Positions 1 to 64,000 of a stretch of DNA of 64,000 nucleotides are shown here, one piece after another. The notes below the pieces were generated by a model, which saw only the letters and a list, made by a program, of their open reading frames with translations, had not been told where the DNA came from and did no database searches. The DNA is from Natronorubrum thiooxidans (GTDB lineage Archaea > Halobacteriota > Halobacteria > Halobacteriales > Natrialbaceae), in assembly GCF_900156475.1 (NCBI RefSeq), contig NZ_FTNR01000004.1, forward strand, positions 1 to 64,000, written 5' to 3'. Every line of letters starts with the position of its first letter. Position 1 is the first letter of the stretch. Made by a program: the position numbers and the translations under genes.

Positions 1-177
1 AGAGGCGTTCTCCGCAGAGAACACTCTCTAAGAGGTGCTGAAAGGAGATAATCGCTCCAGCTCTATCCGGGTACGGATTTACTGGACGGTCTACTCAGTC
101 CCCTCCCAAGCGTCGACTGCAAGGTCGAATCCGGCGGTGTAAGTCGATTCGACCTGTATTCAGGCTTGCGATGTCAC
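1..177. other. Left-edge intergenic stretch
   Basis: This lies beyond the stop codon of the minus-strand iron-sulfur fusion gene. I see no convincing gene, RNA or repeat in it. It presumably holds that transcript's 3' end and the region facing whatever lies left of the window. Confidence 0.5.
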
Positions 178-2505
178 TCAGCGCGTCGGGGCCAGAATCT
201 CGATCGGATGGGGAACGTCCCGCTCGAGCAGCGTCTCGAGCTGGTCGCCACACGACGTCCCGGAGGCGACGACGGTCGCCGCAGTCTCGAACTCCTGAGC
301 CAGTCGGTCGCCGACGTCCATACTCAGCTCGTAGTACTCTTTTTTGTAGCCGAAGGAGCCGGCCATCCCACAGCACTCGACGCTCGAGGTCCGGGGCGCG
401 TAGCCACAGCGCTCGAGCAGCGCTGTTGTCGGGGCCTCGAGGCCGAGCGTGCGCTGCTGGCAGTGGGAGTGGTAGGCGATCGGTTCGCCCTGTTCGTCGG
501 TCCCGCTGTCGACGGTCGCGAGCGCGTCCGCGTCGGCCCCGTGCTCGAGGAGACCGTAGACGTAGTGACACACCTCGTAGCTGTTGTCCCGGAGGCGTTC
601 GAACGAGCGCTCCGGCAACAACCGCTCGTATTCGCGGTGAAACGCTGCCAGATCGGAGGGTTCGATGACAACGAGGTCGCGGCCAGCATCGAGGTCCTCG
701 GCGACGGCCCCGTAGAGCCGACTGGCCTGTCGATCCGCCGTGGCGATCATCCCCTGTGACAGCGGTGCGCGCCCGCTCTCGGGCAGGTCGGGGACGCTGA
801 CCGGGACGCCGAGCGCCTCGAGCGTCCTGACGGCGGCTTTACCACGGTCGATGTCGACGTAGTTCGTGTAGACGTCGGGGTAGAGGACGGCTTCACGGTC
901 GATGTCGGCCCCAGTGCCGCGAGTCGTGGCACGTTCGGCGCGGCGTCTCGAGGTCGCCACGCCGCCTCGCTTCTCGAACCAGTCGACGAGCGACTCCCGC
1001 TGGAAGGTCGGCAGGTCGCGACGCCGGTCGATGCCGAGGGTGTGTTCGAGTAGCCCGCGAACAGGACCTGTCTCGGCCAGCCAGTTCGAGACGGGTGCCG
1101 TCGCGGCACCGAGTTTTGCGACCGTGCCGATGTTCCCGAAGAACCGTTTGCCGGGGTCAAGACCGCCGGCATCGGCCTCGGCGTCGGGCGTCAGACCATC
1201 CACGAGGAAGTCGTACGACTCGGTGTCGCCCTCGCGATTGATTCGATCTCTGACGACGGTGTTGATCCAGGGAATGTCGATTTTCACCGGACAGGCGTTG
1301 ACACACTGCGAGCAGCCCGTACAGAGGTCGTTGAATTCGGCGGCGCTGTCCTGGCCGTGGACACCCGTCTCCCAGCCGGTCGCGATCCCACCGGAGTAGG
1401 TCTCGCCGCCGAAGGCGTGGCCGCCGACGGCCTGGAAGTTCGCACACGAGTTTGAACAGGCTCCACACCGGATACAGTACAGCGTCTCTCGGAGCTGGTC
1501 GTCCTCGCGCATATCGAGACGGCCATTGTCGAGCAAGACGAGGTGAAAGTCGCGGTCGGGGTTGGCATCGCCCCCGTCGTCGTCCTCTGCAGCCGCGTCC
1601 GTGATTGGCTCGTCGGGGTCGTCGAAGTTCAGCGTCGGCGACGCGGTCGGCGGCGTCAACATCGTCACGTACTGGGAAATGGACTGGCCCGTCGCGCTCT
1701 TGGCAATCAGATCGACGAACGGCTCGAGGTCTCGAACCGATGGGATCAGTTTTTCGACGCCGGCGATGGCGATGTGGGTGTCGGGCGTGACGGCACACTT
1801 GCGGGCGTTGCCCTCGTTCGTGACGAGCGCCATCGTCCCGGTTTCGGCGACGACGAAGTTCGCACCCGTGATCCCAACGTCGGCCTCGCGGATGCGGTCG
1901 CCCAGATAGTCGCGGGCGAACCGGGTGAGCGATTCGGCCGTCTCGAACGGCTCGTCGGGGTCGAAGCGCTCGGTAAACAGCTCGGCGATCTCCGGCTGGC
2001 TCAGATGCATCGCCGGCCCGACGATGTGGGAGGGTGTGTCGTCTGCGACCTGCAGGACCCACTCGCCGAGATCCGTCTCGTAGACGTCGGTGCCGTTACG
2101 CTCGAGCGCGTCGTTGAGGTCGATCTCCTCGGTGGTCATCGACTTCGATTTGACGACGGATGGCGGCTCGCCAGTGGCCGAATCCGACCGTTCAGCGACG
2201 ACATCCGAGACGTAGGCGTTCGCATCCGCAGCGTCGTCGGCGACGTAGACTGTCCCGCCGTTTGCCTCGACTGCTTCCCGGACCGTCTCGAGCAACTCGG
2301 GGAGGCGGTCGATCGCGTCCTCCTTGATCGCCCGGGCGTCCGTCCGTAACGCCTCGATATCGTCAGTCTCGGCGTAGGTCTGTGTCTGGCGCGCGCTCAT
2401 CGCGCTCGAGTGGGCGTGGACGGCCTCGCCTTCGGTCTCGAGGAGATGTCGGATCCGCGCGGCCGTCTCGCTTCGGGAGCCGGGCTGGTGGGTTCGCTCC
2501 GCCAT
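178..2505 (-). CDS. LutB-LutA fusion: LUD domain, ferredoxin and CCG-domain lactate-utilisation protein
   Basis: This is a probable iron-sulfur subunit of a cytoplasmic lactate (or glycolate) oxidation complex. The N-terminal LUD domain resembles LutB. Two [4Fe-4S] cysteine motifs follow (CIRCGACSNSC and CTGCSQCVNACP), then a LutA/GlpC-like C-terminal half. In that half the first CCG domain has lost its cysteines, because the expected CCG position reads SGR. The second is intact, with CHSHCQQ... and VECCGMAGSFG. In bacteria LutA and LutB are separate proteins. The start is set at MAERTHQ because the upstream extension overlaps lutC, is basic and is unlike haloarchaeal coding sequence. The product is about 775 residues. 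It begins 5 bases after the lutC stop, so the two are co-transcribed. The substrate is inferred from family membership. Confidence 0.82.
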   Translation of the reverse strand: MAERTHQPGSRSETAARIRHLLETEGEAVHAHSSAMSARQTQTYAETDDIEALRTDARAIKEDAIDRLPELLETVREAVEANGGTVYVADDAADANAYVSDVVAERSDSATGEPPSVVKSKSMTTEEIDLNDALERNGTDVYETDLGEWVLQVADDTPSHIVGPAMHLSQPEIAELFTERFDPDEPFETAESLTRFARDYLGDRIREADVGITGANFVVAETGTMALVTNEGNARKCAVTPDTHIAIAGVEKLIPSVRDLEPFVDLIAKSATGQSISQYVTMLTPPTASPTLNFDDPDEPITDAAAEDDDGGDANPDRDFHLVLLDNGRLDMREDDQLRETLYCIRCGACSNSCANFQAVGGHAFGGETYSGGIATGWETGVHGQDSAAEFNDLCTGCSQCVNACPVKIDIPWINTVVRDRINREGDTESYDFLVDGLTPDAEADAGGLDPGKRFFGNIGTVAKLGAATAPVSNWLAETGPVRGLLEHTLGIDRRRDLPTFQRESLVDWFEKRGGVATSRRRAERATTRGTGADIDREAVLYPDVYTNYVDIDRGKAAVRTLEALGVPVSVPDLPESGRAPLSQGMIATADRQASRLYGAVAEDLDAGRDLVVIEPSDLAAFHREYERLLPERSFERLRDNSYEVCHYVYGLLEHGADADALATVDSGTDEQGEPIAYHSHCQQRTLGLEAPTTALLERCGYAPRTSSVECCGMAGSFGYKKEYYELSMDVGDRLAQEFETAATVVASGTSCGDQLETLLERDVPHPIEILAPTR

Positions 2506-2510
2506 CGCGC

Positions 2511-3014
2511 TCACCGATCCTCCAGAACGATGACGCTGACTGTCCCGGGGCCGTGGACCCCGTGGACGAGGTCGCCCATGTCCGCCGTTGCGCTCCGGCC
2601 AGTCGCGAAGACGATGCTCTTTCGATCGGCAAAACAATCCTCGAGGCGATCGAATCCGTCTCCGAGATCCGCCACGACGTCGCTCGCGGCGACGACCGCG
2701 ACGTGGTGGTCCGGGTAGAGGCTGATCGGCTCGTCGCCCACAGCCCGCGATTCGACGGCGACGGTGCCGTATTCGGCGATTCCGAACGTGGCGGGCGTGA
2801 CGCCAGTTCGTGCCGCCTCGAGCTCACCGGCCGTCGGCCGCGTCGTCACTGAGTCCGGTTGCGAGACGCCATCGAACGGGAGGGGGACCCCGACGGCAGC
2901 CCCCACGAGGACGGCTGCGATTCGCTCGGTCGCGTCGACTGCCGGCACCCGTTCGACGCCCACCTCAAGATCCTCGAGTGCGCGTTCGAACCGGCCGACG
3001 GTATCGGTTGTCAT
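2511..3014 (-). CDS. lutC: LUD domain protein, LutC-like
   Basis: This small LUD-domain protein of about 167 residues is the likely third component of the L-lactate utilisation complex with the downstream fusion. The family features visible are the central TPATFGIAEYGTVAVES segment and the later DHHVAVVAASDVV strand, which match the LutC/YkgG core. It is the first gene of a two-gene minus-strand operon. The start at MTTDTVG is preferred over the MCQTM extension four codons upstream. The 140 bases before it are A/T-rich and shared with a divergent gene, so they probably hold both promoters. The dehydrogenase partner is not in this window on the right side and may be outside or unlinked. Confidence 0.75.
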   Translation of the reverse strand: MTTDTVGRFERALEDLEVGVERVPAVDATERIAAVLVGAAVGVPLPFDGVSQPDSVTTRPTAGELEAARTGVTPATFGIAEYGTVAVESRAVGDEPISLYPDHHVAVVAASDVVADLGDGFDRLEDCFADRKSIVFATGRSATADMGDLVHGVHGPGTVSVIVLEDR

Positions 3015-3153
3015 CGTCTGACACATTCGAAGCGATCCTCAATAGACTGTCGGACGGAGCGAGTGACGGTGGCAGCTATATTCGCCGCTGAGCTGTCGGA
3101 TTTTATTGTGTGAGCTACTTGAGTGAGATTGGAAAACGTACGGTGTGGTCACA

Positions 3154-3582
3154 ATGAACGAAACAGAGTTGAGCAGTCACGAGTGGTGGGAGTCGTACAA
3201 AGAAACGGTGAACAACGACCCGGAAATGGACGTCAGAGGGCACGACAAGTTCTCGGAGAACTTCTACATCGAGATCGGAGACGAGCGTGTACTCGTCGAG
3301 ATGAACGGCGGCGAGATCGCGGAACTCGTCCCGAATCCGACGATGAATCATCAGTGGTCGTTCGGCGTCGAAGGCGATCGTGAAGCCTGGGAAGCGTTCG
3401 TCCAGGAGACGCCACCGGCGTTCAACCACGAGATCATCGCCTCGCATTATCGAACTGCGGTCCGTGGTGAGGAGGGTCATCTCCAGTTGACCGGCGACAA
3501 CAAAAAGATCTTCCAGCATCTGCGCGCGTTCCAGCGAACGCTCGATTTGATGCGGGTTGCCCACAACAATGGAGGGAACTGA
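3154..3582 (+). CDS. SCP2-like sterol/lipid-binding domain protein
   Basis: This protein of about 142 residues resembles the SCP2 sterol-binding fold. It has a helical N-terminus, then the strand pair GDERVLVEMNGG and PNPTMNHQWSFGV, then a C-terminal segment GHLQLTGDNKKIFQHLRAFQ typical of the family's last helix. It should bind a hydrophobic ligand in the cytoplasm. An ATG (MNETEL) is chosen over a GTG three codons upstream. Its last codons carry GGAGGG, which serves as ribosome binding site for the next gene. It is thus translationally linked to the alpha/beta hydrolase that starts one base after its stop. A supply or sequestering role for the hydrolase's substrate is inferred. Confidence 0.6.
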   Translation: MNETELSSHEWWESYKETVNNDPEMDVRGHDKFSENFYIEIGDERVLVEMNGGEIAELVPNPTMNHQWSFGVEGDREAWEAFVQETPPAFNHEIIASHYRTAVRGEEGHLQLTGDNKKIFQHLRAFQRTLDLMRVAHNNGGN

Positions 3583-3583
3583 C

Positions 3584-4549
3584 ATGCCGACATCGTATCA
3601 GCCGGGCGATGTGGAACCAATCGATGGCTCCTACGTTCATATCGACGTTGAAGGAGTGAGTCATCGAGTGTACTACGAAGAGAACGGTCCTGACGACGGC
3701 ATTCCGCTACTCTGTCAGCACACGGCTGGTAACAACTGTCAACAATGGCGGCATCTGCTGACTGATGAGGAGATCACCGAAAACTTTCGTGTCATCGCCC
3801 ACGATCTGCCGTATCATGGGAAGTCAGTCCCCCCGACGACTCAGGAGTGGTGGACCGACGACTACACTATGACGGCAAAGAAGTTCACCGATACTCTTGT
3901 CAGTCTCGCCGATGCCCTCGAACTCGAAGACCCGATCTACATGGGCTCGAGCATGGGTGGCAACATCACGCTCGAGTTAGCCGACTGGTATCCGGATCGG
4001 TTTCAGGCGTTGATCGGCCTCGAGTGTGGGGCCCACAGCCCGGGTTTTTATATCGATTGGCTCGATCACCCGGAGGTGAACACGACGGAGGTCAACGCCT
4101 ACGCGTGCTGGGGGTTGATGGCACCACAGAGTCCTGAACAGAGCCGGCGGGAAACGATGTATCTCTACGAACAGGGTGCCACAGGTGTCTTCAAAGGCGA
4201 CCTCTACTACTACTCCGTCGATCACGACTACCGCGACAAACTCGATCAGGTCAACGCCGACGAGTGCCCGCTCTACATTGCCAACGGCGAGTATGATTAC
4301 CTGACAACGCCCGAAGACGGGCGACAGACTGCCAAAGGAATCGGTGAGGGAGCCACCGCAATTGAACTTGCCCAGATCGGTCACTTCCCGATGAGTGAAC
4401 ATCCCGAACTGTTCAACGCGTACATTCGAGAGCTCCTCGCAGATATTACCGGCGACCGAGACGAGGCCCTCCCGGACGTCCTTGAGCCGGACGATGTCGG
4501 CATCGAACTGCATCCACCAGGCCCAGCACGCGAAAAGCCAGCTGACTAG
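3584..4549 (+). CDS. Alpha/beta hydrolase
   Basis: This is a cytoplasmic serine hydrolase of about 321 residues. The nucleophile elbow is G121-S-S123-M-G. An oxyanion segment LLCQHTAGNN lies at about residue 43, a likely acid in NGEYDYLTTPEDG, and the catalytic histidine in QIGHFPMSEHPE. The layout resembles meta-cleavage-product and epoxide-type hydrolases. The start is decided by GGAGGG eight bases upstream of MPTSYQ, inside the end of the SCP2-like gene. A proline-rich, acidic tail of about 30 residues follows the fold. Substrate is unknown. The operon with an SCP2-like protein suggests a hydrophobic ester or dienone-like compound. Confidence 0.8.
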   Translation: MPTSYQPGDVEPIDGSYVHIDVEGVSHRVYYEENGPDDGIPLLCQHTAGNNCQQWRHLLTDEEITENFRVIAHDLPYHGKSVPPTTQEWWTDDYTMTAKKFTDTLVSLADALELEDPIYMGSSMGGNITLELADWYPDRFQALIGLECGAHSPGFYIDWLDHPEVNTTEVNAYACWGLMAPQSPEQSRRETMYLYEQGATGVFKGDLYYYSVDHDYRDKLDQVNADECPLYIANGEYDYLTTPEDGRQTAKGIGEGATAIELAQIGHFPMSEHPELFNAYIRELLADITGDRDEALPDVLEPDDVGIELHPPGPAREKPAD

Positions 4550-4681
4550 TCGCTGACTCACGCGCCAAACTTTGTGATCTGCGTGCCATCGACGCCGGTT
4601 TCGCTATCGGAACTCCTTGTCGAAACAACAGATGGCACAAAAGTTATAATATGCGTAGTCAGTTCTCCGGTTATAATTCCA

Positions 4682-4819
4682 ATGGGAGAACAGACGCGTG
4701 GTCAGCACCGGTACGCTGAACAGCAGACGGAGGCCGGTACCGTTCGTATTTTCGACACTGAAAACGATGCGGCGTGGATCGAATCGGATACGACACTCGC
4801 AGTTGCCTGGCAGACCTGA
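4682..4819 (+). CDS. Small DUF7331-like protein
   Basis: This 45-residue protein has the core TVRIFDTENDAAWIESDT. The core closely matches that of another small gene in this window, beside polB (YETDDGVVFYDAENPLAWVETS). That fits, from memory, a haloarchaea-specific family (DUF7331). The ATG is preferred because sequence upstream of it is A/T-rich and promoter-like (a TTATAAT stretch about 14 bases before). No function is known. It is too short for an enzyme, and a single beta-rich domain is likely. It stands alone between the hydrolase and the convergent NmrA gene. Confidence 0.6.
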   Translation: MGEQTRGQHRYAEQQTEAGTVRIFDTENDAAWIESDTTLAVAWQT

Positions 4820-4898
4820 CCGAAACACGTCCGATGGCGACTCGGCCGACTGCACCACGGTTCGGGGGCAATGAGCGAGAATCCGTGGGGTGGTCCGG

Positions 4899-5804
4899 TT
4901 ACTGCATCGCCTTGACCCAGCCAGGAACGGACGCCATCCCCTCCTTGTCCTCCCAGCCGTGTTCGCGGAGATACGTCTCGAGGTCTGTAAACTCGAAGCC
5001 GAACTGCGCCTCGAGCGCGTCGATATCGGCGCTGTAACCGACCTCGTTGAACCACTCGCACATGACGGTGAACTCCTCGCCGAAGCTGTCGTAGGCGTCC
5101 TCGATCGGGACGTGAACCGGCTCGACATCGACACCGGTGACGTCCGAGAGCGTCTCGGCGGTCTCGGCGAGCGTCAACTCGTCGCCGGCGAGTTCGACGT
5201 GCTCGCCAACGAACGTGTCGGGGTTTTCGAACGCGACCGTCGCCGCGTGGCCGACGTCGTCGACGTCGATCATCTGGAGGGCAACGCCGTCTTCGAGTGG
5301 CAGCGCGAGCTGGCCGTCTTCGACGATATCCTCCGCGAATGCCTCGAGGTTCTGGAAAAAGAACACGGGCTGGAGGACGGTCATCGGGAGGTCGAGGTCC
5401 TGGGCGTGCTGGTCGATCTCCTCGGCCGAATCGAAGTGGGGAACACCGGTGTCTTTCTCGTGGCTGCCGACGCCGCTGAAGACGAACTGGTCGACGCCCG
5501 CCTCGCTTGCGACCTCCGCGATATTTTTGCCCTGTTGGACCTGCGTCTCGTAGCCGACCGTCCAGAAGTTGGTGACGGAGAAGACGGCGTCGACGTCGGC
5601 GACGTGCGGTTTCAGGGACGCGTTGTCGTTCAGATCGCCTTCGACCATCGTCACGCCCTGGTCGGCCAGTTCCTGTGCGCGGTCACCCGAGGCGTCGCGC
5701 GTGAGTCCGAAGACGTCGAAGTCGGTATCGGACTCGAGGAGATGCTCGACGACCGATCCGCCCTGATTGCCGGTCGCACCGGTGACGAGGACGCTCGTGG
5801 CCAT
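4899..5804 (-). CDS. NmrA-like NAD(P)-binding reductase/regulator
   Basis: This 301-residue protein is an atypical short-chain dehydrogenase of the NmrA/HSCARG type. The N-terminal dinucleotide-binding motif is VLVTGATGNQGGSVVEHLL. It is followed by FGLTRDASGDRAQEL, whose Arg suggests NADP(H) preference. Downstream, GDLNDNASLKPHVADVDAVFSVT and VFSGVGSHEKDTGVPHFDSA match the family. The Tyr-x3-Lys catalytic pair is not evident, as is usual for NmrA redox sensors. A perfect 14-base palindrome and a TATATAT stretch lie in its upstream region. It could be a quinone reductase or a redox sensor. Confidence 0.8.
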   Translation of the reverse strand: MATSVLVTGATGNQGGSVVEHLLESDTDFDVFGLTRDASGDRAQELADQGVTMVEGDLNDNASLKPHVADVDAVFSVTNFWTVGYETQVQQGKNIAEVASEAGVDQFVFSGVGSHEKDTGVPHFDSAEEIDQHAQDLDLPMTVLQPVFFFQNLEAFAEDIVEDGQLALPLEDGVALQMIDVDDVGHAATVAFENPDTFVGEHVELAGDELTLAETAETLSDVTGVDVEPVHVPIEDAYDSFGEEFTVMCEWFNEVGYSADIDALEAQFGFEFTDLETYLREHGWEDKEGMASVPGWVKAMQ

Positions 5805-5913
5805 TTCAATTCACCTCACCGAAGCGCATGGCAGCGGTTGGCGTCGATACGATCGCGGTCAAAACGGTGTTCGCAGCTGCTTTCATTACGTTACCTGATT
5901 CGGTTTTGAACGT

Positions 5914-5960
5914 ATATATTCGCTTGGCGACATGAGCGATACTACCTAACACCGGTGTTA
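5914..5960 (-). promoter_or_regulatory. Candidate nmrA promoter with palindromic operator
   Basis: A TATATAT stretch at 5914-5920 is a plausible TATA box for the minus-strand NmrA gene. About 27 bases upstream of it (5947-5960) is the perfect palindrome TAACACCGGTGTTA. Its TAAC...GTTA arms resemble the inverted repeat upstream of the hxlR-type gene near 59.7 kb. The distance to the start codon is about 110 bases, so there would be a leader of some length. The assignment is by position and symmetry only. Confidence 0.45.
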
Positions 5961-6034
5961 CTGATACCTCGCTGAAAGAACACGTTAGTGGTGACTGCAA
6001 CTGTGGCGATGTTGGTGGACAATCCACTGAAATC

Positions 6035-6040
6035 AAAAAA
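6035..6040 (-). terminator. T-run after guaA
   Basis: Six consecutive T residues on the minus strand lie about 20 bases after the guaA stop codon. This is the usual form of an archaeal intrinsic terminator. No stable hairpin precedes it. Confidence 0.4.
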
Positions 6041-6058
6041 TCGGTTGCGAGTGAATCG

Positions 6059-6610
6059 CTACTGCTCGCAGATCTCGAGGAAGTTCTCGAAGACCTCGTC
6101 GCCCTCTTCGGTGTGGGCGACTTCCGGGTGCCACTGGACGCCGTAGAGGTCGCGGTCGGTATCGCTCATCGCTTCGACACCACAGACGTCGCTCTTGGCG
6201 GTGAGTTCGAAGCCCTCCGGCAGTTCTTTCACCTCGTCGGCGTGGCTCGCCCAGACGCGCGTTTCGGGGTGGAGCGACCCAGTCAGCGGATCGTCCGCGT
6301 CGAGAATCTCGACGGAGACGTCGGCGTAGCCGCCGTACTCGCCGCTGCCGACGCGGCCGCCCAACTCCTCGGCGATTAGTTGCATTCCAAGGCAGATCCC
6401 GAGGACCGGCACGTCCGCCTTGAGGTAGTCGGCCGATTTGCCGATCCGATCCATGTCGGGGCCGCCCGAGAGGACGACGCCATCGGCGTCGATATCTTCG
6501 GGTGGTGTCTCGTTGTCGAGTAACTCCGTGTCGACGCCAAGGTCGCGAAGCGCCCGGCGCTCGAGGTGGGTGAACTGTCCGTGGTTGTCTACCACGACGA
6601 TCTTCGTCAT
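6059..6610 (-). CDS. guaAA: GMP synthase, glutamine amidotransferase subunit (GuaA-A)
   Basis: This class I glutamine amidotransferase of 183 residues makes ammonia from glutamine for conversion of XMP to GMP. The nucleophile elbow is GICLGMQ, and the His-Glu pair sits in QWHPEVAHTEEG. VDNHGQFTHLERRALRDLG and VVLSGGPDMDR are typical of the split archaeal form, which works with a separate ATP-pyrophosphatase subunit not seen in this window. An 18-base inverted repeat sits between its TATA-like element and its ATG, suggesting specific control. A T-run follows the stop. Confidence 0.93.
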   Translation of the reverse strand: MTKIVVVDNHGQFTHLERRALRDLGVDTELLDNETPPEDIDADGVVLSGGPDMDRIGKSADYLKADVPVLGICLGMQLIAEELGGRVGSGEYGGYADVSVEILDADDPLTGSLHPETRVWASHADEVKELPEGFELTAKSDVCGVEAMSDTDRDLYGVQWHPEVAHTEEGDEVFENFLEICEQ

Positions 6611-6611
6611 T

Positions 6612-6641
6612 GACTGGCCCTAGCCAGTCCCCCGGTAAAAA
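6612..6641 (-). promoter_or_regulatory. guaA promoter with perfect inverted repeat at the start site
   Basis: The arms GACTGGC (6612-6618) and GCCAGTC (6623-6629), separated by CCTA, lie one base upstream of the guaA ATG. A TTTTTA element at 6636-6641 is at the right distance for a TATA box giving a near-leaderless mRNA. The repeat therefore covers the expected transcription start. That is a classical repressor position. It could instead be a short leader hairpin. Confidence 0.5.
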
Positions 6642-6850
6642 CGGTCCGGAACGCGTTCTGGGGGCGACACGAGTCGAAACGACCCGATCGGATCGTTTCC
6701 TTCAAATTTGCGCCGCACAAGTTTAGCATATCTACTAATATCTCGATATAGTTCTCTATATACCTTCTTTTTCGCAAGAGGGTGAGATATTCAATGACTA
6801 TCGGAGACAATACCAAAACGTTCATACATACGCCTGATCTATCGGTAGAT

Positions 6851-7024
6851 ATGACACTCGAGGCCGAGTCCGTGGGTAGTCAGTCGGAAGCCGACAGCAG
6901 TGTCGTCGCTGCGATCGACGAGATCGATGGTCGTTCGCACCTCGTGATCGCCGATATTACTCGAGACGGCGTCTGGCTCTCGATGCCCGAGGGAGACGCC
7001 GTCTCGCTCGAGACGTGGCGGTAG
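6851..7024 (+). CDS. Small haloarchaeal protein (DUF7556-like)
   Basis: This 57-residue acidic protein begins MTLEAESVG and ends GDAVSLETWR. The core, VVAAIDEIDGRSHLVIADITRDGVWLSM, looks like a small beta-sheet domain. From memory it matches a haloarchaea-only family of unknown function, with the number uncertain. The upstream ORF extension (MRYSMTIGDN...) runs through an A/T-rich promoter-like segment, so the internal ATG is taken as start. No operon partner is obvious. The next small membrane gene begins about 80 bases later. Confidence 0.6.
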   Translation: MTLEAESVGSQSEADSSVVAAIDEIDGRSHLVIADITRDGVWLSMPEGDAVSLETWR

Positions 7025-7107
7025 TCGGACTGCAACGAGTGTGTTCTTACCCTGTAGTCGTCCCCGGTTCCGGTACGTTTATGCGTGTTTCGCCGGAAAA
7101 TATCGGT

Positions 7108-7245
7108 ATGGCAGTCGATCTCAGTGAGTTCGAGCATCCGTCGTGGGTTACTGCAGGCGGGACCGCTATCGGGTATCTGTTGATTCTCGCCGTGCTAACG
7201 ATCGCGTTGTTTGTCGTTCCGTGGCTGGTTTTTACAGCACTGTAG
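7108..7245 (+). CDS. Small single-span membrane protein
   Basis: This protein of about 45 residues has a short polar N-terminus (MAVDLSEFEHPSW). One hydrophobic helix follows (roughly residues 18-42, GYLLILAVLTIALFVVPWLV), ending almost at the C-terminus. An alternative ATG nine codons upstream (MRVSPENIG) would lie in a likely promoter (GTTTATG). Small tail-anchored proteins of this type are common in haloarchaea and uncharacterised. It is flanked by the DUF7556-like gene and the convergent pan gene. Confidence 0.6.
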   Translation: MAVDLSEFEHPSWVTAGGTAIGYLLILAVLTIALFVVPWLVFTAL

Positions 7246-7391
7246 CGCGCTCCGAGACGAGTCAGCACGGATCGAACTGACTCGAGGGGGAGTGGGTTTT
7301 GTGCGTCTCGTCTTGACTCCCGACGTCGACACTCACTCAGCGACAGCGTGAGCGCTCTCGAGCAGTGAGAAACGGAAAGAAAACAGCACGT

Positions 7392-8609
7392 TCAGGCGAA
7401 GGTCTTGGAGACGTCTTCGGTTTCGTCCGAATCGGCCTGGACTTTCTTCCAAGCGTTGCGGAAGTCGTCCATTCGGATCTCGGTCCGCTCGTCGCGGATC
7501 GCGAACATCCCGGCTTCCGTACAGACGGCCTTGACGTCGGCACCGGAGGCCTCCTCGGCTTCCTCGGCCAGTTCCGCGAAGTCGACGTCGTCGGCGACGT
7601 TCATGCCGCGGGTATGGATCTCGAAGATGATCTCGCGACCCTCCTCGTTGGGCTTTGGCACCTCGATAAGGCGATCGAACCGGCCGGGACGGAGGATGGC
7701 ACGATCGAGCATGTCGAAGCGGTTCGTGGCGGCGATGATCCGGATCTCGCCACGTTCTTCGAAGCCGTCCATCTCGGAGAGCAGTTGCATCATCGTCCGC
7801 TGGACCTCGGCGTCGCCCGACGTTTTGGACTCCGTTCGCTTGGCAGCGATGGCGTCGATTTCGTCGATGAAGATCACGGCAGGTTCGTGCTCGCGGGCGA
7901 CCTTGAACAGATCGCGAACGAGCTTTGCCCCCTCGCCGATGAATTTGTGGACCAGTTCCGAGCCGGCCATCTTGATGAAGGTGGCGTCGGTCTGGTTGGC
8001 GACGGCTTTCGCGAGCATCGTCTTCCCGGTCCCCGGCGGCCCGTAGAGCAAGACGCCGCTCGGTGGATCGATGCCCACGTCGTCGAACATCTCGGGCTTC
8101 TCGAGGGGCATCTCGACGGTCTCACGAACTTCCTGCATCTGCTCTTCGAGCCCACCGATATCCTCGTAGCTGACCTCGGGGCTCTCGGTGACTTCCATCA
8201 CGCGGGCACGCACGTCAGTCTCGCTCGAGAGGCTCTTGACGATAGATAGCGAGTTGTTGACGGCGACCCGGTCGTCGGGATCGATCTCCTTGCGGAGTTC
8301 GTCGGTAACCTCCGTCAGCGCCTCCTGGTTGTTCCCGTGTTGTTTGATGATGACGCCTTCGTCCGTGATTTCCTGGACGGTGGCGACGAACAGCGGGGAC
8401 TGCTTGAGTTTCTTGTTCTCGTGTGTGAGTCGCTCGAGTTTCTGCTGGTACTTATTGTTCTCGGCGTTGGCATCGAGGAGTTTGTCTCTCATCTCCTCGT
8501 TTTGCGCCTCGAGGATCTCCAGCTGTTCCTCGAGTGACTGAATTTTCTCCTGTTGGGACGCCTCGTCCTCGTCGTATGGGAGGTCGACGTCGTCCACAGT
8601 GTCGCTCAT
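7392..8609 (-). CDS. pan: Proteasome-activating nucleotidase (PAN)
   Basis: This is the AAA+ ATPase that unfolds proteins into the 20S proteasome. It has 405 residues. An N-terminal coiled coil (about 15-70) is followed by an OB domain (70-145). The AAA module carries Walker A GPPGTGKT at 190-197, Walker B VIFIDE at 245-250 and arginine-finger region RPGRFDR. The extreme C-terminus reads KTFA, so the HbYX gate-opening motif is of the variant form with Phe in place of Tyr. The start MSDTVDD is chosen over an upstream Met because the intervening residues are basic. It is divergent from a helix-turn-helix gene across a 124-base A/T-rich promoter region. Confidence 0.95.
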   Translation of the reverse strand: MSDTVDDVDLPYDEDEASQQEKIQSLEEQLEILEAQNEEMRDKLLDANAENNKYQQKLERLTHENKKLKQSPLFVATVQEITDEGVIIKQHGNNQEALTEVTDELRKEIDPDDRVAVNNSLSIVKSLSSETDVRARVMEVTESPEVSYEDIGGLEEQMQEVRETVEMPLEKPEMFDDVGIDPPSGVLLYGPPGTGKTMLAKAVANQTDATFIKMAGSELVHKFIGEGAKLVRDLFKVAREHEPAVIFIDEIDAIAAKRTESKTSGDAEVQRTMMQLLSEMDGFEERGEIRIIAATNRFDMLDRAILRPGRFDRLIEVPKPNEEGREIIFEIHTRGMNVADDVDFAELAEEAEEASGADVKAVCTEAGMFAIRDERTEIRMDDFRNAWKKVQADSDETEDVSKTFA

Positions 8610-8733
8610 CACCCGTCTCTTGGGTGTTGCTTCATAAGAGGCTTCGGGTAGGTGCACTCAGTCACGAAATATAACCACTAGGCATTTATAGAAACAGAAA
8701 ATATTATCACCCTGTATTCTAAACGGAGAGGTG
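8610..8733. promoter_or_regulatory. Divergent promoter region of pan and an HTH gene
   Basis: The 124 bases between the two divergent start codons are A/T-rich. TATA-like elements occur on both strands (around CATTTATAGA and AATATTATC). GGAGAGGTG directly before the HTH start is a Shine-Dalgarno-like element. The HTH protein is a natural candidate regulator of this region. Confidence 0.4.
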
Positions 8734-9003
8734 ATGAGTGCTTCAGAGTCGTTGCGACACGAGGCCGAACCGCGGGGGACGTGGGACGACGTCAGAGAAC
8801 TGCCGCCGAGTGCGAAACTCGTCGCGAAGGTCCTCGAGTACAACGACACGATGACCCAACAGCAGATCGCCGACGAGACGCTCCTGCCGTCTCGAACCGT
8901 TCGATACGCACTGAACCGCCTCGACGAGGAAAACGTCATCGACTCGCGGTTTTCCTTCTCGGACGCACGCAAGCGGCTATACAGTCTCGATATCGAGGAG
9001 TAA
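8734..9003 (+). CDS. MarR-like winged helix-turn-helix protein
   Basis: This 89-residue protein is almost entirely a winged helix. The helix pair MTQQQIADETLLPSRTVRYALNRL is typical of MarR/TrmB-type DNA-binding domains, followed by wing residues ENVIDSRFSFSDARKRLYSL. No effector domain is present. The ATG directly follows a GTG in frame. The GGAGAGGTG element upstream supports this start. Divergence from pan suggests control of proteasome expression or of itself. From memory a similar gene lies beside panA in other haloarchaea. Confidence 0.75.
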   Translation: MSASESLRHEAEPRGTWDDVRELPPSAKLVAKVLEYNDTMTQQQIADETLLPSRTVRYALNRLDEENVIDSRFSFSDARKRLYSLDIEE

Positions 9004-9245
9004 TCGGACAACCGTCACGCCCACGAACATCTCGACACATCGACGACCGATTTTCTCTCTCGATGCGAGTGAGAGACGAGTGCTATATTATCAGAAAACT
9101 GTCGCCCTAGTGCCGCGTTCATAACGAGTGCTGGACGTGACTATGAGTACAGAAGACTTATCGGGTGAATGGACACACTCGGAGTCATGTCCAGTCTAAG
9201 AGCGGTCGTGCGCGCATCGACAGTGCCGATGAATCGTGATCTCTC
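9004..9245. other. Intergenic region before the lipoprotein gene
   Basis: It contains a TATA-like GTGCTATATTATC near 9078-9091. A very short open frame of 18 codons follows, from the ATG at 9143 (MSTEDLSGEWTHSESCPV). Nothing shows that this is a real gene. Confidence 0.3.
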
Positions 9246-11345
9246 GTGACCGACTCGAGAACCGGGATCGAGCGCCGGGCCGTCCTCGGCGCACTTGCCG
9301 GTATCAGCGGGGCTTCGATGGCTGGCTGTTCGGCGTTCGAACGCGACGCTGACGGCCAGACGAGCCAGCTCGACGATGATGCGGCTCGAGCGTTGGCGAC
9401 GCGGTTCGCCCCGACGCTGTACTTCGACGTTCACGAGCCGTGGTTTCCGACGGATCCGCGGCCCTACACCAGCGAGCGCGACGGTGAGACGCTCGTCACC
9501 GGGTTCGATGCCTTCGACGGCTACCACGAACGGTATCGCGACGGGAGTCCACCGGATCCGACGGTGTTCTACCGCGCCGTCGAGTACGAGGACTCGCCAC
9601 TCGCCGTGGTCCAGTTCTGGTTTTACTCGGTGTTCGATCAGTTCACGACCAATTTCCACTGGCACGACTGGGAAGTGTTGCACGTCTTCGTCGACACCGA
9701 AACCGGTGACCCGCAACTGCACGTCGCCAGCTCTCACTCCCGGATGGTACCGAACAACGAGTTCTTGGACCCGGATCCGGAGCAGGTTCCGCGTATCCTC
9801 GTGGAACTCGGCTCTCACTCGAGCACGCTCTCGGTCAACGACGTCCCCGATCGCTTCCAGCGGGTCGCCATCGAGGACTTGCTGGCGGACATCACGAACA
9901 CGGCGCTCGAGGGCATCGAAGACCTCGCGGACCTCGAACTTCCGCTCGCGTACGGACTGCCACGAGACGAGGGATCGCGACTTCCCTACCTCGTGCCGGA
10001 GTACGACGGTGCCCCGATATACGACCACGAGCGCTTGCCGTCGGTCACTCGCGAGTCGTTGATCGACGACGACCTGACCGTCCGATCGTACGACGCGCTG
10101 ACGTCGCCGCCAACGGGGCTGCCGACGCGCGAGACTGGGCTCGTCTTCGGGCACCACGAGCGACAGGGCGAGGCCGACACCGACGTCGAGTACGACCTCG
10201 TCCCGAGCAGTGAGATCGAACACATCGCGGCCTTTACTGGCCCGCAGCTGAGCTTCGAGTTCGCCGTTCCGGACGTAGTCGAGGACGCCATGGCCGGCCA
10301 CATCACGACGACGGGGACGCCGTGGAGCCAGCCTCGGTACGAGAATCCGGCGGCGGATATCTCCGTTCCGAACCACCGGACGACACTGGCCGACCGCTAC
10401 GATGCCATCGGCGAAGCGGCACCGATCAACACCGTCGTTGCTCGCCTCACGGAGACGATCACGGCCGACGACGCACCGGAAAACGAGGGACTGACCACGA
10501 CGGAGACGGCCCTCGAGTCGGTCGTCTTGCTCGAGAGCGACCCCGAAGCCGTCCCGACGTTCGGTGGCGTCGCGGTCGTACAGGACGTCCCGGCTGGCGA
10601 GCACCGACTGACGGTCAACGGTGCCGGTCGAGCACCACACAGCGAACGTGTCAGCGTCACTGACGACGGGACGCCGACGGCGGCCGGCGTCGGCGGTGAG
10701 ATTCCGCTTGTTGCCCGCAACGAGTCGACAAAGCTAGAACTCATGGGCGAAAACGCGTCGACCGCCCTCTCGACGGTGGCCGTCGAAGACGACTTCGCCG
10801 GACGGCTGTACGAGTCGTCGGTCGAGGGAAACGACGCCGTCTACGTCCACGCAGGCGGGGCCTACACGACCGAGGTTCGGGACGGCGACGACGCCGTCGG
10901 TGCTTATCGCGTCAACCCGTCCCCCGAGGCCGAGTCGACGGTCCGAATCGAACGCCCCGAGACCGGCAAAGCACCACTTTCCGAGTTCGTAGCGGATATC
11001 GCCGACGAGACGCGGCTGGCGGTCGCAGCGGCCAACGGCAACGACGATGACGACGACGGAGACGAGGATGGGGACAACGATTCGTCGAACGCCGTCGAGG
11101 GTCTCGAGCGAGCCCTTGCAGCAGTCGTTGAGGCCGCACGAAGGGCCGCCGAACGGGCACGCGACAGCGAGCAAGCCGGTGCCGACAGGCAACTCGAGAC
11201 CGTGGCCGAGCGACTTCAGCGGGTAGAAAAGCGTCTCGCAGCGGCCAGCGACGACCTCCCGCAGTCGCTCTCGAACGCGACCCGAAACAGACTGGCACAG
11301 GCCGATCAGCGCACGGAGCAGGCCCGGGCCGCCGAGAAACTGTAG
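9246..11345 (+). CDS. Large Tat-exported lipoprotein of unknown function
   Basis: This 699-residue protein starts with a twin-arginine signal (ERRAVLGALAGISGASMAGC) whose lipobox cysteine at about residue 28 predicts lipid anchoring outside the cell. The mature N-terminal domain (about 45-360) is rich in aromatic and His-Asp pairs. Examples are RFAPTLYFDVHEPWFPTDPRPY, QFWFYSVFDQFTTNFHWHDWEVLHVFVD and QLHVASSHSR, a pattern suggestive of a metal-dependent beta-sandwich domain. A Ser/Thr-rich beta domain follows, then an Asp-rich linker (near 615) and an Arg/Glu coiled coil at the C-terminus. It precedes mre11 but is separated from it by a likely promoter. The start is GTG. Function is unknown. 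Confidence 0.75.
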   Translation: MTDSRTGIERRAVLGALAGISGASMAGCSAFERDADGQTSQLDDDAARALATRFAPTLYFDVHEPWFPTDPRPYTSERDGETLVTGFDAFDGYHERYRDGSPPDPTVFYRAVEYEDSPLAVVQFWFYSVFDQFTTNFHWHDWEVLHVFVDTETGDPQLHVASSHSRMVPNNEFLDPDPEQVPRILVELGSHSSTLSVNDVPDRFQRVAIEDLLADITNTALEGIEDLADLELPLAYGLPRDEGSRLPYLVPEYDGAPIYDHERLPSVTRESLIDDDLTVRSYDALTSPPTGLPTRETGLVFGHHERQGEADTDVEYDLVPSSEIEHIAAFTGPQLSFEFAVPDVVEDAMAGHITTTGTPWSQPRYENPAADISVPNHRTTLADRYDAIGEAAPINTVVARLTETITADDAPENEGLTTTETALESVVLLESDPEAVPTFGGVAVVQDVPAGEHRLTVNGAGRAPHSERVSVTDDGTPTAAGVGGEIPLVARNESTKLELMGENASTALSTVAVEDDFAGRLYESSVEGNDAVYVHAGGAYTTEVRDGDDAVGAYRVNPSPEAESTVRIERPETGKAPLSEFVADIADETRLAVAAANGNDDDDDGDEDGDNDSSNAVEGLERALAAVVEAARRAAERARDSEQAGADRQLETVAERLQRVEKRLAAASDDLPQSLSNATRNRLAQADQRTEQARAAEKL

Positions 11346-11452
11346 TCAGACACCGGACGCGCTGTTCGGTCGCGAGACGCCGCCGTGCGCTCGAGTTCAC
11401 TTTCACACCGGTCACCGAACCCCTTTAGGACGCGCCCGCCAACGAGCGAGCA

Positions 11453-12736
11453 ATGACGCGGGTACTCCATACGGGCGATACCCACATCGGGTATCAGCAG
11501 TACAACTCGCCCGAGCGACGCCAGGACTTTCTCGAGGCTTTCCGCTCCGTCGTCGAAGACGCAGTCGCCGCCGACGTCGACGCCGTAATCCATGCGGGCG
11601 ACCTCTTTCACGACCGTCGGCCGGGACTGGTCGACTTACAGGGCACCGTCGAAATCCTGCGAACGCTCGCCGACGCCGACATTCCCTTTCTCGCCGTCGT
11701 CGGCAACCACGAGGGCAAACGCGACGCCCAGTGGCTCGATCTCTTCGCCGATCTCGGGCTGGCAACGCGACTCGGGGCCGAGCCCGAACTGATCGACGAC
11801 GTCGCCGTCTACGGACTCGATTTCGTCCCTCGCTCCCGCCGCGACGACCTCGAGTACGAGTTTGCCCCTGTCCCCGAGGCAGCCGACCACGCGACGCTCG
11901 TGAGCCACGGCCTGTTCGAGCCCTTCGCCCACGCTGACTGGGACACCGAGCGACTACTCTCCGAATCGACGGTCGAGTTCGACGCCGTTCTGCTCGGTGA
12001 CAACCACAAACCCGACACTGCGGAACTGCGTGACACATGGGTCACCTACTGTGGCTCGACCGAACGGGCAAGCGCGAGCGAACGCGAGGACCGTGGCTAC
12101 AACCTCGTCGACTTCGATGATGACGCCGTCTCGATCAGCCGTCGCGGGCTCACCGATACCCGCGAGTTCGTCTTCGTCGACGTCGACCTCGCCGAGGGCG
12201 AGGGTGTCGACCGCGTTCAGGAACGGGTTCGCGAGTACGACCTCGAGGACGCCGTCGTCATCGTAACAATCGAAGGCGATGGCCGGCCGATCACGCCGGC
12301 ATCGATCGAGGAAGCCGCCATCGACCGCGGCGCACTCGTCGCCCGCGTCAACGACCGCCGGGAACTCCCCGACGAGGACGAAGAACTCGCGGTGAACTTC
12401 GCCGACCCCGACGCGGCCGTTCGCGAACGCGTCCGCGAACTGGGCCTCAGCGACGCTGCCCTCGAACTCGACGAAACCGTCCGAAACGATGAGTTGGTGG
12501 ATTCGAACGTCCGCGAAACCGTCGAACGCCGCGTCCGGGAGATTCTCGAGGAGGACGTGGCTGCGTTCGATCCGGCTCCGGACCGTGAGCCCGATGACGA
12601 GGACGTGACGACGGTCGCAGACCAGCTTCCAGAGGCGGGCGACGATCTAGAAGACAGTGACGAATCCACAGGGGAGACGACGGATGATGAGGACAGTGGA
12701 CCCGCAGATACCGCTTCACTGGGTGATTTCGCATGA
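11453..12736 (+). CDS. mre11: DNA double-strand break repair nuclease Mre11
   Basis: This is the Mn-dependent nuclease of the Mre11-Rad50 complex, which trims and tethers broken DNA ends. Phosphoesterase motifs are present: D9-T-H11, G49-D50, G84-N-H-E87, VSHGLF and GDNHKPD. At 427 residues it has a long acidic C-terminal tail (EDVAAFDPAPDREPDDEDV...), including the expected Rad50-binding region. The stop overlaps the rad50 start by four bases (ATGA), so the two proteins are translated in a coupled way. A TTTAGG promoter element sits about 30 bases before the ATG. Confidence 0.95.
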   Translation: MTRVLHTGDTHIGYQQYNSPERRQDFLEAFRSVVEDAVAADVDAVIHAGDLFHDRRPGLVDLQGTVEILRTLADADIPFLAVVGNHEGKRDAQWLDLFADLGLATRLGAEPELIDDVAVYGLDFVPRSRRDDLEYEFAPVPEAADHATLVSHGLFEPFAHADWDTERLLSESTVEFDAVLLGDNHKPDTAELRDTWVTYCGSTERASASEREDRGYNLVDFDDDAVSISRRGLTDTREFVFVDVDLAEGEGVDRVQERVREYDLEDAVVIVTIEGDGRPITPASIEEAAIDRGALVARVNDRRELPDEDEELAVNFADPDAAVRERVRELGLSDAALELDETVRNDELVDSNVRETVERRVREILEEDVAAFDPAPDREPDDEDVTTVADQLPEAGDDLEDSDESTGETTDDEDSGPADTASLGDFA

Positions 12737-15411
12737 GGGTCGACCGCATCCGACTGCTGAACTTCAAGTGCTATGAGGAAGCCGAACTCGGACTCGAGCG
12801 CGGCGTCACCGTCGTCCACGGCGTCAACGGCAGCGGCAAATCGACGCTGCTCGAGGCCGTCTTCTTCGCCCTCTACGGCTCGAAGGCACTGGACGATCGC
12901 ACCTTAGATGACGTCATTACGACCGGCGAGGACGAAAGCGAGGTCGAACTGTGGTTTACCCACGACGGCCGCGAGTACCACATCGAACGCCATCTCAAAC
13001 TCCGCGGTGACCGAGCGACGACGGCGAAATGCGTCCTCGAGACGCCAACGGAGACGATCGAAGGCGCACGGGATGTCCGCCGCGAGGTAACTGAACTCCT
13101 GCGGATGGACGCCGAGGCGTTCGTCAACTGCGCCTACGTCCGCCAGGGCGAGGTCAACAAGCTGATCCACGCCTCGCCGAGCGATCGCCAGGACATGATC
13201 GACGACCTCCTCCAGCTTGGGGCCCTCGAGACCTATCGCGAACGGGCCAGCGACGCCCGACTCGGCGTCAAGACGGTCCTCGACGGCCAACAGGAAGTCC
13301 TCGAGGATCTCCACAAACAGGTCGAGCACAAAGAAGGGAAGGAGCTTCATGAGCGCCTGAACGGGCTCGAATCCCGCCAAAACGACGTTCGCGAGGAGAT
13401 CGACCGCTTCGAAACACAACGTGAGCAGGCACGAAACACCCTCGAGAGCGCCGAAAACGTCCTCGAGCGCCACGCGGAAACCCGTGAGGAGATCACGACG
13501 CTCGAGACGGCAATCGAGGAATTGCGGTCGAAGATCACCGAAACCGAACGCAAGCGCAAGGACGCAAACGACGAGATTCGAGACCTCGAGGACCGACGCG
13601 AGGAACTCGCCGTGGAGCGCGAGGAGCTGCTGGCCGAGACCGATCTCGAGGCCGGCGATGATGACGCAGTCGAGACACGGATTGCGGACCTCGAGGCACG
13701 TGACGACGAGCTTCAAGACGACCTCAACGAGATCCGCGTTTCGGTCACGGAGACCACGAGCGAAATCGAACGCTGCCGCGAGGCGGCTGACGAGCTCGAG
13801 TCCAAAGCCGAGGCTGCCCGCGAGCAGGCCGACGACCTCGATGCAAAACTCGAGGCCGACGCGGAGGCCATCGAGGATCGTGAAGCGAAGTTAGAGGCGC
13901 TCGAGGCCGAAATCACCGCCGCACGCGAGCGCTTCGACGATGCCCCGATCGCGTTCGGTGAGGCCGCCGAGCATCGCGACTCGCTCGAGACGGAACGCGA
14001 GGCACTGACCGACGAGATCGGTGACGTTACCGCCGACATTCGGACCGTCGAGAACGCGATCGATGAGGGCGAACGGCTGCTCGAGGAGGGCAAGTGTCCC
14101 GAGTGTGGCCAGCCCGTCGCGGACTCCCCACACGTTGACGTGCTGGACGACAAACGCGAGGAACTCGCGGAACTCGACGATCGACGCGAAGACCTCGAGG
14201 TCAAACGCGACGAGCTCGACGACCGGCTCGATCGTGCCGAGGAGCTCCGCGAGGCCGAACGGCAGGTCGACCGGCTCGAGGAGAACCGGGAGAACATCGA
14301 GCAACTCCTCGCGGAGAAACGCGAGACGCTTGCAGAGCGACGCGACCAGTGCGAGCAGTTGCGCGAGGATGCTGAGACGTACGCGACCGACGCCGAGGAC
14401 GAACGCGCGACTGCCGACGACCTCGAGGACGAGGTCGCCGACTACCGGGCCGAACTCGGCGCGATCAACACCGACCGTGGCGAGATCAAAGACACACTCG
14501 AGTCGCTCCGACGCATCGCTGCGGTCGGCGACGAACGTGATGACCTTGCGGGCGAAATCGAGACGCTCCGGGACCGCCGTCAGGACTGGCAGACGATGAA
14601 CGACGAGCGCCGCGAGACGCTCTCGAACAAACGCGAGCGCAAGCGCGATCTCGAGTCGGAGTTCGACGAGGACCGCATTGAAACCGCCCGCAATGACAAG
14701 CAAAACGCCGAGAACTACCTCGAGCAAGTCGACGCGAAACTCGAGGACCTGGAGTCCAAACACGACAACCTCCAGAACGCGATCGGGGCCGCCGAACGGG
14801 AACTCGAGGAACTCGAAGAGCTCCGCGAGCGTCTCGAGGGCGTCGAGAAGCGGTGTGAACGCCTCGAGTCGCTGTACGACGAAGCCGAGACGCTGCAGGC
14901 GACCTACGCCGACCTGCGGGCTGAGCTCCGCCAACAAAATGTCGAGACCTTAGAACGGCTGCTCAACGAGACGTTCGAGTTGGTCTACCAGAACGACTCC
15001 TACGCGGCGATCGATCTCGACGGCGAGTATCGCCTGACCGTCTACCAGAAAGACGGTGAGACCTTAGAGCCCGAACAGCTTTCGGGCGGCGAACGGGCGC
15101 TTTTCAACCTCAGCCTGCGGTGTGCGATCTATCGGCTGCTCGCCGAGGGTGTCGAGGGAACGGCCCCGCTACCGCCGCTGATCTTGGACGAGCCGACAGT
15201 GTTTCTTGACTCCGGTCACGTCACGCAACTCGTCTCGCTGGTCGAGTCGATGCGCGACCTCGGCGTCGAACAGATCGTCGTCGTGAGCCACGACGAGGAA
15301 CTCGTCGGCGCGGCGGACTCACTCGTCCGCATCGAAAAGGATGCCACATCGAACCGCTCGCGGCTCGAGCGTGGCGAGCCGCCCCAAGCGGAGCTGCTCG
15401 CATCGGACTGA
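12733..15411 (+). CDS. rad50: DNA double-strand break repair ATPase Rad50
   Basis: This is an SMC-like ATPase of 892 residues. Walker A GVNGSGKST lies at residues 30-38. A long antiparallel coiled coil is interrupted by the zinc hook C455-P-E-C458. The C-terminal head has signature LSGGERALFNLSL (near 782) and Walker B LILDEPTVFLD (near 816). It forms a heterotetramer with Mre11, whose gene overlaps it. It is convergent with the DUF7346-like gene across 43 bases. Confidence 0.95.
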   Translation: MRVDRIRLLNFKCYEEAELGLERGVTVVHGVNGSGKSTLLEAVFFALYGSKALDDRTLDDVITTGEDESEVELWFTHDGREYHIERHLKLRGDRATTAKCVLETPTETIEGARDVRREVTELLRMDAEAFVNCAYVRQGEVNKLIHASPSDRQDMIDDLLQLGALETYRERASDARLGVKTVLDGQQEVLEDLHKQVEHKEGKELHERLNGLESRQNDVREEIDRFETQREQARNTLESAENVLERHAETREEITTLETAIEELRSKITETERKRKDANDEIRDLEDRREELAVEREELLAETDLEAGDDDAVETRIADLEARDDELQDDLNEIRVSVTETTSEIERCREAADELESKAEAAREQADDLDAKLEADAEAIEDREAKLEALEAEITAARERFDDAPIAFGEAAEHRDSLETEREALTDEIGDVTADIRTVENAIDEGERLLEEGKCPECGQPVADSPHVDVLDDKREELAELDDRREDLEVKRDELDDRLDRAEELREAERQVDRLEENRENIEQLLAEKRETLAERRDQCEQLREDAETYATDAEDERATADDLEDEVADYRAELGAINTDRGEIKDTLESLRRIAAVGDERDDLAGEIETLRDRRQDWQTMNDERRETLSNKRERKRDLESEFDEDRIETARNDKQNAENYLEQVDAKLEDLESKHDNLQNAIGAAERELEELEELRERLEGVEKRCERLESLYDEAETLQATYADLRAELRQQNVETLERLLNETFELVYQNDSYAAIDLDGEYRLTVYQKDGETLEPEQLSGGERALFNLSLRCAIYRLLAEGVEGTAPLPPLILDEPTVFLDSGHVTQLVSLVESMRDLGVEQIVVVSHDEELVGAADSLVRIEKDATSNRSRLERGEPPQAELLASD

Positions 15412-15454
15412 TCGGGACGGTGGGTGTGGCCCTGTACCGCACTCGAGACGGCGC

Positions 15455-15940
15455 TTACGAGCTGCTGTCTGCGGTTCCATCCGACGACTCGGCGACCGCC
15501 CCAAGGTCGTGTTCCGACGCCGTTGGAAGCTGGTCGAGCGCGGTCGTACATGTCTTGGTGGCTCGATAGCCGCGCTCGCAGGCGATATCGACTTGCTCGA
15601 GCAAGCCAGCGGCTGACAGTACCGTGAGCCGGCCGTGGAGGTCGCTCTCACAGAAGTCGTACTCGTCGAGGAGCGTGCGGATACCGAGCGGGCCGCGATT
15701 ATCGAGTTCGATCAGGAGTCCGAGCGTCGCCTCGTCGTGGACGTTCGTCAGGAGCGTTCGGACCGGGTCGGAGATGGTTCGAGCCGCTGTCTCGAGAGGT
15801 GACTCGTCGGTGTCGTCCTCGAGGCGGTCGTTCTGGATGTAACACTCGTTGCCGTTCTTCGGATTTCGAACGAGGCTCGCGTGTTCGGAGCGTTTGAGAA
15901 GCAGATACCGTTTGCCGGTGTCGTCGTGGACGGTTTTCAT
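15455..15940 (-). CDS. Haloarchaeal wHTH-like protein (DUF7346-like)
   Basis: This 161-residue protein begins with a conserved MKTVHDDTGKRYLLLKRS strand motif. It then has a winged-helix-like central part: DPVRTLLTNVHDEATLGLLIELDNRGPLGIRTLLDEYDFCESDLHGRLTVLSAAGLL (positions about 58-115). Two cysteines (NGNECYIQ, ERGYRATKTC) are not arranged as a zinc site. From memory this family sits beside rad50 in many haloarchaea. The gene is probably last in a minus-strand set of three between rad50 and polB. A DNA-binding role in repair or its regulation is an inference from location. Confidence 0.65.
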   Translation of the reverse strand: MKTVHDDTGKRYLLLKRSEHASLVRNPKNGNECYIQNDRLEDDTDESPLETAARTISDPVRTLLTNVHDEATLGLLIELDNRGPLGIRTLLDEYDFCESDLHGRLTVLSAAGLLEQVDIACERGYRATKTCTTALDQLPTASEHDLGAVAESSDGTADSSS

Positions 15941-16008
15941 GATCGTATGTGCTCGTCCGGTGACTGATGTAGGGAGACCGCTATTGAAGTAGTTTCGCCT
16001 GCATCCCG

Positions 16009-16563
16009 TTACGTCGATCTGGGGGGCCGTTCGTCGTTGGTGTCAGTGTTAGTGGCGTCGTTGGATTTGGACGGGGATTCGTCGGCTGCCTCGAGGTCGT
16101 TGTCCGCTGTCTCAGCCGTGTCGGCAGTCGGTTCGCCGCTGGTATCGTCGTCACCTTCTGCCGTGGTGTCGTCGGGTCGTTCGAACGTTCGGTAGCGACG
16201 GATCGCAAAGCCAGCGAAAACGAGGCCGGCGGCCCCCAGATAGGCGCTGTAGGTCTCTTCGCCCTCGAACACTAGAAAGAGAAGGCTGAGTGCAAACGCC
16301 AAGACGGCGGCGTTGACGACGAGCACGAGCGCCCAAAAATGTGTGAGGAGGTCGCTATCGACGTCGGTATCCGCCGTCGAGAATTCTGGAGCAGTCGCAT
16401 CCTCCTCGAACTCTGCTTTGAGATCCGACCGCAGGTCCGACCCCGCGTCTTCGGTCGGCACTTGAGGAATAGTCAGTGAGTCGTCATCGGGGTCCCTGAA
16501 CGCCGCTTCGGGATCGTACTCGTCGGGTTCGTCGGGTTCGTGCTCGGATCGATCGGCTCCCAC
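16009..16563 (-). CDS. Two-span acidic membrane protein (DUF7322-like)
   Basis: This 184-residue protein has a long acidic N-terminus and two adjacent transmembrane helices (about 75-98 and 103-122: HFWALVLVVNAAVLAFALSL and SAYLGAAGLVFAGFAIRRY). A low-complexity Asp/Thr/Glu tail follows. Both ends should face the same side, probably the cytoplasm because RRYRTF follows helix 2. It lies in the conserved gap between rad50 and polB. It might tether repair or replication proteins to the membrane, but nothing in the sequence proves this. Confidence 0.65.
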   Translation of the reverse strand: MGADRSEHEPDEPDEYDPEAAFRDPDDDSLTIPQVPTEDAGSDLRSDLKAEFEEDATAPEFSTADTDVDSDLLTHFWALVLVVNAAVLAFALSLLFLVFEGEETYSAYLGAAGLVFAGFAIRRYRTFERPDDTTAEGDDDTSGEPTADTAETADNDLEAADESPSKSNDATNTDTNDERPPRST

Positions 16564-16661
16564 ACTCGAACGGTGGACAACGACTCAAAAAAGCGTTCGT
16601 GTTCGATCGTTGATTATGTCGAGAACAGTCGAACAGCAACACTGATCGCTCGCCGAGACAG

Positions 16662-16838
16662 TCAGGCGACTTCTGAAAGCGAAAAGGTCTGCGAGGTTTC
16701 GACCCACGCGAGCGGATTTTCGGCGTCATAGAAGACAACACCGTCGTCCGTCTCGTAGGACTCGACCGTCGCGGTGCCCGCTGGTTCACTACGTGGCTCG
16801 CTTCGATCCGTCGTGTCGTCGTTGACGTGGGTGGACAC
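16662..16838 (-). CDS. Small DUF7331-like protein beside polB
   Basis: This 58-residue protein has core TVESYETDDGVVFYDAENPLAWVETS. It is paralogous to the small gene at 4.7 kb. The chosen GTG start gives STHVNDDTTDR after the initiator Met and has GGTGATC about ten bases upstream. A GTG three codons earlier is the alternative. It is divergent from polB across about 130 bases. Function is unknown. The position next to a replicative-type polymerase and the Mre11-Rad50 genes is the only clue. Confidence 0.62.
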   Translation of the reverse strand: MSTHVNDDTTDRSEPRSEPAGTATVESYETDDGVVFYDAENPLAWVETSQTFSLSEVA

Positions 16839-16936
16839 TTCGATCACCTACCGCCATGGTATGTGTTACCACGTTATATGTCTTGCTGCACCTGCAATAC
16901 TCAGACAGCCACGGCCAGTCAGCTGAATTGTGGGGG

Positions 16937-16968
16937 TTTTTATCCAGTCGCTGCCAACTCGAAGACCA
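16937..16968 (+). promoter_or_regulatory. polB core promoter
   Basis: TTTTTATC at 16937-16944, preceded by a G-run, is a TATA-like element 25-31 bases before the polB ATG. That spacing predicts an almost leaderless transcript, as is usual for haloarchaea. Confidence 0.45.
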
Positions 16969-19900
16969 TGACTGAGGCGGGCCAAACCGGACTTGCAGAT
17001 TTTTCTCAAGAGTCCGACGAGCGACCGGACGAAGAGGCCGTTGCCATTGCTGGCAACGGTGGATCAAGCGCTGGCGAGGTGATCGACGTCGTCGAGGAGA
17101 CCCTTCCCGAACCTGACGGCGACTGCGAGCTGGCCGTGATGCAGGTCGATTACACCATCGCCGGCTACGGCGACGAGGAACGACCGATCATGCACGTCTT
17201 CGGCCGGACAGCCGACGACGAACTCGAGCATGTCCAAGTCGTCGGCTTTCGACCCTACTTTTACGCACCGACGGACTCGCTCGAGCGCCCCCCCGAAGAG
17301 CAGTACGATCGGTTAACCGGGAGCCGCGAGGTCGATGCCGACGGTGAGCCATACGAGAGTATTCGTGGCGAGAACCTCACCAAGATCTTTGGGCAGACCC
17401 CCCGTGACGTCGGGCAAGTGCGTGATGACTTCCAGCATTTCGAAGCCGACATTCTCTTTCCGAACCGGTTTCTGATCGACAAAGACGTCCGCAGCGGCAT
17501 TCGCGTGCCCGAACGCCGGGCCGACGACGGCTCGCTGGTCGTTCCACACGACGAGGTCGAAGCCGTAGACGTCGACGCCAACCCGCGTATCTGTACGTTC
17601 GACATCGAGGTCGACGACCGCTCGGGCTTTCCCGAGGACGGCGAGGAGCCGATCGTCTGTCTGACGAGCCACGACTCCTATCGCGACGAGTACATCATGT
17701 GGCTCTACGAGGCCCCCGTCGGCGACGGCCCGGTCCCCGACGCGATCACCGACTACGAGCCGATCGAGGGCGATCTCGAGCACGAAGTCCGGAGCTTCGA
17801 GGAGGAAGAAGCGATGCTCGAGGCGTTCATCGAGTACATCCAAAAAACCGATCCCGACGTCCTGACGGGCTGGAACTTCGAGGATTTCGACGCCCCCTAT
17901 TTCCTCGACCGCCTCGAGGAACTGCAGGGCCCCCACCACGAGTACGATCTCGAGATCGATCGCCTCTCTCGAGTGGATGAGGTCTGGCGCAGCAACTGGG
18001 GCGGGCCGGACATCAAGGGCCGGGTCGTCTTCGACCTGCTGTATGGCTATCAGCGGATGGTCTTCTCGGAACTCGATTCCTATCGGCTGGACGCCGTCGG
18101 CGAGGCCGAACTCGGCGTCGGCAAGGAACGCTACGCCGGTGACATCGGTGACCTCTGGGAAGACGATCCCACCCAACTGCTCGCGTACAACCTCCGAGAC
18201 GTCGAACTCTGTGTCGAACTCGACCGCCAACAGGAGATCATCCCGTTCTGGGATGAGGTGCGCTCCTTTGTCGGCTGTAAACTCGAGGACGCCCCCACAC
18301 CCGGCGACGCAGTCGACATGTACGTTCTCCACGAGGCCCACGGCCGCTTTGCGCTGCCCTCGAAGGGCCAACAGGAGGCTGGCGAGGAGTACGAAGGCGG
18401 GGCCGTCTTCGATCCCATCACGGGTGTCAAAGAGAACGTCACCGTGCTGGACCTGAAATCGCTGTACCCGATGTGCATGACGACGGTCAACGCCTCGCCG
18501 GAGACGAAAGTTGACCCCGACGAGTACGGCGGGGAGACCTACGTCGCACCGACTCGGCCCGACCCGATCCACTTCCGGAAAGAGCCCGACGGCGTCATGC
18601 GCGAGATGATCACCGAACTGCTCGCCGAGCGCGAGGAAAAAAAGTCGCTGCGAAACGAGTACGAACCCGGCTCGCTCGAGTACGAGCAGTACGACCGTCA
18701 GCAGGGTGCGGTAAAGGTTATCATGAACTGCTTTACGCCGGACACGGAAGTCTTGACTCCCGACGGCGTTCGCGATATCACCGACCTCGAGATCGGCGAC
18801 GAGGTGTACTCACTCGATCCGAAGACGGAGCAACTGGAGGTCAAGCCAGTCGTCGAAACGCACGCCTATCCCGACTACGACGGCGAGCTAATCGACATCG
18901 AGACGAGCAAGATCGACTTCCGCGTCACGCCGAATCACCGGATGCTCGTCCGAAAGAACGAGACGAACGGGATTACCGAAGACGAATACGATTTCGTCGA
19001 GGCAGGAGATCTTGACCGAGCGACCAACTACGAACTCCCTCACGACTGGACGGGACCTGACGGTGAGGAACTCGAGCAAGTCGACCTCACGGAACTGATC
19101 GACGGTGAGTACGAGGTCTGGGTCCGACCGTCTGTCCACGGCCACACGTTTACCGCAGAACTCGGCTGGACACCGCGTCGCGTGCCAAAGGCCGATGTCG
19201 GGAAAACAGGCTACGTCTTCACTGCCGAAGAGTTCGAGGAACACCGCGAATACATCGAGGACGTCTGTGAACTGAGCTACATCCACCGGGAATCCGGCCG
19301 GAAATGGATCCCACGGACATACGATGGCGACGACTTCCTCGACCTGCTCGCGTGGTTTGTCACGGAAGGCAACATCTACACATCCGAAGACAAACAGTTC
19401 GGCGAGAACGTCCGTGGCTCGGCGACGACGATACAACTCGCACAAGACAAACTGCCTGTCACTGACGGTGGCGTCGACCATCACACGACGATCGGCACTC
19501 TTCTCGATGAGATGGGATTCGATTACTACGTCGACGACCGCTCGTATTCGGTGACGTCGAAACTCCTCGGAAACCTCCTGACATCGCTCTGTGGCGACGG
19601 CAGCTTCGAGAAGCAAATTCCCGACTTCGTCTTCGAGTGCAGTCGCGGACAGAAACGACGGTTTCTCAAGGTCCTGATCGATGGTGACGGCGATCGACAG
19701 ACGAACGCCTGGCGATATACGACCTCGAGTGACAAACTCCGAGATGACGTGCTTCGACTCTGCGCACATCTCGGACTGACGGCCAACTACAACCGCGATA
19801 GCGGCTCGTGGCGAATCTACGTGACTGAAGATTCGAAGAACACACTTCGAATGCATCGCAGCTCCGCCCAAAGTACGGCCGAAAACGGCGTCTACTGCGT

Positions 19901-20933
19901 CACCGTTGCGGACAACCACACGCTGCTTGCAGGCCGGAATGGTACGTTCCAGTTCGTCGGCCAATCGCTGTACGGCGTGTCGGGGTGGGAACGATTCCGT
20001 CTCTACGATAAAGAGGCGGCAGCTGCGATTACTGCCACCGGGCGCGAGGTCATCGAATTCACCGAGACTGCCGCAACCGAACTGGATTATCAGGTCGCGT
20101 ATGGTGACACCGATTCGGTCATGCTCGAGCTCGGCCCCGACGTCCCGAAAGCCGACGCGCTCGAGCAATCGTTCGAGATCGAGGAGTACATCAACGATCG
20201 GTACGACGACTTCGCGCGCGACGAGCTCAATGCCGAGCTCCACCGGTTCCAGATCGAGTTCGAGAAACTGTATCGGCGATTCTTCCAGGCGGGCAAAAAG
20301 AAACGCTACGCCGGCCATATCACCTGGAAAGAGGGCAAAGACGTCGACACGATCGACATCGTTGGCTTCGAGTACCAGCGCTCGGACATCGCCCCGATCA
20401 CCAAGGAGGTCCAACACGAGGTCATCGAGAAGATCGTCCGTGAGGGCGACGTCGAGGGGACAAAGGAGTACCTCAACGAGATTATCGAGGACGTCAGGAC
20501 GGGCAACATCTCGCTCGAGGAGATCGCCATTCCGGGCGGGATCGGCAAGCGACTGGACAACTACGACACCGACACGGCACAGGTCCGCGGCGCGAAGTAC
20601 GCCAACCTGCTGCTCGGGACGAACTTCCAGCGTGGCAGCAAGCCAAAACGGCTCTATCTGGATCGCGTCGATCCGTCCTTTTTCGAGCGACTCGAGGCAG
20701 AGGAAGGGTTCGACGCCCGCACCGATCCACTCTATGGCGCGTTCAAACGCGACCCCGACGTGATCTGTTTCGAGTACGACGACCAGATCCCCGAGGCGTT
20801 CGAAGTCGATTACGACACGATGCTCGAGAAAACGCTGAAAGGCCCGATCGAACGCATTCTCGAGGCACTCGGTGTCTCGTGGGAGGAGGTCAAAAGCGGC
20901 CAGGAGCAGAAAGGTCTGGATAGCTTCATGTAG
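16968..20933 (+). CDS. polB: Family B DNA polymerase with intein
   Basis: This is the replicative/repair DNA polymerase. The precursor has 1321 residues. Removal of the 412-residue intein leaves about 909. The proofreading exonuclease motif is D212-I-E-V. Polymerase motif A is D495-L-K-S-L-Y-P. Motif B, KVIMN/SLYG, is split by the intein after Asn587, and motif C YGDTDS is at 1045-1050. The start MTEAGQ is supported by a TATA element at leaderless distance; the upstream ORF extension is Cys-rich and unlike the family. It is divergent from the small DUF7331 gene and followed by a T-rich stretch. Confidence 0.95.
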   Translation: MTEAGQTGLADFSQESDERPDEEAVAIAGNGGSSAGEVIDVVEETLPEPDGDCELAVMQVDYTIAGYGDEERPIMHVFGRTADDELEHVQVVGFRPYFYAPTDSLERPPEEQYDRLTGSREVDADGEPYESIRGENLTKIFGQTPRDVGQVRDDFQHFEADILFPNRFLIDKDVRSGIRVPERRADDGSLVVPHDEVEAVDVDANPRICTFDIEVDDRSGFPEDGEEPIVCLTSHDSYRDEYIMWLYEAPVGDGPVPDAITDYEPIEGDLEHEVRSFEEEEAMLEAFIEYIQKTDPDVLTGWNFEDFDAPYFLDRLEELQGPHHEYDLEIDRLSRVDEVWRSNWGGPDIKGRVVFDLLYGYQRMVFSELDSYRLDAVGEAELGVGKERYAGDIGDLWEDDPTQLLAYNLRDVELCVELDRQQEIIPFWDEVRSFVGCKLEDAPTPGDAVDMYVLHEAHGRFALPSKGQQEAGEEYEGGAVFDPITGVKENVTVLDLKSLYPMCMTTVNASPETKVDPDEYGGETYVAPTRPDPIHFRKEPDGVMREMITELLAEREEKKSLRNEYEPGSLEYEQYDRQQGAVKVIMNCFTPDTEVLTPDGVRDITDLEIGDEVYSLDPKTEQLEVKPVVETHAYPDYDGELIDIETSKIDFRVTPNHRMLVRKNETNGITEDEYDFVEAGDLDRATNYELPHDWTGPDGEELEQVDLTELIDGEYEVWVRPSVHGHTFTAELGWTPRRVPKADVGKTGYVFTAEEFEEHREYIEDVCELSYIHRESGRKWIPRTYDGDDFLDLLAWFVTEGNIYTSEDKQFGENVRGSATTIQLAQDKLPVTDGGVDHHTTIGTLLDEMGFDYYVDDRSYSVTSKLLGNLLTSLCGDGSFEKQIPDFVFECSRGQKRRFLKVLIDGDGDRQTNAWRYTTSSDKLRDDVLRLCAHLGLTANYNRDSGSWRIYVTEDSKNTLRMHRSSAQSTAENGVYCVTVADNHTLLAGRNGTFQFVGQSLYGVSGWERFRLYDKEAAAAITATGREVIEFTETAATELDYQVAYGDTDSVMLELGPDVPKADALEQSFEIEEYINDRYDDFARDELNAELHRFQIEFEKLYRRFFQAGKKKRYAGHITWKEGKDVDTIDIVGFEYQRSDIAPITKEVQHEVIEKIVREGDVEGTKEYLNEIIEDVRTGNISLEEIAIPGGIGKRLDNYDTDTAQVRGAKYANLLLGTNFQRGSKPKRLYLDRVDPSFFERLEAEEGFDARTDPLYGAFKRDPDVICFEYDDQIPEAFEVDYDTMLEKTLKGPIERILEALGVSWEEVKSGQEQKGLDSFM
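18729..19964 (+). other. Intein with LAGLIDADG-type homing endonuclease in PolB motif B
   Basis: The 412-residue intein starts with Cys (CFTPDTEVLTPDG, block A) and ends ...NGTFQFVGQ before the extein Ser of SLYG. The block B TPNH motif (DFRVTPNHRMLV) is present. Two endonuclease-like segments occur, LLAWFVTEGNIY and GNLLTSLCGDGSFE, followed by FLKVLIDGDGD. Block F VYCVTVADNHTLLAG is clear. The last two residues are Gly-Gln, not the usual His-Asn, so splicing must use a Gln variant of Asn cyclisation. The insertion interrupts an essential polymerase motif, so splicing is needed for activity. Confidence 0.9.
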
Positions 20934-21103
20934 CGAGTCGAGTTTCGAGGCACAGACACCATCGACGACCACCTTTTTGCGCGAAAATTGACGTCCTACA
21001 GAACTCCCTCAGTACGACGGGTTCTGGGCGACTATCACGATCAAAATACGCTGAAACGTAGCTTCTGTTTTTGTTTTGTGAACTAATCTTTTTCAATTGG
21101 GAT
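20934..21103. other. polB-sufC intergenic segment
   Basis: It contains the polB 3' region (CCACCTTTTTGCGCG, a plausible terminator near 20971-20978) and an A/T-rich tract around 21065-21095. No gene is seen. Confidence 0.35.
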
Positions 21104-21121
21104 CGTATCCAACCGGATACG
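21104..21121. promoter_or_regulatory. Inverted repeat upstream of the suf promoter
   Basis: CGTATCC and GGATACG are separated by AACC. They lie a few bases upstream of the presumed BRE/TATA (GAAACCGTTATGA, about 21121-21133). Position suggests an activator or oxidative-stress regulator site. Confidence 0.45.
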
Positions 21122-21141
21122 AAACCGTTATGAGTCATACG

Positions 21142-21156
21142 ACCTACGGTTTAGGT
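21142..21156. promoter_or_regulatory. Inverted repeat at the suf transcription start
   Basis: ACCTA-CGGTT-TAGGT lies between the presumed TATA element and the sufC ATG, overlapping the expected start of transcription. This is a repressor-like location. The TAGGT arms are reminiscent of DtxR-family operators (TTAGG...CCTAA type), and a DtxR/SirR homologue is encoded at the end of this gene cluster. Confidence 0.45.
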
Positions 21157-21167
21157 GACAGAGTACT

Positions 21168-22082
21168 ATGGCACGTCTCGAACTAAACAACCTGCACGCG
21201 GAAGTAGCAGAAGGCGACGAGAAGATCCTCGAGGGCGTTACTCTCGAGGTTAAATCGGGCGAAATTCACGCGCTGATGGGGCCAAACGGCTCCGGGAAGT
21301 CGACGACCGCGAAGGTCATCGCCGGCCACCCGGCTTACGAGGTCACCGAGGGTGAGGTCCTGCTCCATCTCGAGGAAGGCGAGTTCGGTGAGGGAATCGA
21401 GATCGACGAAGACCATCGAACCTGGAACCTGCTCGACCTCGAGCCCAACGAGCGTGCCGCGCTCGGGATCTTCCTCGGCTTCCAGTATCCGGCCGAGATC
21501 GACGGCGTCACGATGACGAACTTCCTGCGCACGGCGCTGAACGCCAAGATCGAAGAGCGCGAGGAACTGTTCGAGGACGACGATGGAGACGAAGACGCAG
21601 ACGAGGAGGCCGACGAAGGCTTTGAGACCTCACCGATGGAAGGCCCCGCAGACGAGGGCGAAGTCGGCGTCGCCGAGTTCCAGCAGATCCTCCAGGAGAA
21701 GATGGAAGCGCTCGATATGGACGAGATGTTCGCCCAGCGCTACCTCAACGCCGGCTTCTCCGGCGGGGAGAAAAAACAGAACGAGGTCCTTCAGGCAGCC
21801 ATCCTCGAACCCTCGATCGCCGTCCTCGACGAGATCGACTCCGGGCTCGACATTGACCGGCTGCAGGACGTCTCCGATGGCATCAACGCGCTGCGCGATC
21901 AGGAAGGCACCGGTATCCTCCAGATCACCCACTACCAGCGAATCCTCGACTACGTCGAACCCGATCACGTTCACGTGATGCTCGACGGCCAGATCGCCAA
22001 AAGCGGCGACGCCTCGCTTGCAGCGAAACTCGAGGACAAGGGCTACGACTGGGTCCGTGACGAGGTTTACGGCACCGCGTAA
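21168..22082 (+). CDS. sufC: Fe-S cluster assembly ATPase SufC
   Basis: This cytoplasmic ABC-type ATPase drives the SufBCD iron-sulfur scaffold. It has 304 residues. Walker A GPNGSGKST is at 38-46, signature FSGGEKKQNEV and Walker B IAVLDEIDSGLD. It is about 50 residues longer than bacterial SufC because of an acidic insertion (about 138-168, EDDDGDEDADEEADEGFE), a halophilic feature. It is first of sufC-sufB-sufD, with two palindromes around its promoter. SufB begins about 60 bases later after a TAATAA-containing gap, so a second promoter is possible. Confidence 0.95.
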   Translation: MARLELNNLHAEVAEGDEKILEGVTLEVKSGEIHALMGPNGSGKSTTAKVIAGHPAYEVTEGEVLLHLEEGEFGEGIEIDEDHRTWNLLDLEPNERAALGIFLGFQYPAEIDGVTMTNFLRTALNAKIEEREELFEDDDGDEDADEEADEGFETSPMEGPADEGEVGVAEFQQILQEKMEALDMDEMFAQRYLNAGFSGGEKKQNEVLQAAILEPSIAVLDEIDSGLDIDRLQDVSDGINALRDQEGTGILQITHYQRILDYVEPDHVHVMLDGQIAKSGDASLAAKLEDKGYDWVRDEVYGTA

Positions 22083-22143
22083 CCGAATTCGGCTAGAACA
22101 ACGGTAATAACCCTACAGCCGTAACCATATACACAATCACATT

Positions 22144-23574
22144 ATGAGTTCCGATCAAGACCACCTCAAAGAAACTGACACTGAAGCGCGGTTCGAGTTC
22201 AAAAAGGAAGAGCGCTCGGCCGTCAAATCGGACAAGGGCCTCACCGAAGAGGTCGTCCGACTGATCAGCGACGACAAAGACGAGCCAGACTGGATGCTCG
22301 AGCGCCGTCTGCGTGCACTCGAGCAGTACCAGAACATGCCGCTGCCGACGGACTGGCCCGGTCAGCCGGATCTGACCGAGCTGGACATCGAGGAGATCAT
22401 TCCCTACATCCGCCCGGACGTCGACAAGCGCGAAGGCGTCGACGACTGGACGGAGCTGCCAGACGAGATCAAAGACACCTTCGACAAACTGGGCATTCCG
22501 GAAGCCGAAAAGAACGCCCTCTCGGGCGTCGGTGCCCAGTACGAGTCCGAGGTCGTCTACCAGAACATGCAAGAACAGTGGGAGGAGAAAGGCGTCATCT
22601 TCATGAACATGGACCGCGCGGTCCAGGAGCATCCCGAGCTCGTCAAAGAGCACTTCATGACGACCTGTGTCCCCCCAAGCGACAACAAGTTCGCCGCCCT
22701 CCACGGTGCCGTCTGGTCCGGCGGCTCGTTCGTCTACGTTCCTGAGGGCGTCACCGTCGAGATGCCAGTCCAGGCGTACTTCCGCATGAACTCGGAAGGG
22801 ATGGGCCAGTTCGAGCACACGCTGATCATCGCCGAAGAAGGGTCGGAAGTCCACTACATCGAGGGCTGTTCGGCACCCAAATACGGCGCACACAACCTCC
22901 ACAGCGGTGGCGTCGAGGTCTTCGTCGGCGAAGACGCTCACGTCCAGTACTCGACGGTCCAGAACTGGTCGAAGAACACGTTCAACCTCAACACTAAACG
23001 CGCGATCTGTGAGGCAAACGGGACGATGGAGTGGATCTCGGGCAGCATGGGCTCGAAAGCAACCATGCTCTACCCATGTACGATCCTCAAGGGTCGTGGC
23101 TCGACGGACACCCACATCACCATCGCCTTTGCCGGCGAGGGCCAGAACATCGACACCGGCGCGAAGGTCTACCACAACGCGCCCGACACGAGTTCGACAA
23201 TCGAGTCCAAGTCGATTTCCAAGGACGGCGGCCGCACCAACTACCGCGGTCTCGTCCACATCGCCGACGGAGCCGAGAACTCCTCGACTGCCGTCGAGTG
23301 TGACGCGCTGATGTTCGACAACCAGTCGACCAGCGACACCATGCCGTACATGGAAATCGAGGAATCGAAAGTCGACGTCGCCCACGAGGCGACCGTCGGC
23401 AAGATCGGCGACGAGGACATCTTCTACCTCCAGAGCCGCGGGCTGGACGACGACGACGCCAAGAAGATGATCGTCGCCGGCTTCATCGAGCCGATTACGG
23501 AGGAACTGCCGATCGAATACGCGGTCGAACTCAACCGCCTCATCGAACTCGAGATGGAGGGTAGCCTCGGATAA
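22144..23574 (+). CDS. sufB: Fe-S cluster scaffold SufB
   Basis: This 476-residue core of the SufBCD scaffold should bind the nascent [Fe-S] cluster. Family segments visible include GVTVEMPVQAYFRMNSEGMGQFEHTLI, GSEVHYIEGCSAP and the C-terminal SRGLDDDDAKKMIVAGFIEPI. The Cys in EGCSAP and later Cys residues are candidate ligands. The sufD start codon is one base beyond its stop, so the two are translationally coupled. The 60-base gap to sufC contains A/T-rich promoter-like sequence. Confidence 0.95.
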   Translation: MSSDQDHLKETDTEARFEFKKEERSAVKSDKGLTEEVVRLISDDKDEPDWMLERRLRALEQYQNMPLPTDWPGQPDLTELDIEEIIPYIRPDVDKREGVDDWTELPDEIKDTFDKLGIPEAEKNALSGVGAQYESEVVYQNMQEQWEEKGVIFMNMDRAVQEHPELVKEHFMTTCVPPSDNKFAALHGAVWSGGSFVYVPEGVTVEMPVQAYFRMNSEGMGQFEHTLIIAEEGSEVHYIEGCSAPKYGAHNLHSGGVEVFVGEDAHVQYSTVQNWSKNTFNLNTKRAICEANGTMEWISGSMGSKATMLYPCTILKGRGSTDTHITIAFAGEGQNIDTGAKVYHNAPDTSSTIESKSISKDGGRTNYRGLVHIADGAENSSTAVECDALMFDNQSTSDTMPYMEIEESKVDVAHEATVGKIGDEDIFYLQSRGLDDDDAKKMIVAGFIEPITEELPIEYAVELNRLIELEMEGSLG

Positions 23575-23575
23575 T

Positions 23576-24811
23576 ATGAGCGCAGGAACACAGGTACACG
23601 CCAATCTGACGGAGGAACAGGTACGCGAGATCAGCGGGAACCTCGACGAGCCCGAGTGGCTCTTAGCGACCCGTCTCGAGGCCCTCGAGGCACTCGACGA
23701 CCTCGATATGCCCGACGTCATCCGGACGCCGGGCCGAGACTGGACGAACTTCCACGAACTCGACTTCGAGTCGCTCGTGGACCCGCTCAACGCGGCCGAA
23801 AACAAAGACCAGGTCGGTCCCGAGGACGTCGACGTGCTTCCGTGGGCCGAAGCGGTCGACGAGCACGAAGCACTCCTCGAAGAGCACTTCGGTTCCATCG
23901 TCGATCCCCAGGAGAACTACCTGACGGCGCTGTCGACCGCCCTCTTTAGCACCGGGACCGTCATCTACGTCCCCGAGGGCGTCGACGCCGAGGACGTCAC
24001 CATCCGCACCGAGCAGAACTCCCGCTCGCTGTTCAACTACACGCTCGTCGTCACCGAGGAGTCGTCCTCGGTCACGATCTTAGAGCGCCAAGCAACGGGC
24101 GAGGACAGCGAGCCGCGAGCAGGAGACGAGCAGTACTACAGCGGCATCGTCGAGGTTGCCGCTGGCGAGAACAGCTACGTCCAGTACGGCAGCCTCCAGA
24201 ACCTCTCGGAGGACGCCTACAACTTCACCGTCAAGCGCGGTGTGACGGACACGTACGCCACGATCGACTGGATCGAGGGCAACATCGGCACCCAGCTGAC
24301 CAAGACTGAGGTCTCGACGGAGCTCAACGGAGACTCCTCGGAGACCCAGATCGTCGGTGCGTTCTACGGCCACAACGACCAGCACTTCGACCTCGATGTT
24401 AAGGTCTGGCACCGTGCCGAGCACACGACGGCCGACCTCGTCACCCGTGGCGTCACCGACGACGTCGCTCGCTCGGTCTACGAGGGCGTCCAAGACGTTG
24501 GACAGGATGCCTGGGACACTAGCTCCTACCAGCGCGAGAACACGCTGATGCTCAGCGACGAGTCCGAGGCCGACGCCTCCCCGAAGCTGATTATCAACAA
24601 CCACGACACCGAGGCCAGCCACTCCGCGACGGTCGGCCAGATCGATGCGGAGGATCTGCTGTATATGACCTCCCGCGGTGTCGACCCACGGTCGGCACGC
24701 AACATGCTCGTCGAGGGCTTCTTCGTGCCCGTCTTAGAGGAAGTCGACGTCGACGAACTGCGTGACGACCTCGAAGACCTGATCGCTGCGCGGCTTCGCA
24801 AGCGAGCGTAA
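23576..24811 (+). CDS. sufD: Fe-S cluster assembly protein SufD
   Basis: This 411-residue paralogue of SufB completes the SufB-SufC2-SufD complex. It shares the beta-helix core (FSTGTVIYVPEGVDAEDVTIRTE, NNHDTEASHSATVGQIDAEDLLYMTSRG) and the C-terminal SufC-binding helical region (ARNMLVEGFFVPVLEEVDVDELRDDL). The Cys of the SufB EGCSAP motif is absent, as expected for SufD. It begins immediately after sufB. About 180 bases separate it from the next gene. Confidence 0.93.
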   Translation: MSAGTQVHANLTEEQVREISGNLDEPEWLLATRLEALEALDDLDMPDVIRTPGRDWTNFHELDFESLVDPLNAAENKDQVGPEDVDVLPWAEAVDEHEALLEEHFGSIVDPQENYLTALSTALFSTGTVIYVPEGVDAEDVTIRTEQNSRSLFNYTLVVTEESSSVTILERQATGEDSEPRAGDEQYYSGIVEVAAGENSYVQYGSLQNLSEDAYNFTVKRGVTDTYATIDWIEGNIGTQLTKTEVSTELNGDSSETQIVGAFYGHNDQHFDLDVKVWHRAEHTTADLVTRGVTDDVARSVYEGVQDVGQDAWDTSSYQRENTLMLSDESEADASPKLIINNHDTEASHSATVGQIDAEDLLYMTSRGVDPRSARNMLVEGFFVPVLEEVDVDELRDDLEDLIAARLRKRA

Positions 24812-24989
24812 CGAACGACGCGAGTCGCGCGCGAGTGAACGGTTCGTGGGATTGTACCCACGGCGGCTTCGCCAACGACGCTCTTTTTGTCCGCGAACAG
24901 TTGCTGACCGACAGTCAAGAGCGAGGGGGCGACGTTTTCCGCACCGTGTCTGACGACGACTTTTGTACGATGACCGGGTACACCACAGT

Positions 24990-26084
24990 ATGCGGGCCCT
25001 CTCCATTGAACTCGAGGACGAGCTCGTCGACACACTCGAGGCCGAGCGAGAACGGTTCGGTTTCGAGAGTCGCCAGGCGTACGTCCGCTGGATTATCGAA
25101 CACCGCGGCTCGATCACCGCCGAGTCCAATGAGACGACCGCGTCCCTCGAGGCCGCTCGCGATCGGATCGCCACGCTCGAGCAACGGCTGGCAGTCGCGA
25201 CCGACCGAGAACCCACAGCTGCGTCGGAGACACAGCCGGGCGATGATCGTTGCTCGTTGGATCCCGACACCCAGACACCGTCCTCTGCACACGCCGACTG
25301 CGGAGTCGATCAAGCACCCACAACCGGAGCCGACGACGCGCCGCAAGCGGCCTCAAGTGAATCGCGAACGGACGGTGACGGCTGGACGCGACCGAAGAGC
25401 GATCCATCGGTCGAGGTCCGAGGATCGCCCCGGACGACCATCTCGAGTGAGGGCACACCGAGCGGTTCGGCGACCAAAACGGACGGCGAGCGCGCTGACT
25501 CCCCGACGGCAGTCGACGAGTCGGGCCGAGATTCGAGCAAGGAGCCCTCAGCAGCGCGTGAGAAATCGGAACCGACTCAGGACTCAAGTCCGGGAATGCA
25601 CGTCCCTCAGCTGTCCCCGGAACGCATCGTCCGGATTCCGGGCGACCCCGTCTCGGAAGATGCCGACGTGCTCGAAACGGTCGAGTTCGATCGGGTCGAC
25701 GAACTCTCCCGGCGAGCGGTTGCAACGACACGCAAGCGCCTGAACAGGGAGGTCCAGACCGGCCTCGAGTACGCCTCTTCGACTCGGCTTCCCGGAAACG
25801 GTGTCCAACCGGGCGAAGATCTCGCCGATCTCGAGGCGCTCTCGCTTCCGGGCCGCTCGACCGAGACGGTCGAGAAACGCCGTCACGCCGTTGGTCGAGC
25901 GCTTGCGTACGTGCGAGACGAGAGGCGAGCGCGTCGATCCGATTTCGTCGACGCGCTCTATACGGAGTGTCCGGCCGGCTATGAGACGGCAGACGGCTGG
26001 TGGCGGTGTATCAAGGCGGGGCTAAAACAAGTCGATTGCGTCGACGGGGGCGACGGAACACGCGTTTGGCGGTACGAGGGGTGA
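24990..26084 (+). CDS. Ribbon-helix-helix protein with C-terminal winged-helix-like domain
   Basis: This 364-residue protein has a CopG-like N-terminus (MRALSIELEDELVDTLEAERERFGFESRQAYVRWIIEH), expected to dimerise and bind DNA. A short coiled coil and a 150-residue low-complexity acidic/Ser-Thr linker follow. The conserved C-terminal domain (about 215-364) ends RRSDFVDALYTECPAGYETADGWWRCIKAGLKQVD and looks winged-helix-like. The start at MRALSIE is chosen because it begins the domain. The position between sufD and the ferritin-like/SirR pair suggests a link to iron or redox regulation, but I do not recognise the family. Confidence 0.65.
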   Translation: MRALSIELEDELVDTLEAERERFGFESRQAYVRWIIEHRGSITAESNETTASLEAARDRIATLEQRLAVATDREPTAASETQPGDDRCSLDPDTQTPSSAHADCGVDQAPTTGADDAPQAASSESRTDGDGWTRPKSDPSVEVRGSPRTTISSEGTPSGSATKTDGERADSPTAVDESGRDSSKEPSAAREKSEPTQDSSPGMHVPQLSPERIVRIPGDPVSEDADVLETVEFDRVDELSRRAVATTRKRLNREVQTGLEYASSTRLPGNGVQPGEDLADLEALSLPGRSTETVEKRRHAVGRALAYVRDERRARRSDFVDALYTECPAGYETADGWWRCIKAGLKQVDCVDGGDGTRVWRYEG

Positions 26085-26209
26085 TCCGTCCGAACACGGG
26101 CGGGCTGTCCTCGAGCCGGCGGCCATGTTTGTGTCCCACAGAGCACCCGTTAGACGGGACCAGCCACCGAGTAGGGACGGTTAAGTATCAGCAGCCCGGA
26201 CATCGTCGT

Positions 26210-26704
26210 ATGAGTTTGGGACAGCGTGTCTCGAGCGACAACCAGCTGACTCGGCTGCTCCAGATCGGGGTCGTCCTGGAGGAACTCGTCGAGTCACGCG
26301 CCGCCCACCACCTCGACTCGCTGCCACCGGACGAGCGAGCGGCAGTCGACGAGGCGGTCCGGGAGTTGCTCGTTTGTGCCGCCGAGGAGTCGGCCGTCCA
26401 CCGCGAGCGGCTCGAGGCGCTGATCGACGACCTCGAGGCCGAGACGGTCCCCTACGAGGAGATCAACATGTTGGTCGACGCCCAGTATGGGCCGCCGGAG
26501 GACACCGATGGCGTTCTCTATGACCAACTGGCAAACGAAGAAACGGCGTACAAGTTCTACGACGACTTGATCGACGCGATCGAGGCCTCTGATGCCGAGT
26601 TCGCCATCGATCGTGACCGACTGCTCGAGACCCTCTACGGAATTCGAGAAGAAGAACGTGAGGGCGTCGAAGAAGTGACCGAGATCATGGAGCAACGAGC
26701 ATGA
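26210..26704 (+). CDS. Ferritin-like / rubrerythrin-type protein
   Basis: This 164-residue all-helical protein has metal-ligand-like residues: VVLEELVESRAAHH, CAAEESAVHRERLEAL, LANEETAYKFYDDLIDAI and REEEREGVEEVTEIME. They match the four-helix Glu/His pattern of the ferritin/rubrerythrin superfamily, without a rubredoxin domain. It may detoxify peroxide or hold iron. The start MSLGQRV has a TTAAGTATC promoter element about 30 bases upstream. Its stop overlaps a small basic ORF by ATGA, which in turn overlaps the SirR-like gene. Confidence 0.68.
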   Translation: MSLGQRVSSDNQLTRLLQIGVVLEELVESRAAHHLDSLPPDERAAVDEAVRELLVCAAEESAVHRERLEALIDDLEAETVPYEEINMLVDAQYGPPEDTDGVLYDQLANEETAYKFYDDLIDAIEASDAEFAIDRDRLLETLYGIREEEREGVEEVTEIMEQRA

Positions 26705-26850
26705 TCGTGCAGCTGAACAATGTTGCCGGGACGCGGGTCACGACACTTCGAACGGCACTTCGGCGAACACGCGTCCGTATGGACGCCCGGATGCTGTCAG
26801 TCCGACGAGCGACCACCGCGACGGACGGCCTCAACGGAGGGACACAATGA
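26701..26850 (+). CDS. Possible 49-residue basic ORF bridging two genes
   Basis: The frame is open from an ATG overlapping the ferritin-like stop (ATGA) to a TGA overlapping the SirR-like start (again ATGA). The product, MIVQLNNVAGTRVTTLRTAL... and so on, contains about ten Arg and few acids, which is the reverse of the haloarchaeal norm. Third-position GC is lower than in neighbours. The double overlap suggests ribosomes may read through to couple the flanking genes. It may be only a translated spacer rather than a functional protein. Confidence 0.35.
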   Translation: MIVQLNNVAGTRVTTLRTALRRTRVRMDARMLSVRRATTATDGLNGGTQ

Positions 26851-27281
26851 ACACTGCAGATCAGTATCTCAAGGCAATCTATCTCGCACAACGAATCGAA
26901 GAGGGCCCTGCATCAACCGGCACACTCGCGGACTTACTCGATGTCAGTCCGGCGAGCGTCAACGAGATGATCGGGAAACTCGAGGAGCGCGGACTCGTTG
27001 ACCACGAGAAGTACAAGGGGGCAAGCCTGACCGATGAGGGGATCGAACGCGCACACAATGCCCTCCAGACCTACTGCATTATCGAACGGTTTCTCGCGAA
27101 CGTCCTCGAGGTCGAGGAGTTCCGCGATGAGGCACGTGCCTTAGAGAGCGTCATCGACGACACCGTCGCCGAGCGCCTCGACACCATTATCAACCGGCCC
27201 AGTGACTGCCCGGACTGTTTCGACCCCGAACTGGATTACTGTGAGCGACTCGAGGTCGGTCCCGACGGGTGTGCGGACTGA
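26847..27281 (+). CDS. sirR: DtxR/SirR-family metal-dependent transcriptional regulator
   Basis: This 144-residue regulator has a winged helix at 1-60 (TGTLADLLDVSPASVNEMIGKLEERGLVDHEKYKGASLTDEG). The dimerisation/metal-binding domain contains NALQTYCIIERFLANVLEVEEFRDEARALE, where the family has Cys/Glu/His ligands. The tail is Cys-rich (DCPDCFDPELDYCERLE). It should bind Fe or Mn and control iron and redox genes. GGAGGG lies a few bases before the ATG. It ends the suf cluster and is a good candidate to bind the suf inverted repeat. An intergenic stem-loop repeat follows directly. Confidence 0.88.
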   Translation: MNTADQYLKAIYLAQRIEEGPASTGTLADLLDVSPASVNEMIGKLEERGLVDHEKYKGASLTDEGIERAHNALQTYCIIERFLANVLEVEEFRDEARALESVIDDTVAERLDTIINRPSDCPDCFDPELDYCERLEVGPDGCAD

Positions 27282-27288
27282 GACGGGT

Positions 27289-27373
27289 TGTGGTCCCTGT
27301 GTCCCGGCGCGACCGCACGCGGCTTCACAGTCGATCCAGATCGATCCAGAACTGACAGACAGCGCTCCGTCTG
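27289..27373 (+). repeat. Intergenic stem-loop repeat, copy A
   Basis: TGTGGTC (27289-27295) pairs with GACCGCA (27311-27317), with one wobble, around a loop containing TGTCCCGG. A second small hairpin, CAGAC...GTCTG, lies at 27356-27373. The core is closely matched by copies at 34.6 kb and 35.4 kb. It lies directly after the SirR-like gene, so it might end or stabilise that transcript. Confidence 0.55.
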
Positions 27374-27407
27374 AGTCACCGGACCGTGGTGACTCCGATC
27401 GCCGTCG

Positions 27408-29231
27408 TTAGGGCTCCAAGTCCGAGTGAGACCGCGGCTCGCCGAAACGAACGTACCGACGACCGACGAGCGCTGCGAGAACGAGGGCAGCGACGACGGT
27501 GGCACTGATTCCAAACGGAAGCGTCCACAGTTCGGGGTTGCCCTCCCAGTCGTCGTTGAAGACGGCCGCGTAGTAGGCCGCAAGCTCCGTGCCGTGGACT
27601 GCAAGGAGGACTTCACGGTTGTTTTCGAACGCGTTCCCGTTCCAGTTGGCGCTTCCGATGACGGCGACTTCCCGATCGATCACCACACCTTTGGCGTGGA
27701 TCTTCCCGAACCGGTCGGTTTCCTCGACGAGCCTGGCCTCGAGCGGGAGTGATTCCTCGGCGGCCAGTCGCTGGAGGTCGGCGACCAGCGCTTCGTTCTC
27801 GGCTTCGTGATACCACGTCGCATCGAGCAAGATCTTGACGTCGACGCCACGGCGGGCGGCGTCAACCGTCGCCTCGAGAACGGCGACGTCGCCGTCGATA
27901 CTGGTTTGTTTGACGAGGATTTCGTCGTCGGCCTCAGCCAGCAGCTCCGTCACCCGTCGCTCGGCGTTGTCCGGAGCGACGAGGAGTTCGGCCGAGTCGA
28001 TAGCGGCCGTCATTGGGTCGTACTCGGTTGGGTGTGTGCGGGGAGCCGTCCGCTTGCTGTCGTCGTCAACGAACGACGTGGTGTGCAGGTGGTTCGCGCC
28101 GGATTCGGTGTCCCACCCCCCGTGGTCCGCTCGAAAGACCGTGGCGAGATCAGCCGCGAGATGCTCGTCTTCGAGCCGAACACCCCAGCCACGACTCGAC
28201 CCGCCGCCGATACCCGACGGCTTCCAGTTTTCGCTGGTGACGAGTACCGTGTCGTCGACGATGGCGTACTTCGGATGGTGGTAGCGGTAGCGAGCACCCT
28301 CGCCGCCAATGACGCGGACATCGACGTCGCTGGCCTCGAGCGTCTCGAGGACTGGTTTGGCCGCCTGTGGCGTGCCGCCGACGGGGCCGGACTCGAGGAG
28401 GACCGCGACGTCGACGCCGCGGTCGGCCGCCGCGACAAGGGCGTCCGCAATTTGACTCGAGGTAAAGGTATAGCCCGCCAGCAGGAGTCGATTGTCGGCC
28501 TCGTGGAGCGTTTTCCGTGGGAGCGCGGGTGCATCGGGAAGGACGAACGCCGTCGCCTCGTCGATATCGTGACTCGAGACCGGGAGACAGGTCGCGTCTC
28601 GAGGGTGCCAACCCCCGTCGGCCGAAGGCGTGGTTCCGGTAGGTTCGGCGCTTGCCGTCTCGCTGTGCTCGTCGGCGGTTCGGTACCAGCGCTCTGCCAC
28701 CGGCGCGCGATCATACGAGACCGCATCGACTGTTGTCGATCCGTTCCGGACGACGAGGTCGTCGCCGTCGACGGCGAGTCGAAGTGTTCCCTCGAGTTCG
28801 AGGACGGGATCGTCAGTCAGCCTCTTGGTGACGTTCGGATCGGCACTCACTGCGACGCGTCCGCTAACGGTCTCGTTTGGGAGAGTCGCGACCGTGTGCC
28901 CGTCGGTAATCGTCCAGTTCTCGAGTGACGTCTCCGAGGCGGTCTCGAGGACGAGGTACTCCCCGACGTTTCCGTCGATGGTTGGATTCGGATAGAGTTC
29001 GACGATCCGTGGGCCGGTGTCGGTGGTGTTCGTTGGCCCGTTCGTTGTGCCTGCTGTCATGCCAGTGGGACAAGGAGGGGCGGTCTCGGTGGGCTGTCTG
29101 GGCGTCGCTATTGAACTGCCGTCCGTTTCGGTTTCGTCCGTTGTGGACCAGACCCCCGGCGTCACGCTGGCGACGAGCCCGAGGGTAACGACCGCAGCGA
29201 GAACGACCAGTGCGACCCGTCGGCGCTCCAT
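27408..29231 (-). CDS. Surface-anchored phospholipase D-like protein with lamin-tail domain
   Basis: This 607-residue protein has an N-terminal signal (RRRVALVVLAAVVTLGLVASV) and a C-terminal transmembrane helix (SATVVAALVLAALVGRRYVRF), so its body should face outside. After a Thr-rich linker comes a lamin-tail/LTD-like domain (about 70-170: IVELYPNPTIDGNVGEYLVLE, LENWTITDG). Two PLD catalytic motifs follow: HPKYAIVDD (near 318) with SENW, and HAKGVVID (near 511) with GSANW and NNREVLLA. The PLD superfamily includes nucleases and phospholipases. The LTD partner favours an extracellular nuclease, but the substrate is unproven. Confidence 0.85.
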   Translation of the reverse strand: MERRRVALVVLAAVVTLGLVASVTPGVWSTTDETETDGSSIATPRQPTETAPPCPTGMTAGTTNGPTNTTDTGPRIVELYPNPTIDGNVGEYLVLETASETSLENWTITDGHTVATLPNETVSGRVAVSADPNVTKRLTDDPVLELEGTLRLAVDGDDLVVRNGSTTVDAVSYDRAPVAERWYRTADEHSETASAEPTGTTPSADGGWHPRDATCLPVSSHDIDEATAFVLPDAPALPRKTLHEADNRLLLAGYTFTSSQIADALVAAADRGVDVAVLLESGPVGGTPQAAKPVLETLEASDVDVRVIGGEGARYRYHHPKYAIVDDTVLVTSENWKPSGIGGGSSRGWGVRLEDEHLAADLATVFRADHGGWDTESGANHLHTTSFVDDDSKRTAPRTHPTEYDPMTAAIDSAELLVAPDNAERRVTELLAEADDEILVKQTSIDGDVAVLEATVDAARRGVDVKILLDATWYHEAENEALVADLQRLAAEESLPLEARLVEETDRFGKIHAKGVVIDREVAVIGSANWNGNAFENNREVLLAVHGTELAAYYAAVFNDDWEGNPELWTLPFGISATVVAALVLAALVGRRYVRFGEPRSHSDLEP

Positions 29232-29324
29232 CGGTCGGTCTGGCCGCCCCTTGAGATATAAACACTCGGCTGTCGGTCACGGGAGCCTACTGTGCTCGGA
29301 ACGGACAACGGGGCGGTTATCGGC

Positions 29325-29330
29325 AAAAAA
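29325..29330 (-). terminator. T-run after the HEAT-repeat gene
   Basis: Six T residues on the minus strand about 20 bases beyond the HEAT gene's stop fit an archaeal terminator. Confidence 0.4.
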
Positions 29331-29347
29331 CGAGTCGTCCGCGTCCC

Positions 29348-30685
29348 TCAGGCTGCCGGCTCGAGGGAGACCTTTTCAGCTTCGGCCTGGACGAGATACG
29401 CGCGGTCATCACCGTAGTTGGCGACGATCTCGAGAGCCGCAGCGGTGCCGATCTGGTTGAGCGCCCAGGCAGCACTGGCGCGAACGCGGTCTTCGTCGTC
29501 GTCGGCCAGCACGTCCGCGAGCGGCTCGATCGCGCGAGTGTCACCGATCAGGCCGAGTGCGCGGGCGGCCCAGCTTCGGGCGTCCGGATTCTCGTCGACC
29601 AGTTGATTGGCGATCGGCTGGACGGCATCCTCGGCCCCGACCTCGCCGAGTGCTCTAAACGCCGGCTGCTGGAGGTTCGGGTTCGAATCGACGTAATCGA
29701 GCAGCGTCTCGACGACGTCGTCGCTGTCGACACCGATCTTGCCGAGGATGCTCATCGCGGCCGTGTCCCGACGGTTGGCCTTCTGGAGCATCGGTTCGAT
29801 GGCCTCCTCGGGGCCCATTCGTTCTAAGGCCTCGAGGCAGTGTTCCTCCATGAAGTCCGAATCGAACGTCTCGAGGGCGAGCAGAATCATCTCGACGTTG
29901 CCGCGTTTCTCATGGACTTTGAGCGCGTGCCACTCCGGCGGGAAGTCCTTGACGTGGTCGAGCACGTCGTAAAAGCCCTCCCGGCGCATCTGTTCACGAA
30001 CCTTGAGGTCGGTCCACTCGGTGGAATCGTCGATATCGGATTGAAGATCGTCACAGCACTCGAGCAGGCCGGCAATCGTCTCGGCGTCGTCGTCGGCATC
30101 GAGATCAGCGTCGTCGACGGCGTCGGCTGCGTCCTCGAGGGTGGCCTCAAGCTGGGTGGGGACCTCGTCGCCCTCGTCGGTTCGTGTAACGGACGTGTCG
30201 AGCAGCTCGTTGAACGTCTCGAGGAAGTCGTCGACGGCCGCGAGCAGCTCTGCGTTCCCCTCCTCGGTCCAGCGAGTGCCGGTGATCGTGCCGCTGGCGC
30301 TTTCGATCTCGCTGACGACGTCTTCGCCGTAGGGACCGCGCTGGTCCTCGAGGTCCGACTCGAGATCCGAAACGTCGCTGTCGATCTCGTCGTAGCGCTC
30401 CTGCAGGACTTCTTCGGGCGCTGGCTCCTCGTCTTCCTCGTCGTCGTCTTCGGTCTCCGGCGGCTCCGGGATTTCGACCTCGTCGAACTCGTCGCGAAAC
30501 GCCTCGAGGTCGGCTTCGACGACGTCCAGATCGTCCTCGGTGTCGGCGGCCTCGAGGGCCGACTCGAGACGCTCGACGTCGTCCTCGAAGGACCCGAGGT
30601 CGTCGCGGATGGCCTCGAGGTCGACTGGTTCGCGTTCCTCCTCAGTGTCTGTTTCGTCGGCACCGGCAGACTCGTCGTCGCTCAT
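29348..30685 (-). CDS. HEAT-repeat protein
   Basis: This 445-residue protein is very acidic. Its N-terminal half (1-210) is a Glu/Asp-rich helical, coiled-coil-like region. The C-terminal half contains HEAT/PBS-lyase-type repeats (HCLEALERMGPEEAIEPMLQ; FRALGEVGAEDAVQPIANQL; WAARALGLIGDTRAIEPLADVL; ASAAWALNQIGTAAALEIV). Such repeats make a protein-binding scaffold. The start MSDDESAG is preferred over an upstream Met. It lies about 70 bases downstream of the archaetidylserine synthase gene on the same strand. Partners are unknown. Confidence 0.82.
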   Translation of the reverse strand: MSDDESAGADETDTEEEREPVDLEAIRDDLGSFEDDVERLESALEAADTEDDLDVVEADLEAFRDEFDEVEIPEPPETEDDDEEDEEPAPEEVLQERYDEIDSDVSDLESDLEDQRGPYGEDVVSEIESASGTITGTRWTEEGNAELLAAVDDFLETFNELLDTSVTRTDEGDEVPTQLEATLEDAADAVDDADLDADDDAETIAGLLECCDDLQSDIDDSTEWTDLKVREQMRREGFYDVLDHVKDFPPEWHALKVHEKRGNVEMILLALETFDSDFMEEHCLEALERMGPEEAIEPMLQKANRRDTAAMSILGKIGVDSDDVVETLLDYVDSNPNLQQPAFRALGEVGAEDAVQPIANQLVDENPDARSWAARALGLIGDTRAIEPLADVLADDDEDRVRASAAWALNQIGTAAALEIVANYGDDRAYLVQAEAEKVSLEPAA

Positions 30686-30757
30686 GGCATCACCCGGGTG
30701 CTGAAACGACGTCGACGCGTGGCGGTGTGCATACACTACGGTCGTGTCAGGACCGCC

Positions 30758-31483
30758 CTAAGCGTTTCCATGCAGTTCGGACGCTGCCGGCTGTGTCTCC
30801 TCCCGCCAGTAGAACCACGGACTGAGCGTCATGTATGCGATCCCAAGCGTCAACAGGGCGTAGGGGAACGTTCGGCCGGCGAACGTGGGGATGAGAATCG
30901 CGAGTACGTGGACGATGCCCATGATCCCGGCGTCGCGGGCGAGCAGGTCGGGATACTGGATCCGCGAGACCATTAGATAACAGAACGCGCCCGTGACTGC
31001 GAGGACGAGCCACGGCTCGGTCTCGCCAGCGAGGATCGCCGCCCCGAGGATCGTCGCCGCGAGCGTCGTCTGGACGCCCTCGGTACAGCTTCCGCTGACG
31101 TCGTATGCGGTGTACATGCCGAGCCGGGTGACGGCCATGGCGACGAACAGCCCACAGATCGCGGTGACCAGCAGCAACTCGGTCGTCACCGTATCGAAGC
31201 CGATATTAAAGCCATCGGTAATGACGACGAAGGCGAGGACGGCAGGGGCGACGGCGAAGGAAGCGACGTCGGCCAGCGAGTCGAGATAGGGGCCGGCGTC
31301 GGTGCCGCCGTACCGACGGGCGAGGATTCCGTCCAGCCCGTCTGCGATCGCTGCAAGCAGAATCAGTCGCGCGGCGAGAGTGATGTCAACAAAGGCGATG
31401 ACGACGGCGATGAATCCCAGCACCGCGTTGGTGACCGTCACCGCGTCGGCGACACCGAGTCGCCCGACGAACCGGGGAAGCAT
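30758..31483 (-). CDS. pssA: Archaetidylserine synthase (CDP-alcohol phosphotransferase)
   Basis: This integral membrane enzyme transfers a phosphoarchaetidyl group to serine to make polar membrane lipid. At 241 residues it has the full CDP-alcohol phosphotransferase signature, with D48, D51-G52, A55-R56, G64, D68 and D72. It is followed by about five further hydrophobic segments. From memory, in haloarchaea this form (PssA) supplies archaetidylethanolamine-type lipid used by the archaeosortase C-terminal anchoring route. The sortase and decarboxylase are not in this window. It is upstream of the HEAT gene. Confidence 0.85.
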   Translation of the reverse strand: MLPRFVGRLGVADAVTVTNAVLGFIAVVIAFVDITLAARLILLAAIADGLDGILARRYGGTDAGPYLDSLADVASFAVAPAVLAFVVITDGFNIGFDTVTTELLLVTAICGLFVAMAVTRLGMYTAYDVSGSCTEGVQTTLAATILGAAILAGETEPWLVLAVTGAFCYLMVSRIQYPDLLARDAGIMGIVHVLAILIPTFAGRTFPYALLTLGIAYMTLSPWFYWREETQPAASELHGNA

Positions 31484-31604
31484 ATTCGCGGATTCGACGG
31501 GGAGTTACCTTACGTGTTTTCGTTTCCGAACGCCCACTCGAGTCGACTCGGTGTTCGACGATCGAACCGGGGCCGTTATGTCGCGACTCTCCTAACGCGT
31601 TCGT

Positions 31605-32042
31605 ATGAACAGGCGCGTCTATCTCGCCGCCGTCGGAACCGCCGTCTCCGCCGGACTGGCTGGTTGTTCGGCCGTTCGAAGCGCCTTCGAAGACGAACCC
31701 TGTAGCGGCGACGAGTGTACGATCGGCATGAGTCGAAACGAGTTCCTCCCCGACGAGTACGAGACGCAGGTCGGCGAAACCGTCGTCTGGAAAAACACGA
31801 GCGGCGCCGACCACACTGTGACCGCCCTCGAAAACAGCATTCCCGAGGATGCGGAGTATTTTGCAACTGGCGGCTTCGAGGACGAGGAGACGGCCCGCAA
31901 CGCCTGGCACGACCGCACGGGTGGTCGGCTTGGTCCTCGCGATACGTTCGAACACACGTTCGAGGTCCCCGGAACGTACACGTACATCTGTGAGCCACAC
32001 GTCAAAGCCGGGATGGTCGGGACGATTATCGTCTCCGAGTAG
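31605..32042 (+). CDS. Halocyanin-like blue copper lipoprotein
   Basis: This 145-residue cupredoxin carries electrons outside the membrane. The signal MNRRVYLAAVGTAVSAGLAGC has a lipobox with Cys21 for lipid attachment. Copper ligands are H70 (GADHTV), C129, H132 and M137 in the loop YICEPHVKAGM. The copper-binding loop and the EFLPDEYETQVGETVVWKN strand fit plastocyanin-like halocyanins. It stands alone, divergent from the archaetidylserine synthase gene. A likely terminal oxidase or denitrification partner is not visible nearby. Confidence 0.88.
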   Translation: MNRRVYLAAVGTAVSAGLAGCSAVRSAFEDEPCSGDECTIGMSRNEFLPDEYETQVGETVVWKNTSGADHTVTALENSIPEDAEYFATGGFEDEETARNAWHDRTGGRLGPRDTFEHTFEVPGTYTYICEPHVKAGMVGTIIVSE

Positions 32043-32377
32043 TCAGTGCCTTCGAGCGCTCACAACGGGTCCATACAGCCTGCCATCACGACCCCGAGTG
32101 TCCGTCGTCGGTACCGTCTCGATCTCGATTGCCTCGAGTGAATTCCCCGTTGCTCGACCTCGGGGTACTGCAGTCGGTCGATGAGAATTATTCCTTTCTC
32201 GAGTATATTTCCGGACCTATATGATTTGAGACAGCTAGCTGCTGGATAACAGATCAGCCGTTTAGGCCGGATTTGGGGCATAAAATACCGTATGACATCT
32301 GGTCACTGGGTAGGATATGACATACACCGGTCAGAATCCTCCATGTTTATACATTGGGCTCACGGTGGTCTATGTAT
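32043..32377. promoter_or_regulatory. pckA upstream region
   Basis: In the 335 bases between halocyanin and pckA I see no gene. TTTATAC at 32346-32352, 26-32 bases before the start, is a good TATA box. Two A/T-rich islands lie further up (around 32186-32222 and 32276-32300, ATAAAATACCGTATGAC). I looked for the TrmB-type TACT...GAGTA site known for gluconeogenic genes in Halobacterium and did not find a clear one. Confidence 0.4.
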
Positions 32378-33889
32378 ATGTCCGAAACCGGGGCTGAGAC
32401 CCGTCCGCTGGTCCGGCAGCTTCCCGATCCAACGACAGCGTCGAACGTCCGGTACAACCCATCGCTTGCAGAACTTCGTGAACTCGCGGCCGACGACGAG
32501 ACGACGACCGAGTTCGGATCCCCGTCGTATGTCAGTGAGTACCGATCGCGGAGTTCTGATCGGACGAAAAACACCGTCGATCACGACTTTTCCGACCACG
32601 ACCACGAACTGGTCGACGATGCGGTCGGCCTCGCCGGCGAGCGCGAACTGGTGTGCGTCGACCGTCTGATGGGGCGTCACCCGGATGCCACCTTCTGTTG
32701 CCGGTTCTTCGTCCCCGTCGAACACGCCCGAATCGCGCTGGCGTGGGCGAACCTGTTCGAACCGACTGACGGCCGCGAACCCGACCTCTACACCGTCCAG
32801 CTTCCCGACTACGACGAAACGGCGATCCGCGTCCTGCCGGATGAGAGCTTCACTGCGGTGTTAGGCAGCGACTACACCGGTGAGGCCAAGAAGTCGTTCC
32901 TCCGGCTGTTCATGTTCCGAATCAAAGAGCAGGGCGGACTCGGCCTCCACGCCGGCAGCAAGCGCGTTCGCGTCCGCGATGACGACGACGACCTGCGCAC
33001 CGTCGGGCAGGTGTTCATGGGACTTTCGGCGACCGGCAAATCAACGCTGACTTCTCACGGCTGCTGGCTCGAGGACCCAGAAGACGCCACGATGTTACAG
33101 GACGACGTCTGTGGCCTCCTGCCGGACGGCTCGGTTCCTGGCAGCGAAGGAGAAGGGCTGTTCATCAAGACGATCGGTCTCGGCGAAGACGAGCAACCCG
33201 AACTCTACGAGGCTGCAACCGACGAGTCGGCGATCTTAGAGAACGTCGCCGTCGACGACGACGGGACGGTCCACTTCGAGGAGGACCGCTACACCGCAAA
33301 CTCCCGGGCGATCATCCAGCGCGACCAACTCGAGAGCGCCGACGACGAGATCGATCTCGAGCGGATGGATCAGGTCTTTTTCATCACGCGAAACCCGCTG
33401 ATGCCGCCGGTCGCAAAACTCAACGACAAGCAGGCTGCCGTCGCCTTCATGCTCGGTGAGTCGATCGAGACCAGCGCTGGCGATCCGTCTCGAGCGGGCG
33501 AGTCGATTCGTGTCGTCGGCACGAACCCCTTCATTATGGGTCCCGAAGGCGAGGAAGGCAACATCTTCCAGGATCTCATCGATGATCTCAACGCCGAGTG
33601 TTTCGTCATCAACACGGGCTATCTCGGCGCGAAATCCAAAGATATCGGCGTCACCGAATCCGTCACGGTGCTGACTGAAACGGCACGCGGGACGATCGAG
33701 TGGACCGACGACGACAAAACTGGGCTGACGATCCCCGAATCCGTTCCCGGACTGGACATCGAGGAGTACTACGTCCCCGACCACGTCGAAGAGTACGACG
33801 AGGCCGTTGCAGAACTCCGCGACGAGCGGCGTGCGTATCTCGAGCAGTTCGACGAACTCCGCGACGAGATCAAGGACGCCGTCTACTGA
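32378..33889 (+). CDS. pckA: Phosphoenolpyruvate carboxykinase (ATP-type)
   Basis: This cytoplasmic enzyme converts oxaloacetate to PEP at the entry to gluconeogenesis. At about 503 residues it carries the kinase-1a P-loop GLSATGKST (near residue 215), kinase-2 MLQDDVCGL and the lid/adenine region NPFIMGPEGEEGN, all of the ATP-dependent family. The start MSETGAE is taken, with ATG two codons upstream (MYMSE) also possible. A TATA box lies at leaderless distance. It is monocistronic, with a promoter of its own. Confidence 0.92.
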   Translation: MSETGAETRPLVRQLPDPTTASNVRYNPSLAELRELAADDETTTEFGSPSYVSEYRSRSSDRTKNTVDHDFSDHDHELVDDAVGLAGERELVCVDRLMGRHPDATFCCRFFVPVEHARIALAWANLFEPTDGREPDLYTVQLPDYDETAIRVLPDESFTAVLGSDYTGEAKKSFLRLFMFRIKEQGGLGLHAGSKRVRVRDDDDDLRTVGQVFMGLSATGKSTLTSHGCWLEDPEDATMLQDDVCGLLPDGSVPGSEGEGLFIKTIGLGEDEQPELYEAATDESAILENVAVDDDGTVHFEEDRYTANSRAIIQRDQLESADDEIDLERMDQVFFITRNPLMPPVAKLNDKQAAVAFMLGESIETSAGDPSRAGESIRVVGTNPFIMGPEGEEGNIFQDLIDDLNAECFVINTGYLGAKSKDIGVTESVTVLTETARGTIEWTDDDKTGLTIPESVPGLDIEEYYVPDHVEEYDEAVAELRDERRAYLEQFDELRDEIKDAVY

Positions 33890-34012
33890 TCGACACAGCG
33901 AGTTCGTATCGCTGTCGACCCCTGTTTTGACGTGTTAACCATCTCTTTCGGACGATCTATGGCGTTGTCGAACAGGAATACTGTTATATGAGTGCAGTTC
34001 CCACCTCCGGTA

Positions 34013-34204
34013 ATGAGTCCACAGGTACGAACGCCAACGGCCCGCGTATGCGAACGATGTGGTCGAGCAGAACGATGGGATAGCGACCTCGAGGCCTGGC
34101 AACTCGCCCGTGAAGATGGCGAGAAGCAGGTCGGCAACCCACACTGTCTCCACGAGTGGGATATCAATGGGACGTTCAACCCGGTCGCCGAACCCGAAGA
34201 GTAA
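34013..34204 (+). CDS. HEWD-family small zinc-binding-type protein
   Basis: This 63-residue protein has CERCGRAERWD near the N-terminus, then QVGNPHCLHEWDINGTFNPV. The CxxC plus Cys-His set looks like an incomplete zinc ribbon. The HEWD signature names a haloarchaeal family of unknown function. The ATG (MSPQVRT) is preferred to an upstream in-frame Met. It is followed about 85 bases later by cutA, with a T-rich promoter-like stretch between. Confidence 0.65.
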   Translation: MSPQVRTPTARVCERCGRAERWDSDLEAWQLAREDGEKQVGNPHCLHEWDINGTFNPVAEPEE

Positions 34205-34289
34205 GCAGACACAACTGCGACGGCAGGTCATCGCGACGTGTCACGAGCGGTGCGCGGGCCTTTTTGCGGTGTCGGCCGTATCCGACAGT

Positions 34290-34592
34290 GTGCCGACCGT
34301 TTATATCACCGTGCCACCAGCCGACGCCGATGTGATCGCCGAAACGTTGGTCGACGAGCGACTCGCAGCCTGCGTCAATCGGCTATCGACAACCTCGACG
34401 TACCGGTGGGAGGGTGAGATCCATCACGACGACGAGATCGTCTTGCTCGCGAAAACGACTGACAGCGCCTACGACGCCCTCGTCGACCGCGTCGAGTCGC
34501 TTCACCCCCACGACGTCCCGTGTATCGAGCGATTCGACGAGGCCGACGTCCTCGAGTCGTTCGCGACGTGGCGGGCCGAAACCGTCGACTGA
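34290..34592 (+). CDS. cutA: Divalent-cation tolerance protein CutA
   Basis: This 100-residue trimeric protein is of the CutA1 family, linked to metal tolerance in bacteria. Signature parts are VYITVPPADADVIAETLVDERLAACVNRL, STYRWEGEIHHDDEIVLLAKT and HPHDVPCIERF. The GTG start (P-T-V-Y-I-T follows the initiator) is set because residues upstream are out of character for the family. An intergenic stem-loop repeat begins within ten bases of the stop. Confidence 0.85.
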   Translation: MPTVYITVPPADADVIAETLVDERLAACVNRLSTTSTYRWEGEIHHDDEIVLLAKTTDSAYDALVDRVESLHPHDVPCIERFDEADVLESFATWRAETVD

Positions 34593-34596
34593 TCCG

Positions 34597-34690
34597 GTCT
34601 GCGGTCCCGATGTCCCGGCGCGACCGCAGGATGGGCTCGCGGTCGCGCCGAAGCTGACTGACAGCAGTCCGCATGACCGGCTGACTGCTG
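34597..34690 (+). repeat. Intergenic stem-loop repeat, copy B
   Basis: CTGCGGTC (34599-34606) pairs perfectly with GACCGCAG (34622-34629) around a loop with TGTCCCGG. A second hairpin, CAGCAGTC (34662-34669) with GACTGCTG (34683-34690), closes the element. It sits between cutA and the L11 promoter. Confidence 0.58.
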
Positions 34691-34750
34691 CCCCTCCCCA
34701 AGCCAGTCCGTCACACTATCGCAGGCCGTGACTGCCGGAAAAAGCAACCC

Positions 34751-34779
34751 TTAAAACTCGCGCACGGGTTGTGACGGGT
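34751..34779 (+). promoter_or_regulatory. L11 core promoter
   Basis: TTAAAA at 34751-34756 lies 24-29 bases before the L11 ATG. It predicts a leaderless or near-leaderless transcript separate from the L1 operon. Confidence 0.5.
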
Positions 34780-35262
34780 ATGGCTGGAACCATCGAAGTG
34801 CTCGTTCCGGGTGGCCAGGCCAACCCTGGCCCACCGCTCGGTCCCGAGCTCGGACCGACGCCCGTCGACGTGCAGGCAGTCGTACAGGAGATCAATGACC
34901 AGACGGCAGCGTTCGACGGGACGGAAGTCCCCGTCACCGTCAACTACGACGACGACGGCTCGTTCGACATCGACGTCGGTGTCCCACCGACGGCCGCACT
35001 CGTCAAAGACGAAGCCGGATTCGAAACCGGCAGCGGCGAACCACAGAAGGATTTCGTCGCTGACCTCTCGGTCGAACAGGTCAAGACGATCGCCGAGCAG
35101 AAACACCCAGACCTGCTCGCCTACGACACGATCAACGCGGCAAAAGAAGTCGTCGGCACCTGCGCCTCGATGGGCGTCACCATCGAAGGCGACGACGCTC
35201 GAGACTTCAAAGAAAAAGTCGACAACGGCGAGTACGACGACGTACTCGCGGCAGACGCGTAA
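34780..35262 (+). CDS. rpl11: Ribosomal protein L11
   Basis: This 160-residue large-subunit protein binds the GTPase centre of 23S rRNA. The N-terminal signature VLVPGGQANPGPPLGPELGP and C-terminal rRNA-binding domain (GTCASMGVTIEGDDARDFKEKVDNGEYD) are clear. The ATG is favoured over a GTG three codons upstream by a TATA box. Unlike the compact L11-L1-L10-L12 arrangement described in Halobacterium, here it is about 1.1 kb from L1, with a repeat element and an opposing membrane-protein gene between. Confidence 0.96.
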   Translation: MAGTIEVLVPGGQANPGPPLGPELGPTPVDVQAVVQEINDQTAAFDGTEVPVTVNYDDDGSFDIDVGVPPTAALVKDEAGFETGSGEPQKDFVADLSVEQVKTIAEQKHPDLLAYDTINAAKEVVGTCASMGVTIEGDDARDFKEKVDNGEYDDVLAADA

Positions 35263-35352
35263 TCGGTTCGGACGTCGACGCCGGACGAGACCATTTTTCG
35301 ACACTGTTTCGCCAAGAGCGCAGGCCATGGCTGTTGGCCGCTAGTCTGACTT

Positions 35353-35402
35353 GCAGACCGTCGCAGACGGTCTGCGGTCACTGTGTCCCGGTATACCCGC
35401 AG
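35353..35402 (+). repeat. Intergenic stem-loop repeat, copy C, with alternative hairpins
   Basis: CTGCGG (35372-35377) pairs with CCGCAG (35397-35402) around a loop again containing TGTCCCGG. The stem differs from the other copies but keeps pairing. In addition GCAGACCGT (35353-35361) pairs with ACGGTCTGC (35367-35375). The two hairpins share bases 35372-35375, so they cannot form together. It lies about 90 bases after the L11 stop. Confidence 0.58.
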
Positions 35403-35475
35403 GGCAGGCCGCAGGTGCATCAGAATCGACTGCCAGAAGTTCGTGTCAGTGCTCGAGTCACGACGAACTGACGCG

Positions 35476-36045
35476 TTAAATCTTGTTCGCCGGCGGGACC
35501 GTCCGTTCGTCAGGGGTCGTCGATCCACTCGACCGGAGCACGCGCACGCCCGCGCCGATACCAAGTGAGCCAGCGAAAACGAGAGTGATGACGGACGCGG
35601 CCACCGATAGGCCGACAAGGCCGCTCAGGACGCTGCCAGCGATAACGCCGACCCACAACTGATCAGCACCCAGACGCGCCACAACGGCGTAACCGATCGC
35701 GACGAGACCGAGTACGGTCAGGATCGGGATGACTGTCAGCCCGACGGTGACAAGGACGATACCAAAGAACGCACCGAGACTCGTGCCGACGATTAGATAC
35801 CCTGTCCCTGTGAGTCCGGCGAGAACGAGCAGCGTCGGCAGCCCGATACAGAGCGAAATGATCGGGCTCCGGCGTGATTTCGTCACCGTTCTCGGCGCGT
35901 ACCCCTGAAGCAACCCCAGGACCACCATCGCAACGACGAGTGTCGTGGCAAACTGGATGCCAGCCCGCTCAAGTGCGCCGAGTGACTGATACGTTTCGAG
36001 ACCGATTCCACGTACGAGAAGCGGTGCGAACGACTCGAATGCCAT
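35476..36045 (-). CDS. Multi-span membrane protein of unknown function
   Basis: This protein of about 189 residues has five or six hydrophobic segments. It opens with a polar MAFESFAPLLVRGIGLETYQ and a helix FATTLVVAMVVLGLLQGYAP. Gly/Val/Ile-rich segments follow (VGTSLGAFFGIVLVTVGLTVI, GVIAGSVLSGLVGLSVAAS), then a short cytoplasmic-like tail. The Gly-rich helices resemble polymer-forming-cytoskeleton-associated or DUF8173-like proteins, without certainty. It lies on the minus strand between L11 and L1. Its start is set at MAFES, because the upstream extension runs into an A/T-rich promoter. Confidence 0.65.
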   Translation of the reverse strand: MAFESFAPLLVRGIGLETYQSLGALERAGIQFATTLVVAMVVLGLLQGYAPRTVTKSRRSPIISLCIGLPTLLVLAGLTGTGYLIVGTSLGAFFGIVLVTVGLTVIPILTVLGLVAIGYAVVARLGADQLWVGVIAGSVLSGLVGLSVAASVITLVFAGSLGIGAGVRVLRSSGSTTPDERTVPPANKI

Positions 36046-36263
36046 CAAATCACTGACTATATATAAATCTAATGGCCACATACCGGAAAGTTACACTCTT
36101 CTTCTCAATAGTATTTTCGGTCTTTGAGGTTATTCTCACACGTTCTCGGACTGCGTACGGCGTCTCGAGTGAGATCTGTGGGTGTCGTTCGGTCGCATTC
36201 TCGTCCGATTCGAGGTCGAGTTTACGGCCGGTTTCGAGTACCCCTGCAGAACAGTTCGACGGG

Positions 36264-36356
36264 TTTAAGTTCGACATGGCACTTCGTTCAACAGAGACAG
36301 GCATCACCTGTTTCACTAACCCGTAGGAGCATTCCTGCGTACTACGGAGGTGAACG
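36264..36356 (+). promoter_or_regulatory. L1 operon promoter and leader hairpin
   Basis: TTTAAG at 36264-36269 is a likely TATA box, giving a leader of roughly 65-75 bases. Within the leader CCGTAG (36321-36326) pairs with CTACGG (36342-36347). The descending arm merges into the ribosome binding site GGAGGTG (36346-36352). A leader of this size resembling the L1 site of 23S rRNA has been described for the Halobacterium L1-L10-L12 operon, so autoregulation by L1 is a reasonable inference. Confidence 0.6.
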
Positions 36357-36989
36357 ATGGCAGATTCGGATATTAAAACCGCAGTGGCTCGCGCACTCGA
36401 GGAGTCGCCCGATCGGAACTTTACCGAGACGGTAGACCTCGCGATTAACTTGCGCGACCTTGACCTGAACGAACCGTCGAACCGTGTTGATGAGTCCATC
36501 GTCCTACCGTCTGGAACCGGCCAGGAGACGATCATCGTCGTTATTGCCGAGGGAGAAACCGCCGTCCGCGCCGAAGAGGCAGCGGACGACGTGCTCTCGG
36601 TCGACGACGTGGCCGATCTGGACGACGACGATGCCAAAGATATGGCTGACGAGACGGACTTCTTCATCGCCGAAGAAGCGATGATGCAAGACATCGCCCG
36701 GCACCTGGGGACCATCCTCGGTCCTCGGGGGAAGATGCCGGACCCGCTCGCGCCCGACGACGACGTCGTCGAGACCGTCAACCGGCTCAAAAATACCGTG
36801 CAGCTTCGCTCCGGCGACCGACGAACGTTCCACACGCTCGTCGGTGCCGAAGATATGGACGCCGAGGATATCTCGGACAACATCGACGTCATCCTGCGTC
36901 GCCTGCACGCTGACCTCGAGAAGGGTCCCCAGAACATCGACGCCGTCTACGTGAAGACGACGATGGGCCCATCCGTGGAGGTGGCCTAG
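36357..36989 (+). CDS. rpl1: Ribosomal protein L1
   Basis: This 210-residue protein of the L1 stalk handles release of deacylated tRNA. Family segments are [32 protein letters not shown] and the closing [17 protein letters not shown]. It begins the L1-L10-L12 operon, with L10 starting one base after its stop. A strong GGAGGTG site and a leader hairpin precede it, making it the likely translational autoregulator. Confidence 0.96.
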
Positions 36990-36990
36990 A

Positions 36991-38061
36991 ATGAGCGCAC
37001 AGGCTGAACGCAAAACCGAGAACCTTCCCCAGTGGAAGAAAGAGGAAGTCGACGAACTCGCTCAGATCATCGACGACTACGAGAGCGTCGGCATCGTCGG
37101 TATCACCGGCATTCCCTCGAAGCAGCTCCAGGACATGCGCCGCGACCTGCACGGGACCGCCGTGTTGCGCGTCAGCCGCAACACCCTGCAGACGCGTGCA
37201 CTGGAAGACGCCGGACTCGGCGACCTCGTCGAGCACATCGAAGGACAGGTCGGCATCGTCGCAACCAACGAGAACCCGTTCTCGCTGTACAAGGAACTCG
37301 AGGCGTCGAAGACGCCCGCGCCGATCAACGAGGGCGAAGTCGCGCCGAACGACATTGTCGTCCCCGAGGGTGACACCGGTGTCGATCCGGGGCCGTTCGT
37401 CGGTGAACTCCAGAGCATCGGTGCAAACGCACGCATCGAAGAGGGTTCGATTCAGGTCATGGAGGACTCGACGGTCTTAGAGGCCGGCGAGCAAGTCTCT
37501 GCGGACCTGTCGAACGTCCTCAACGAGCTTGGGATCGAACCCAAGGAGGTCGGACTCGACCTGCAGGCAGTCATTGCCGAAGGCGTGCTCTTCGACCCAG
37601 AAGACCTCGATATCGACATCGAGGCCTACGAGAGCGACGTGGCGACGGCCGCCGCTCGTGCTCGGAACCTCTCGGTCAACGCGAGCTACCCGACCGAAGC
37701 AACCGCCCCAACGCTCATCGCCAAAGCCACGGGCGAGGCCAAGAGCCTCGGCCTGCAGGCGGCGATCGAGGACGAAGCCCTGATGCCCGACCTCGTCTCC
37801 AAGGCCGACGCACAGCTGCGTGCGCTTGCGGCCCAGATCGAGGACGAGGACGCCCTGCCTGAGGAGCTGCAGGGCGTCGAGGCCCCTGCCCCACCGGCAG
37901 CGGCCGACGAGGGCGAGGACGAATCGGCAGACGACCACGACGACGCTGAGGCCGACGACGCCGACACCGACGACGCTGAGGCCGACGACGCCGACACCGA
38001 CGACGATGACGACGACGAAGACGGTGGCGGCGGCGAAGGACTCGGCGCAATGTTCGGCTAA
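36991..38061 (+). CDS. rpl10: Ribosomal protein L10 (P0)
   Basis: This 356-residue archaeal/eukaryal P0-type stalk base binds 23S rRNA through its N-terminal domain ([34 protein letters not shown]) and L12 dimers through its C-terminal helices. It ends with a long acidic low-complexity tail finishing [12 protein letters not shown], like the factor-binding tail of L12. The tail contains an exact 30-base tandem duplication. Operon position is second, with 18 bases to L12. Confidence 0.95.
37945..38004 (+). repeat. Exact 30-base tandem duplication in the L10 tail
   Basis: A unit encoding [10 protein letters not shown] is present twice with no base difference, in frame, in the acidic tail of L10. 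Lack of third-position divergence suggests a recent duplication. Confidence 0.8.
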
Positions 38062-38079
38062 TCAACGGAGGATTTACCA

Positions 38080-38421
38080 ATGGAATACGTATACGCTGCA
38101 CTCATCCTGAACGAAACGGACGAAGAGCTCAACGAAGACAACATCACCGGCGTGCTCGACGCTGCTGGCGTCGACGTCGAAGAATCCCGAGTCAAGGCGC
38201 TCGTCGCCGCACTCGAGGACGTCGACATCGACGAGGCAGTCTCGGAAGCCGCTGCTGTCCCTGCTGGCGGTGCTGCCGCAGGCGGCGCAGCCGCTGACGC
38301 TGCAGCCGACGAGGACGACGAGGCTGAAGAGACCAGCGACGTCCCGGACACGACGGACGACGACGAGGACGACGAGGACGAAGGCGACGGTGGCGAAGGC
38401 CTCGGCGAACTCTTCGGCTAA
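38080..38421 (+). CDS. rpl12: Ribosomal protein L12 (P1)
   Basis: This 113-residue stalk protein recruits translation GTPases. The N-terminal dimerisation region is [21 protein letters not shown], and an Ala/Gly hinge follows. The acidic C-terminus ends [10 protein letters not shown], mirroring the L10 tail. GGAGG precedes the ATG. A short T-rich stretch (GATTTTCTTTC, 38451-38461) beyond the stop may terminate the operon. Confidence 0.96.
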
Positions 38422-38580
38422 GTCGCGACGCGACGACACCACGAAATCCCGATTTTCTTTCGACGCAACGGTCGACGAGCGACTGCTGTGTGCTGACGAT
38501 GGGCGAAGCGATCGCTAATCGACTCGAGTGAGTCGACGACGACCGCAGGTTTAAGACTGAACGGGCGGCCAGACGAGTCG

Positions 38581-39822
38581 ATGGCTATCGCTCCGGTCGA
38601 GTTCGTCACCGAGCCCTCGCTGACCCTGCAACTGCTCGGCTGGGTGCTGGCCGGCGCGGCACTCGGAAGCTGTAGCGGCCTCGTTCCCGGTCTCCACGCG
38701 AACAACTTCGCGCTGTTGCTCGCCGGCGTCGCGCCGTCGGTTCCCGGTCCGCCGCTGTTCGTCGGCGCTGCAATGCTTTCGGCCGGCGTGATTCACACCT
38801 TTCTCAACGCCGTCCCCGCGATGGCGCTCGGCGTTCCCGACGCCGAAATGGCCGTCACCGCGCTGCCGGCCCACCGGCTGGTGCTCGAGGGACGGGGCTA
38901 CGAAGCGATTCGACTCTCCGCACTCGGCAGTATCCTCGCCGTCATCGCGGCCGTTCCGCTTGCGCTGCCGATCACGTGGGGTGTGACAGCTGTGTACCCG
39001 ACGATCCGGGATCATCTGGCGCTCGTGTTGGCGATGGTCGTCGTCGCACTGGTCGCCTCCGAACGGACGTGGCGTGGCCGTGTCGGCGCCGTCGTCTCGT
39101 TCACGCTCGCCGCCGTGCTGGGGCTGGCCACGCTCGATCTCTCGCCGGACGCACCACTCGAGGCCGGCGGGATGCTCGCACCGCTGTTCGCCGGCCTCTT
39201 CGGTGCGCCGGTGTTGCTCGACGCACTTCGCGGCAGCGGAATTCCATCCCAGTACGACGAGACGATCGCGATGTCCGGCCCGCTCGTCGGGGTAACGGCG
39301 GTCGCCGGTGCGCTCGCGGGTGCGGTCGTCGGCTACATTCCGGGGGTGTCGGCGGCCATCGCCGCCGTCGCGGTGCTGGTGTTCGTCCCCGGTCGCTCCG
39401 GCGATCGGGGCTACATCGTCGCAACGAGCGGTGTCGATACCGCGAACACGATTTTCGCACTGTTTGCGCTGGTCGCCATCGGCCAGCCCCGAACCGGCGT
39501 GATGGTCGCCTTCGAGAGCCTCGGCGCACCGCTCGAGATTCCGATCTTACTCGCCAGCATCGTCCTCGCGGGACTGCTCGGATTCGTGCTCGTGATCGTC
39601 GTCGGAGACGCATATCTCGAGGTCGTCGGCCGGATCGATTACTGGAAGATTTCGGTCGCGGTCCTCGCGCTCCTCCTCTGTCTCTCGTATCTGTTCACTG
39701 GCGTTGTCGGGATCGCGGTCTTCTGTGTCGCGGCCGCGATCGGGATGGTGCCGGTTCGAGTTCGGGCCCGACGGGTTCATTTGATGGGCGTGTTGATCGG
39801 CCCGCTGCTGGTCGGCTCGTAG
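38581..39822 (+). CDS. TctA/DUF112-family membrane permease
   Basis: This 413-residue integral membrane protein has about ten to twelve hydrophobic segments. It has two Gly-Pro-Gly-type re-entrant motifs (GSCSGLVPGLHANNFA near 28-43, VGYIPGVSAAIAA near 257), typical of TctA tripartite tricarboxylate permeases and the archaeal DUF112 group. No binding protein (TctC) or small subunit (TctB) is adjacent, so it may act alone. A TTTAAG promoter element lies about 30 bases upstream. Substrate is unknown, and an organic acid is the family expectation. Confidence 0.78.
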   Translation: MAIAPVEFVTEPSLTLQLLGWVLAGAALGSCSGLVPGLHANNFALLLAGVAPSVPGPPLFVGAAMLSAGVIHTFLNAVPAMALGVPDAEMAVTALPAHRLVLEGRGYEAIRLSALGSILAVIAAVPLALPITWGVTAVYPTIRDHLALVLAMVVVALVASERTWRGRVGAVVSFTLAAVLGLATLDLSPDAPLEAGGMLAPLFAGLFGAPVLLDALRGSGIPSQYDETIAMSGPLVGVTAVAGALAGAVVGYIPGVSAAIAAVAVLVFVPGRSGDRGYIVATSGVDTANTIFALFALVAIGQPRTGVMVAFESLGAPLEIPILLASIVLAGLLGFVLVIVVGDAYLEVVGRIDYWKISVAVLALLLCLSYLFTGVVGIAVFCVAAAIGMVPVRVRARRVHLMGVLIGPLLVGS

Positions 39823-39903
39823 CCATCACGCCGATTACTGCATGTGAATAGTACACAAATATTTTTCACCAAGATCGATGTAGCTGCTTGAGGTGTCTTA
39901 CCG

Positions 39904-40710
39904 ATGGTAAACGCGACAATCGACGTCATCTACCGGGGCGGACTCGAGTGCGACCAGAACTACATGATCGAGGGGCAGACGTTGGGGACTCACGACGAGC
40001 CGAATCCGGACCTCGACTACGAGGAGATCCCCGTCTGGTGTCTCGTCATCGACCATCCCGAAGCGACGATCCTCTGGGATACTGGATCACATCACGACGC
40101 ACTCGAGGGCCACTGGCCCGAGGGACTCACACAGGCGTTCTATCCACACGACGCCCACGAACACCGACTGGACGACGACTTGGAGGCGGCAGGCTATAGC
40201 ATCGACGAGATCGACGCGGTCTTCCAGACGCACCTGCATCTGGACCACGCCGGCGGCCTCGAGTTCTTCGACGGCACCGACGTCCCGGTCTACGTCCATG
40301 AAAAAGAGATCAAGTTCGCCTACTACAGCGCCAAGACCGACAAGGGCAGCGGCGCGTACATCCTCGAAGACTTCGATCACGACCTCAACTGGGAGATCAT
40401 CCATCAGGATCGCGAAGAACACTTCGAGGACCTCGAGTTCGTCCGATTCCCGGGGCACACGCCGGGACTGACGGGGTCGGTGATCCACCTCGACGACGAC
40501 GGCACCGTCGTCTTCACCGGCGATCAGGTCTATCAAGCGCCCAACTACGAGGCGGAGGAACCGCTCGGGGCTGCCCTTCTCTGGGGGAAGACAGAGTGGT
40601 TCGACAGCCTCCGACGGATCAAAGAAATCCAGCGCCGCCACGACGCGACGGTCGTCTACGGCCACGACACGGACCAGTTCGCCAAGATCGAAGACGGGTG
40701 GGGACAGTGA
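39904..40710 (+). CDS. N-acyl homoserine lactonase-family metallo-beta-lactamase-fold hydrolase
   Basis: This 268-residue di-zinc hydrolase has the motif H110-x-H112-x-D114-H115. Further ligands are likely in FPGHTPGLTGS (His), FTGDQVY (Asp) and VVYGHD (His), the set expected for AHL/gamma-lactonases. NYMIEG and ILWDTGSHH match the N-terminal strands of that family. The Fe-alcohol dehydrogenase start is two bases after its stop, so the two are coupled. In Agrobacterium the equivalent pair, AttM/BlcC and AttL/BlcB, opens gamma-butyrolactone and oxidises 4-hydroxybutyrate. A/T-rich AAATATTTTT upstream is a likely promoter. Confidence 0.82.
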   Translation: MVNATIDVIYRGGLECDQNYMIEGQTLGTHDEPNPDLDYEEIPVWCLVIDHPEATILWDTGSHHDALEGHWPEGLTQAFYPHDAHEHRLDDDLEAAGYSIDEIDAVFQTHLHLDHAGGLEFFDGTDVPVYVHEKEIKFAYYSAKTDKGSGAYILEDFDHDLNWEIIHQDREEHFEDLEFVRFPGHTPGLTGSVIHLDDDGTVVFTGDQVYQAPNYEAEEPLGAALLWGKTEWFDSLRRIKEIQRRHDATVVYGHDTDQFAKIEDGWGQ

Positions 40711-40712
40711 CG

Positions 40713-42026
40713 ATGGACTACGACCGCTCGGTGTCGGCACCCGAGCACGAACTCGGCCCGGAGACGGTCTGGCACCTCCAGATGCCACAGATCCGGTTTG
40801 GCCGCGACGCCGTCGAGGAACTGGGCTACCAGCTCGCCGATCTGGGTGTCAACGCCGACGCCCACGGGCTGCTCGTCACGGACGAGACCCTGGTCGATAT
40901 CGGCCACGTCGGCCGCGTCAGGGACCACCTCGAGGACGCGGGCTACGACGTCACCGTCTGGGACGGAGCCGAACGCGAGCCGTCGATCGAGAACGTCGAC
41001 CGCTGCATCGAGTTCGTCCGCGAACACGAGGGCGATGCAGGCTACGACTTCTACCTCGGCTTCGGCGGCGGTAGCTGCATCGACGTGGCCAAGACGACTC
41101 GAGCGGTGATCGAAAACGGCGGGCAGGTGCTCGATTACATCGCCGAACCGACTGGCGAGGGCGAGGCGCTGACCGAGTCGGGACCGCCGTTGATTCTCAT
41201 GCCGACGACGGCCGGTACGGGCGCGGAAATCTCGCCGGTCGCGATCCTCTCCGTCGAGGAAAAAGAGATCAAAGAGGGGATCTCGAGCAACCACATCCGG
41301 GCCGACGCGGCCGTCCTCGACCCAACGTTTACGACGACGCTGCCCCCGGAGATGACCGCCAAGACGGCGATGGACGCGCTTGGCCACGCCATCGAGGGCT
41401 ATACGACCCATCCGTTCGACAGCCTCCTGCGGGCGTCCGATCCGGGCTCGCGGCCAGTCTACGCCGGGCGAACGGGACTCACCGAGATGTTCTCCGAAAA
41501 GGCGATCGACCTCCTCTCGAGTAACGTTCGGACGGCGGTCCACAACGGCGACGATCTCGAGGCTCGTTCGGCGATGCTCAAGGGGGCCTTATTCGGCGCG
41601 ATCGCGGGGCTGACGGCCGGCGCGAGCCTCTGTCACGCGATGGCCTACCCCGTCGGCAACCGGTATCACACCTACCACGGCGAGACGATCGCCGTCCTCA
41701 CGCCGGCGACGACGCTCGGCTACAACGTGGCCAGCGATCCGGAGCGATTCGTTGCGGTCGCCGAGATGCTCGGTGCCGAGACAGACGGACTGGGTACTCG
41801 CGAGGCTGCAGATCGGGCCAGACAGGAGTACGTCCGGCTCCAGCAGGACCTCAACGTCATCCCGAGTGGTCTCAACGATCTCGCCGGGATCACCGAGGAG
41901 GATATCGACTGGCTGGCGAGTCAGACCGTCGAAACCCAGCAACGCCTGCTGCGCTGTAATCCGCGCCCGGTGACCGAAGACGACGCCACCGACATCTTCC
42001 GGGACGCGCTGCACAACTGGGAGTGA
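40713..42026 (+). CDS. Iron-containing alcohol dehydrogenase / hydroxyacid-oxoacid transhydrogenase-like
   Basis: This 437-residue enzyme is of the Fe-ADH superfamily. Cofactor motif GFGGGSCIDVAK lies near 108-119. Metal-binding residues are in AMDALGHAIEGYTTHPFD and HAMAYPVGNRYHTYHGE. MPTTAGTGAEISPVAIL is a second nucleotide-contact region. Its length and the long insertion around DSLLRASDPGSRPVYAGRTGL fit the hydroxyacid-oxoacid transhydrogenase (ADHFE1) subgroup, whose donor is 4-hydroxybutyrate. The start MDYDRSV lies two bases after the lactonase stop. It is convergent with btpA. Succinate-semialdehyde dehydrogenase, needed to finish the pathway, is not nearby. Confidence 0.85.
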   Translation: MDYDRSVSAPEHELGPETVWHLQMPQIRFGRDAVEELGYQLADLGVNADAHGLLVTDETLVDIGHVGRVRDHLEDAGYDVTVWDGAEREPSIENVDRCIEFVREHEGDAGYDFYLGFGGGSCIDVAKTTRAVIENGGQVLDYIAEPTGEGEALTESGPPLILMPTTAGTGAEISPVAILSVEEKEIKEGISSNHIRADAAVLDPTFTTTLPPEMTAKTAMDALGHAIEGYTTHPFDSLLRASDPGSRPVYAGRTGLTEMFSEKAIDLLSSNVRTAVHNGDDLEARSAMLKGALFGAIAGLTAGASLCHAMAYPVGNRYHTYHGETIAVLTPATTLGYNVASDPERFVAVAEMLGAETDGLGTREAADRARQEYVRLQQDLNVIPSGLNDLAGITEEDIDWLASQTVETQQRLLRCNPRPVTEDDATDIFRDALHNWE

Positions 42027-42044
42027 CTCGACGCTGGTATCGAC

Positions 42045-42887
42045 TCACTGGCGACTCGAGTCCCGCGCGGCCGCCACGAGTTCTTCGACGCGCTCGCGTG
42101 AGACGGGGTTCGTCGTTTCCCCGCCCGTTTTGAGCGCCGTACCAACGATCACACCGTCAGCGCCCACCTCGAGGCAGTCGCTGACCGTCTCGCTCGTCAC
42201 GCCGCTGCCGACGAAGACAGGGGTGCGTTCCCGTGTCGCTGCTTGGTCTGCCAGCACGTCCGCAACCCGTTCGACGTCCTTGAGCGCGGTCTCAACCCCG
42301 GTGCCGGGCCCGGAAACGATCACGCCGTCGGCCATGCCGCGTTCGACCGTCTCAAGGGCGGCCTGCTCGAGATTTCCCTCGCCGACCGGCGTCGCGTGTT
42401 TGACGTGAACGTCCGCGAGGATGGCGACGTCGGCCTCGAGTCGGTCGCGAAGCCGGAGCGTCTCGTGGGCCTGTCCCTCGAGGATGCCCTGATCGGTCGC
42501 CGCGGTGCCGACGTGGACGTTCACCCGGATGAAGTCGGCATCGGTGGCCGCAGCGATCGACAGCGCCGCGTCGGCGTCGTTTCTGAGCACGTTGATGCCG
42601 AGCGGGATGTCCACGGTTCGCTGCAGCGCCGACGCCAGCGCGGTCATGTCTGCAACGACGTGGTTCGGAACGGCTTCGGGGTAAAAGGGTGCGTCGCCGA
42701 AGTTCTCGAGCACGATGCCGTCGACCCCGCCGGCCTCGAGGCGGCGGGCGTCCTCGAGCGCGCGAGTGCGGACGGCGTCACGGTCGCCGTCGAACCCCGG
42801 CGCGCCGGGAAGAGGTGGCAGGTGAACCATCCCGAGAACGGGTCGATCGGCGTCGAATCGATCGTGGAGGGGTGTCGGTGTGGGCAT
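42045..42887 (-). CDS. btpA: BtpA/SgcQ-family TIM-barrel protein
   Basis: This protein of about 280 residues has the BtpA opening VLGMVHLPPLPGAPGF and later GVDGIVLENFGDAPFY, GINVLRNDADAALSIA, FIRVNVHVG and VFVGSGVTSETVSDCLEVGADGVIVGTALK. It is a phosphosugar-binding-like TIM barrel. In cyanobacteria BtpA stabilises photosystem I. In archaea the role is unknown and probably enzymatic in sugar or nucleotide catabolism. The start MPTPTPL is selected because the upstream extension is promoter-like. It converges on the Fe-ADH gene. Confidence 0.85.
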   Translation of the reverse strand: MPTPTPLHDRFDADRPVLGMVHLPPLPGAPGFDGDRDAVRTRALEDARRLEAGGVDGIVLENFGDAPFYPEAVPNHVVADMTALASALQRTVDIPLGINVLRNDADAALSIAAATDADFIRVNVHVGTAATDQGILEGQAHETLRLRDRLEADVAILADVHVKHATPVGEGNLEQAALETVERGMADGVIVSGPGTGVETALKDVERVADVLADQAATRERTPVFVGSGVTSETVSDCLEVGADGVIVGTALKTGGETTNPVSRERVEELVAAARDSSRQ

Positions 42888-42986
42888 AGCGATGGTGTTG
42901 GCTCGAGGGGCAAAAGTCCGCACGACAAGTGACCAGACGATATCGGTTCCTCAGCCAGTCGACGGCTCAGTCGACGACTGGCTCTC

Positions 42987-43538
42987 TTGACATCCTCCTC
43001 CGCGTAAACGCGGAGGAATCCCGAGCGGTGGGAGTTTCAGGTCCGCAACCATGGACGCCGCCACTTCACGGGAACCCGTCTAACCCAGTCGTCGTGGTCG
43101 GTGGCTGACTGGCCATGCCAAATGGCCGTTACTCCTATCCTCGGCGTCGTCAGCGTTCGTGGTTGTTTTTGCCCGGCGAACGCCGAGTCAGCGTCAGCAG
43201 ACTCGGAGGTATCGTGGGCTTGCTGAAACAGGAGGCACGCGACCGCACTCTTTTGGAATGCGGTGTTCACCGCCTGTCTTTCGGATACTGTCGTCCGAGA
43301 GACAGGGTCTCTCGTGATCACGAAAATCTTTGATTTTCGAACGACCTCGTTACGTGGGCGGACAGGCCGCCTCCGACGGTCGTTCGGAATCCGCTCCGTT
43401 CCGACCTGACCTTACCACTGCATAGGGATTTCTGTAACTTGAACGTTAGGATTGGAAACTCGGCTATGTTCTTGACGGTGGAACATGGCACTAAGTGACG
43501 GCGCGTATCCACGGCCTTCAGGCCGTGGTATTGCGCCT
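42987..43538 (-). mobile_element. IS200/IS605-type remnant or MITE without transposase
   Basis: One edge carries TTGACATCCTCC and the perfect hairpin TCCTCCGCGT-aa-ACGCGGAGGA (42996-43017). The other carries CCACGGCCT-tc-AGGCCGTGG (43509-43528) inside an outer GGCGC/GCGCC stem (43500-43537). Such imperfectly matched subterminal hairpins are typical ends of haloarchaeal IS200/IS605/IS1341 elements. From memory the first type is the TnpB-distal (right) end, so the element reads on the minus strand. The 0.45 kb between them encodes no TnpA or TnpB. One 94-codon frame (43037-43321, minus) has no recognisable domain. It may retain an omega-RNA-like segment next to the right end. Confidence 0.62.
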
Positions 43539-43868
43539 GCTCAGCGTATAAAACCGAGTCCGTGCGACCAACAGATACGCAAGGACGACGAGCGGGACGG
43601 CGACGAGTGGCACGTGGCTGAGACCGAAGACAGTCGCCCCGAGTGCCAGATTGAGCAGCGATACCGTGTACAGTACGACGGCTGCGATCCACCCCATCAG
43701 CGCCCCTCGCCAGAGCAGGTAGGAGACAGCGAGCCCTGCGATGCCCGTGTAAAACGCAAATGATGGCGCAGAGAGACTCGCTACGACTCGCTCGAGGCTG
43801 TACAATACCGTCAGCAAAACGACAGCGAGCACGCCGAGAGGGCGGGTGAGCGCGGATTCTCCGTCCAT
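43518..43868 (-). CDS. Small four-span membrane protein running into the mobile-element end
   Basis: This 116-residue protein has four hydrophobic helices (PLGVLAVVLLTVLYSLERVV, SFAFYTGIAGLAVSYLLWRG, MGWIAAVVLYTVSLLNLALG, HVPLVAVPLVVLAYLLVAR). The stop codon lies inside the terminal hairpin of the adjacent IS200/IS605-like element. The last residues (about RRNTTA) are therefore encoded by element DNA, and the native C-terminus may have been replaced. The four helices appear complete, so the protein may still work. Function is unknown. Confidence 0.6.
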   Translation of the reverse strand: MDGESALTRPLGVLAVVLLTVLYSLERVVASLSAPSFAFYTGIAGLAVSYLLWRGALMGWIAAVVLYTVSLLNLALGATVFGLSHVPLVAVPLVVLAYLLVARTRFYTLSRRNTTA

Positions 43869-43980
43869 GGTGAGAGATACGACCGAGCACGGATAAGTAT
43901 ATCTTCCAATACGAACTGTGTTGAGCTCTATAACAGATACATAGAAATAACTTTATTTGTTGTGGACCAAACCTGTGGCG

Positions 43981-44463
43981 ATGCCAGAACCGTCCCGGCG
44001 TTCGGTCCTCCAAGCACTCGGCGGCGTGGGTCTCGGTGTCGCAGCCTCGAGACAGCCACACTGGCCAGGCTTTTTCGGCGGGCATATCGAGGCAGCGCCG
44101 CTCGAACCGCTGCTCGACGCCGACGGGCAAGACGATCAGCTTCCGCCGGACGAGTTCGTGACCCCCCACGATGATGACCTGCTCGTCGACCTCGACTCGC
44201 TCCACGCAGCACTGGAACGAGCCGACGAGCAGGTCACGCTCTCGCGGCGAGAGTTTGGCACTGCGTTCGCTGCCCTCGAGGAACTCCCAGTGTTCGACCC
44301 CCACCGTCACGAGGGACACGATCATCCGGCAGTCGCTCGTGGGCTCTACATCCGTGATCTCGAGTATACGTACCGGGTCCAACTCGTTCCCTGGTGTAGT
44401 GACACGTGGTTGATTCGGACGCGAGGAACGCCCGAAGGATTGGCCAGCTGTCACGAGCGATAG
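43981..44463 (+). CDS. Tat-exported protein of unknown function
   Basis: This 160-residue protein starts MPEPSRRSVLQALGGVGLGVAAS, a twin-arginine signal without a lipobox cysteine. The mature part is acidic. A helix-rich segment (DLDSLHAALERADEQVTLSRREFGTAFAALEELPVF) is followed by a His-rich motif DPHRHEGHDHPAVARG and a C-terminus with two cysteines. The His cluster suggests metal binding. A TTTATTTG element lies about 27 bases upstream. No family is recognised. Confidence 0.6.
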   Translation: MPEPSRRSVLQALGGVGLGVAASRQPHWPGFFGGHIEAAPLEPLLDADGQDDQLPPDEFVTPHDDDLLVDLDSLHAALERADEQVTLSRREFGTAFAALEELPVFDPHRHEGHDHPAVARGLYIRDLEYTYRVQLVPWCSDTWLIRTRGTPEGLASCHER

Positions 44464-44603
44464 TCGAGCCTATGACTCCCCAAACAGGCGGTCAACAGTC
44501 TCTTACCTGAGACCGGCACCGAAACGGACCCTCTCGAGCCTCGAGGCGGCAAGGCCGGCCCCGTTCATGACCGTTTTGCCGTCGCCATCGAAACACACGC
44601 GGG

Positions 44604-45707
44604 ATGACCGACCTGTTTACGTCACTCGAGTTGCGCGGCCTCGAGATCCCCAACCGAATCGCCGTCTCGCCGATGTGCCAGTACTCCTGTGAGCCCGACG
44701 GGCTCCCGACGGAGTGGCACCGCGTCCACCTCGGCAGCCGCGCCGTCGGCGGTGCCGGCATCGTCATGACCGAAGCCACCGCCGTCGAACCGCGCGGGCG
44801 GATCACGCCCTACGATCTGGGCATCTGGAGCGACGAACACGCCGAGGCGCTCGAGCCGATCACCGCGTTCATCCGCGAGCAGGGTGGGGTGCCGGGGATT
44901 CAACTGGCTCATGCGGGTCACAAGGCGAGCAAGTGCCGTCCGTGGGACGGTAACCTCCCGATTCAGCCCGACGAGACCGACCCCGACGGCGCGTCGGGCT
45001 GGGAGGTCCTCTCTCCGTCGCCCGATGCCTATCCGCCGTTCGACGGCGACCGACCCGCGATGAAACGAGCCGACACGGACGACATTCAGGGCGTGATCGA
45101 CGCCTACCGAGCCGCGGCCGAGCGATCGCTTTCGGCCGGTTTCGAGATCGCCGAAGTTCACGCGGCCCACGGCTATCTGCTCCACGAGTTCCTCTCTCCC
45201 GTGACGAACCACCGTGAAGACGACTACGGCGGGAGCTTCGAGAACCGCACGCGCCTGCTTCGGGAAATCGTCGACGCGGTCCGAGATGTCTGGCCCGAGG
45301 ACAAGCCCGTCTTCGTTCGCATTTCGGGTACCGACTGGCTCGAGGGGAGAGACGCGTGGGATATCGACCAGTCCGTTCGACTGGCTGACGACCTCGCCGA
45401 CCGCGGCGTCGATCTGATCGACGTCAGTTCGGGCGGGCTCCACCCCGACCAAGCGGTTCCCGGCGGGCCGAACTTCCAGGTGCCACTCGCCGAAGCGGTC
45501 CGGGAGGGTGCAGACGTCGCCGTCGGTGCAGTCGGCGGCGTCACCGAACCCGAACAGGCCGACGCACTCGTCCGCAACGGCCGCGCCGACGTCGTCCTCG
45601 TCGGCCGGGAGTTCCTCCGCGATCCGTACTTCGGGCTCCGTGCGTCCGACGACCTCGAGGACGATCCGATGGCATGGCCGGAGCAGTACCGGCGGGCGGT
45701 TCAGTAA
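44604..45707 (+). CDS. NADH:flavin oxidoreductase, Old Yellow Enzyme (YqjM-like)
   Basis: This 367-residue FMN-binding TIM barrel reduces activated alkenes with NAD(P)H. YqjM-type features are the Cys25 in SPMCQYS, the substrate-binding His pair H186/H189 in EVHAAHGYLLHEFLSP, and DDYGGSFENRTR. The FMN phosphate site GAVGGVTEPEQADALVRNGRADVVLVGREFL is also present. It is tail to tail with the isoprenylcysteine-methyltransferase-like gene. The substrate is unspecified. Confidence 0.92.
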   Translation: MTDLFTSLELRGLEIPNRIAVSPMCQYSCEPDGLPTEWHRVHLGSRAVGGAGIVMTEATAVEPRGRITPYDLGIWSDEHAEALEPITAFIREQGGVPGIQLAHAGHKASKCRPWDGNLPIQPDETDPDGASGWEVLSPSPDAYPPFDGDRPAMKRADTDDIQGVIDAYRAAAERSLSAGFEIAEVHAAHGYLLHEFLSPVTNHREDDYGGSFENRTRLLREIVDAVRDVWPEDKPVFVRISGTDWLEGRDAWDIDQSVRLADDLADRGVDLIDVSSGGLHPDQAVPGGPNFQVPLAEAVREGADVAVGAVGGVTEPEQADALVRNGRADVVLVGREFLRDPYFGLRASDDLEDDPMAWPEQYRRAVQ

Positions 45708-45720
45708 GTCGCTGTTCGAT

Positions 45721-46311
45721 TCACCAGAGCCCCGGGAGCAGCCGATGCGGCGTCTGATTGGTATATTCGTCGTAGGACTCGCCCAACGTCTCCCGAAGGG
45801 CTCGTTCTTCGACGCGGATCCGGTAGCCGTACGCGAGCAGGCCAGCACCAGTCACGACTCCGAGCCCCATCCACGTCCCACTGGCGACGCCGAGTCCGAC
45901 CAGCGAGAGGAACCCGCCCGTATACGATGGGTGTCTGACCCATCGATAGGGACCCGCAGTGACAACATTGTCCGTCTCGTCGATATCAACCTCGAGCGAA
46001 AAGTACTCGCCGAGCGTCCAGACCGCATACTGGCGGATGGCGATGCCGACGAACACGAGCCCGATCCCGAGCCAGAACGTGCCAACGGGACGTGGGAGAG
46101 CGGGCACGGACAGCAGTTCGGGACCCAACGCGGCAGCCAGCGCGCCGCCACTAACGGCCCCACCAATGACGTGCTTCGACCATCGATCCTGCGTGGTATC
46201 CGACTGGCCACCGTGTCGAACGCCGATGCTGAGGTCCGAGACGACCCACAGTCCGATCGAACCGAGGAACACGTACAGATACGGGGGTTGTGAATACAGC
46301 GGTAGCGCCAT
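45721..46311 (-). CDS. Isoprenylcysteine carboxyl methyltransferase-family membrane protein
   Basis: This 196-residue membrane methyltransferase has four or five hydrophobic helices. The family's S-adenosylmethionine-binding C-terminus is present: GPYRWVRHPSYTGGFLSL, then RIRVEERALRETLGESYDEYTNQTPHRLLPG. The ICMT/PEMT-like family methylates membrane-linked substrates, and the target here is unknown. It is monocistronic, with an A/T-rich promoter beyond its start (TATATAGCTATTAATAA on the plus strand). Confidence 0.82.
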   Translation of the reverse strand: MALPLYSQPPYLYVFLGSIGLWVVSDLSIGVRHGGQSDTTQDRWSKHVIGGAVSGGALAAALGPELLSVPALPRPVGTFWLGIGLVFVGIAIRQYAVWTLGEYFSLEVDIDETDNVVTAGPYRWVRHPSYTGGFLSLVGLGVASGTWMGLGVVTGAGLLAYGYRIRVEERALRETLGESYDEYTNQTPHRLLPGLW

Positions 46312-46420
46312 GGCGACTACGCGTTCACGTCACTATATAGCTATTAATAATCTGTCTTTTCCCGCGGTCAAAATGGAGACGCGACGAGACAGTCAGGAGG
46401 AGAATCCGTTTCGAGAGCCT

Positions 46421-46480
46421 TACTCGTCGGTCCACTTGATCGAACAGCCCTACTCGTCGGTCCACTTGATCGAACAGCCC
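46421..46480 (-). repeat. Exact 30-base tandem duplication over the redoxin stop codon
   Basis: The 30-base unit at 46451-46480 is repeated without change at 46421-46450. On the minus strand it encodes GCSIKWTDE and the junction region of the stop. The second copy re-creates the same peptide in frame after the first stop, followed by a second stop. Confidence 0.85.
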
Positions 46481-47013
46481 TGCGAGGGCTGCCACTCGAG
46501 GTCGACCGCCTCGCCCGCGAGGACGGCGTCGATCGCCTCCCGGATGTGGAACCGCGTCGGTTCGTCGTCGGGGTTCAGCGCGTCGTCGAGGCGACCCTGG
46601 TACACGAGTTGGAACTCACCGCCTGCGTTTTCGAACAGGAACGGGTCCGGTGTACAGACCGCGCCATAGGCTCGAGCGACGTCTTGGCTCCCGTCGCGCA
46701 GGTAGGCGTCGTACTGGATCGTGCCGTCCTCGACGTACTCGCGCATCTTCTCGACGGAGTCGTCGGGGTACTCGTCGGCGTCGTTGGGGTTGATCCCGAC
46801 GACTGCGACGTCATCGTACTCGGCGGCCACCTCGTTCAGTAGCTCGAACTTCGCTTTAGCGTACGGGCAGTGGTTGCACGTAAAGACGACCAGCAGCGCC
46901 TCGTTGTCGGCGAACGATTCGAGGGTGTAGGTGTCGCCGTCTGCGCCCTCGAGTTCGAACGCGGGGGCGGCGTCGCCGGCCGCGAGTTCGGAGTCTGATT
47001 CTTTGAGTACCAT
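46450..47013 (-). CDS. Thioredoxin-fold peroxiredoxin/AhpC-like protein
   Basis: This 187-residue redoxin has active-site motif FTCNHCPYAKAK (C46-x2-C49), preceded by APAFELEGADGDTYTLESF and followed by VVGINPNDADEYPDDSVEKMREY. TPDPFLFENAG carries the family cis-proline region. It resembles the DUF899/thiol-disulfide oxidoreductases with TCNHCPY motifs. The ATG (MVLKES) is chosen over an upstream basic extension. The last nine codons are tandemly duplicated beyond the stop. It is divergent from the acidic protein gene at 47.15 kb. Confidence 0.87.
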   Translation of the reverse strand: MVLKESDSELAAGDAAPAFELEGADGDTYTLESFADNEALLVVFTCNHCPYAKAKFELLNEVAAEYDDVAVVGINPNDADEYPDDSVEKMREYVEDGTIQYDAYLRDGSQDVARAYGAVCTPDPFLFENAGGEFQLVYQGRLDDALNPDDEPTRFHIREAIDAVLAGEAVDLEWQPSQGCSIKWTDE

Positions 47014-47150
47014 GGTCGTGGGTTCCGGACGTGACGGCTTAAACGTCGTGTTCAGGAGACTCGATCGCTGTCGTCGCCCTGGGGAGCTGTTGGTCCAGCG
47101 GACGGTCAACACGGCCCACATATTTGTACCCCCCGTGAGATCGATATCAT

Positions 47151-47801
47151 ATGCAAACGCTCGAGATCACGGACGACCAGTACGCTGCTATCCAGTCGCT
47201 TCGCGAAGCGATCTCCGAGGACGTCGTCGGCGAGTACGGCTTCGTCCGCGAACGCGACGCCGTCCAGTTCCTGCTCGATAATCTCGACGACGACGCGGCT
47301 GTCGAACTCGAGGCAGCGGTCGAATCCTCGGCGACCGACGACGTCGCCGCTTCCGTCGGGGCTGCAATCGAGGGGGAGACTGATCCACACGCCCTCGAAG
47401 AAGTCTCCTACGTCGAAGACGAGTCGGTCACGGACGACGCCGAAGCCGACGCCGACCCCGACACCGAGGCTGACAGTGATTCGATGGGCGAGTTGAAAGG
47501 CGACTCGAGTGATGGCGAAGCCGACACCGAGGAACAAGACGACAGCGATGCCGGGAACGAACCAGACTCCGGTCCCGACGGCGATGTGATCGATGCTGAC
47601 GCGTCCGGCGGTGCCAGCGGCGATGCCGACGACGACGATATGTTAGACGAGATGATGAGCCTCCTCGAGACCCACGACGACAAGTGGGGCGAAGCCACGT
47701 CGGCGGACTACCGCTACAGCGTCGAGTTGCCCGACGGCACGACAGAACAGGTCCAGACGAAAGACGACGTGCGGGCGCTGTTGTTCAAAAACTACCGATA
47801 A
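47151..47801 (+). CDS. Acidic two-domain protein of unknown function
   Basis: This 216-residue protein has a helical N-terminal domain (MQTLEITDDQYAAIQSLREAI...RERDAVQFLLDNL). That domain resembles a ribbon-helix-helix antitoxin-type module. A 100-residue Asp/Glu/Ser-rich linker follows. The conserved C-terminus is DDKWGEATSADYRYSVELPDGTTEQVQTKDDVRALLFKNYR. The linker is low complexity. A TATTTGTA element lies about 28 bases before the start. I do not recognise the family. A DNA-binding role is possible from the N-terminus only. Confidence 0.6.
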   Translation: MQTLEITDDQYAAIQSLREAISEDVVGEYGFVRERDAVQFLLDNLDDDAAVELEAAVESSATDDVAASVGAAIEGETDPHALEEVSYVEDESVTDDAEADADPDTEADSDSMGELKGDSSDGEADTEEQDDSDAGNEPDSGPDGDVIDADASGGASGDADDDDMLDEMMSLLETHDDKWGEATSADYRYSVELPDGTTEQVQTKDDVRALLFKNYR

Positions 47802-47913
47802 CCCGACCGGCGGTCCCGTCGACCGGGGCCCGTTCGATAGTCATCGGGAAGTATGACAGTCAGTACGTCCGAACATGCGCTTTATATCGTTCGTGAGTGT
47901 AATGTGTAGTAGC

Positions 47914-48027
47914 ATGAGCCGAGCACACCGCTTCCAGCTGGAAGCAGATATTACCTGCCCCGAGTGCCGACAGCGGATCCCTATGCAGGCCCAGATCTGC
48001 CCGCGGTGTGAAGTGTCGTTGCACTAG
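47914..48027 (+). CDS. Small zinc-ribbon protein, 37 residues
   Basis: This very short gene encodes MSRAHRFQLEADITC and so on, with two paired cysteines, CPECRQRI and CPRCEVSL, forming a complete four-Cys zinc ribbon. TTTATAT at 47881-47887 lies 27-33 bases upstream of the ATG, correct for a leaderless transcript. An in-frame ATG four codons earlier (MCSSM) is an alternative. Such micro-proteins are numerous in haloarchaea and some affect stress or biofilm traits. It lies just before the Lrp-type gene. Confidence 0.65.
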   Translation: MSRAHRFQLEADITCPECRQRIPMQAQICPRCEVSLH

Positions 48028-48091
48028 TCCCGTTTCACTCTCCCAGCCGAACAACGGTAGAACTTTACTCGCGCTTGCATTTCTGGGAGAT

Positions 48092-48577
48092 ATGAGCGAA
48101 CGCGAGGTACTCGAGTTGCTTCGTGAGAACGCACGGTATTCGACGGCGGATATCGCGCGAATGACCGGCCTCGAGGAGTCCGAGGTCGACGACACGATCG
48201 AGGAACTCGAGGCAGCAGGTGTGGTTCGTGGATATCAGGCGGTCGTCGACTGGGACAAACTGGAAGACGAGCGCGTCCGCGCCGAAGTCGAGTTGAACGT
48301 CACGCTCGACCGCGAGACGGGCTACGACGACATCGCAGAGCGCCTCGCACGGTTCCCCCAGGTCAAAGCCTTACGGCTGGTCAGCGGCGACTACGACTTC
48401 GATATGGAAGTCGAGGGTGACTCCATCCGCGAGGTCTCTCAGTTTATCAGTGAGAAGGTCGCACCCGTCCCCGAGATCACCCAGACGGTCACCCATTACG
48501 TGATGACTTCCTACAAAGAAAACGGGATCGAGCTCGGTGACGGCGAAGACGACGAGCGGCTGTCGTTCTCACCCTAA
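48092..48577 (+). CDS. Lrp/AsnC-family transcriptional regulator
   Basis: This 161-residue regulator has an N-terminal helix-turn-helix (LLRENARYSTADIARMTGLEESEVDDTIEELEAAGVV). A RAM/Lrp effector domain follows (RVRAEVELNVTLDRETGYDDIAERLARFPQVKALRLVSGDYDFDMEVEGDS). Family members sense amino acids. An AACTTTACTC promoter element is at leaderless distance from the ATG. The aminotransferase gene starts two bases after its stop, so it is likely to respond to the amino acid that enzyme makes or uses. Confidence 0.92.
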   Translation: MSEREVLELLRENARYSTADIARMTGLEESEVDDTIEELEAAGVVRGYQAVVDWDKLEDERVRAEVELNVTLDRETGYDDIAERLARFPQVKALRLVSGDYDFDMEVEGDSIREVSQFISEKVAPVPEITQTVTHYVMTSYKENGIELGDGEDDERLSFSP

Positions 48578-48579
48578 TC

Positions 48580-49740
48580 ATGACGTTCGAACTGTCCGAA
48601 CGCGTTCAGACGGTGCCGCCGTCGGGGATCCGACGGTTCTTCGAGATCGCCGAGGAACGCGACGACGTCATCTCGCTTGGAGTCGGTGAGCCCGACTTCT
48701 CGACGCCGTGGGCGGCACGCGACGCCGCGATCACCTCTTTAGAGCAGGGCAAGACCTCCTACACGGCAAATCGCGGCAAACGCGAACTCCGCGAGGCGAT
48801 CGCTGACTACGTCGCCGACCGATTCGAGCTGGGCTACGACCCCGAAGAAGAGATCATCGTCACCGCGGGCGCAAGCGAGGCCGTCGACCTCGCCTTCCGG
48901 GCTTTTGTCGATCCCGGCGACACGGTCGCGATTGCCCAGCCATCCTACATTTCGTATGAACCCGGCGTGATCTTCGCCGGCGGCGAGGTGCTCTCCGTGC
49001 CGACGACGGAAGAAGACGAGTTCCGACTCACTGTCGAGGGCCTCGAGCAAGCGGGTGCAGACGAGGCCGACATGCTCGTGCTCTGTTATCCCAACAACCC
49101 GACGGGCGCGATCATGACCGAGGCTGACCTCGAGCCAATCGCCGAGTTCGCCCGCGAGCACGACCTGATGGTGCTCTCCGACGAGATCTACGCCGAACTC
49201 ACCTACGACGGGAACGAACACGTGTCCATCGCGAGTCTCGAGGGGATGCGCGAGCGGACCATCGTTTTCAACGGGTTCTCGAAAGCCCACGCGATGACCG
49301 GGCTTCGGCTGGGGTATGCACTCGGTCCCGCCAAGGCGATCAACGCGATGAACAAGATCCACCAGTATACGATGCTGTCGGCCCCGACGACAGCCCAACA
49401 TGCCGCACTCGAGGCGCTCGGCTCCTGTGAGAACGACGTCCGGGATATGGTCAACGAGTACGACCGCCGCCGCCAGTTCGTCCTCTCGCGGTTCCGCGAG
49501 ATCGGGATGGACGTCTTCGAGGCCAAAGGGGCGTTCTACTGCTTCCCCGAAGTGCCCGAGGGCTTCACCGCCGAGGAGTTCGCCGAGGGCGTCCTCCGCG
49601 AACAGGGTGTCGCGGTCGTCCCTGGCGACGTCTTCGGCGAGGGTGGCGAGGATCACCTGCGGATCTCCTATGCGACCGGGCTCGACGATCTCCGGAAGGC
49701 CTTAGCCCGAATCGAAGCGTTCGTCGAGGAACACGCGTAG
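48580..49740 (+). CDS. Pyridoxal-phosphate aminotransferase, class I/II
   Basis: This 386-residue cytoplasmic fold-type I aminotransferase has the PLP lysine K235 in NGFSKAHAMTGLRLGY. The substrate and cofactor motifs LGVGEPDFSTP, YTANRGKRELREAIA, CYPNNPTGAIM and VLSDEIYAEL are of the aspartate/aromatic group. It is coupled to the Lrp-type regulator just upstream, which suggests control by an amino acid. The exact substrate (Asp, aromatic or Ala) cannot be read from the sequence. Confidence 0.93.
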   Translation: MTFELSERVQTVPPSGIRRFFEIAEERDDVISLGVGEPDFSTPWAARDAAITSLEQGKTSYTANRGKRELREAIADYVADRFELGYDPEEEIIVTAGASEAVDLAFRAFVDPGDTVAIAQPSYISYEPGVIFAGGEVLSVPTTEEDEFRLTVEGLEQAGADEADMLVLCYPNNPTGAIMTEADLEPIAEFAREHDLMVLSDEIYAELTYDGNEHVSIASLEGMRERTIVFNGFSKAHAMTGLRLGYALGPAKAINAMNKIHQYTMLSAPTTAQHAALEALGSCENDVRDMVNEYDRRRQFVLSRFREIGMDVFEAKGAFYCFPEVPEGFTAEEFAEGVLREQGVAVVPGDVFGEGGEDHLRISYATGLDDLRKALARIEAFVEEHA

Positions 49741-49814
49741 TCTCGACGACGGAATCGACGCACCGTCCGGCGCGAGACACGAACTGTTTTCCTGCTCGCC
49801 CACACCTCCTCGGT

Positions 49815-51038
49815 ATGGTCGAGTACCGTCCCATCCCCGACGAACGGGACGTCTTCCACGAGTACCGCAGCTACGCGTTCCGGCCGGAATCGGGAGTGCC
49901 GACGTACGACCCCGACGAACACGAGACGCCGCGAGCGACGCTTGGCTCCCGCCGCGGGCTGTACGACCCCACAGCAGACGATACGGCCCCGCGGACCGTC
50001 TGTCGACACTACTGGCTCGAGACCCACGTTCGCGGTGAGCCCCACCGAACCGCCGGGCTCGCGTCGGTCGCGACGCCGCCGGAGTACCGCCACAGCGGGT
50101 ACGTCCGTCGACTGCTCGCCAACTCGCTCGCGGAGTATCGCGACCGAGACGTCCGATTCTCGGTCCTGTGGCCGTTTCGTTATCGCTTCTACCGACAGTA
50201 CGGCTGGGACACGGCAAACAGCATCGTTACCCACGAGTGTGCGCCGACGGCACTCGAGTTCGCGACTGGCGCTGTCGACACCGAGGGAACGTTCCGTCGA
50301 CTCGAGGCCGACGAGTACGACCGTCTCGAGCAGGCCTACGACGCACACGCCGAGCGATACGGGCTCGCACTCGAGCGCGACGAGCAGTGGTGGCGACGGC
50401 GCGTCTTCGCCGGCCACGACCGCGACCCGTTCGTCTACGCCGTCGAACGTGACGGCGAGGTTCGTGGATATCTCGTCTACACGATCGACGACGACTCGAA
50501 CGGGCGGACGATGGCCGTCTCCGAACTCGTCGCCGTCGACCACGACGCCCTGCTGGCACTGCTCGCGTTCTGTCACAGACACGACTCACAGATCGAGCGA
50601 GTTCGCTTGCGAGTGCCCGGGGACGTCCCGATCCGAGACATCGCTCGAGATCCCGACGAGATCGACACCGTCGTCGAAGACGGCCCGATGGTTCGAATCG
50701 TCGACGTCGCCGAGACGCTCTCTGCCTGTTCGGCTCCCGCGCTCGAGACCGACGTGACGATCGCCGTCGACGATCCGCTGGCCGACTGGAACGACGGGAC
50801 GTTCAGACTCGAGGGGGCAGACGGGAGGTCGGCGTGTACGCGACTGGCAGACAGCATCGATCCGGAAAGCGCCGACATACGCCTCGACGTTGCCGCCCTC
50901 TCACAACTCGTCGTCGGCTCCCAGTCGGCACCACGCCTCGAGCGAACGGGCCGACTAACGGCCACGGATTCGACCGCTCTCAAGACCGTCACGACGTGGT
51001 TTCCCGAAACGGATGTCTACCTCGGCGAGTATTTCTGA
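49815..51038 (+). CDS. Eis-like GNAT acetyltransferase with C-terminal SCP2-like domain
   Basis: This 407-residue protein has an N-terminal GNAT region. GLASVATPPEYRHSGYVRRLLANSLAEYRDRDV (about 75-107) carries the acetyl-CoA loop pattern R-x-x-G-x-V/x. The second tandem GNAT half is around 150-260 (RGYLVYTIDDDSNGRTMAVSELVAVD). The C-terminal SCP2-like domain (about 300-407) is typical of the Eis (enhanced intracellular survival) family. Eis enzymes acetylate amines on peptides or aminoglycosides, and the archaeal substrate is unknown. It ends 12 bases from the convergent amidase. Confidence 0.8.
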   Translation: MVEYRPIPDERDVFHEYRSYAFRPESGVPTYDPDEHETPRATLGSRRGLYDPTADDTAPRTVCRHYWLETHVRGEPHRTAGLASVATPPEYRHSGYVRRLLANSLAEYRDRDVRFSVLWPFRYRFYRQYGWDTANSIVTHECAPTALEFATGAVDTEGTFRRLEADEYDRLEQAYDAHAERYGLALERDEQWWRRRVFAGHDRDPFVYAVERDGEVRGYLVYTIDDDSNGRTMAVSELVAVDHDALLALLAFCHRHDSQIERVRLRVPGDVPIRDIARDPDEIDTVVEDGPMVRIVDVAETLSACSAPALETDVTIAVDDPLADWNDGTFRLEGADGRSACTRLADSIDPESADIRLDVAALSQLVVGSQSAPRLERTGRLTATDSTALKTVTTWFPETDVYLGEYF

Positions 51039-51050
51039 CGGCGGTGTCGA

Positions 51051-52493
51051 TCACTCGTCGGGATACTGCTGCGTCCAGGGCCGAACCCGCTCGAGTGCCC
51101 CTGTTGCGGCCAACACGTCCGATTCAGCGTAGCGGCGGCCGACCACCTGCAGCCCGACCGGGAGCCCGTCGTCGGTGAGGCCGGCTGGAACAGACGCGGC
51201 CGGATGGCCCGTGAGGTTGAACACCCACGTAAGCATTGCGTCGGTCGGGATGCCCGCGACCTCGTGGCCGTCGATTTCCGTCGGATACCGATCGCGCAGG
51301 TGTTTGCCGTAGGGCGGGACGGTCAGCGTCGGGGTTACGAGGACGTCCGCGCCCTCGAGTGCCGCCTCGATCGCGTCGTAAGCCTCGACTCGTGGCCCGT
51401 TGGCGAGTCGTTCCTCGAGCGGCTTCGAATCCGACCCCAGCGCGATCGTCGAGCGAACCGTTTCCTCGACGTCGGCCGTCTCGAAGTCGATGCCGTACTG
51501 TTCTTCGACCCGACTCGCAATCGCCGCGAAGTACCCCCCGACCTGCGTGTAGTAGGCCCGGCGAAGCACGTCGACGTCGGGGAGGGCAACGTCGACGGAC
51601 TCGACCGTCGCGCCGGCAGCCGCGAGATCGTCGACGGCCGCCCCAACCGCCTCGCGGACGACGGGAGCGACGGGCTGGAGGTCCAGATCCGGGCTGTACG
51701 CGATCGAGAGGTCGTCTGTCGGTCGCTCGAGCGCCTCGAACACGTCGTCGTCACCACGGGGAACGCTCAGCGGATCGCGATGATCCGGCCCGGCCATGAT
51801 CTCGAAGCCGAGCGCGACGTCTTTGGTGGTGCGGGCGATCGGCCCGGCGACCATGAACGGCGAATGGCTGTCGAACGACTCGAGCCGCGAATTCGAGGGG
51901 ATCCGACCGAACGAGGGTTTGAGTCCGATGACGTGACAACACGACGCCGGAACCCGAAGCGAGCCGCCGATATCCGAGCCAGTCGCAAGTCGTGCGAGGC
52001 CGGCGGCGACTGCCGCGGCTGACCCACCGGAGGAGCCTCCCGCTGACCGCTCCGTATCGAACGGCGTCGCCGTCGCACCGACGAGCCGGTTGTCGGTTTT
52101 GATCGTGTGGGCGAGCGCCGGCGTGTTGGTCGTCCCGACGATCACCGCCCCAGCGGCCTCGAGACGTTCGACGGTGATCGAATTCGTCGTCGCGACGTTC
52201 TCGGATAGGGCGGCGAGGCCGAGCGTGTTCCGAACGCCGGCCTTGCGATCCCGGAGGTCCTTGATCGCGACGGGCACGCCGTGAAGCGGGCCGAGGTCCT
52301 CGCCGGCGGCGGCCGCACGGTCAGCTTCGCGAGCGCGTTTTCGGGCCGACTCCTCGAGCACCGTAATGTAGGCGTTCAGCCCCTCGGTGGCCGCGATTCG
52401 CTCGAGGATGTCGTCGACGACGGCTTCCGATGAGACGTCGCCGTCGCGGATCGCCGTCGTCAGTTCATCGATAGTCGTGAGCGTATCAATCAT
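51051..52493 (-). CDS. Amidase-signature hydrolase
   Basis: This 480-residue amidase has the Ser-cisSer-Lys triad: K78 (PVAIKDL), the Ser pair 154/155 in AGGSSGGSAAA, and nucleophile S178 in GSDIGGSLR. The C-terminal VFNLTGHPAASVPAGLTDDGLPVGLQVVG block also matches. It could be an amide hydrolase for nitrogen scavenging or a GatA-like enzyme, but no GatB or GatC neighbour is present. The start MIDTLTT is preferred over an upstream extension lying in the promoter. It is divergent from the ornithine-cyclodeaminase-like gene. Confidence 0.9.
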   Translation of the reverse strand: MIDTLTTIDELTTAIRDGDVSSEAVVDDILERIAATEGLNAYITVLEESARKRAREADRAAAAGEDLGPLHGVPVAIKDLRDRKAGVRNTLGLAALSENVATTNSITVERLEAAGAVIVGTTNTPALAHTIKTDNRLVGATATPFDTERSAGGSSGGSAAAVAAGLARLATGSDIGGSLRVPASCCHVIGLKPSFGRIPSNSRLESFDSHSPFMVAGPIARTTKDVALGFEIMAGPDHRDPLSVPRGDDDVFEALERPTDDLSIAYSPDLDLQPVAPVVREAVGAAVDDLAAAGATVESVDVALPDVDVLRRAYYTQVGGYFAAIASRVEEQYGIDFETADVEETVRSTIALGSDSKPLEERLANGPRVEAYDAIEAALEGADVLVTPTLTVPPYGKHLRDRYPTEIDGHEVAGIPTDAMLTWVFNLTGHPAASVPAGLTDDGLPVGLQVVGRRYAESDVLAATGALERVRPWTQQYPDE

Positions 52494-52748
52494 GCACAAA
52501 GTGACCATACGTGACACAATAAAGCCGAGGGCAGCCACGTGACTGCACAGCCAGCCAGTTACACGAGTGCTGATACTATCGGACAGCAGTCAGTACGACG
52601 TCGGTCGCGAATTCGCGGCCGTCTCCGGGGGTGACGGCCGCAGTAGTGCGACCGATCGTCGAATAGTCCTGTCCGACAGTATAAACCGCTCGAGGACGAC
52701 GCGCCGGCGGGTCAGGCAACTGAAGTAGTCGACCGACGATGTGCGCGT
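52494..52748. promoter_or_regulatory. Divergent promoter of amidase and cyclodeaminase-like genes
   Basis: The plus-strand gene has TATAAA at 52680-52685. It is preceded immediately by the inverted repeat CTGTC-c-GACAG (52669-52679). A related CGGACAG lies near 52575-52590. The minus-strand amidase has CTTTATTG about 25 bases from its start. Shared control of two nitrogen-metabolism enzymes is plausible. Confidence 0.4.
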
Positions 52749-53738
52749 ATGGTTCGTGTGCTCTCCGACGAGGATATCGCGTCGGTACTCGACCTCGAGT
52801 CGTTGTTACCGGTCGTTGCCGACGCCTTCGAGAAGCAACGAGCGGGCGCGGTCGAACGTCCCGAACGGCCACATTATCCGATCGGGACGGGGCTCGATCC
52901 CGCCACGCCTGCGGAGTCGACTGGGACCGGCCTCTGTATGCCGGCGTACATTCACGGGAACGCCTACGCCGCGACGAAACTCGTCACCGTCTGCGAGGAC
53001 AACCCCGAACGCGGACTGCCGACGGTGACGTCACAGCTCTCCCTCGCCGACGCCGAAACCGGCCAGCCGGTCGGCTACCTCGCGGGCAACCGGATCACCA
53101 GCGCCCGCACGGGCTGTATCGGTGGGCTCGCCGCCCGCAAACTCGCCGTCGACGGGCCGCTCGACCTGGCAGTCATCGGCGCGGGCACACAGGCACGCTG
53201 GCAGACACGAGCCATCGCCGCTGCCGTCGGCGTCGACCGACTCGCTGCGATCCGGGTCTACTCGCCCAGTGACTCCCGGCTCGAGTGTGCTCGTGACCTC
53301 GAGTCGGCCCTCGACGTCGACGTGACGCCGGTTGCGAGTCCACGCGAGGCCGTCACCGACGCCTCGGTCGTCGTCACGACGACGACGAGCACTGAACCGG
53401 TGTTTCCCGGTGAGGCCCTCGCTGCCGGCACGCTCGTGATCGCCGTCGGCGCGTACACGGCCGCAATGCGCGAACTGGACGAGACGACGATCGAGCGTGC
53501 GTCCCGTATCATCGCCGACGTTCCAGACGAGGCGGTCGAGACTGGTGATCTTCGGACCCACGACGGCCTCGAGGTCTCCAGCTTTAGCGACACGCTAGCT
53601 GACGGCGATGGCCGCACGGCTTCAGACGAGATCATCGTCCTCGAGAGCGTTGGGACGGCGGTTCTAGACGCTGCAACCGCCGAGTTCGTCTTCGCTCGAG
53701 CCGAAGATGCCGACCTCGGCACGACGGTGACTATATGA
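52749..53738 (+). CDS. Ornithine cyclodeaminase / mu-crystallin family protein
   Basis: This 329-residue NAD(P)-dependent enzyme has the Rossmann motif LAVIGAGTQARWQTRAIAAA (about 137-156). It has the family's ITSARTGCIGGLAARKLA and N-terminal LPVVADAFEKQRAGAVERPERPHYP. Members include ornithine and alanine dehydrogenases, imine reductases and ectoine-related enzymes. TATAAA with a leader of about 40 bases precedes it. The divergent partner is an amidase. Substrate is uncertain. Confidence 0.88.
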   Translation: MVRVLSDEDIASVLDLESLLPVVADAFEKQRAGAVERPERPHYPIGTGLDPATPAESTGTGLCMPAYIHGNAYAATKLVTVCEDNPERGLPTVTSQLSLADAETGQPVGYLAGNRITSARTGCIGGLAARKLAVDGPLDLAVIGAGTQARWQTRAIAAAVGVDRLAAIRVYSPSDSRLECARDLESALDVDVTPVASPREAVTDASVVVTTTTSTEPVFPGEALAAGTLVIAVGAYTAAMRELDETTIERASRIIADVPDEAVETGDLRTHDGLEVSSFSDTLADGDGRTASDEIIVLESVGTAVLDAATAEFVFARAEDADLGTTVTI

Positions 53739-53967
53739 GGGCCGGGTACGGATCTCCATCGAAAAGCGAACAATGGTGTCAGATGCCATACGAGAGTGGA
53801 CAGTGGTGTTACGTCTCATAGCCGGTCCCGGCCACGACACTGAAATAGTCACTGTACAAAATGGGGGTGGAGTAGTTGCCGATGAGTGACCAGAGTGTAA
53901 ACGTCGAGCGACGCCGTCTCGAAGGCGTTGTTCCATCGATATCAAATGAGAACGACGGTCGAGAGCG
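53739..53967. other. Intergenic region before the sensor kinase gene
   Basis: A 29-codon frame (53882-53971, MSDQSVNVERRR...) follows GGGGGTGG and overlaps the kinase start as ATGA. It may be a short upstream ORF, but evidence is weak. No other feature is seen. Confidence 0.3.
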
Positions 53968-55848
53968 ATGACGCTCCGATCGATCCCCGTCGTCGATCGT
54001 GTCACCGACGCCTTCTTCGCACTCGATACGGACTTTCGCTTTACCTATCTCAACGAGCGCGCTGAAACCCTGTTGAAACGCTCTCGGAAGGAGCTGATCG
54101 GACGCGTGATGTGGGATGAGTTCCCAGAAACCGTCGAAACCCAGTTCCCCGACGGGTTCCACCGCGCGATGGACGAACAGGTCCCGGTCTCGTTCGAGGT
54201 GTATCACGCCCAACTCGAGACCTGGTTCGAGGCCCGCGCGTATCCATCCGAAACCGGCCTCTCGGTCTACATGCGCGATGTCACCGAGCGAAAGTCACAG
54301 GAGACGACGCTCGCCCAGCACGCCGCCGTCGTCGAGGCCGTCTACGACGCCATCCTCACGCTCGATCGTAACCGAGAGATCGTCACCGTCAACAGCGCCA
54401 TCGAGGACTTACTTGGGACCGATCGCTCGGAACTCATCGGCGAGCACGTCGAAACGCTGACCCAGCAAGCGGGCATTTCGGACGCCGACGCCGTCGAGAT
54501 CGGTCGTGCGATTACCGACATCGACGTCGGCAACGCCGACAGACGCCAGCTCGAGGTGGCGTTTACCGCCGCTGACGGAACCGATCGGATCGGCGAGTTC
54601 CGGTTCGTCCCGATCGAAGACGATCACGCAACCGTCGCCGCCGTCATCCGGGACGTTACCGACCACCACGAGTACGAACGCGTCGTCACGTCGCTACACG
54701 AAGTCACCCGATGGCTCCTCGAGTCCGACGACCCCGAGGAGATCTGTGCGATTGCCGTCCACGCCGGCAGTGACCTGCTCGAGCTCCCGATCAGCGGCGT
54801 CTGGCTGCTCGACGACGAACGGGGGTATCTCGATCCCGTTGCCGGAACCGCTGGCGCACACGAGGAGTTCGGCGGCCTGCCGCGATTCTCCCCCGGCGAG
54901 GGACTCGTCTGGGACGTCTTCGAGGGCGGCTCGGTGGAACGGTTCGACGACCTCGAGTCGATCGCGGAGCTCTACAACCCCGACACGCCGCTTCGATCGG
55001 AGATCATCGCTCCCATCGGCACCCACGGCGTCCTCATGACCGGGGCACTCGAGGCCGACCAGTTCGACGAGACGGATGTCGACCTGATTTCCATTCTCGT
55101 CGAGAACACCCGCGCGGCACTCGATCGAGCCGACCGCGAGCGGGTGCTGCGGGAGCGAACAGCCGAACTCGAGCACCGGACCGACCGGCTCGAGTCGGTC
55201 GCCGAGATCCTCTCGACCGATCTCCAACAGCAGCTCTCGGCCGTCGCGGACGCCCTCGAAGACGACGGCGACGCCGAGGAGTGGGAGTTCCCGCTCGCGG
55301 AAAATTCGGTCGAAACCACGCTCGACCGTGCCGAAGGGCTCGTCGACGACGTCCGCGAGTTCGCCCGGAACGCCTCGACCGTCGGCCCCCGGTGTCGGAT
55401 CGACCTCGAGTCGGCGATCGACGACGCGCTCGAGCGGTCCCAACTCGACGGCGATGCCATCATCGTCGAACAGGCGGCGACGCTTCGGGCCGACCGGGAC
55501 CGCTTTGTACACCTCCTCGAGACGGTGTTCGACGATGCGATGGCTCGCGCCGACGGCGCGGTGACGATTCAGGTGGGACTGGTTGGCTTCGACGAGACCG
55601 ATGGCTCTCGAGGCGTGTTCATCCGGGACGACGCCGCCGACATCTCGCCGGCGGCGTACTCACAGGAGCGCGAGTCGCCGACCGAGATCACTGCTGATGT
55701 GACGGCCAGCCCCATCGACGGCCTGGGACTCACTCTCGCTCGAGCGATCGCTGAGGCCCACGACTGGCGGCTCACCGTCGAGCCCGGCGATACCGGCGGG
55801 ACACGGATCGAGATCCGCGAGATGACGACGCTCGAAAAACAGCCCTGA
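53968..55848 (+). CDS. PAS-PAS-GAF sensor histidine-kinase-like protein lacking the phospho-His
   Basis: This 626-residue, apparently soluble protein has PAS 1 (about 10-105), PAS 2 (120-235), GAF (245-390), a helical linker and a kinase-like tail. At the position of the S-H-D-L H-box it reads S416-T417-D-L, so the phosphoacceptor His is Thr. The N-box region LLETVFDDAMA has Asp where the catalytic Asn is expected. The G1 box is degenerate (RDDAADIS), but GLGLTLARAIAEAHDW (G2) and the closing GGTRIEI remain. It faces a HalX response regulator, with stops eight bases apart. It is likely a signalling pseudokinase or regulator by binding. Confidence 0.82.
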   Translation: MTLRSIPVVDRVTDAFFALDTDFRFTYLNERAETLLKRSRKELIGRVMWDEFPETVETQFPDGFHRAMDEQVPVSFEVYHAQLETWFEARAYPSETGLSVYMRDVTERKSQETTLAQHAAVVEAVYDAILTLDRNREIVTVNSAIEDLLGTDRSELIGEHVETLTQQAGISDADAVEIGRAITDIDVGNADRRQLEVAFTAADGTDRIGEFRFVPIEDDHATVAAVIRDVTDHHEYERVVTSLHEVTRWLLESDDPEEICAIAVHAGSDLLELPISGVWLLDDERGYLDPVAGTAGAHEEFGGLPRFSPGEGLVWDVFEGGSVERFDDLESIAELYNPDTPLRSEIIAPIGTHGVLMTGALEADQFDETDVDLISILVENTRAALDRADRERVLRERTAELEHRTDRLESVAEILSTDLQQQLSAVADALEDDGDAEEWEFPLAENSVETTLDRAEGLVDDVREFARNASTVGPRCRIDLESAIDDALERSQLDGDAIIVEQAATLRADRDRFVHLLETVFDDAMARADGAVTIQVGLVGFDETDGSRGVFIRDDAADISPAAYSQERESPTEITADVTASPIDGLGLTLARAIAEAHDWRLTVEPGDTGGTRIEIREMTTLEKQP

Positions 55849-55855
55849 GTCGGTG

Positions 55856-56437
55856 CTATGAGACAGGTTCGGGTGAGAGATCCTGATAGAGTCGTCGGCA
55901 GCCGTCCCGTTCGAACAGCTCCATCATGGTCTCCCCAGCCTGCACTCGACACACTGCGAGGCGATCTTGCAACTGGGCATACTCCTCGCTCGATTTGCGT
56001 TCGGCAGCGGTTTTTTCGGCATCGAGGAGGGCTTTCGTCGAGGCGAGCGCGAAGAACTCCTGGAGCTGTTCGTCGTAGCTCGAGCGCAACACCAGTTGCT
56101 CGACGATCCGGAGCAGTTCGGCTCTCGAGACCGGTTTGACGAGATAGTCGTCGAACCCCATCCCGATGATGTCGAAGTCGGGTTCGACGGCGGTGACCAT
56201 TGCGACACGACACTCGAGGTCGCGTTCCCGAAGCGTGGCCAGCAGCGTCTCGCCGGAGAGCCCGGGCATCCGTCGATCGAGCAGGACGATATCGACCGAC
56301 TCGTCGACGGCATCGAGTGCCGTTTCACCATCGTACGCCGTCTCGACGTCGTATGCTCCCTCGAGCCAGGTGGCATACAGGCTCGCAAGGTCGGGTTCGT
56401 CTTCAACGATCAAGACGGACGAAGTGTCAGGAGTCAT
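55856..56437 (-). CDS. Response regulator with HalX domain
   Basis: This 193-residue protein has a receiver domain with acidic pair E12/D13, phospho-acceptor D54 (VLLDRRMPG), switch T82 and K101 (YLVKP). The HalX C-terminal helical domain (about 120-165, FFALASTKALLDAEKTAAERKSSEEYAQLQDRL) is found only in haloarchaea. The ATG is chosen because GGAGGTGA lies seven bases upstream. There is no DNA-binding domain. It is tail to tail with the degenerate sensor kinase. Confidence 0.92.
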   Translation of the reverse strand: MTPDTSSVLIVEDEPDLASLYATWLEGAYDVETAYDGETALDAVDESVDIVLLDRRMPGLSGETLLATLRERDLECRVAMVTAVEPDFDIIGMGFDDYLVKPVSRAELLRIVEQLVLRSSYDEQLQEFFALASTKALLDAEKTAAERKSSEEYAQLQDRLAVCRVQAGETMMELFERDGCRRLYQDLSPEPVS

Positions 56438-56533
56438 CACACAGTCACCTCCAGGAGGGTAGTTCGTCTCTCGAATCGTACCGATAGTATATTAAGATAC
56501 CGGGACCGCGGTAATTGCCGATCCGAACGACAG

Positions 56534-58765
56534 TTACTCGAGGCCGTCTTCGATAGTCGAACGGTGTGCGTCGATCGTCGCGGCATCCGTCGTGATCGTC
56601 GCTGACCCGACGTCGATCGTCAACTCGCCATCGTCGGTTGCCGCCCCGAGTTCGACGACCGGGGCGACGCCGTCGAACGCGTCCGCGACGGCGTCGGGCG
56701 AGTCGGTCTGTATTACGACACGACCCGGCTGTTCGTGGAAGAGCGCGGCCGCCGCGGCCGTCTCGTCGGCAGCGTCGGGGACAGGAATCGAGACCTCGAG
56801 GCCAGCGTCCTCGGTGATCATCTCGGCGAGCGAGACGGCGAGGCCGCCGTGGCTGATATCGTGGACGGCGAGGGTCGACTCGTCGTTGGCCACGTCGGCG
56901 AGGGTCTCGACGACGGCTGCAGGGTCGGCCGGCAGTTCTGGGAATGCGTCGCTGCCGTCGAACTGGGCGAGATACTCGGAGCCGCCGAGACGAACGTCGC
57001 CGGCCTCGAGGCCGACGTCGCCGACGAGCAACAGCGTGCCTTCCGATTCGACCGACAGCGGCGGGGCGTCGTAGCCGTCTTTCGTCCCGACCATCGCCAA
57101 CGTCGGCGTCGGTGGGATCGGTCCGGCGACGGAGTCGTTGTACAGCGAGACGTTCCCGCCGACGACCGGCGTCGACAGCGTCGAGCACATGTCCGCGAGC
57201 CCGTCGACGGCACCCTTGAAGCCACCGTACACATCGGGTTTCTCGGGGTTGCCGCCGTTGAGACAGTCGACGGCTGCAAGCGGCGTCGCGCCTTTGGCCG
57301 CGATGTTCGTCGCGTTCTCGAGGGCAATCGCTTTGGCACCGACGTAGGGGGCGACGCTCGTCCAGTTCGGTGCCGCACCGGAGGAGATTGCAAGCCCCTG
57401 CTCCGCTTCTCGAACCGCGATAATCGCCGCGTCGTCGCCCGGCCCGACGCTCGTGCGGACGCCGACCTCGTGGTCGTACTGTCGGTAAACCCACCGCTTG
57501 GAGGCCGTGTTCGGACTCGAGACGATCGTCTCGAAGGCCGCCTCGAGGTCGACTGCAGGCAGGTCGGTCTCAGGCTGGTCGACGGGCTCGCTCTCGAGGT
57601 CGTTCATCGGCGCGCCCTCGCCGAGGAAGTAGGCGTCGACGTCGACGACCGTCTCGCGCTCTCGCGGCTCCGTGCCGTCGCCGCTCGAGTCGTCCGAGGC
57701 GCGTTGCGTTTCGCTTCCCTCGAAGGTGCAGACGTAGTTTCCGTCGGTGACCTCGCCGATGACCGAACAGCCCAGATCGAAGCGCTCGGCGATCTCCCGG
57801 ACGCGGTCGACGTTGTCCGGTTCGACCTCATAACACATCCGCTCCTGGGATTCCGCCAGCAGGATCTCTAAAGCGTTCATGTTCGGCTCACGCTGGTGGA
57901 CGCGCTCGAGTTCGATGTGTGCGCCGAGGCCGCCTTTGGCGACCAGCTCGCTCGAGGCACCGCCGAGGCCGGCGGCACCGAGGTCGCGGGCGGATTCGAT
58001 CAGTTGCTCTTCGACGAGCTGTTCGTTGGCCTCGATCAGCAGCTTCTCCGCGTAGGGGTCGCCGACCTGGACGGCCGGGCGGTCTTCGGTTTCTGCGTCT
58101 TCCGCCAAGTCCTCGCTAGCGAAACTCGCGCCGCCGAGGCCGTCGCGGCCGGTCCCGTTGCCGACGAGCACCAGTTTGTTGCCGGGCTCTTGGGCGACGG
58201 CCGTGACGAGTCGCTCCTCGTCGGTGAGGCCGACACAGGCGACGTTTACCAGCGGGTTGCCTTCGTAATCGGGGTGGAAGTCGACGCTGCCCGCGACCGT
58301 GGGGACGCCGATACAGTTGCCGTAGTGGCTGATCCCTTCGACGACGCCCTCGAAGAGGTATTTCGAGTGTTCGGCGTCGAACTCGCCGAAGTACAGCGAG
58401 TCCGCAAGCGCGATCGGATAGGCACCCATCGAGAGGGTGTCCCGGACGATCCCGCCGACACCCGTCGCGGCCCCGTCAAAGGGGTCGACATAGGAGGGGT
58501 GGTTGTGGCTCTCGATCCCCATCGTGATGTAGGTGCTCGAACCGTCCTCGTCCTCGTTTCCGGGCAGGGCAACGACCGCCGCGTCGTCACCCGGCCCGAT
58601 GACGACCTGATCGCCCTCGCTGTCGAACGCGGAGAGCAGTGGTCTCGAGGAGCGGTACGCGCAGTGTTCACTCCAGAGGTTCTCGAACAGCGCCGCCTCC
58701 GCCGGCGTCGGCTCTCGCCCCAGCTCGGAAACGACGAGCTTGTGGTCCGAATCGGCAAGACTCAT
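56534..58765 (-). CDS. purL: Phosphoribosylformylglycinamidine synthase II (PurL)
   Basis: This 743-residue purine biosynthesis enzyme makes FGAM from FGAR and ammonia with ATP. Small-PurL features include [51 protein letters not shown] and the second half starting [15 protein letters not shown]. Ammonia comes from PurQ with PurS, which are not in the window. CCCCTTTACTACC about 25 bases upstream is a likely TATA element, and a perfect palindrome lies above it. Confidence 0.95.
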
Positions 58766-58807
58766 TCATGTCGGTGATGGAAGTCGGGTAGTAAAGGGGT
58801 TTCTATG

Positions 58808-58821
58808 TGCACGTTCGTGCA
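58808..58821. promoter_or_regulatory. Palindrome upstream of the purL promoter
   Basis: TGCACG-TT-CGTGCA lies about 43-56 bases before the purL start, just upstream of the presumed BRE/TATA (CTTTACTA region). This is an activator-type or dual regulator position. The identity of the regulator is unknown. Confidence 0.42.
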
Positions 58822-58955
58822 TCTTCTCAAGAGCATGCGTTCGCTATCCGATCCGGACCTCGAGTCGGAAACCAGACTCTGGATCGATACTCGAGACGGC
58901 GAGTAAAACGCCGCTGTTAGTGTCTGAAAACCGCATAGCAGAGCGGGTGTCTCTG

Positions 58956-59198
58956 TCAGGCCGTCCACCGAATCTCGTACTCGAGTTCGTACCGCTCCTC
59001 CCCGGTTTCCGAATCGGTGAGTCGCTCGAGTTCGATTTCGAACTGCGGGGTTTCGGGAATCGTAACGTGTTGTTCCGCCGTTGGCTCTTCTAACTGGACG
59101 GCTCCGGACTCGATCTGTTCGGCAGCGTCAACGAGTGTTTCGGCGATTTCAGCTCTGGTCCGTGACTCCTCGAGTTTGAACAGTTCTTCTTCAGGCAT
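58956..59198 (-). CDS. Amphi-Trp domain protein
   Basis: This 80-residue protein has the amphi-Trp pattern. The helix is EEELFKLEESRTRAEIAETLVDAAEQIESGAVQL. Strands follow (TPQFEIELERLTDS, YELEYEIRWTA), ending in the characteristic Trp near the C-terminus. The start MPEEELF is favoured by family length. ATG five codons upstream (MSYRV) is possible. Function is unknown. These proteins often sit near stress or membrane genes. Confidence 0.75.
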   Translation of the reverse strand: MPEEELFKLEESRTRAEIAETLVDAAEQIESGAVQLEEPTAEQHVTIPETPQFEIELERLTDSETGEERYELEYEIRWTA

Positions 59199-59322
59199 CA
59201 CCCGGTATGACATCAACTCGCGTGATAAAGCTTCCAGAGATTGTTCTCGAGTTGACAGCGCGGACAGTATCGGTTGTAACGGTGTCTCATACGGTCTCAG
59301 TGAAACTGAGTGAGACCCGACG

Positions 59323-59673
59323 TCATCGAGCCTCGAATTCGGCGTCATCGAGCCACGAGCCGGCCCAGCACTCGATTTCGTCGAACACCGGCTCGAGCGA
59401 CTCCCCTTTCGAGGTCAGACTGTAGTAGGTCGCGATCGGTGCGTCCTCCTCGATGCGGCGTTCAACAAAGCCCATCTCGCCGAGGTCGTCGAGGACACGG
59501 GAGAGGGTACGCGCGTTCGCACCGGTCGAGCGCTTGAGTTCGTTAAAGCGCTGTTCGCCGGCCAGCAGTTCGTGGAGGACGGCCAGTCGCCACTGCGAGC
59601 CGATCTGCTCGAGGGACTCGATGACGGGACAGGCGGCGTTCTGGTCGCGGGATTCAGTCTGTGGAGAGGACAT
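59323..59673 (-). CDS. HxlR-family winged-helix regulator
   Basis: This 116-residue regulator has the HxlR layout: Cys15 in ACPVIESLEQIGSQWRLAVLHELLAGEQRFNELKRS, recognition helix NARTLSRVLDDLGEMGFVERR, and closing YSLTSKGESLEPVFDEIECWAGSWL. Cys15 is at the position used by redox or quinone/aldehyde-sensing members. An inverted repeat lies about 57 bases upstream. The gene follows a SRPBCC gene on the same strand. Confidence 0.9.
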   Translation of the reverse strand: MSSPQTESRDQNAACPVIESLEQIGSQWRLAVLHELLAGEQRFNELKRSTGANARTLSRVLDDLGEMGFVERRIEEDAPIATYYSLTSKGESLEPVFDEIECWAGSWLDDAEFEAR

Positions 59674-59729
59674 ACGACGCTCTGCTTGTGGCTACGCCGT
59701 GGACGACTTTAGCAGTTCGGGTCCGAACC

Positions 59730-59748
59730 AGCTAACACGACGTTAGCT
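59730..59748. promoter_or_regulatory. Inverted repeat upstream of the hxlR-type gene
   Basis: AGCTAAC-ACGAC-GTTAGCT is a perfect repeat with a 5-base spacer in the 95-base gap before the gene. Its TAAC...GTTA arms recall the palindrome TAACACCGGTGTTA before the nmrA-type gene. It is a good candidate autoregulatory site. Confidence 0.48.
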
Positions 59749-59768
59749 GTGTCGGGCGAGTCACACAC

Positions 59769-60182
59769 TCATTCACCCTCGAGGACCGACTCGAGTGACT
59801 CGAGTGCGCGAAGCGAGAGGGGAACGGAGCCGACGGCGTGCAGCGGGAGTTCGAAGACGACCCGACACCGGTCGGCACTGAGGGCTTCGACCCGGTGGGT
59901 CGCGACCGGAACGCGAGTGACGCGCCAGCTCCAGCGCCGATCCGAACGCGAGCAGTCGGTGATCCGAAACGGCACCCAGACACCGGAGACCTGCACTCGC
60001 CCGCTCGTTCCGCTTTCGATCCGACGGTCGGTCGATTCGACGCCGGTCACGAGCGGGATCCACTCCGGCCACTGGGCGGTATCGACGAGTACATCCCAGG
60101 CGTCGTCTGCAGGCACTGAGAGGACCTGTGAGACCTCGAGGCGGTGGCCATCTGGCGTCTGTGCGGCCTGGAGGCGAGTCAT
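59769..60182 (-). CDS. SRPBCC-family ligand-binding protein
   Basis: This 137-residue protein has the helix-grip fold: a first strand LEVSQVLSVPADDAWDVLVDTAQWPEWIPLVTGVE (positions 15-49), then RVQVSGVWVPFRI and a C-terminal helix SLRALESLESVLEGE. The polyketide-cyclase/START-like family binds lipids or aromatic compounds. It is upstream of the HxlR gene on the same strand and divergent from an aldo/keto reductase, suggesting a small response module. No catalytic residue can be assigned. Confidence 0.8.
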   Translation of the reverse strand: MTRLQAAQTPDGHRLEVSQVLSVPADDAWDVLVDTAQWPEWIPLVTGVESTDRRIESGTSGRVQVSGVWVPFRITDCSRSDRRWSWRVTRVPVATHRVEALSADRCRVVFELPLHAVGSVPLSLRALESLESVLEGE

Positions 60183-60259
60183 GTGTACTGACTGCTACGT
60201 CGGCCGTGGACATGGAGGTTTCCACCGCCACGGATGCGATCTCGTCCGGGAGGTCGTTC

Positions 60260-60274
60260 GTCGTGGGTCACGAC
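60260..60274. promoter_or_regulatory. Inverted repeat between SRPBCC and aldo/keto reductase genes
   Basis: GTCGTG-GGT-CACGAC lies in the divergent 128-base region, about 37-51 bases before the reductase start. It is a possible operator shared by both genes. Evidence is by symmetry and position only. Confidence 0.35.
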
Positions 60275-60310
60275 ACATACTGTTTTTTGACCGGCATGCG
60301 TCCCTCTCGT

Positions 60311-61285
60311 ATGGAGTACACAACACTCGGTTCGACCGGGATGGAAGTCAGCCGGCTCTGCCTCGGGTGCATGAGCTTCGGCTCGAGCGACTGGCGCGAG
60401 TGGGTCTTAGAAGACGAAGAGAGCAAAGCGATCATCGACCGGGCGATCGATCTCGGGATCAACTTCTTCGATACGGCGAACATGTATTCGAACGGCGAGT
60501 CCGAGCGGATTCTGGGCGAGGCCCTAGCGGGCCACCGCGAGTCGTCGGTCGTCGCGACGAAAGGCTACTTCCAGATGCGCGAGGACGACCCGAACTCGGG
60601 CGGGTTGTCGCGGAAGGCGATCGAGCAGGAACTCGCCGCCAGCCGCGAGCGGCTGGGAATGGACACCATCGATCTCTACCAGATCCACCGCTGGGACGAC
60701 GAGACGCCGATCGAGACGACGCTTCGGGCGCTCGACGATGCCGTTCGACGGGGCCACGTCCGCCACATCGGGGCCTCGTCGATGTGGGCCCACCAGTTCG
60801 CCGAGTCGCTCCACACGAGCGATCGGCTGGGCCTCGAGCGGTTCGTCACGATGCAAAACCACTACAACCTCGTCTATCGCGAGGAGGAACGCGAGATGTT
60901 GCCCCTCTGTGACAAGGAGAATATCGGCGTCATGCCGTGGTCGCCGCTGGCCCGGGGCTATCTCACGCGCCCGCACGAGGAGATCGACGCCACGACGCGC
61001 GGCGAGACGGAAGAACACATGTACGACCACCCCTACCGAGACGGCGGCGGTCGGGAGATCAACGACCGCGTCGCCGAAGTCGCCGCCGACAAGGGCGTGA
61101 CGATGGCCCAGATTTCGCTCGCGTGGCTGCTCCATAAAGAGTGGGTCGACGCCCCCATCATCGGCACGACGAGCGTCGAACACTTAGAGCAAGCCGTCGA
61201 GACGCTCGAAATCTCGCTGTCGTCGTCGGAGCTGGCCTACCTCGAGGAACCCTACGAGCCAGTCGAGGTCTCGGGCCACGAGTAG
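60311..61285 (+). CDS. Aldo/keto reductase
   Basis: This 324-residue NADP(H)-dependent TIM-barrel reductase has the catalytic tetrad D54, Y59, K84 and H126 (FFDTANMYS, ATKGYF, QIHRWD). The cofactor-binding C-terminus is IIGTTSVEHLEQAVETLEISLS. Its closest look is to the AKR11/YajO-type enzymes acting on aldehydes. The ATG at MEYTTLG matches the family start. It is divergent from SRPBCC and near hxlR, consistent with an aldehyde or quinone response group. Confidence 0.93.
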   Translation: MEYTTLGSTGMEVSRLCLGCMSFGSSDWREWVLEDEESKAIIDRAIDLGINFFDTANMYSNGESERILGEALAGHRESSVVATKGYFQMREDDPNSGGLSRKAIEQELAASRERLGMDTIDLYQIHRWDDETPIETTLRALDDAVRRGHVRHIGASSMWAHQFAESLHTSDRLGLERFVTMQNHYNLVYREEEREMLPLCDKENIGVMPWSPLARGYLTRPHEEIDATTRGETEEHMYDHPYRDGGGREINDRVAEVAADKGVTMAQISLAWLLHKEWVDAPIIGTTSVEHLEQAVETLEISLSSSELAYLEEPYEPVEVSGHE

Positions 61286-61381
61286 CGCCGCACGTCTTCT
61301 GCCGGTCGATCGTTCGGACGGAATGCGAGCGCTGTCGCTCGAGCGATAGTCCCGTTTCGATTTTCTAATACAACATTTGCC

Positions 61382-61436
61382 GTTTGTAAACCGTATATGG
61401 TTTCTACAAACCCTAATTCGGGGAAAGCATAATTAG
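61382..61436. promoter_or_regulatory. Nested inverted repeats upstream of the TFB gene
   Basis: GTTTGTA (61382-61388) pairs with TACAAAC (61405-61411). Inside it AACC pairs with GGTT around GTATAT. A second repeat, CTAATT (61413-61418) with AATTAG (61431-61436), follows. The inner GTATATGG could itself be a TATA box, giving a leader of about 100 bases before the TFB start. The region suggests tight, possibly autoregulated transcription. Confidence 0.45.
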
Positions 61437-61529
61437 TGTTCGTTTACAACGAAAGAGATACCGACGACCGGAGCCGCCGTTCGACCGAGCGCAACGCCGG
61501 CGTCCCGGCCAGCGACGTCATTCAGGATA

Positions 61530-62531
61530 ATGCCACACACGAAATTCGATTCGCCACCGGCGACCGCGGAGCGCGCGAGCGAGCAATCACCGTCCGAGAA
61601 AGCACGGAGCCAGTCTTCGGCCGACAGCACGGAGACGACGACTTGCCCCGAGTGCGACGGCCGATTGCTCGTTCACAATGATCAGACACACTGTGAGGAC
61701 TGTGGCCTCGTCGTCGACGAGGACCGCATCGACCGCGGCCCGGAGTGGCGCGCGTTCGATGCCACCGAGAACGACGAGAAGTCCCGCGTCGGTTCGCCGA
61801 CGACGAATATGCTACACGATCGCGGCCTCTCGACGACGATCGACTGGCGGAACACGGACGGCTACGGCGGCACTCTCTCAGCCCGAAAGCGCCGGCAGTT
61901 CCAGCGGCTCCGAACCTGGGACGAGCGGTTCCGCACGCGTGACGCCACCGATCGGAACCTGAAACACGCCCTCGGCGAAATCGATCGGATGGGGTCGGCG
62001 CTCGGGATCCCAGACGCCGCCTTAGAGACCGCGAGCGTCATCTACCGACGCGCCCTCGAGGAGGACCTGTTGCCCGGCCGATCGATCGAGGGGATGGCGA
62101 CGGCCGCGCTGAACGCCGCCGTTCGACAGGCGGGTGTGCCGCGGTCGATCGACGAACTCGCGACCGTCAGCCGGATCGACTACCTCGAAGCGGCCCGAGC
62201 CTACCGCTATCTCGTCAGAGAGCTCGAACTGCCGATGGCACCGCCAGATCCACTCGAGTATCTCCCGCGGTATGCCTCGACGCTCGAGATTTCCTCGGAG
62301 ACGGAACGACGCGCCCACGAACTGCTCGAGGGGGCGATGGAATCGGGGCTGCACAGCGGCAAACATCCCGTTGGTCTCGCGGCGGCGGCGATCTACGCGG
62401 CCGACCGGCTGACGGGCGACGACCTCACGCAGGACGACGTCTCGGATGCCGCCGACGTCAGCAAGGTAACGATCCGCAACCGGTATCAGGAGCTGCTCGA
62501 GCACGAACTCGAGGCCCCAGCAGACGACTGA
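61530..62531 (+). CDS. tfb: Transcription initiation factor TFB
   Basis: This 333-residue archaeal TFIIB homologue bridges TBP-bound promoter DNA and RNA polymerase. The zinc ribbon has C39-x2-C42 and C55-x2-C58. The B-reader segment is EDRIDRGPEWRAFD. Two cyclin-like repeats follow (about 135-225 and 235-325), with a helix-turn-helix near the end (DDVSDAADVSKVTIRNRYQEL) for BRE contact. Haloarchaea carry several TFBs with different promoter preference. The 38-residue N-terminal extension before the ribbon is polar and low complexity. A T-run follows the stop. Confidence 0.95.
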   Translation: MPHTKFDSPPATAERASEQSPSEKARSQSSADSTETTTCPECDGRLLVHNDQTHCEDCGLVVDEDRIDRGPEWRAFDATENDEKSRVGSPTTNMLHDRGLSTTIDWRNTDGYGGTLSARKRRQFQRLRTWDERFRTRDATDRNLKHALGEIDRMGSALGIPDAALETASVIYRRALEEDLLPGRSIEGMATAALNAAVRQAGVPRSIDELATVSRIDYLEAARAYRYLVRELELPMAPPDPLEYLPRYASTLEISSETERRAHELLEGAMESGLHSGKHPVGLAAAAIYAADRLTGDDLTQDDVSDAADVSKVTIRNRYQELLEHELEAPADD

Positions 62532-62567
62532 CGAGCGAGACACGCACTGCTGTGTTTCGCTACGCGG

Positions 62568-62573
62568 TTTTTT
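62568..62573 (+). terminator. T-run after TFB
   Basis: Six T residues about 37 bases after the TFB stop, followed by GTTTCG, fit an archaeal terminator. Confidence 0.4.
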
Positions 62574-62625
62574 GTTTCGTGCTCGCTCGATGGTCCGTGA
62601 TCGACGTCGTCCCGACAGACGGACG

Positions 62626-63843
62626 CTATCCACGGCCACCGGCCAACTGTGCCGCTTCCGGCCGAGAACGCAGCCGAAGCATCGCCAGCGTCCCGATCAG
62701 CGGCCCGATCGCGAGGGGAACGAACGCCCACTGCCAGCCCACGGCCCGCTGGACGATGGGGATGAGCTGGATCGACCCGATGGTAATGAGAAAACCGATG
62801 GCCGTCTGGAGTGTCAGCGCGGAGCCGACGTAGCTGTCGTCGGCGAGTTCCGAGACCGCTGTGGAAAACTGTGCGGAGTCCGCGACGATGAAAAAGCCCC
62901 AGATAAGCACGAACGGCGTAATGATCGCCAGCGACGAGCCGTAGACCACGCCGGCAAGCAGACACGCAGCCCCGGAGACGACCATCGACGCGCTCGTGAC
63001 GATCGATCGGCCCACCCGATCCGCGGCCGAGCCGGCGAGCCACGCGCCGACGCCCCCGATCGCGATCGTGCCAAACGCAAGCAGCGCCGCCCATCGCTCG
63101 GGATTCGGCGTCCCACTGGCCTCGAGGCTGGCGAGGAGAAAGACCGGAATCCACGTCCAGACCGCGTACAGCTCCCACATGTGCCCGAAGTAGCCGGTGT
63201 TGGCGAGGGCGACACCGCGATCGGAGACGATCCGGCGAATCGCGCCCGGATCGAAGGGAGCCGTTTCGGGCTGGTTTGGGCCGTCCTCGTAGGCCAATGC
63301 GAGGAGGCCACCGACGGCTGCGATGGCGGCCGTCCCATACAGAACGAGGCGTGGCTGGCCAATCCCGCCGACGGCCCGGAGCAGGTGTGGCGAGGCAGAG
63401 CCGACGGTGAGCGCGCCAACGAGGACGCCGATCGCGAGCCCACGGCCTTTGATGAACCACGAGGCCATCATCTTCATTCCCGTCGGGTAGACGCCGGCGA
63501 GCGCAACGCCGGTGAGAAATCGGAGACCGATCGCCGGGAGCCCGCTCTCGACGACACCGGCGATCAGCGCCGTCGCCGCCGCACCGACGAACGCACTCCC
63601 TGCAAAGAGGTATCGCGGGCGAACGACGTCGGCGATGGTCAGCGAGGCCGACAGCAACGCCCCGACGACGAACCCGAGCTGGACAGCGTTGGTCAGCCAC
63701 GCCGTCTCGGCAGGTGTGAGATCCCACAGATCAGCCAGCTCCGGCCCGACAGCGGTCCCGCTGAACCACAACGTCATCGCGAACAGTTCGGCGATCCCGA
63801 TCAGCACAAGTGTGCGCCACTTGGTACTAGTAACCGCTGCCAT
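62626..63843 (-). CDS. Major facilitator superfamily transporter
   Basis: This 405-residue inner-membrane transporter has twelve predicted helices. After helix 2 there is an atypical A-type loop (ASLTIADVVRPRYLF). The middle loop (YEDGPNQPETAPFDPGAIRRIV) is between helices 6 and 7, with GSAADRVGRSIV after helix 8. MKMMASWFIKGRGLAIGVLVGALTVGSASPHLLR resembles nitrate/cyanate-type MFS helices, but substrate is unknown. The start MAAVTST is chosen because TTTATATCAGC on the minus strand (63863-63878) is a TATA box about 25 bases upstream. Confidence 0.88.
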   Translation of the reverse strand: MAAVTSTKWRTLVLIGIAELFAMTLWFSGTAVGPELADLWDLTPAETAWLTNAVQLGFVVGALLSASLTIADVVRPRYLFAGSAFVGAAATALIAGVVESGLPAIGLRFLTGVALAGVYPTGMKMMASWFIKGRGLAIGVLVGALTVGSASPHLLRAVGGIGQPRLVLYGTAAIAAVGGLLALAYEDGPNQPETAPFDPGAIRRIVSDRGVALANTGYFGHMWELYAVWTWIPVFLLASLEASGTPNPERWAALLAFGTIAIGGVGAWLAGSAADRVGRSIVTSASMVVSGAACLLAGVVYGSSLAIITPFVLIWGFFIVADSAQFSTAVSELADDSYVGSALTLQTAIGFLITIGSIQLIPIVQRAVGWQWAFVPLAIGPLIGTLAMLRLRSRPEAAQLAGGRG

Positions 63844-64000
63844 TGACGAGACATACAACGGATAGCTGATATAAATAGTGTGGCCCACGACTCGAGAGGC
63901 CGTGCTCCGGCCAGGCCCTGCTCGAGTACGGTCAGTACCAATGAGCGGCGGCCAACAGTCGTTGCTCGCCGGTTAGGAGAATCGGGCGGCGATGTCCGCC
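63844..64000. other. Right-edge region with MFS promoter
   Basis: It holds the TATA box of the MFS gene (CTATTTATATCAGC on the minus strand). The remaining 120 bases show no complete gene. Confidence 0.4.

Follow-up and report, generated by a model that had tools for sequence, protein, structure and literature searches.

A conserved haloarchaeal gene trio between rad50 and polB and the operator-like element at its promoter

Results and discussion

The window analysed here comprises the first 64,000 nucleotides of contig NZ_FTNR01000004.1 of Natronorubrum thiooxidans (NCBI RefSeq assembly GCF_900156475.1). Three small genes lie on its minus strand between the break-repair genes and a family B polymerase, where the first-pass annotation had placed three uncharacterised reading frames, and each proves to belong to a genuine Pfam family. 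In order of transcription, the first (16662 to 16847) encodes a 61-residue DUF7331 protein (PF24018, E 1.2e-26, 93.4 bits against a cut-off of 27), the second (16009 to 16563) a 184-residue DUF7322 protein (PF24008, E 4e-20, 71.6 bits against 27, profile positions 1 to 61 of 61) and the third (15455 to 15940) a 161-residue DUF7346 protein (PF24037, E 1.2e-62, 210.6 bits against 28, profile positions 1 to 138 of 139). All three match over their full length and well above the cut-offs; the Pfam entries assign them no function. An alternative start for the DUF7331 gene, the GTG at 16838, gives the 58-residue protein originally described, and members of this family are 58 to 61 residues long.

Pfam domain matches verify both flanks as mre11–rad50 and polB. 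On the plus strand, mre11 (11453 to 12736, PF00149) overlaps the start of rad50 (12733 to 15411, identified by Pfam AAA/SMC matches and synteny), which is convergent with the DUF7346 gene. The polymerase gene polB (16968 to 20933, plus strand; PF00136, PF03104, Hint and LAGLIDADG) is divergent from the DUF7331 gene and lies outside the putative operon. It carries a single intein with a LAGLIDADG domain at about 18729 to 19964; the polB start and the intein edges were taken from reading of the sequence. We note that polB of several relatives is interrupted by two or more inserts at differing positions (L062, L072, L108). A weak DUF7331-like reading frame (23–38 bits) at 4682 to 4807 is possibly a degenerate paralogue. 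Searches for defence systems (PADLOC) and known RNAs (Rfam) found none.

The AlphaFold2 model of DUF7346 is confident (mean pLDDT 91.9) and bears out the earlier description of a winged-helix-like protein. In the model a small N-terminal beta domain (residues about 1 to 40) precedes an ArsR/RosR-like winged helix (about 57 to 140). Foldseek with this model returned ArsR regulators (best E 2.6e-3), and a PDB profile search gave HlyU as a weak match (E 0.006). VIA-align superposed DUF7346 on HlyU with a Z of 11.5 (rmsd 2.9 over 89 residues) and on the RosR protein of H. salinarum with the same Z (rmsd 2.5 over 85 residues). HlyU (4k2e, 5znx) and RosR (6qfd) thus share the winged-helix fold with residues about 50 to 145 of DUF7346, at 15–20% identity, and their matches do not extend to its additional beta domain. 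None of the matches listed by the structural search covers that domain, which does not amount to evidence for a novel fold. Overall, the DUF7346 matches fall among ArsR, MarR and RosR regulators. The Pfam regulator families ArsR, MarR, PadR and HxlR gave nothing above cut-off with three DUF7346 members. It is a sound guess from the modelled fold that DUF7346 is an ArsR/RosR-like winged-helix regulator, and DNA binding is predicted.

Hydropathy places a membrane hairpin between acidic tails in DUF7322, 26% of whose residues are Asp or Glu. The two-span topology first proposed stands in part: the membrane segment is strong, with a peak at residues 80 to 98, and two spans are likely, but the second peak is weaker, and while 45 of 73 homologues have two hydrophobic peaks, 27 have only one. 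Paralogues of DUF7322 are located between pyrE-like and thrS-like genes. DUF7331 is very acidic and contains a conserved NPLAW motif in the alignment. Its AlphaFold2 model is a three-stranded beta sheet with a core of moderate confidence, which found no structural match in a fold search, and a sequence search of the PDB with DUF7331 gave no match. Since the N-terminal domain of DUF7346 is, like DUF7331, a small beta structure, a common origin of the two was considered and rejected, profile comparison giving it a probability of 0.3%. The paralogues of DUF7331 adjoin varied metabolic genes; those at L239, L241 and L252 (three genomes, two genera) lie near an HxlR-like winged-helix gene, too few cases to build on.

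The three families are near-universal in haloarchaea. Among 145 haloarchaeal genomes, DUF7322 exceeds its curated cut-off in all, DUF7331 in 144 and DUF7346 in 139; when 90 genomes from the phylum were sampled, only haloarchaea passed the DUF7322 cut-off. Profiles were used to map the genes over 12–20 kb around the trio in 63 genomes, which represent 58 genera. DUF7331 has DUF7322 as its neighbour in 59 of these genomes. Where DUF7346 is present, it converges with rad50 in 54 of 57 genomes, and DUF7331 and polB diverge at a distance of at most 1.5 kb in 57 of 62. The trio genes share a strand and are separated by short gaps (medians of 93 and 59 bases over the 63 genomes). The same order was seen across 80 named loci, in agreement with the first-pass annotation, which has these small families fill this gap in Haloferax and other genera.

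The trio is split in two genomes (G069 and G124), where DUF7346 remains with rad50 and DUF7331–DUF7322 with polB, and in Halostella DUF7322 has been relocated away from both partners. A creatininase-like gene occupies the DUF7322 position in G122 (L067, 8058 to 8936); a second strong operator-like match, of 21.1 bits, is found at the start of that gene. The locus of G106 (L097, 8634 to 15556) has an insert of about 7 kb in the putative operon, flanked by a truncated DUF7331 copy and a complete one. DUF7346 is missing from G001, G007, G093, G002, G021 and G129, which represent five genera. We note that the haloarchaea without it (G001, G007, G093 and others) mostly have small genomes of 1.9–2.7 Mb.

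Makarova, Krupovic and Koonin had already reported these genes next to polB in 2014 (PMC4104785), so that our observation of the gene order is a confirmation and mostly known. These authors described HVO_0855–HVO_0857 of Haloferax volcanii as haloarchaea-specific genes adjoining PolB3, and proposed their co-regulation with polB or, as suggested for HVO_0855, a role in polB regulation; Mre11 and Rad50 go unmentioned in that paper. These are the same three genes, one with a helix-turn-helix and one with a P.AW motif that fits the NPLAW of DUF7331. Literature searches by locus tags and DUF names gave no user besides PMC4104785 among the papers covered, those by Halobacterium locus tags found no papers, and the papers covered contain no mechanism for DUF7346, DUF7322 or DUF7331.

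The new result is a conserved, operator-like element specific to the promoter of the DUF7331 gene. The promoter core, defined by promoter alignment, genome search and a leave-one-family-out test, lies on the minus strand at 16857 to 16878 and reads TATAACGTGGTAACACATACCA. It consists of a TATA box, TATAA, at 16874 to 16878 and, directly behind it, the element at 16857 to 16873, recognised in the alignment of related promoters, whose form in the window is CGTGGTAACACATACCA. In the Natrialbaceae alignment of the polB–DUF7331 intergenic region, a near-invariant ATGTGGTAACACATA.CA stands directly behind the DUF7331 TATA. Other families carry the form TATA-NN-RTG-N6-CATACCA. The ideal form is an inverted repeat, TGGTATG-N6-CATACCA, and some families have it in full, as at L058.

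Specificity was assessed at several levels. In its own genome the 22-base form, allowing up to 3 mismatches, matches the DUF7331 promoter and no other site. When 16 genomes were searched with a degenerate form, the DUF7331 promoter was the best or tied-best (lowest-mismatch) site in 9, and the remaining matches were no commoner than those of a reversed-pattern control. With leave-one-family-out models, 49 of the 62 DUF7331 promoters carry the element at P <= 0.01; among the 208 control promoters, which belong to mre11, sufC, sufB and rad50, only 5 do. Of 71 sites of at least 15 bits in 2.17 million positions, 70 are at the DUF7331 promoter, the model having been trained on the same promoters. 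The seed of the site model was chosen by eye after these promoters had been viewed, and as the regions upstream of polB contain the element themselves, controls were compared gene by gene. The element was not found at the mre11 promoter or at polB's own TATA, and it is clearly weak or absent at three loci that do have DUF7346 (L073, L105, L109).

A strong core promoter, made up of BRE, TATA and a −10 element and involving no operator, would also produce conservation at this site. The −10 position matters in archaeal promoters, and behind the TATA conservation is indeed highest in a TA at about −10; part of this conserved TA could be a general archaeal −10 element. Such a promoter is however hard to reconcile with the near absence of the element from the control promoters (5 of 208) or with the inverted repeats, with arms of 5 to 7 bases, seen in several families. 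We regard a core promoter alone as a very unlikely explanation and prefer to read the element as a candidate operator.

The suggestion made for HVO_0855, that DUF7346 regulates transcription of polB, gains from the winged-helix fold and from the divergent promoters that share a short intergenic region. The arrangement of the element does not favour it. The polB TATA-like box (TTTTTAT, 16937 to 16943, plus strand), conserved in Natrialbaceae, is about 58 bases from the element, which sits on the DUF7331 promoter; on the polB side of the intergenic region only this box was found, and no conserved regulatory site. In both split genomes DUF7346 is the gene no longer near polB, and genomes lacking DUF7346 keep both polB and the element. 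Our picture differs from the 2014 proposal in placing the element at the promoter of the trio itself; in addition, the trio or parts of it have become separated from polB by splits and relocations. Regulation of polB by DUF7346 appears quite unlikely.

The same genomes bear on what binds the element. It is strong where DUF7346 is missing (22.8 bits in G001 and G007 and 16.4 in G093, with a median of 19.7 under the model). In the split genomes it has been lost upstream of the DUF7346 gene (3.3 and −5.1 bits at L059 and L069), while the DUF7331–DUF7322 halves keep a weaker copy (11.3 and 13.0 bits). The element thus follows DUF7331: genomes lacking DUF7346 retain it, and in the split genomes it accompanies DUF7331. 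DUF7346, if it binds there, cannot be the sole binder. The initial reading, with DUF7346 as the only autorepressor, was set aside on the same grounds. The candidate binders are DUF7331, a regulator whose gene lies at another locus, and DUF7346 sharing the site with another protein.

Should the binder be DUF7331, this small beta protein of 58 residues would repress its own operon and DUF7346 would act elsewhere. Besides the association just described, the promoter of a distant DUF7331 paralogue (L239 and L241, one genus) has a copy of 20.0 bits, where control promoters, with those of the operon and of the divergent gene excluded, reach at most 8.7. This strong site is confined to one lineage among about 40 paralogues examined, and duplication of the gene together with its promoter would give the same picture. 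The protein is moreover very acidic, with a moderately confident model and no PDB match. Such self-repression by DUF7331 is, in our judgement, distinctly improbable. A bolder extension carries a similarly slim chance: DUF7331 would be the founder of a class of very small haloarchaeal proteins, of about 58 residues folded as three beta strands, forming with its winged-helix partner and membrane hairpin a signalling module in one operon, in which DUF7331 or an adaptor complex reads TGGTATG-N6-CATACCA and DUF7346 delivers the output at other promoters.

The first-pass annotation took the position of the trio as a sign of selection for linkage and raised the possibility of an accessory part in break repair. 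The gene order is indeed far from freely broken, being kept in most of the 63 genomes, but linkage proves a poor pointer to repair. The conserved block extends past the repair genes. On the mre11 side, pan (7392 to 8657 in the window) is present in 47 of 65 loci and a small winged-helix gene (8731 to 9003) in 44; on the other side sufC follows polB, a linkage found in 48. The block thus holds proteasome and Fe–S assembly genes too. It also tolerates insertions, since a gene for a 699-residue protein with a lipobox-like N-terminus (9246 to 11345), between the winged-helix gene and mre11, has no Pfam match and a counterpart in none of the 65 loci. In Halovenus (L065, L172) the intact trio stands beside argG and a carbonic anhydrase gene, with neither mre11–rad50 nor polB within 8–9 kb, and in Halobellus an inversion-like change has broken the link to mre11–rad50.

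Two side observations concern neighbouring promoters. Upstream of mre11 a separate candidate element, TTTCAC.CCGGTC.CGGAACC.CTTT (11398 to 11427), has a raw count of 39 of 59 loci at a threshold of at least 12 of 16. Upstream of sufC in related loci, outside the window, a palindrome ATGC-N4-GCAT occurs in 10 of 48 loci, whereas none of 166 control promoters has it. The window itself contains, at 26847 to 27281, a gene for a DtxR-like iron-dependent repressor.

If the three proteins had an accessory role in break repair or replication, helping Mre11–Rad50 or PolB with DUF7322 as a membrane anchor, their frequent adjacency to rad50 (54 of 57 genomes) and polB (57 of 62) would follow naturally, as would the retention of DUF7346 beside rad50, and so its link to mre11–rad50, in both split genomes. 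The halves of the split trios nevertheless go with different neighbours, the Halovenus trio is away from both sets of genes, and the block that brings them together includes pan and suf. Five genera do without DUF7346, and of the genomes lacking it, most of those that could be read retain mre11–rad50. The searches returned no repair-type fold or domain, the element is absent from the mre11 promoter, and nothing in the analysis supports DUF7322 as an anchor for end tethering. Of the proposed regulator of repair, the regulator survives as a sound guess from the fold and structural matches of the winged-helix protein; the link to repair is unsupported. A slowly rearranging inherited block accounts for the linkage no less well than a common pathway would, and the position beside mre11–rad50 and polB is best explained by such a block, with pan and suf, and not by a repair function. 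The repair interpretation is weak, and we consider the accessory-factor role unlikely.

We give about an even chance to the reading in which DUF7331, DUF7322 and DUF7346 form one haloarchaea-specific operon with a dedicated repressible promoter, encoding an ArsR/RosR-like regulator with two partners. From sequence we infer co-transcription, repression, DNA binding by DUF7346 and joint working of the three products. The genes would be read as one unit; a dimeric repressor, bound to the element that separates the TATA box from the start, would block TBP/TFB or the polymerase. DUF7346 would be the winged-helix regulator of the module, and its beta domain, together with the DUF7322 hairpin and the DUF7331 beta protein, would carry or receive the regulator's signal. 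The intact trio of Halovenus, away from mre11–rad50 and polB, speaks for the operon; the departure of DUF7322 in Halostella and its replacement in position by a creatininase-like gene in G122 speak against it.

Conclusions

A near-universal haloarchaeal trio beside a replicative polymerase and break-repair genes invites annotation as repair proteins by neighbourhood. On present evidence the neighbourhood is a poor guide to the function of these genes. The trio instead offers a defined promoter element that is testable in Haloferax volcanii, for which the genomes lacking DUF7346 are natural controls. The binder of the element, once identified, would tell whether the products of the operon control its expression.
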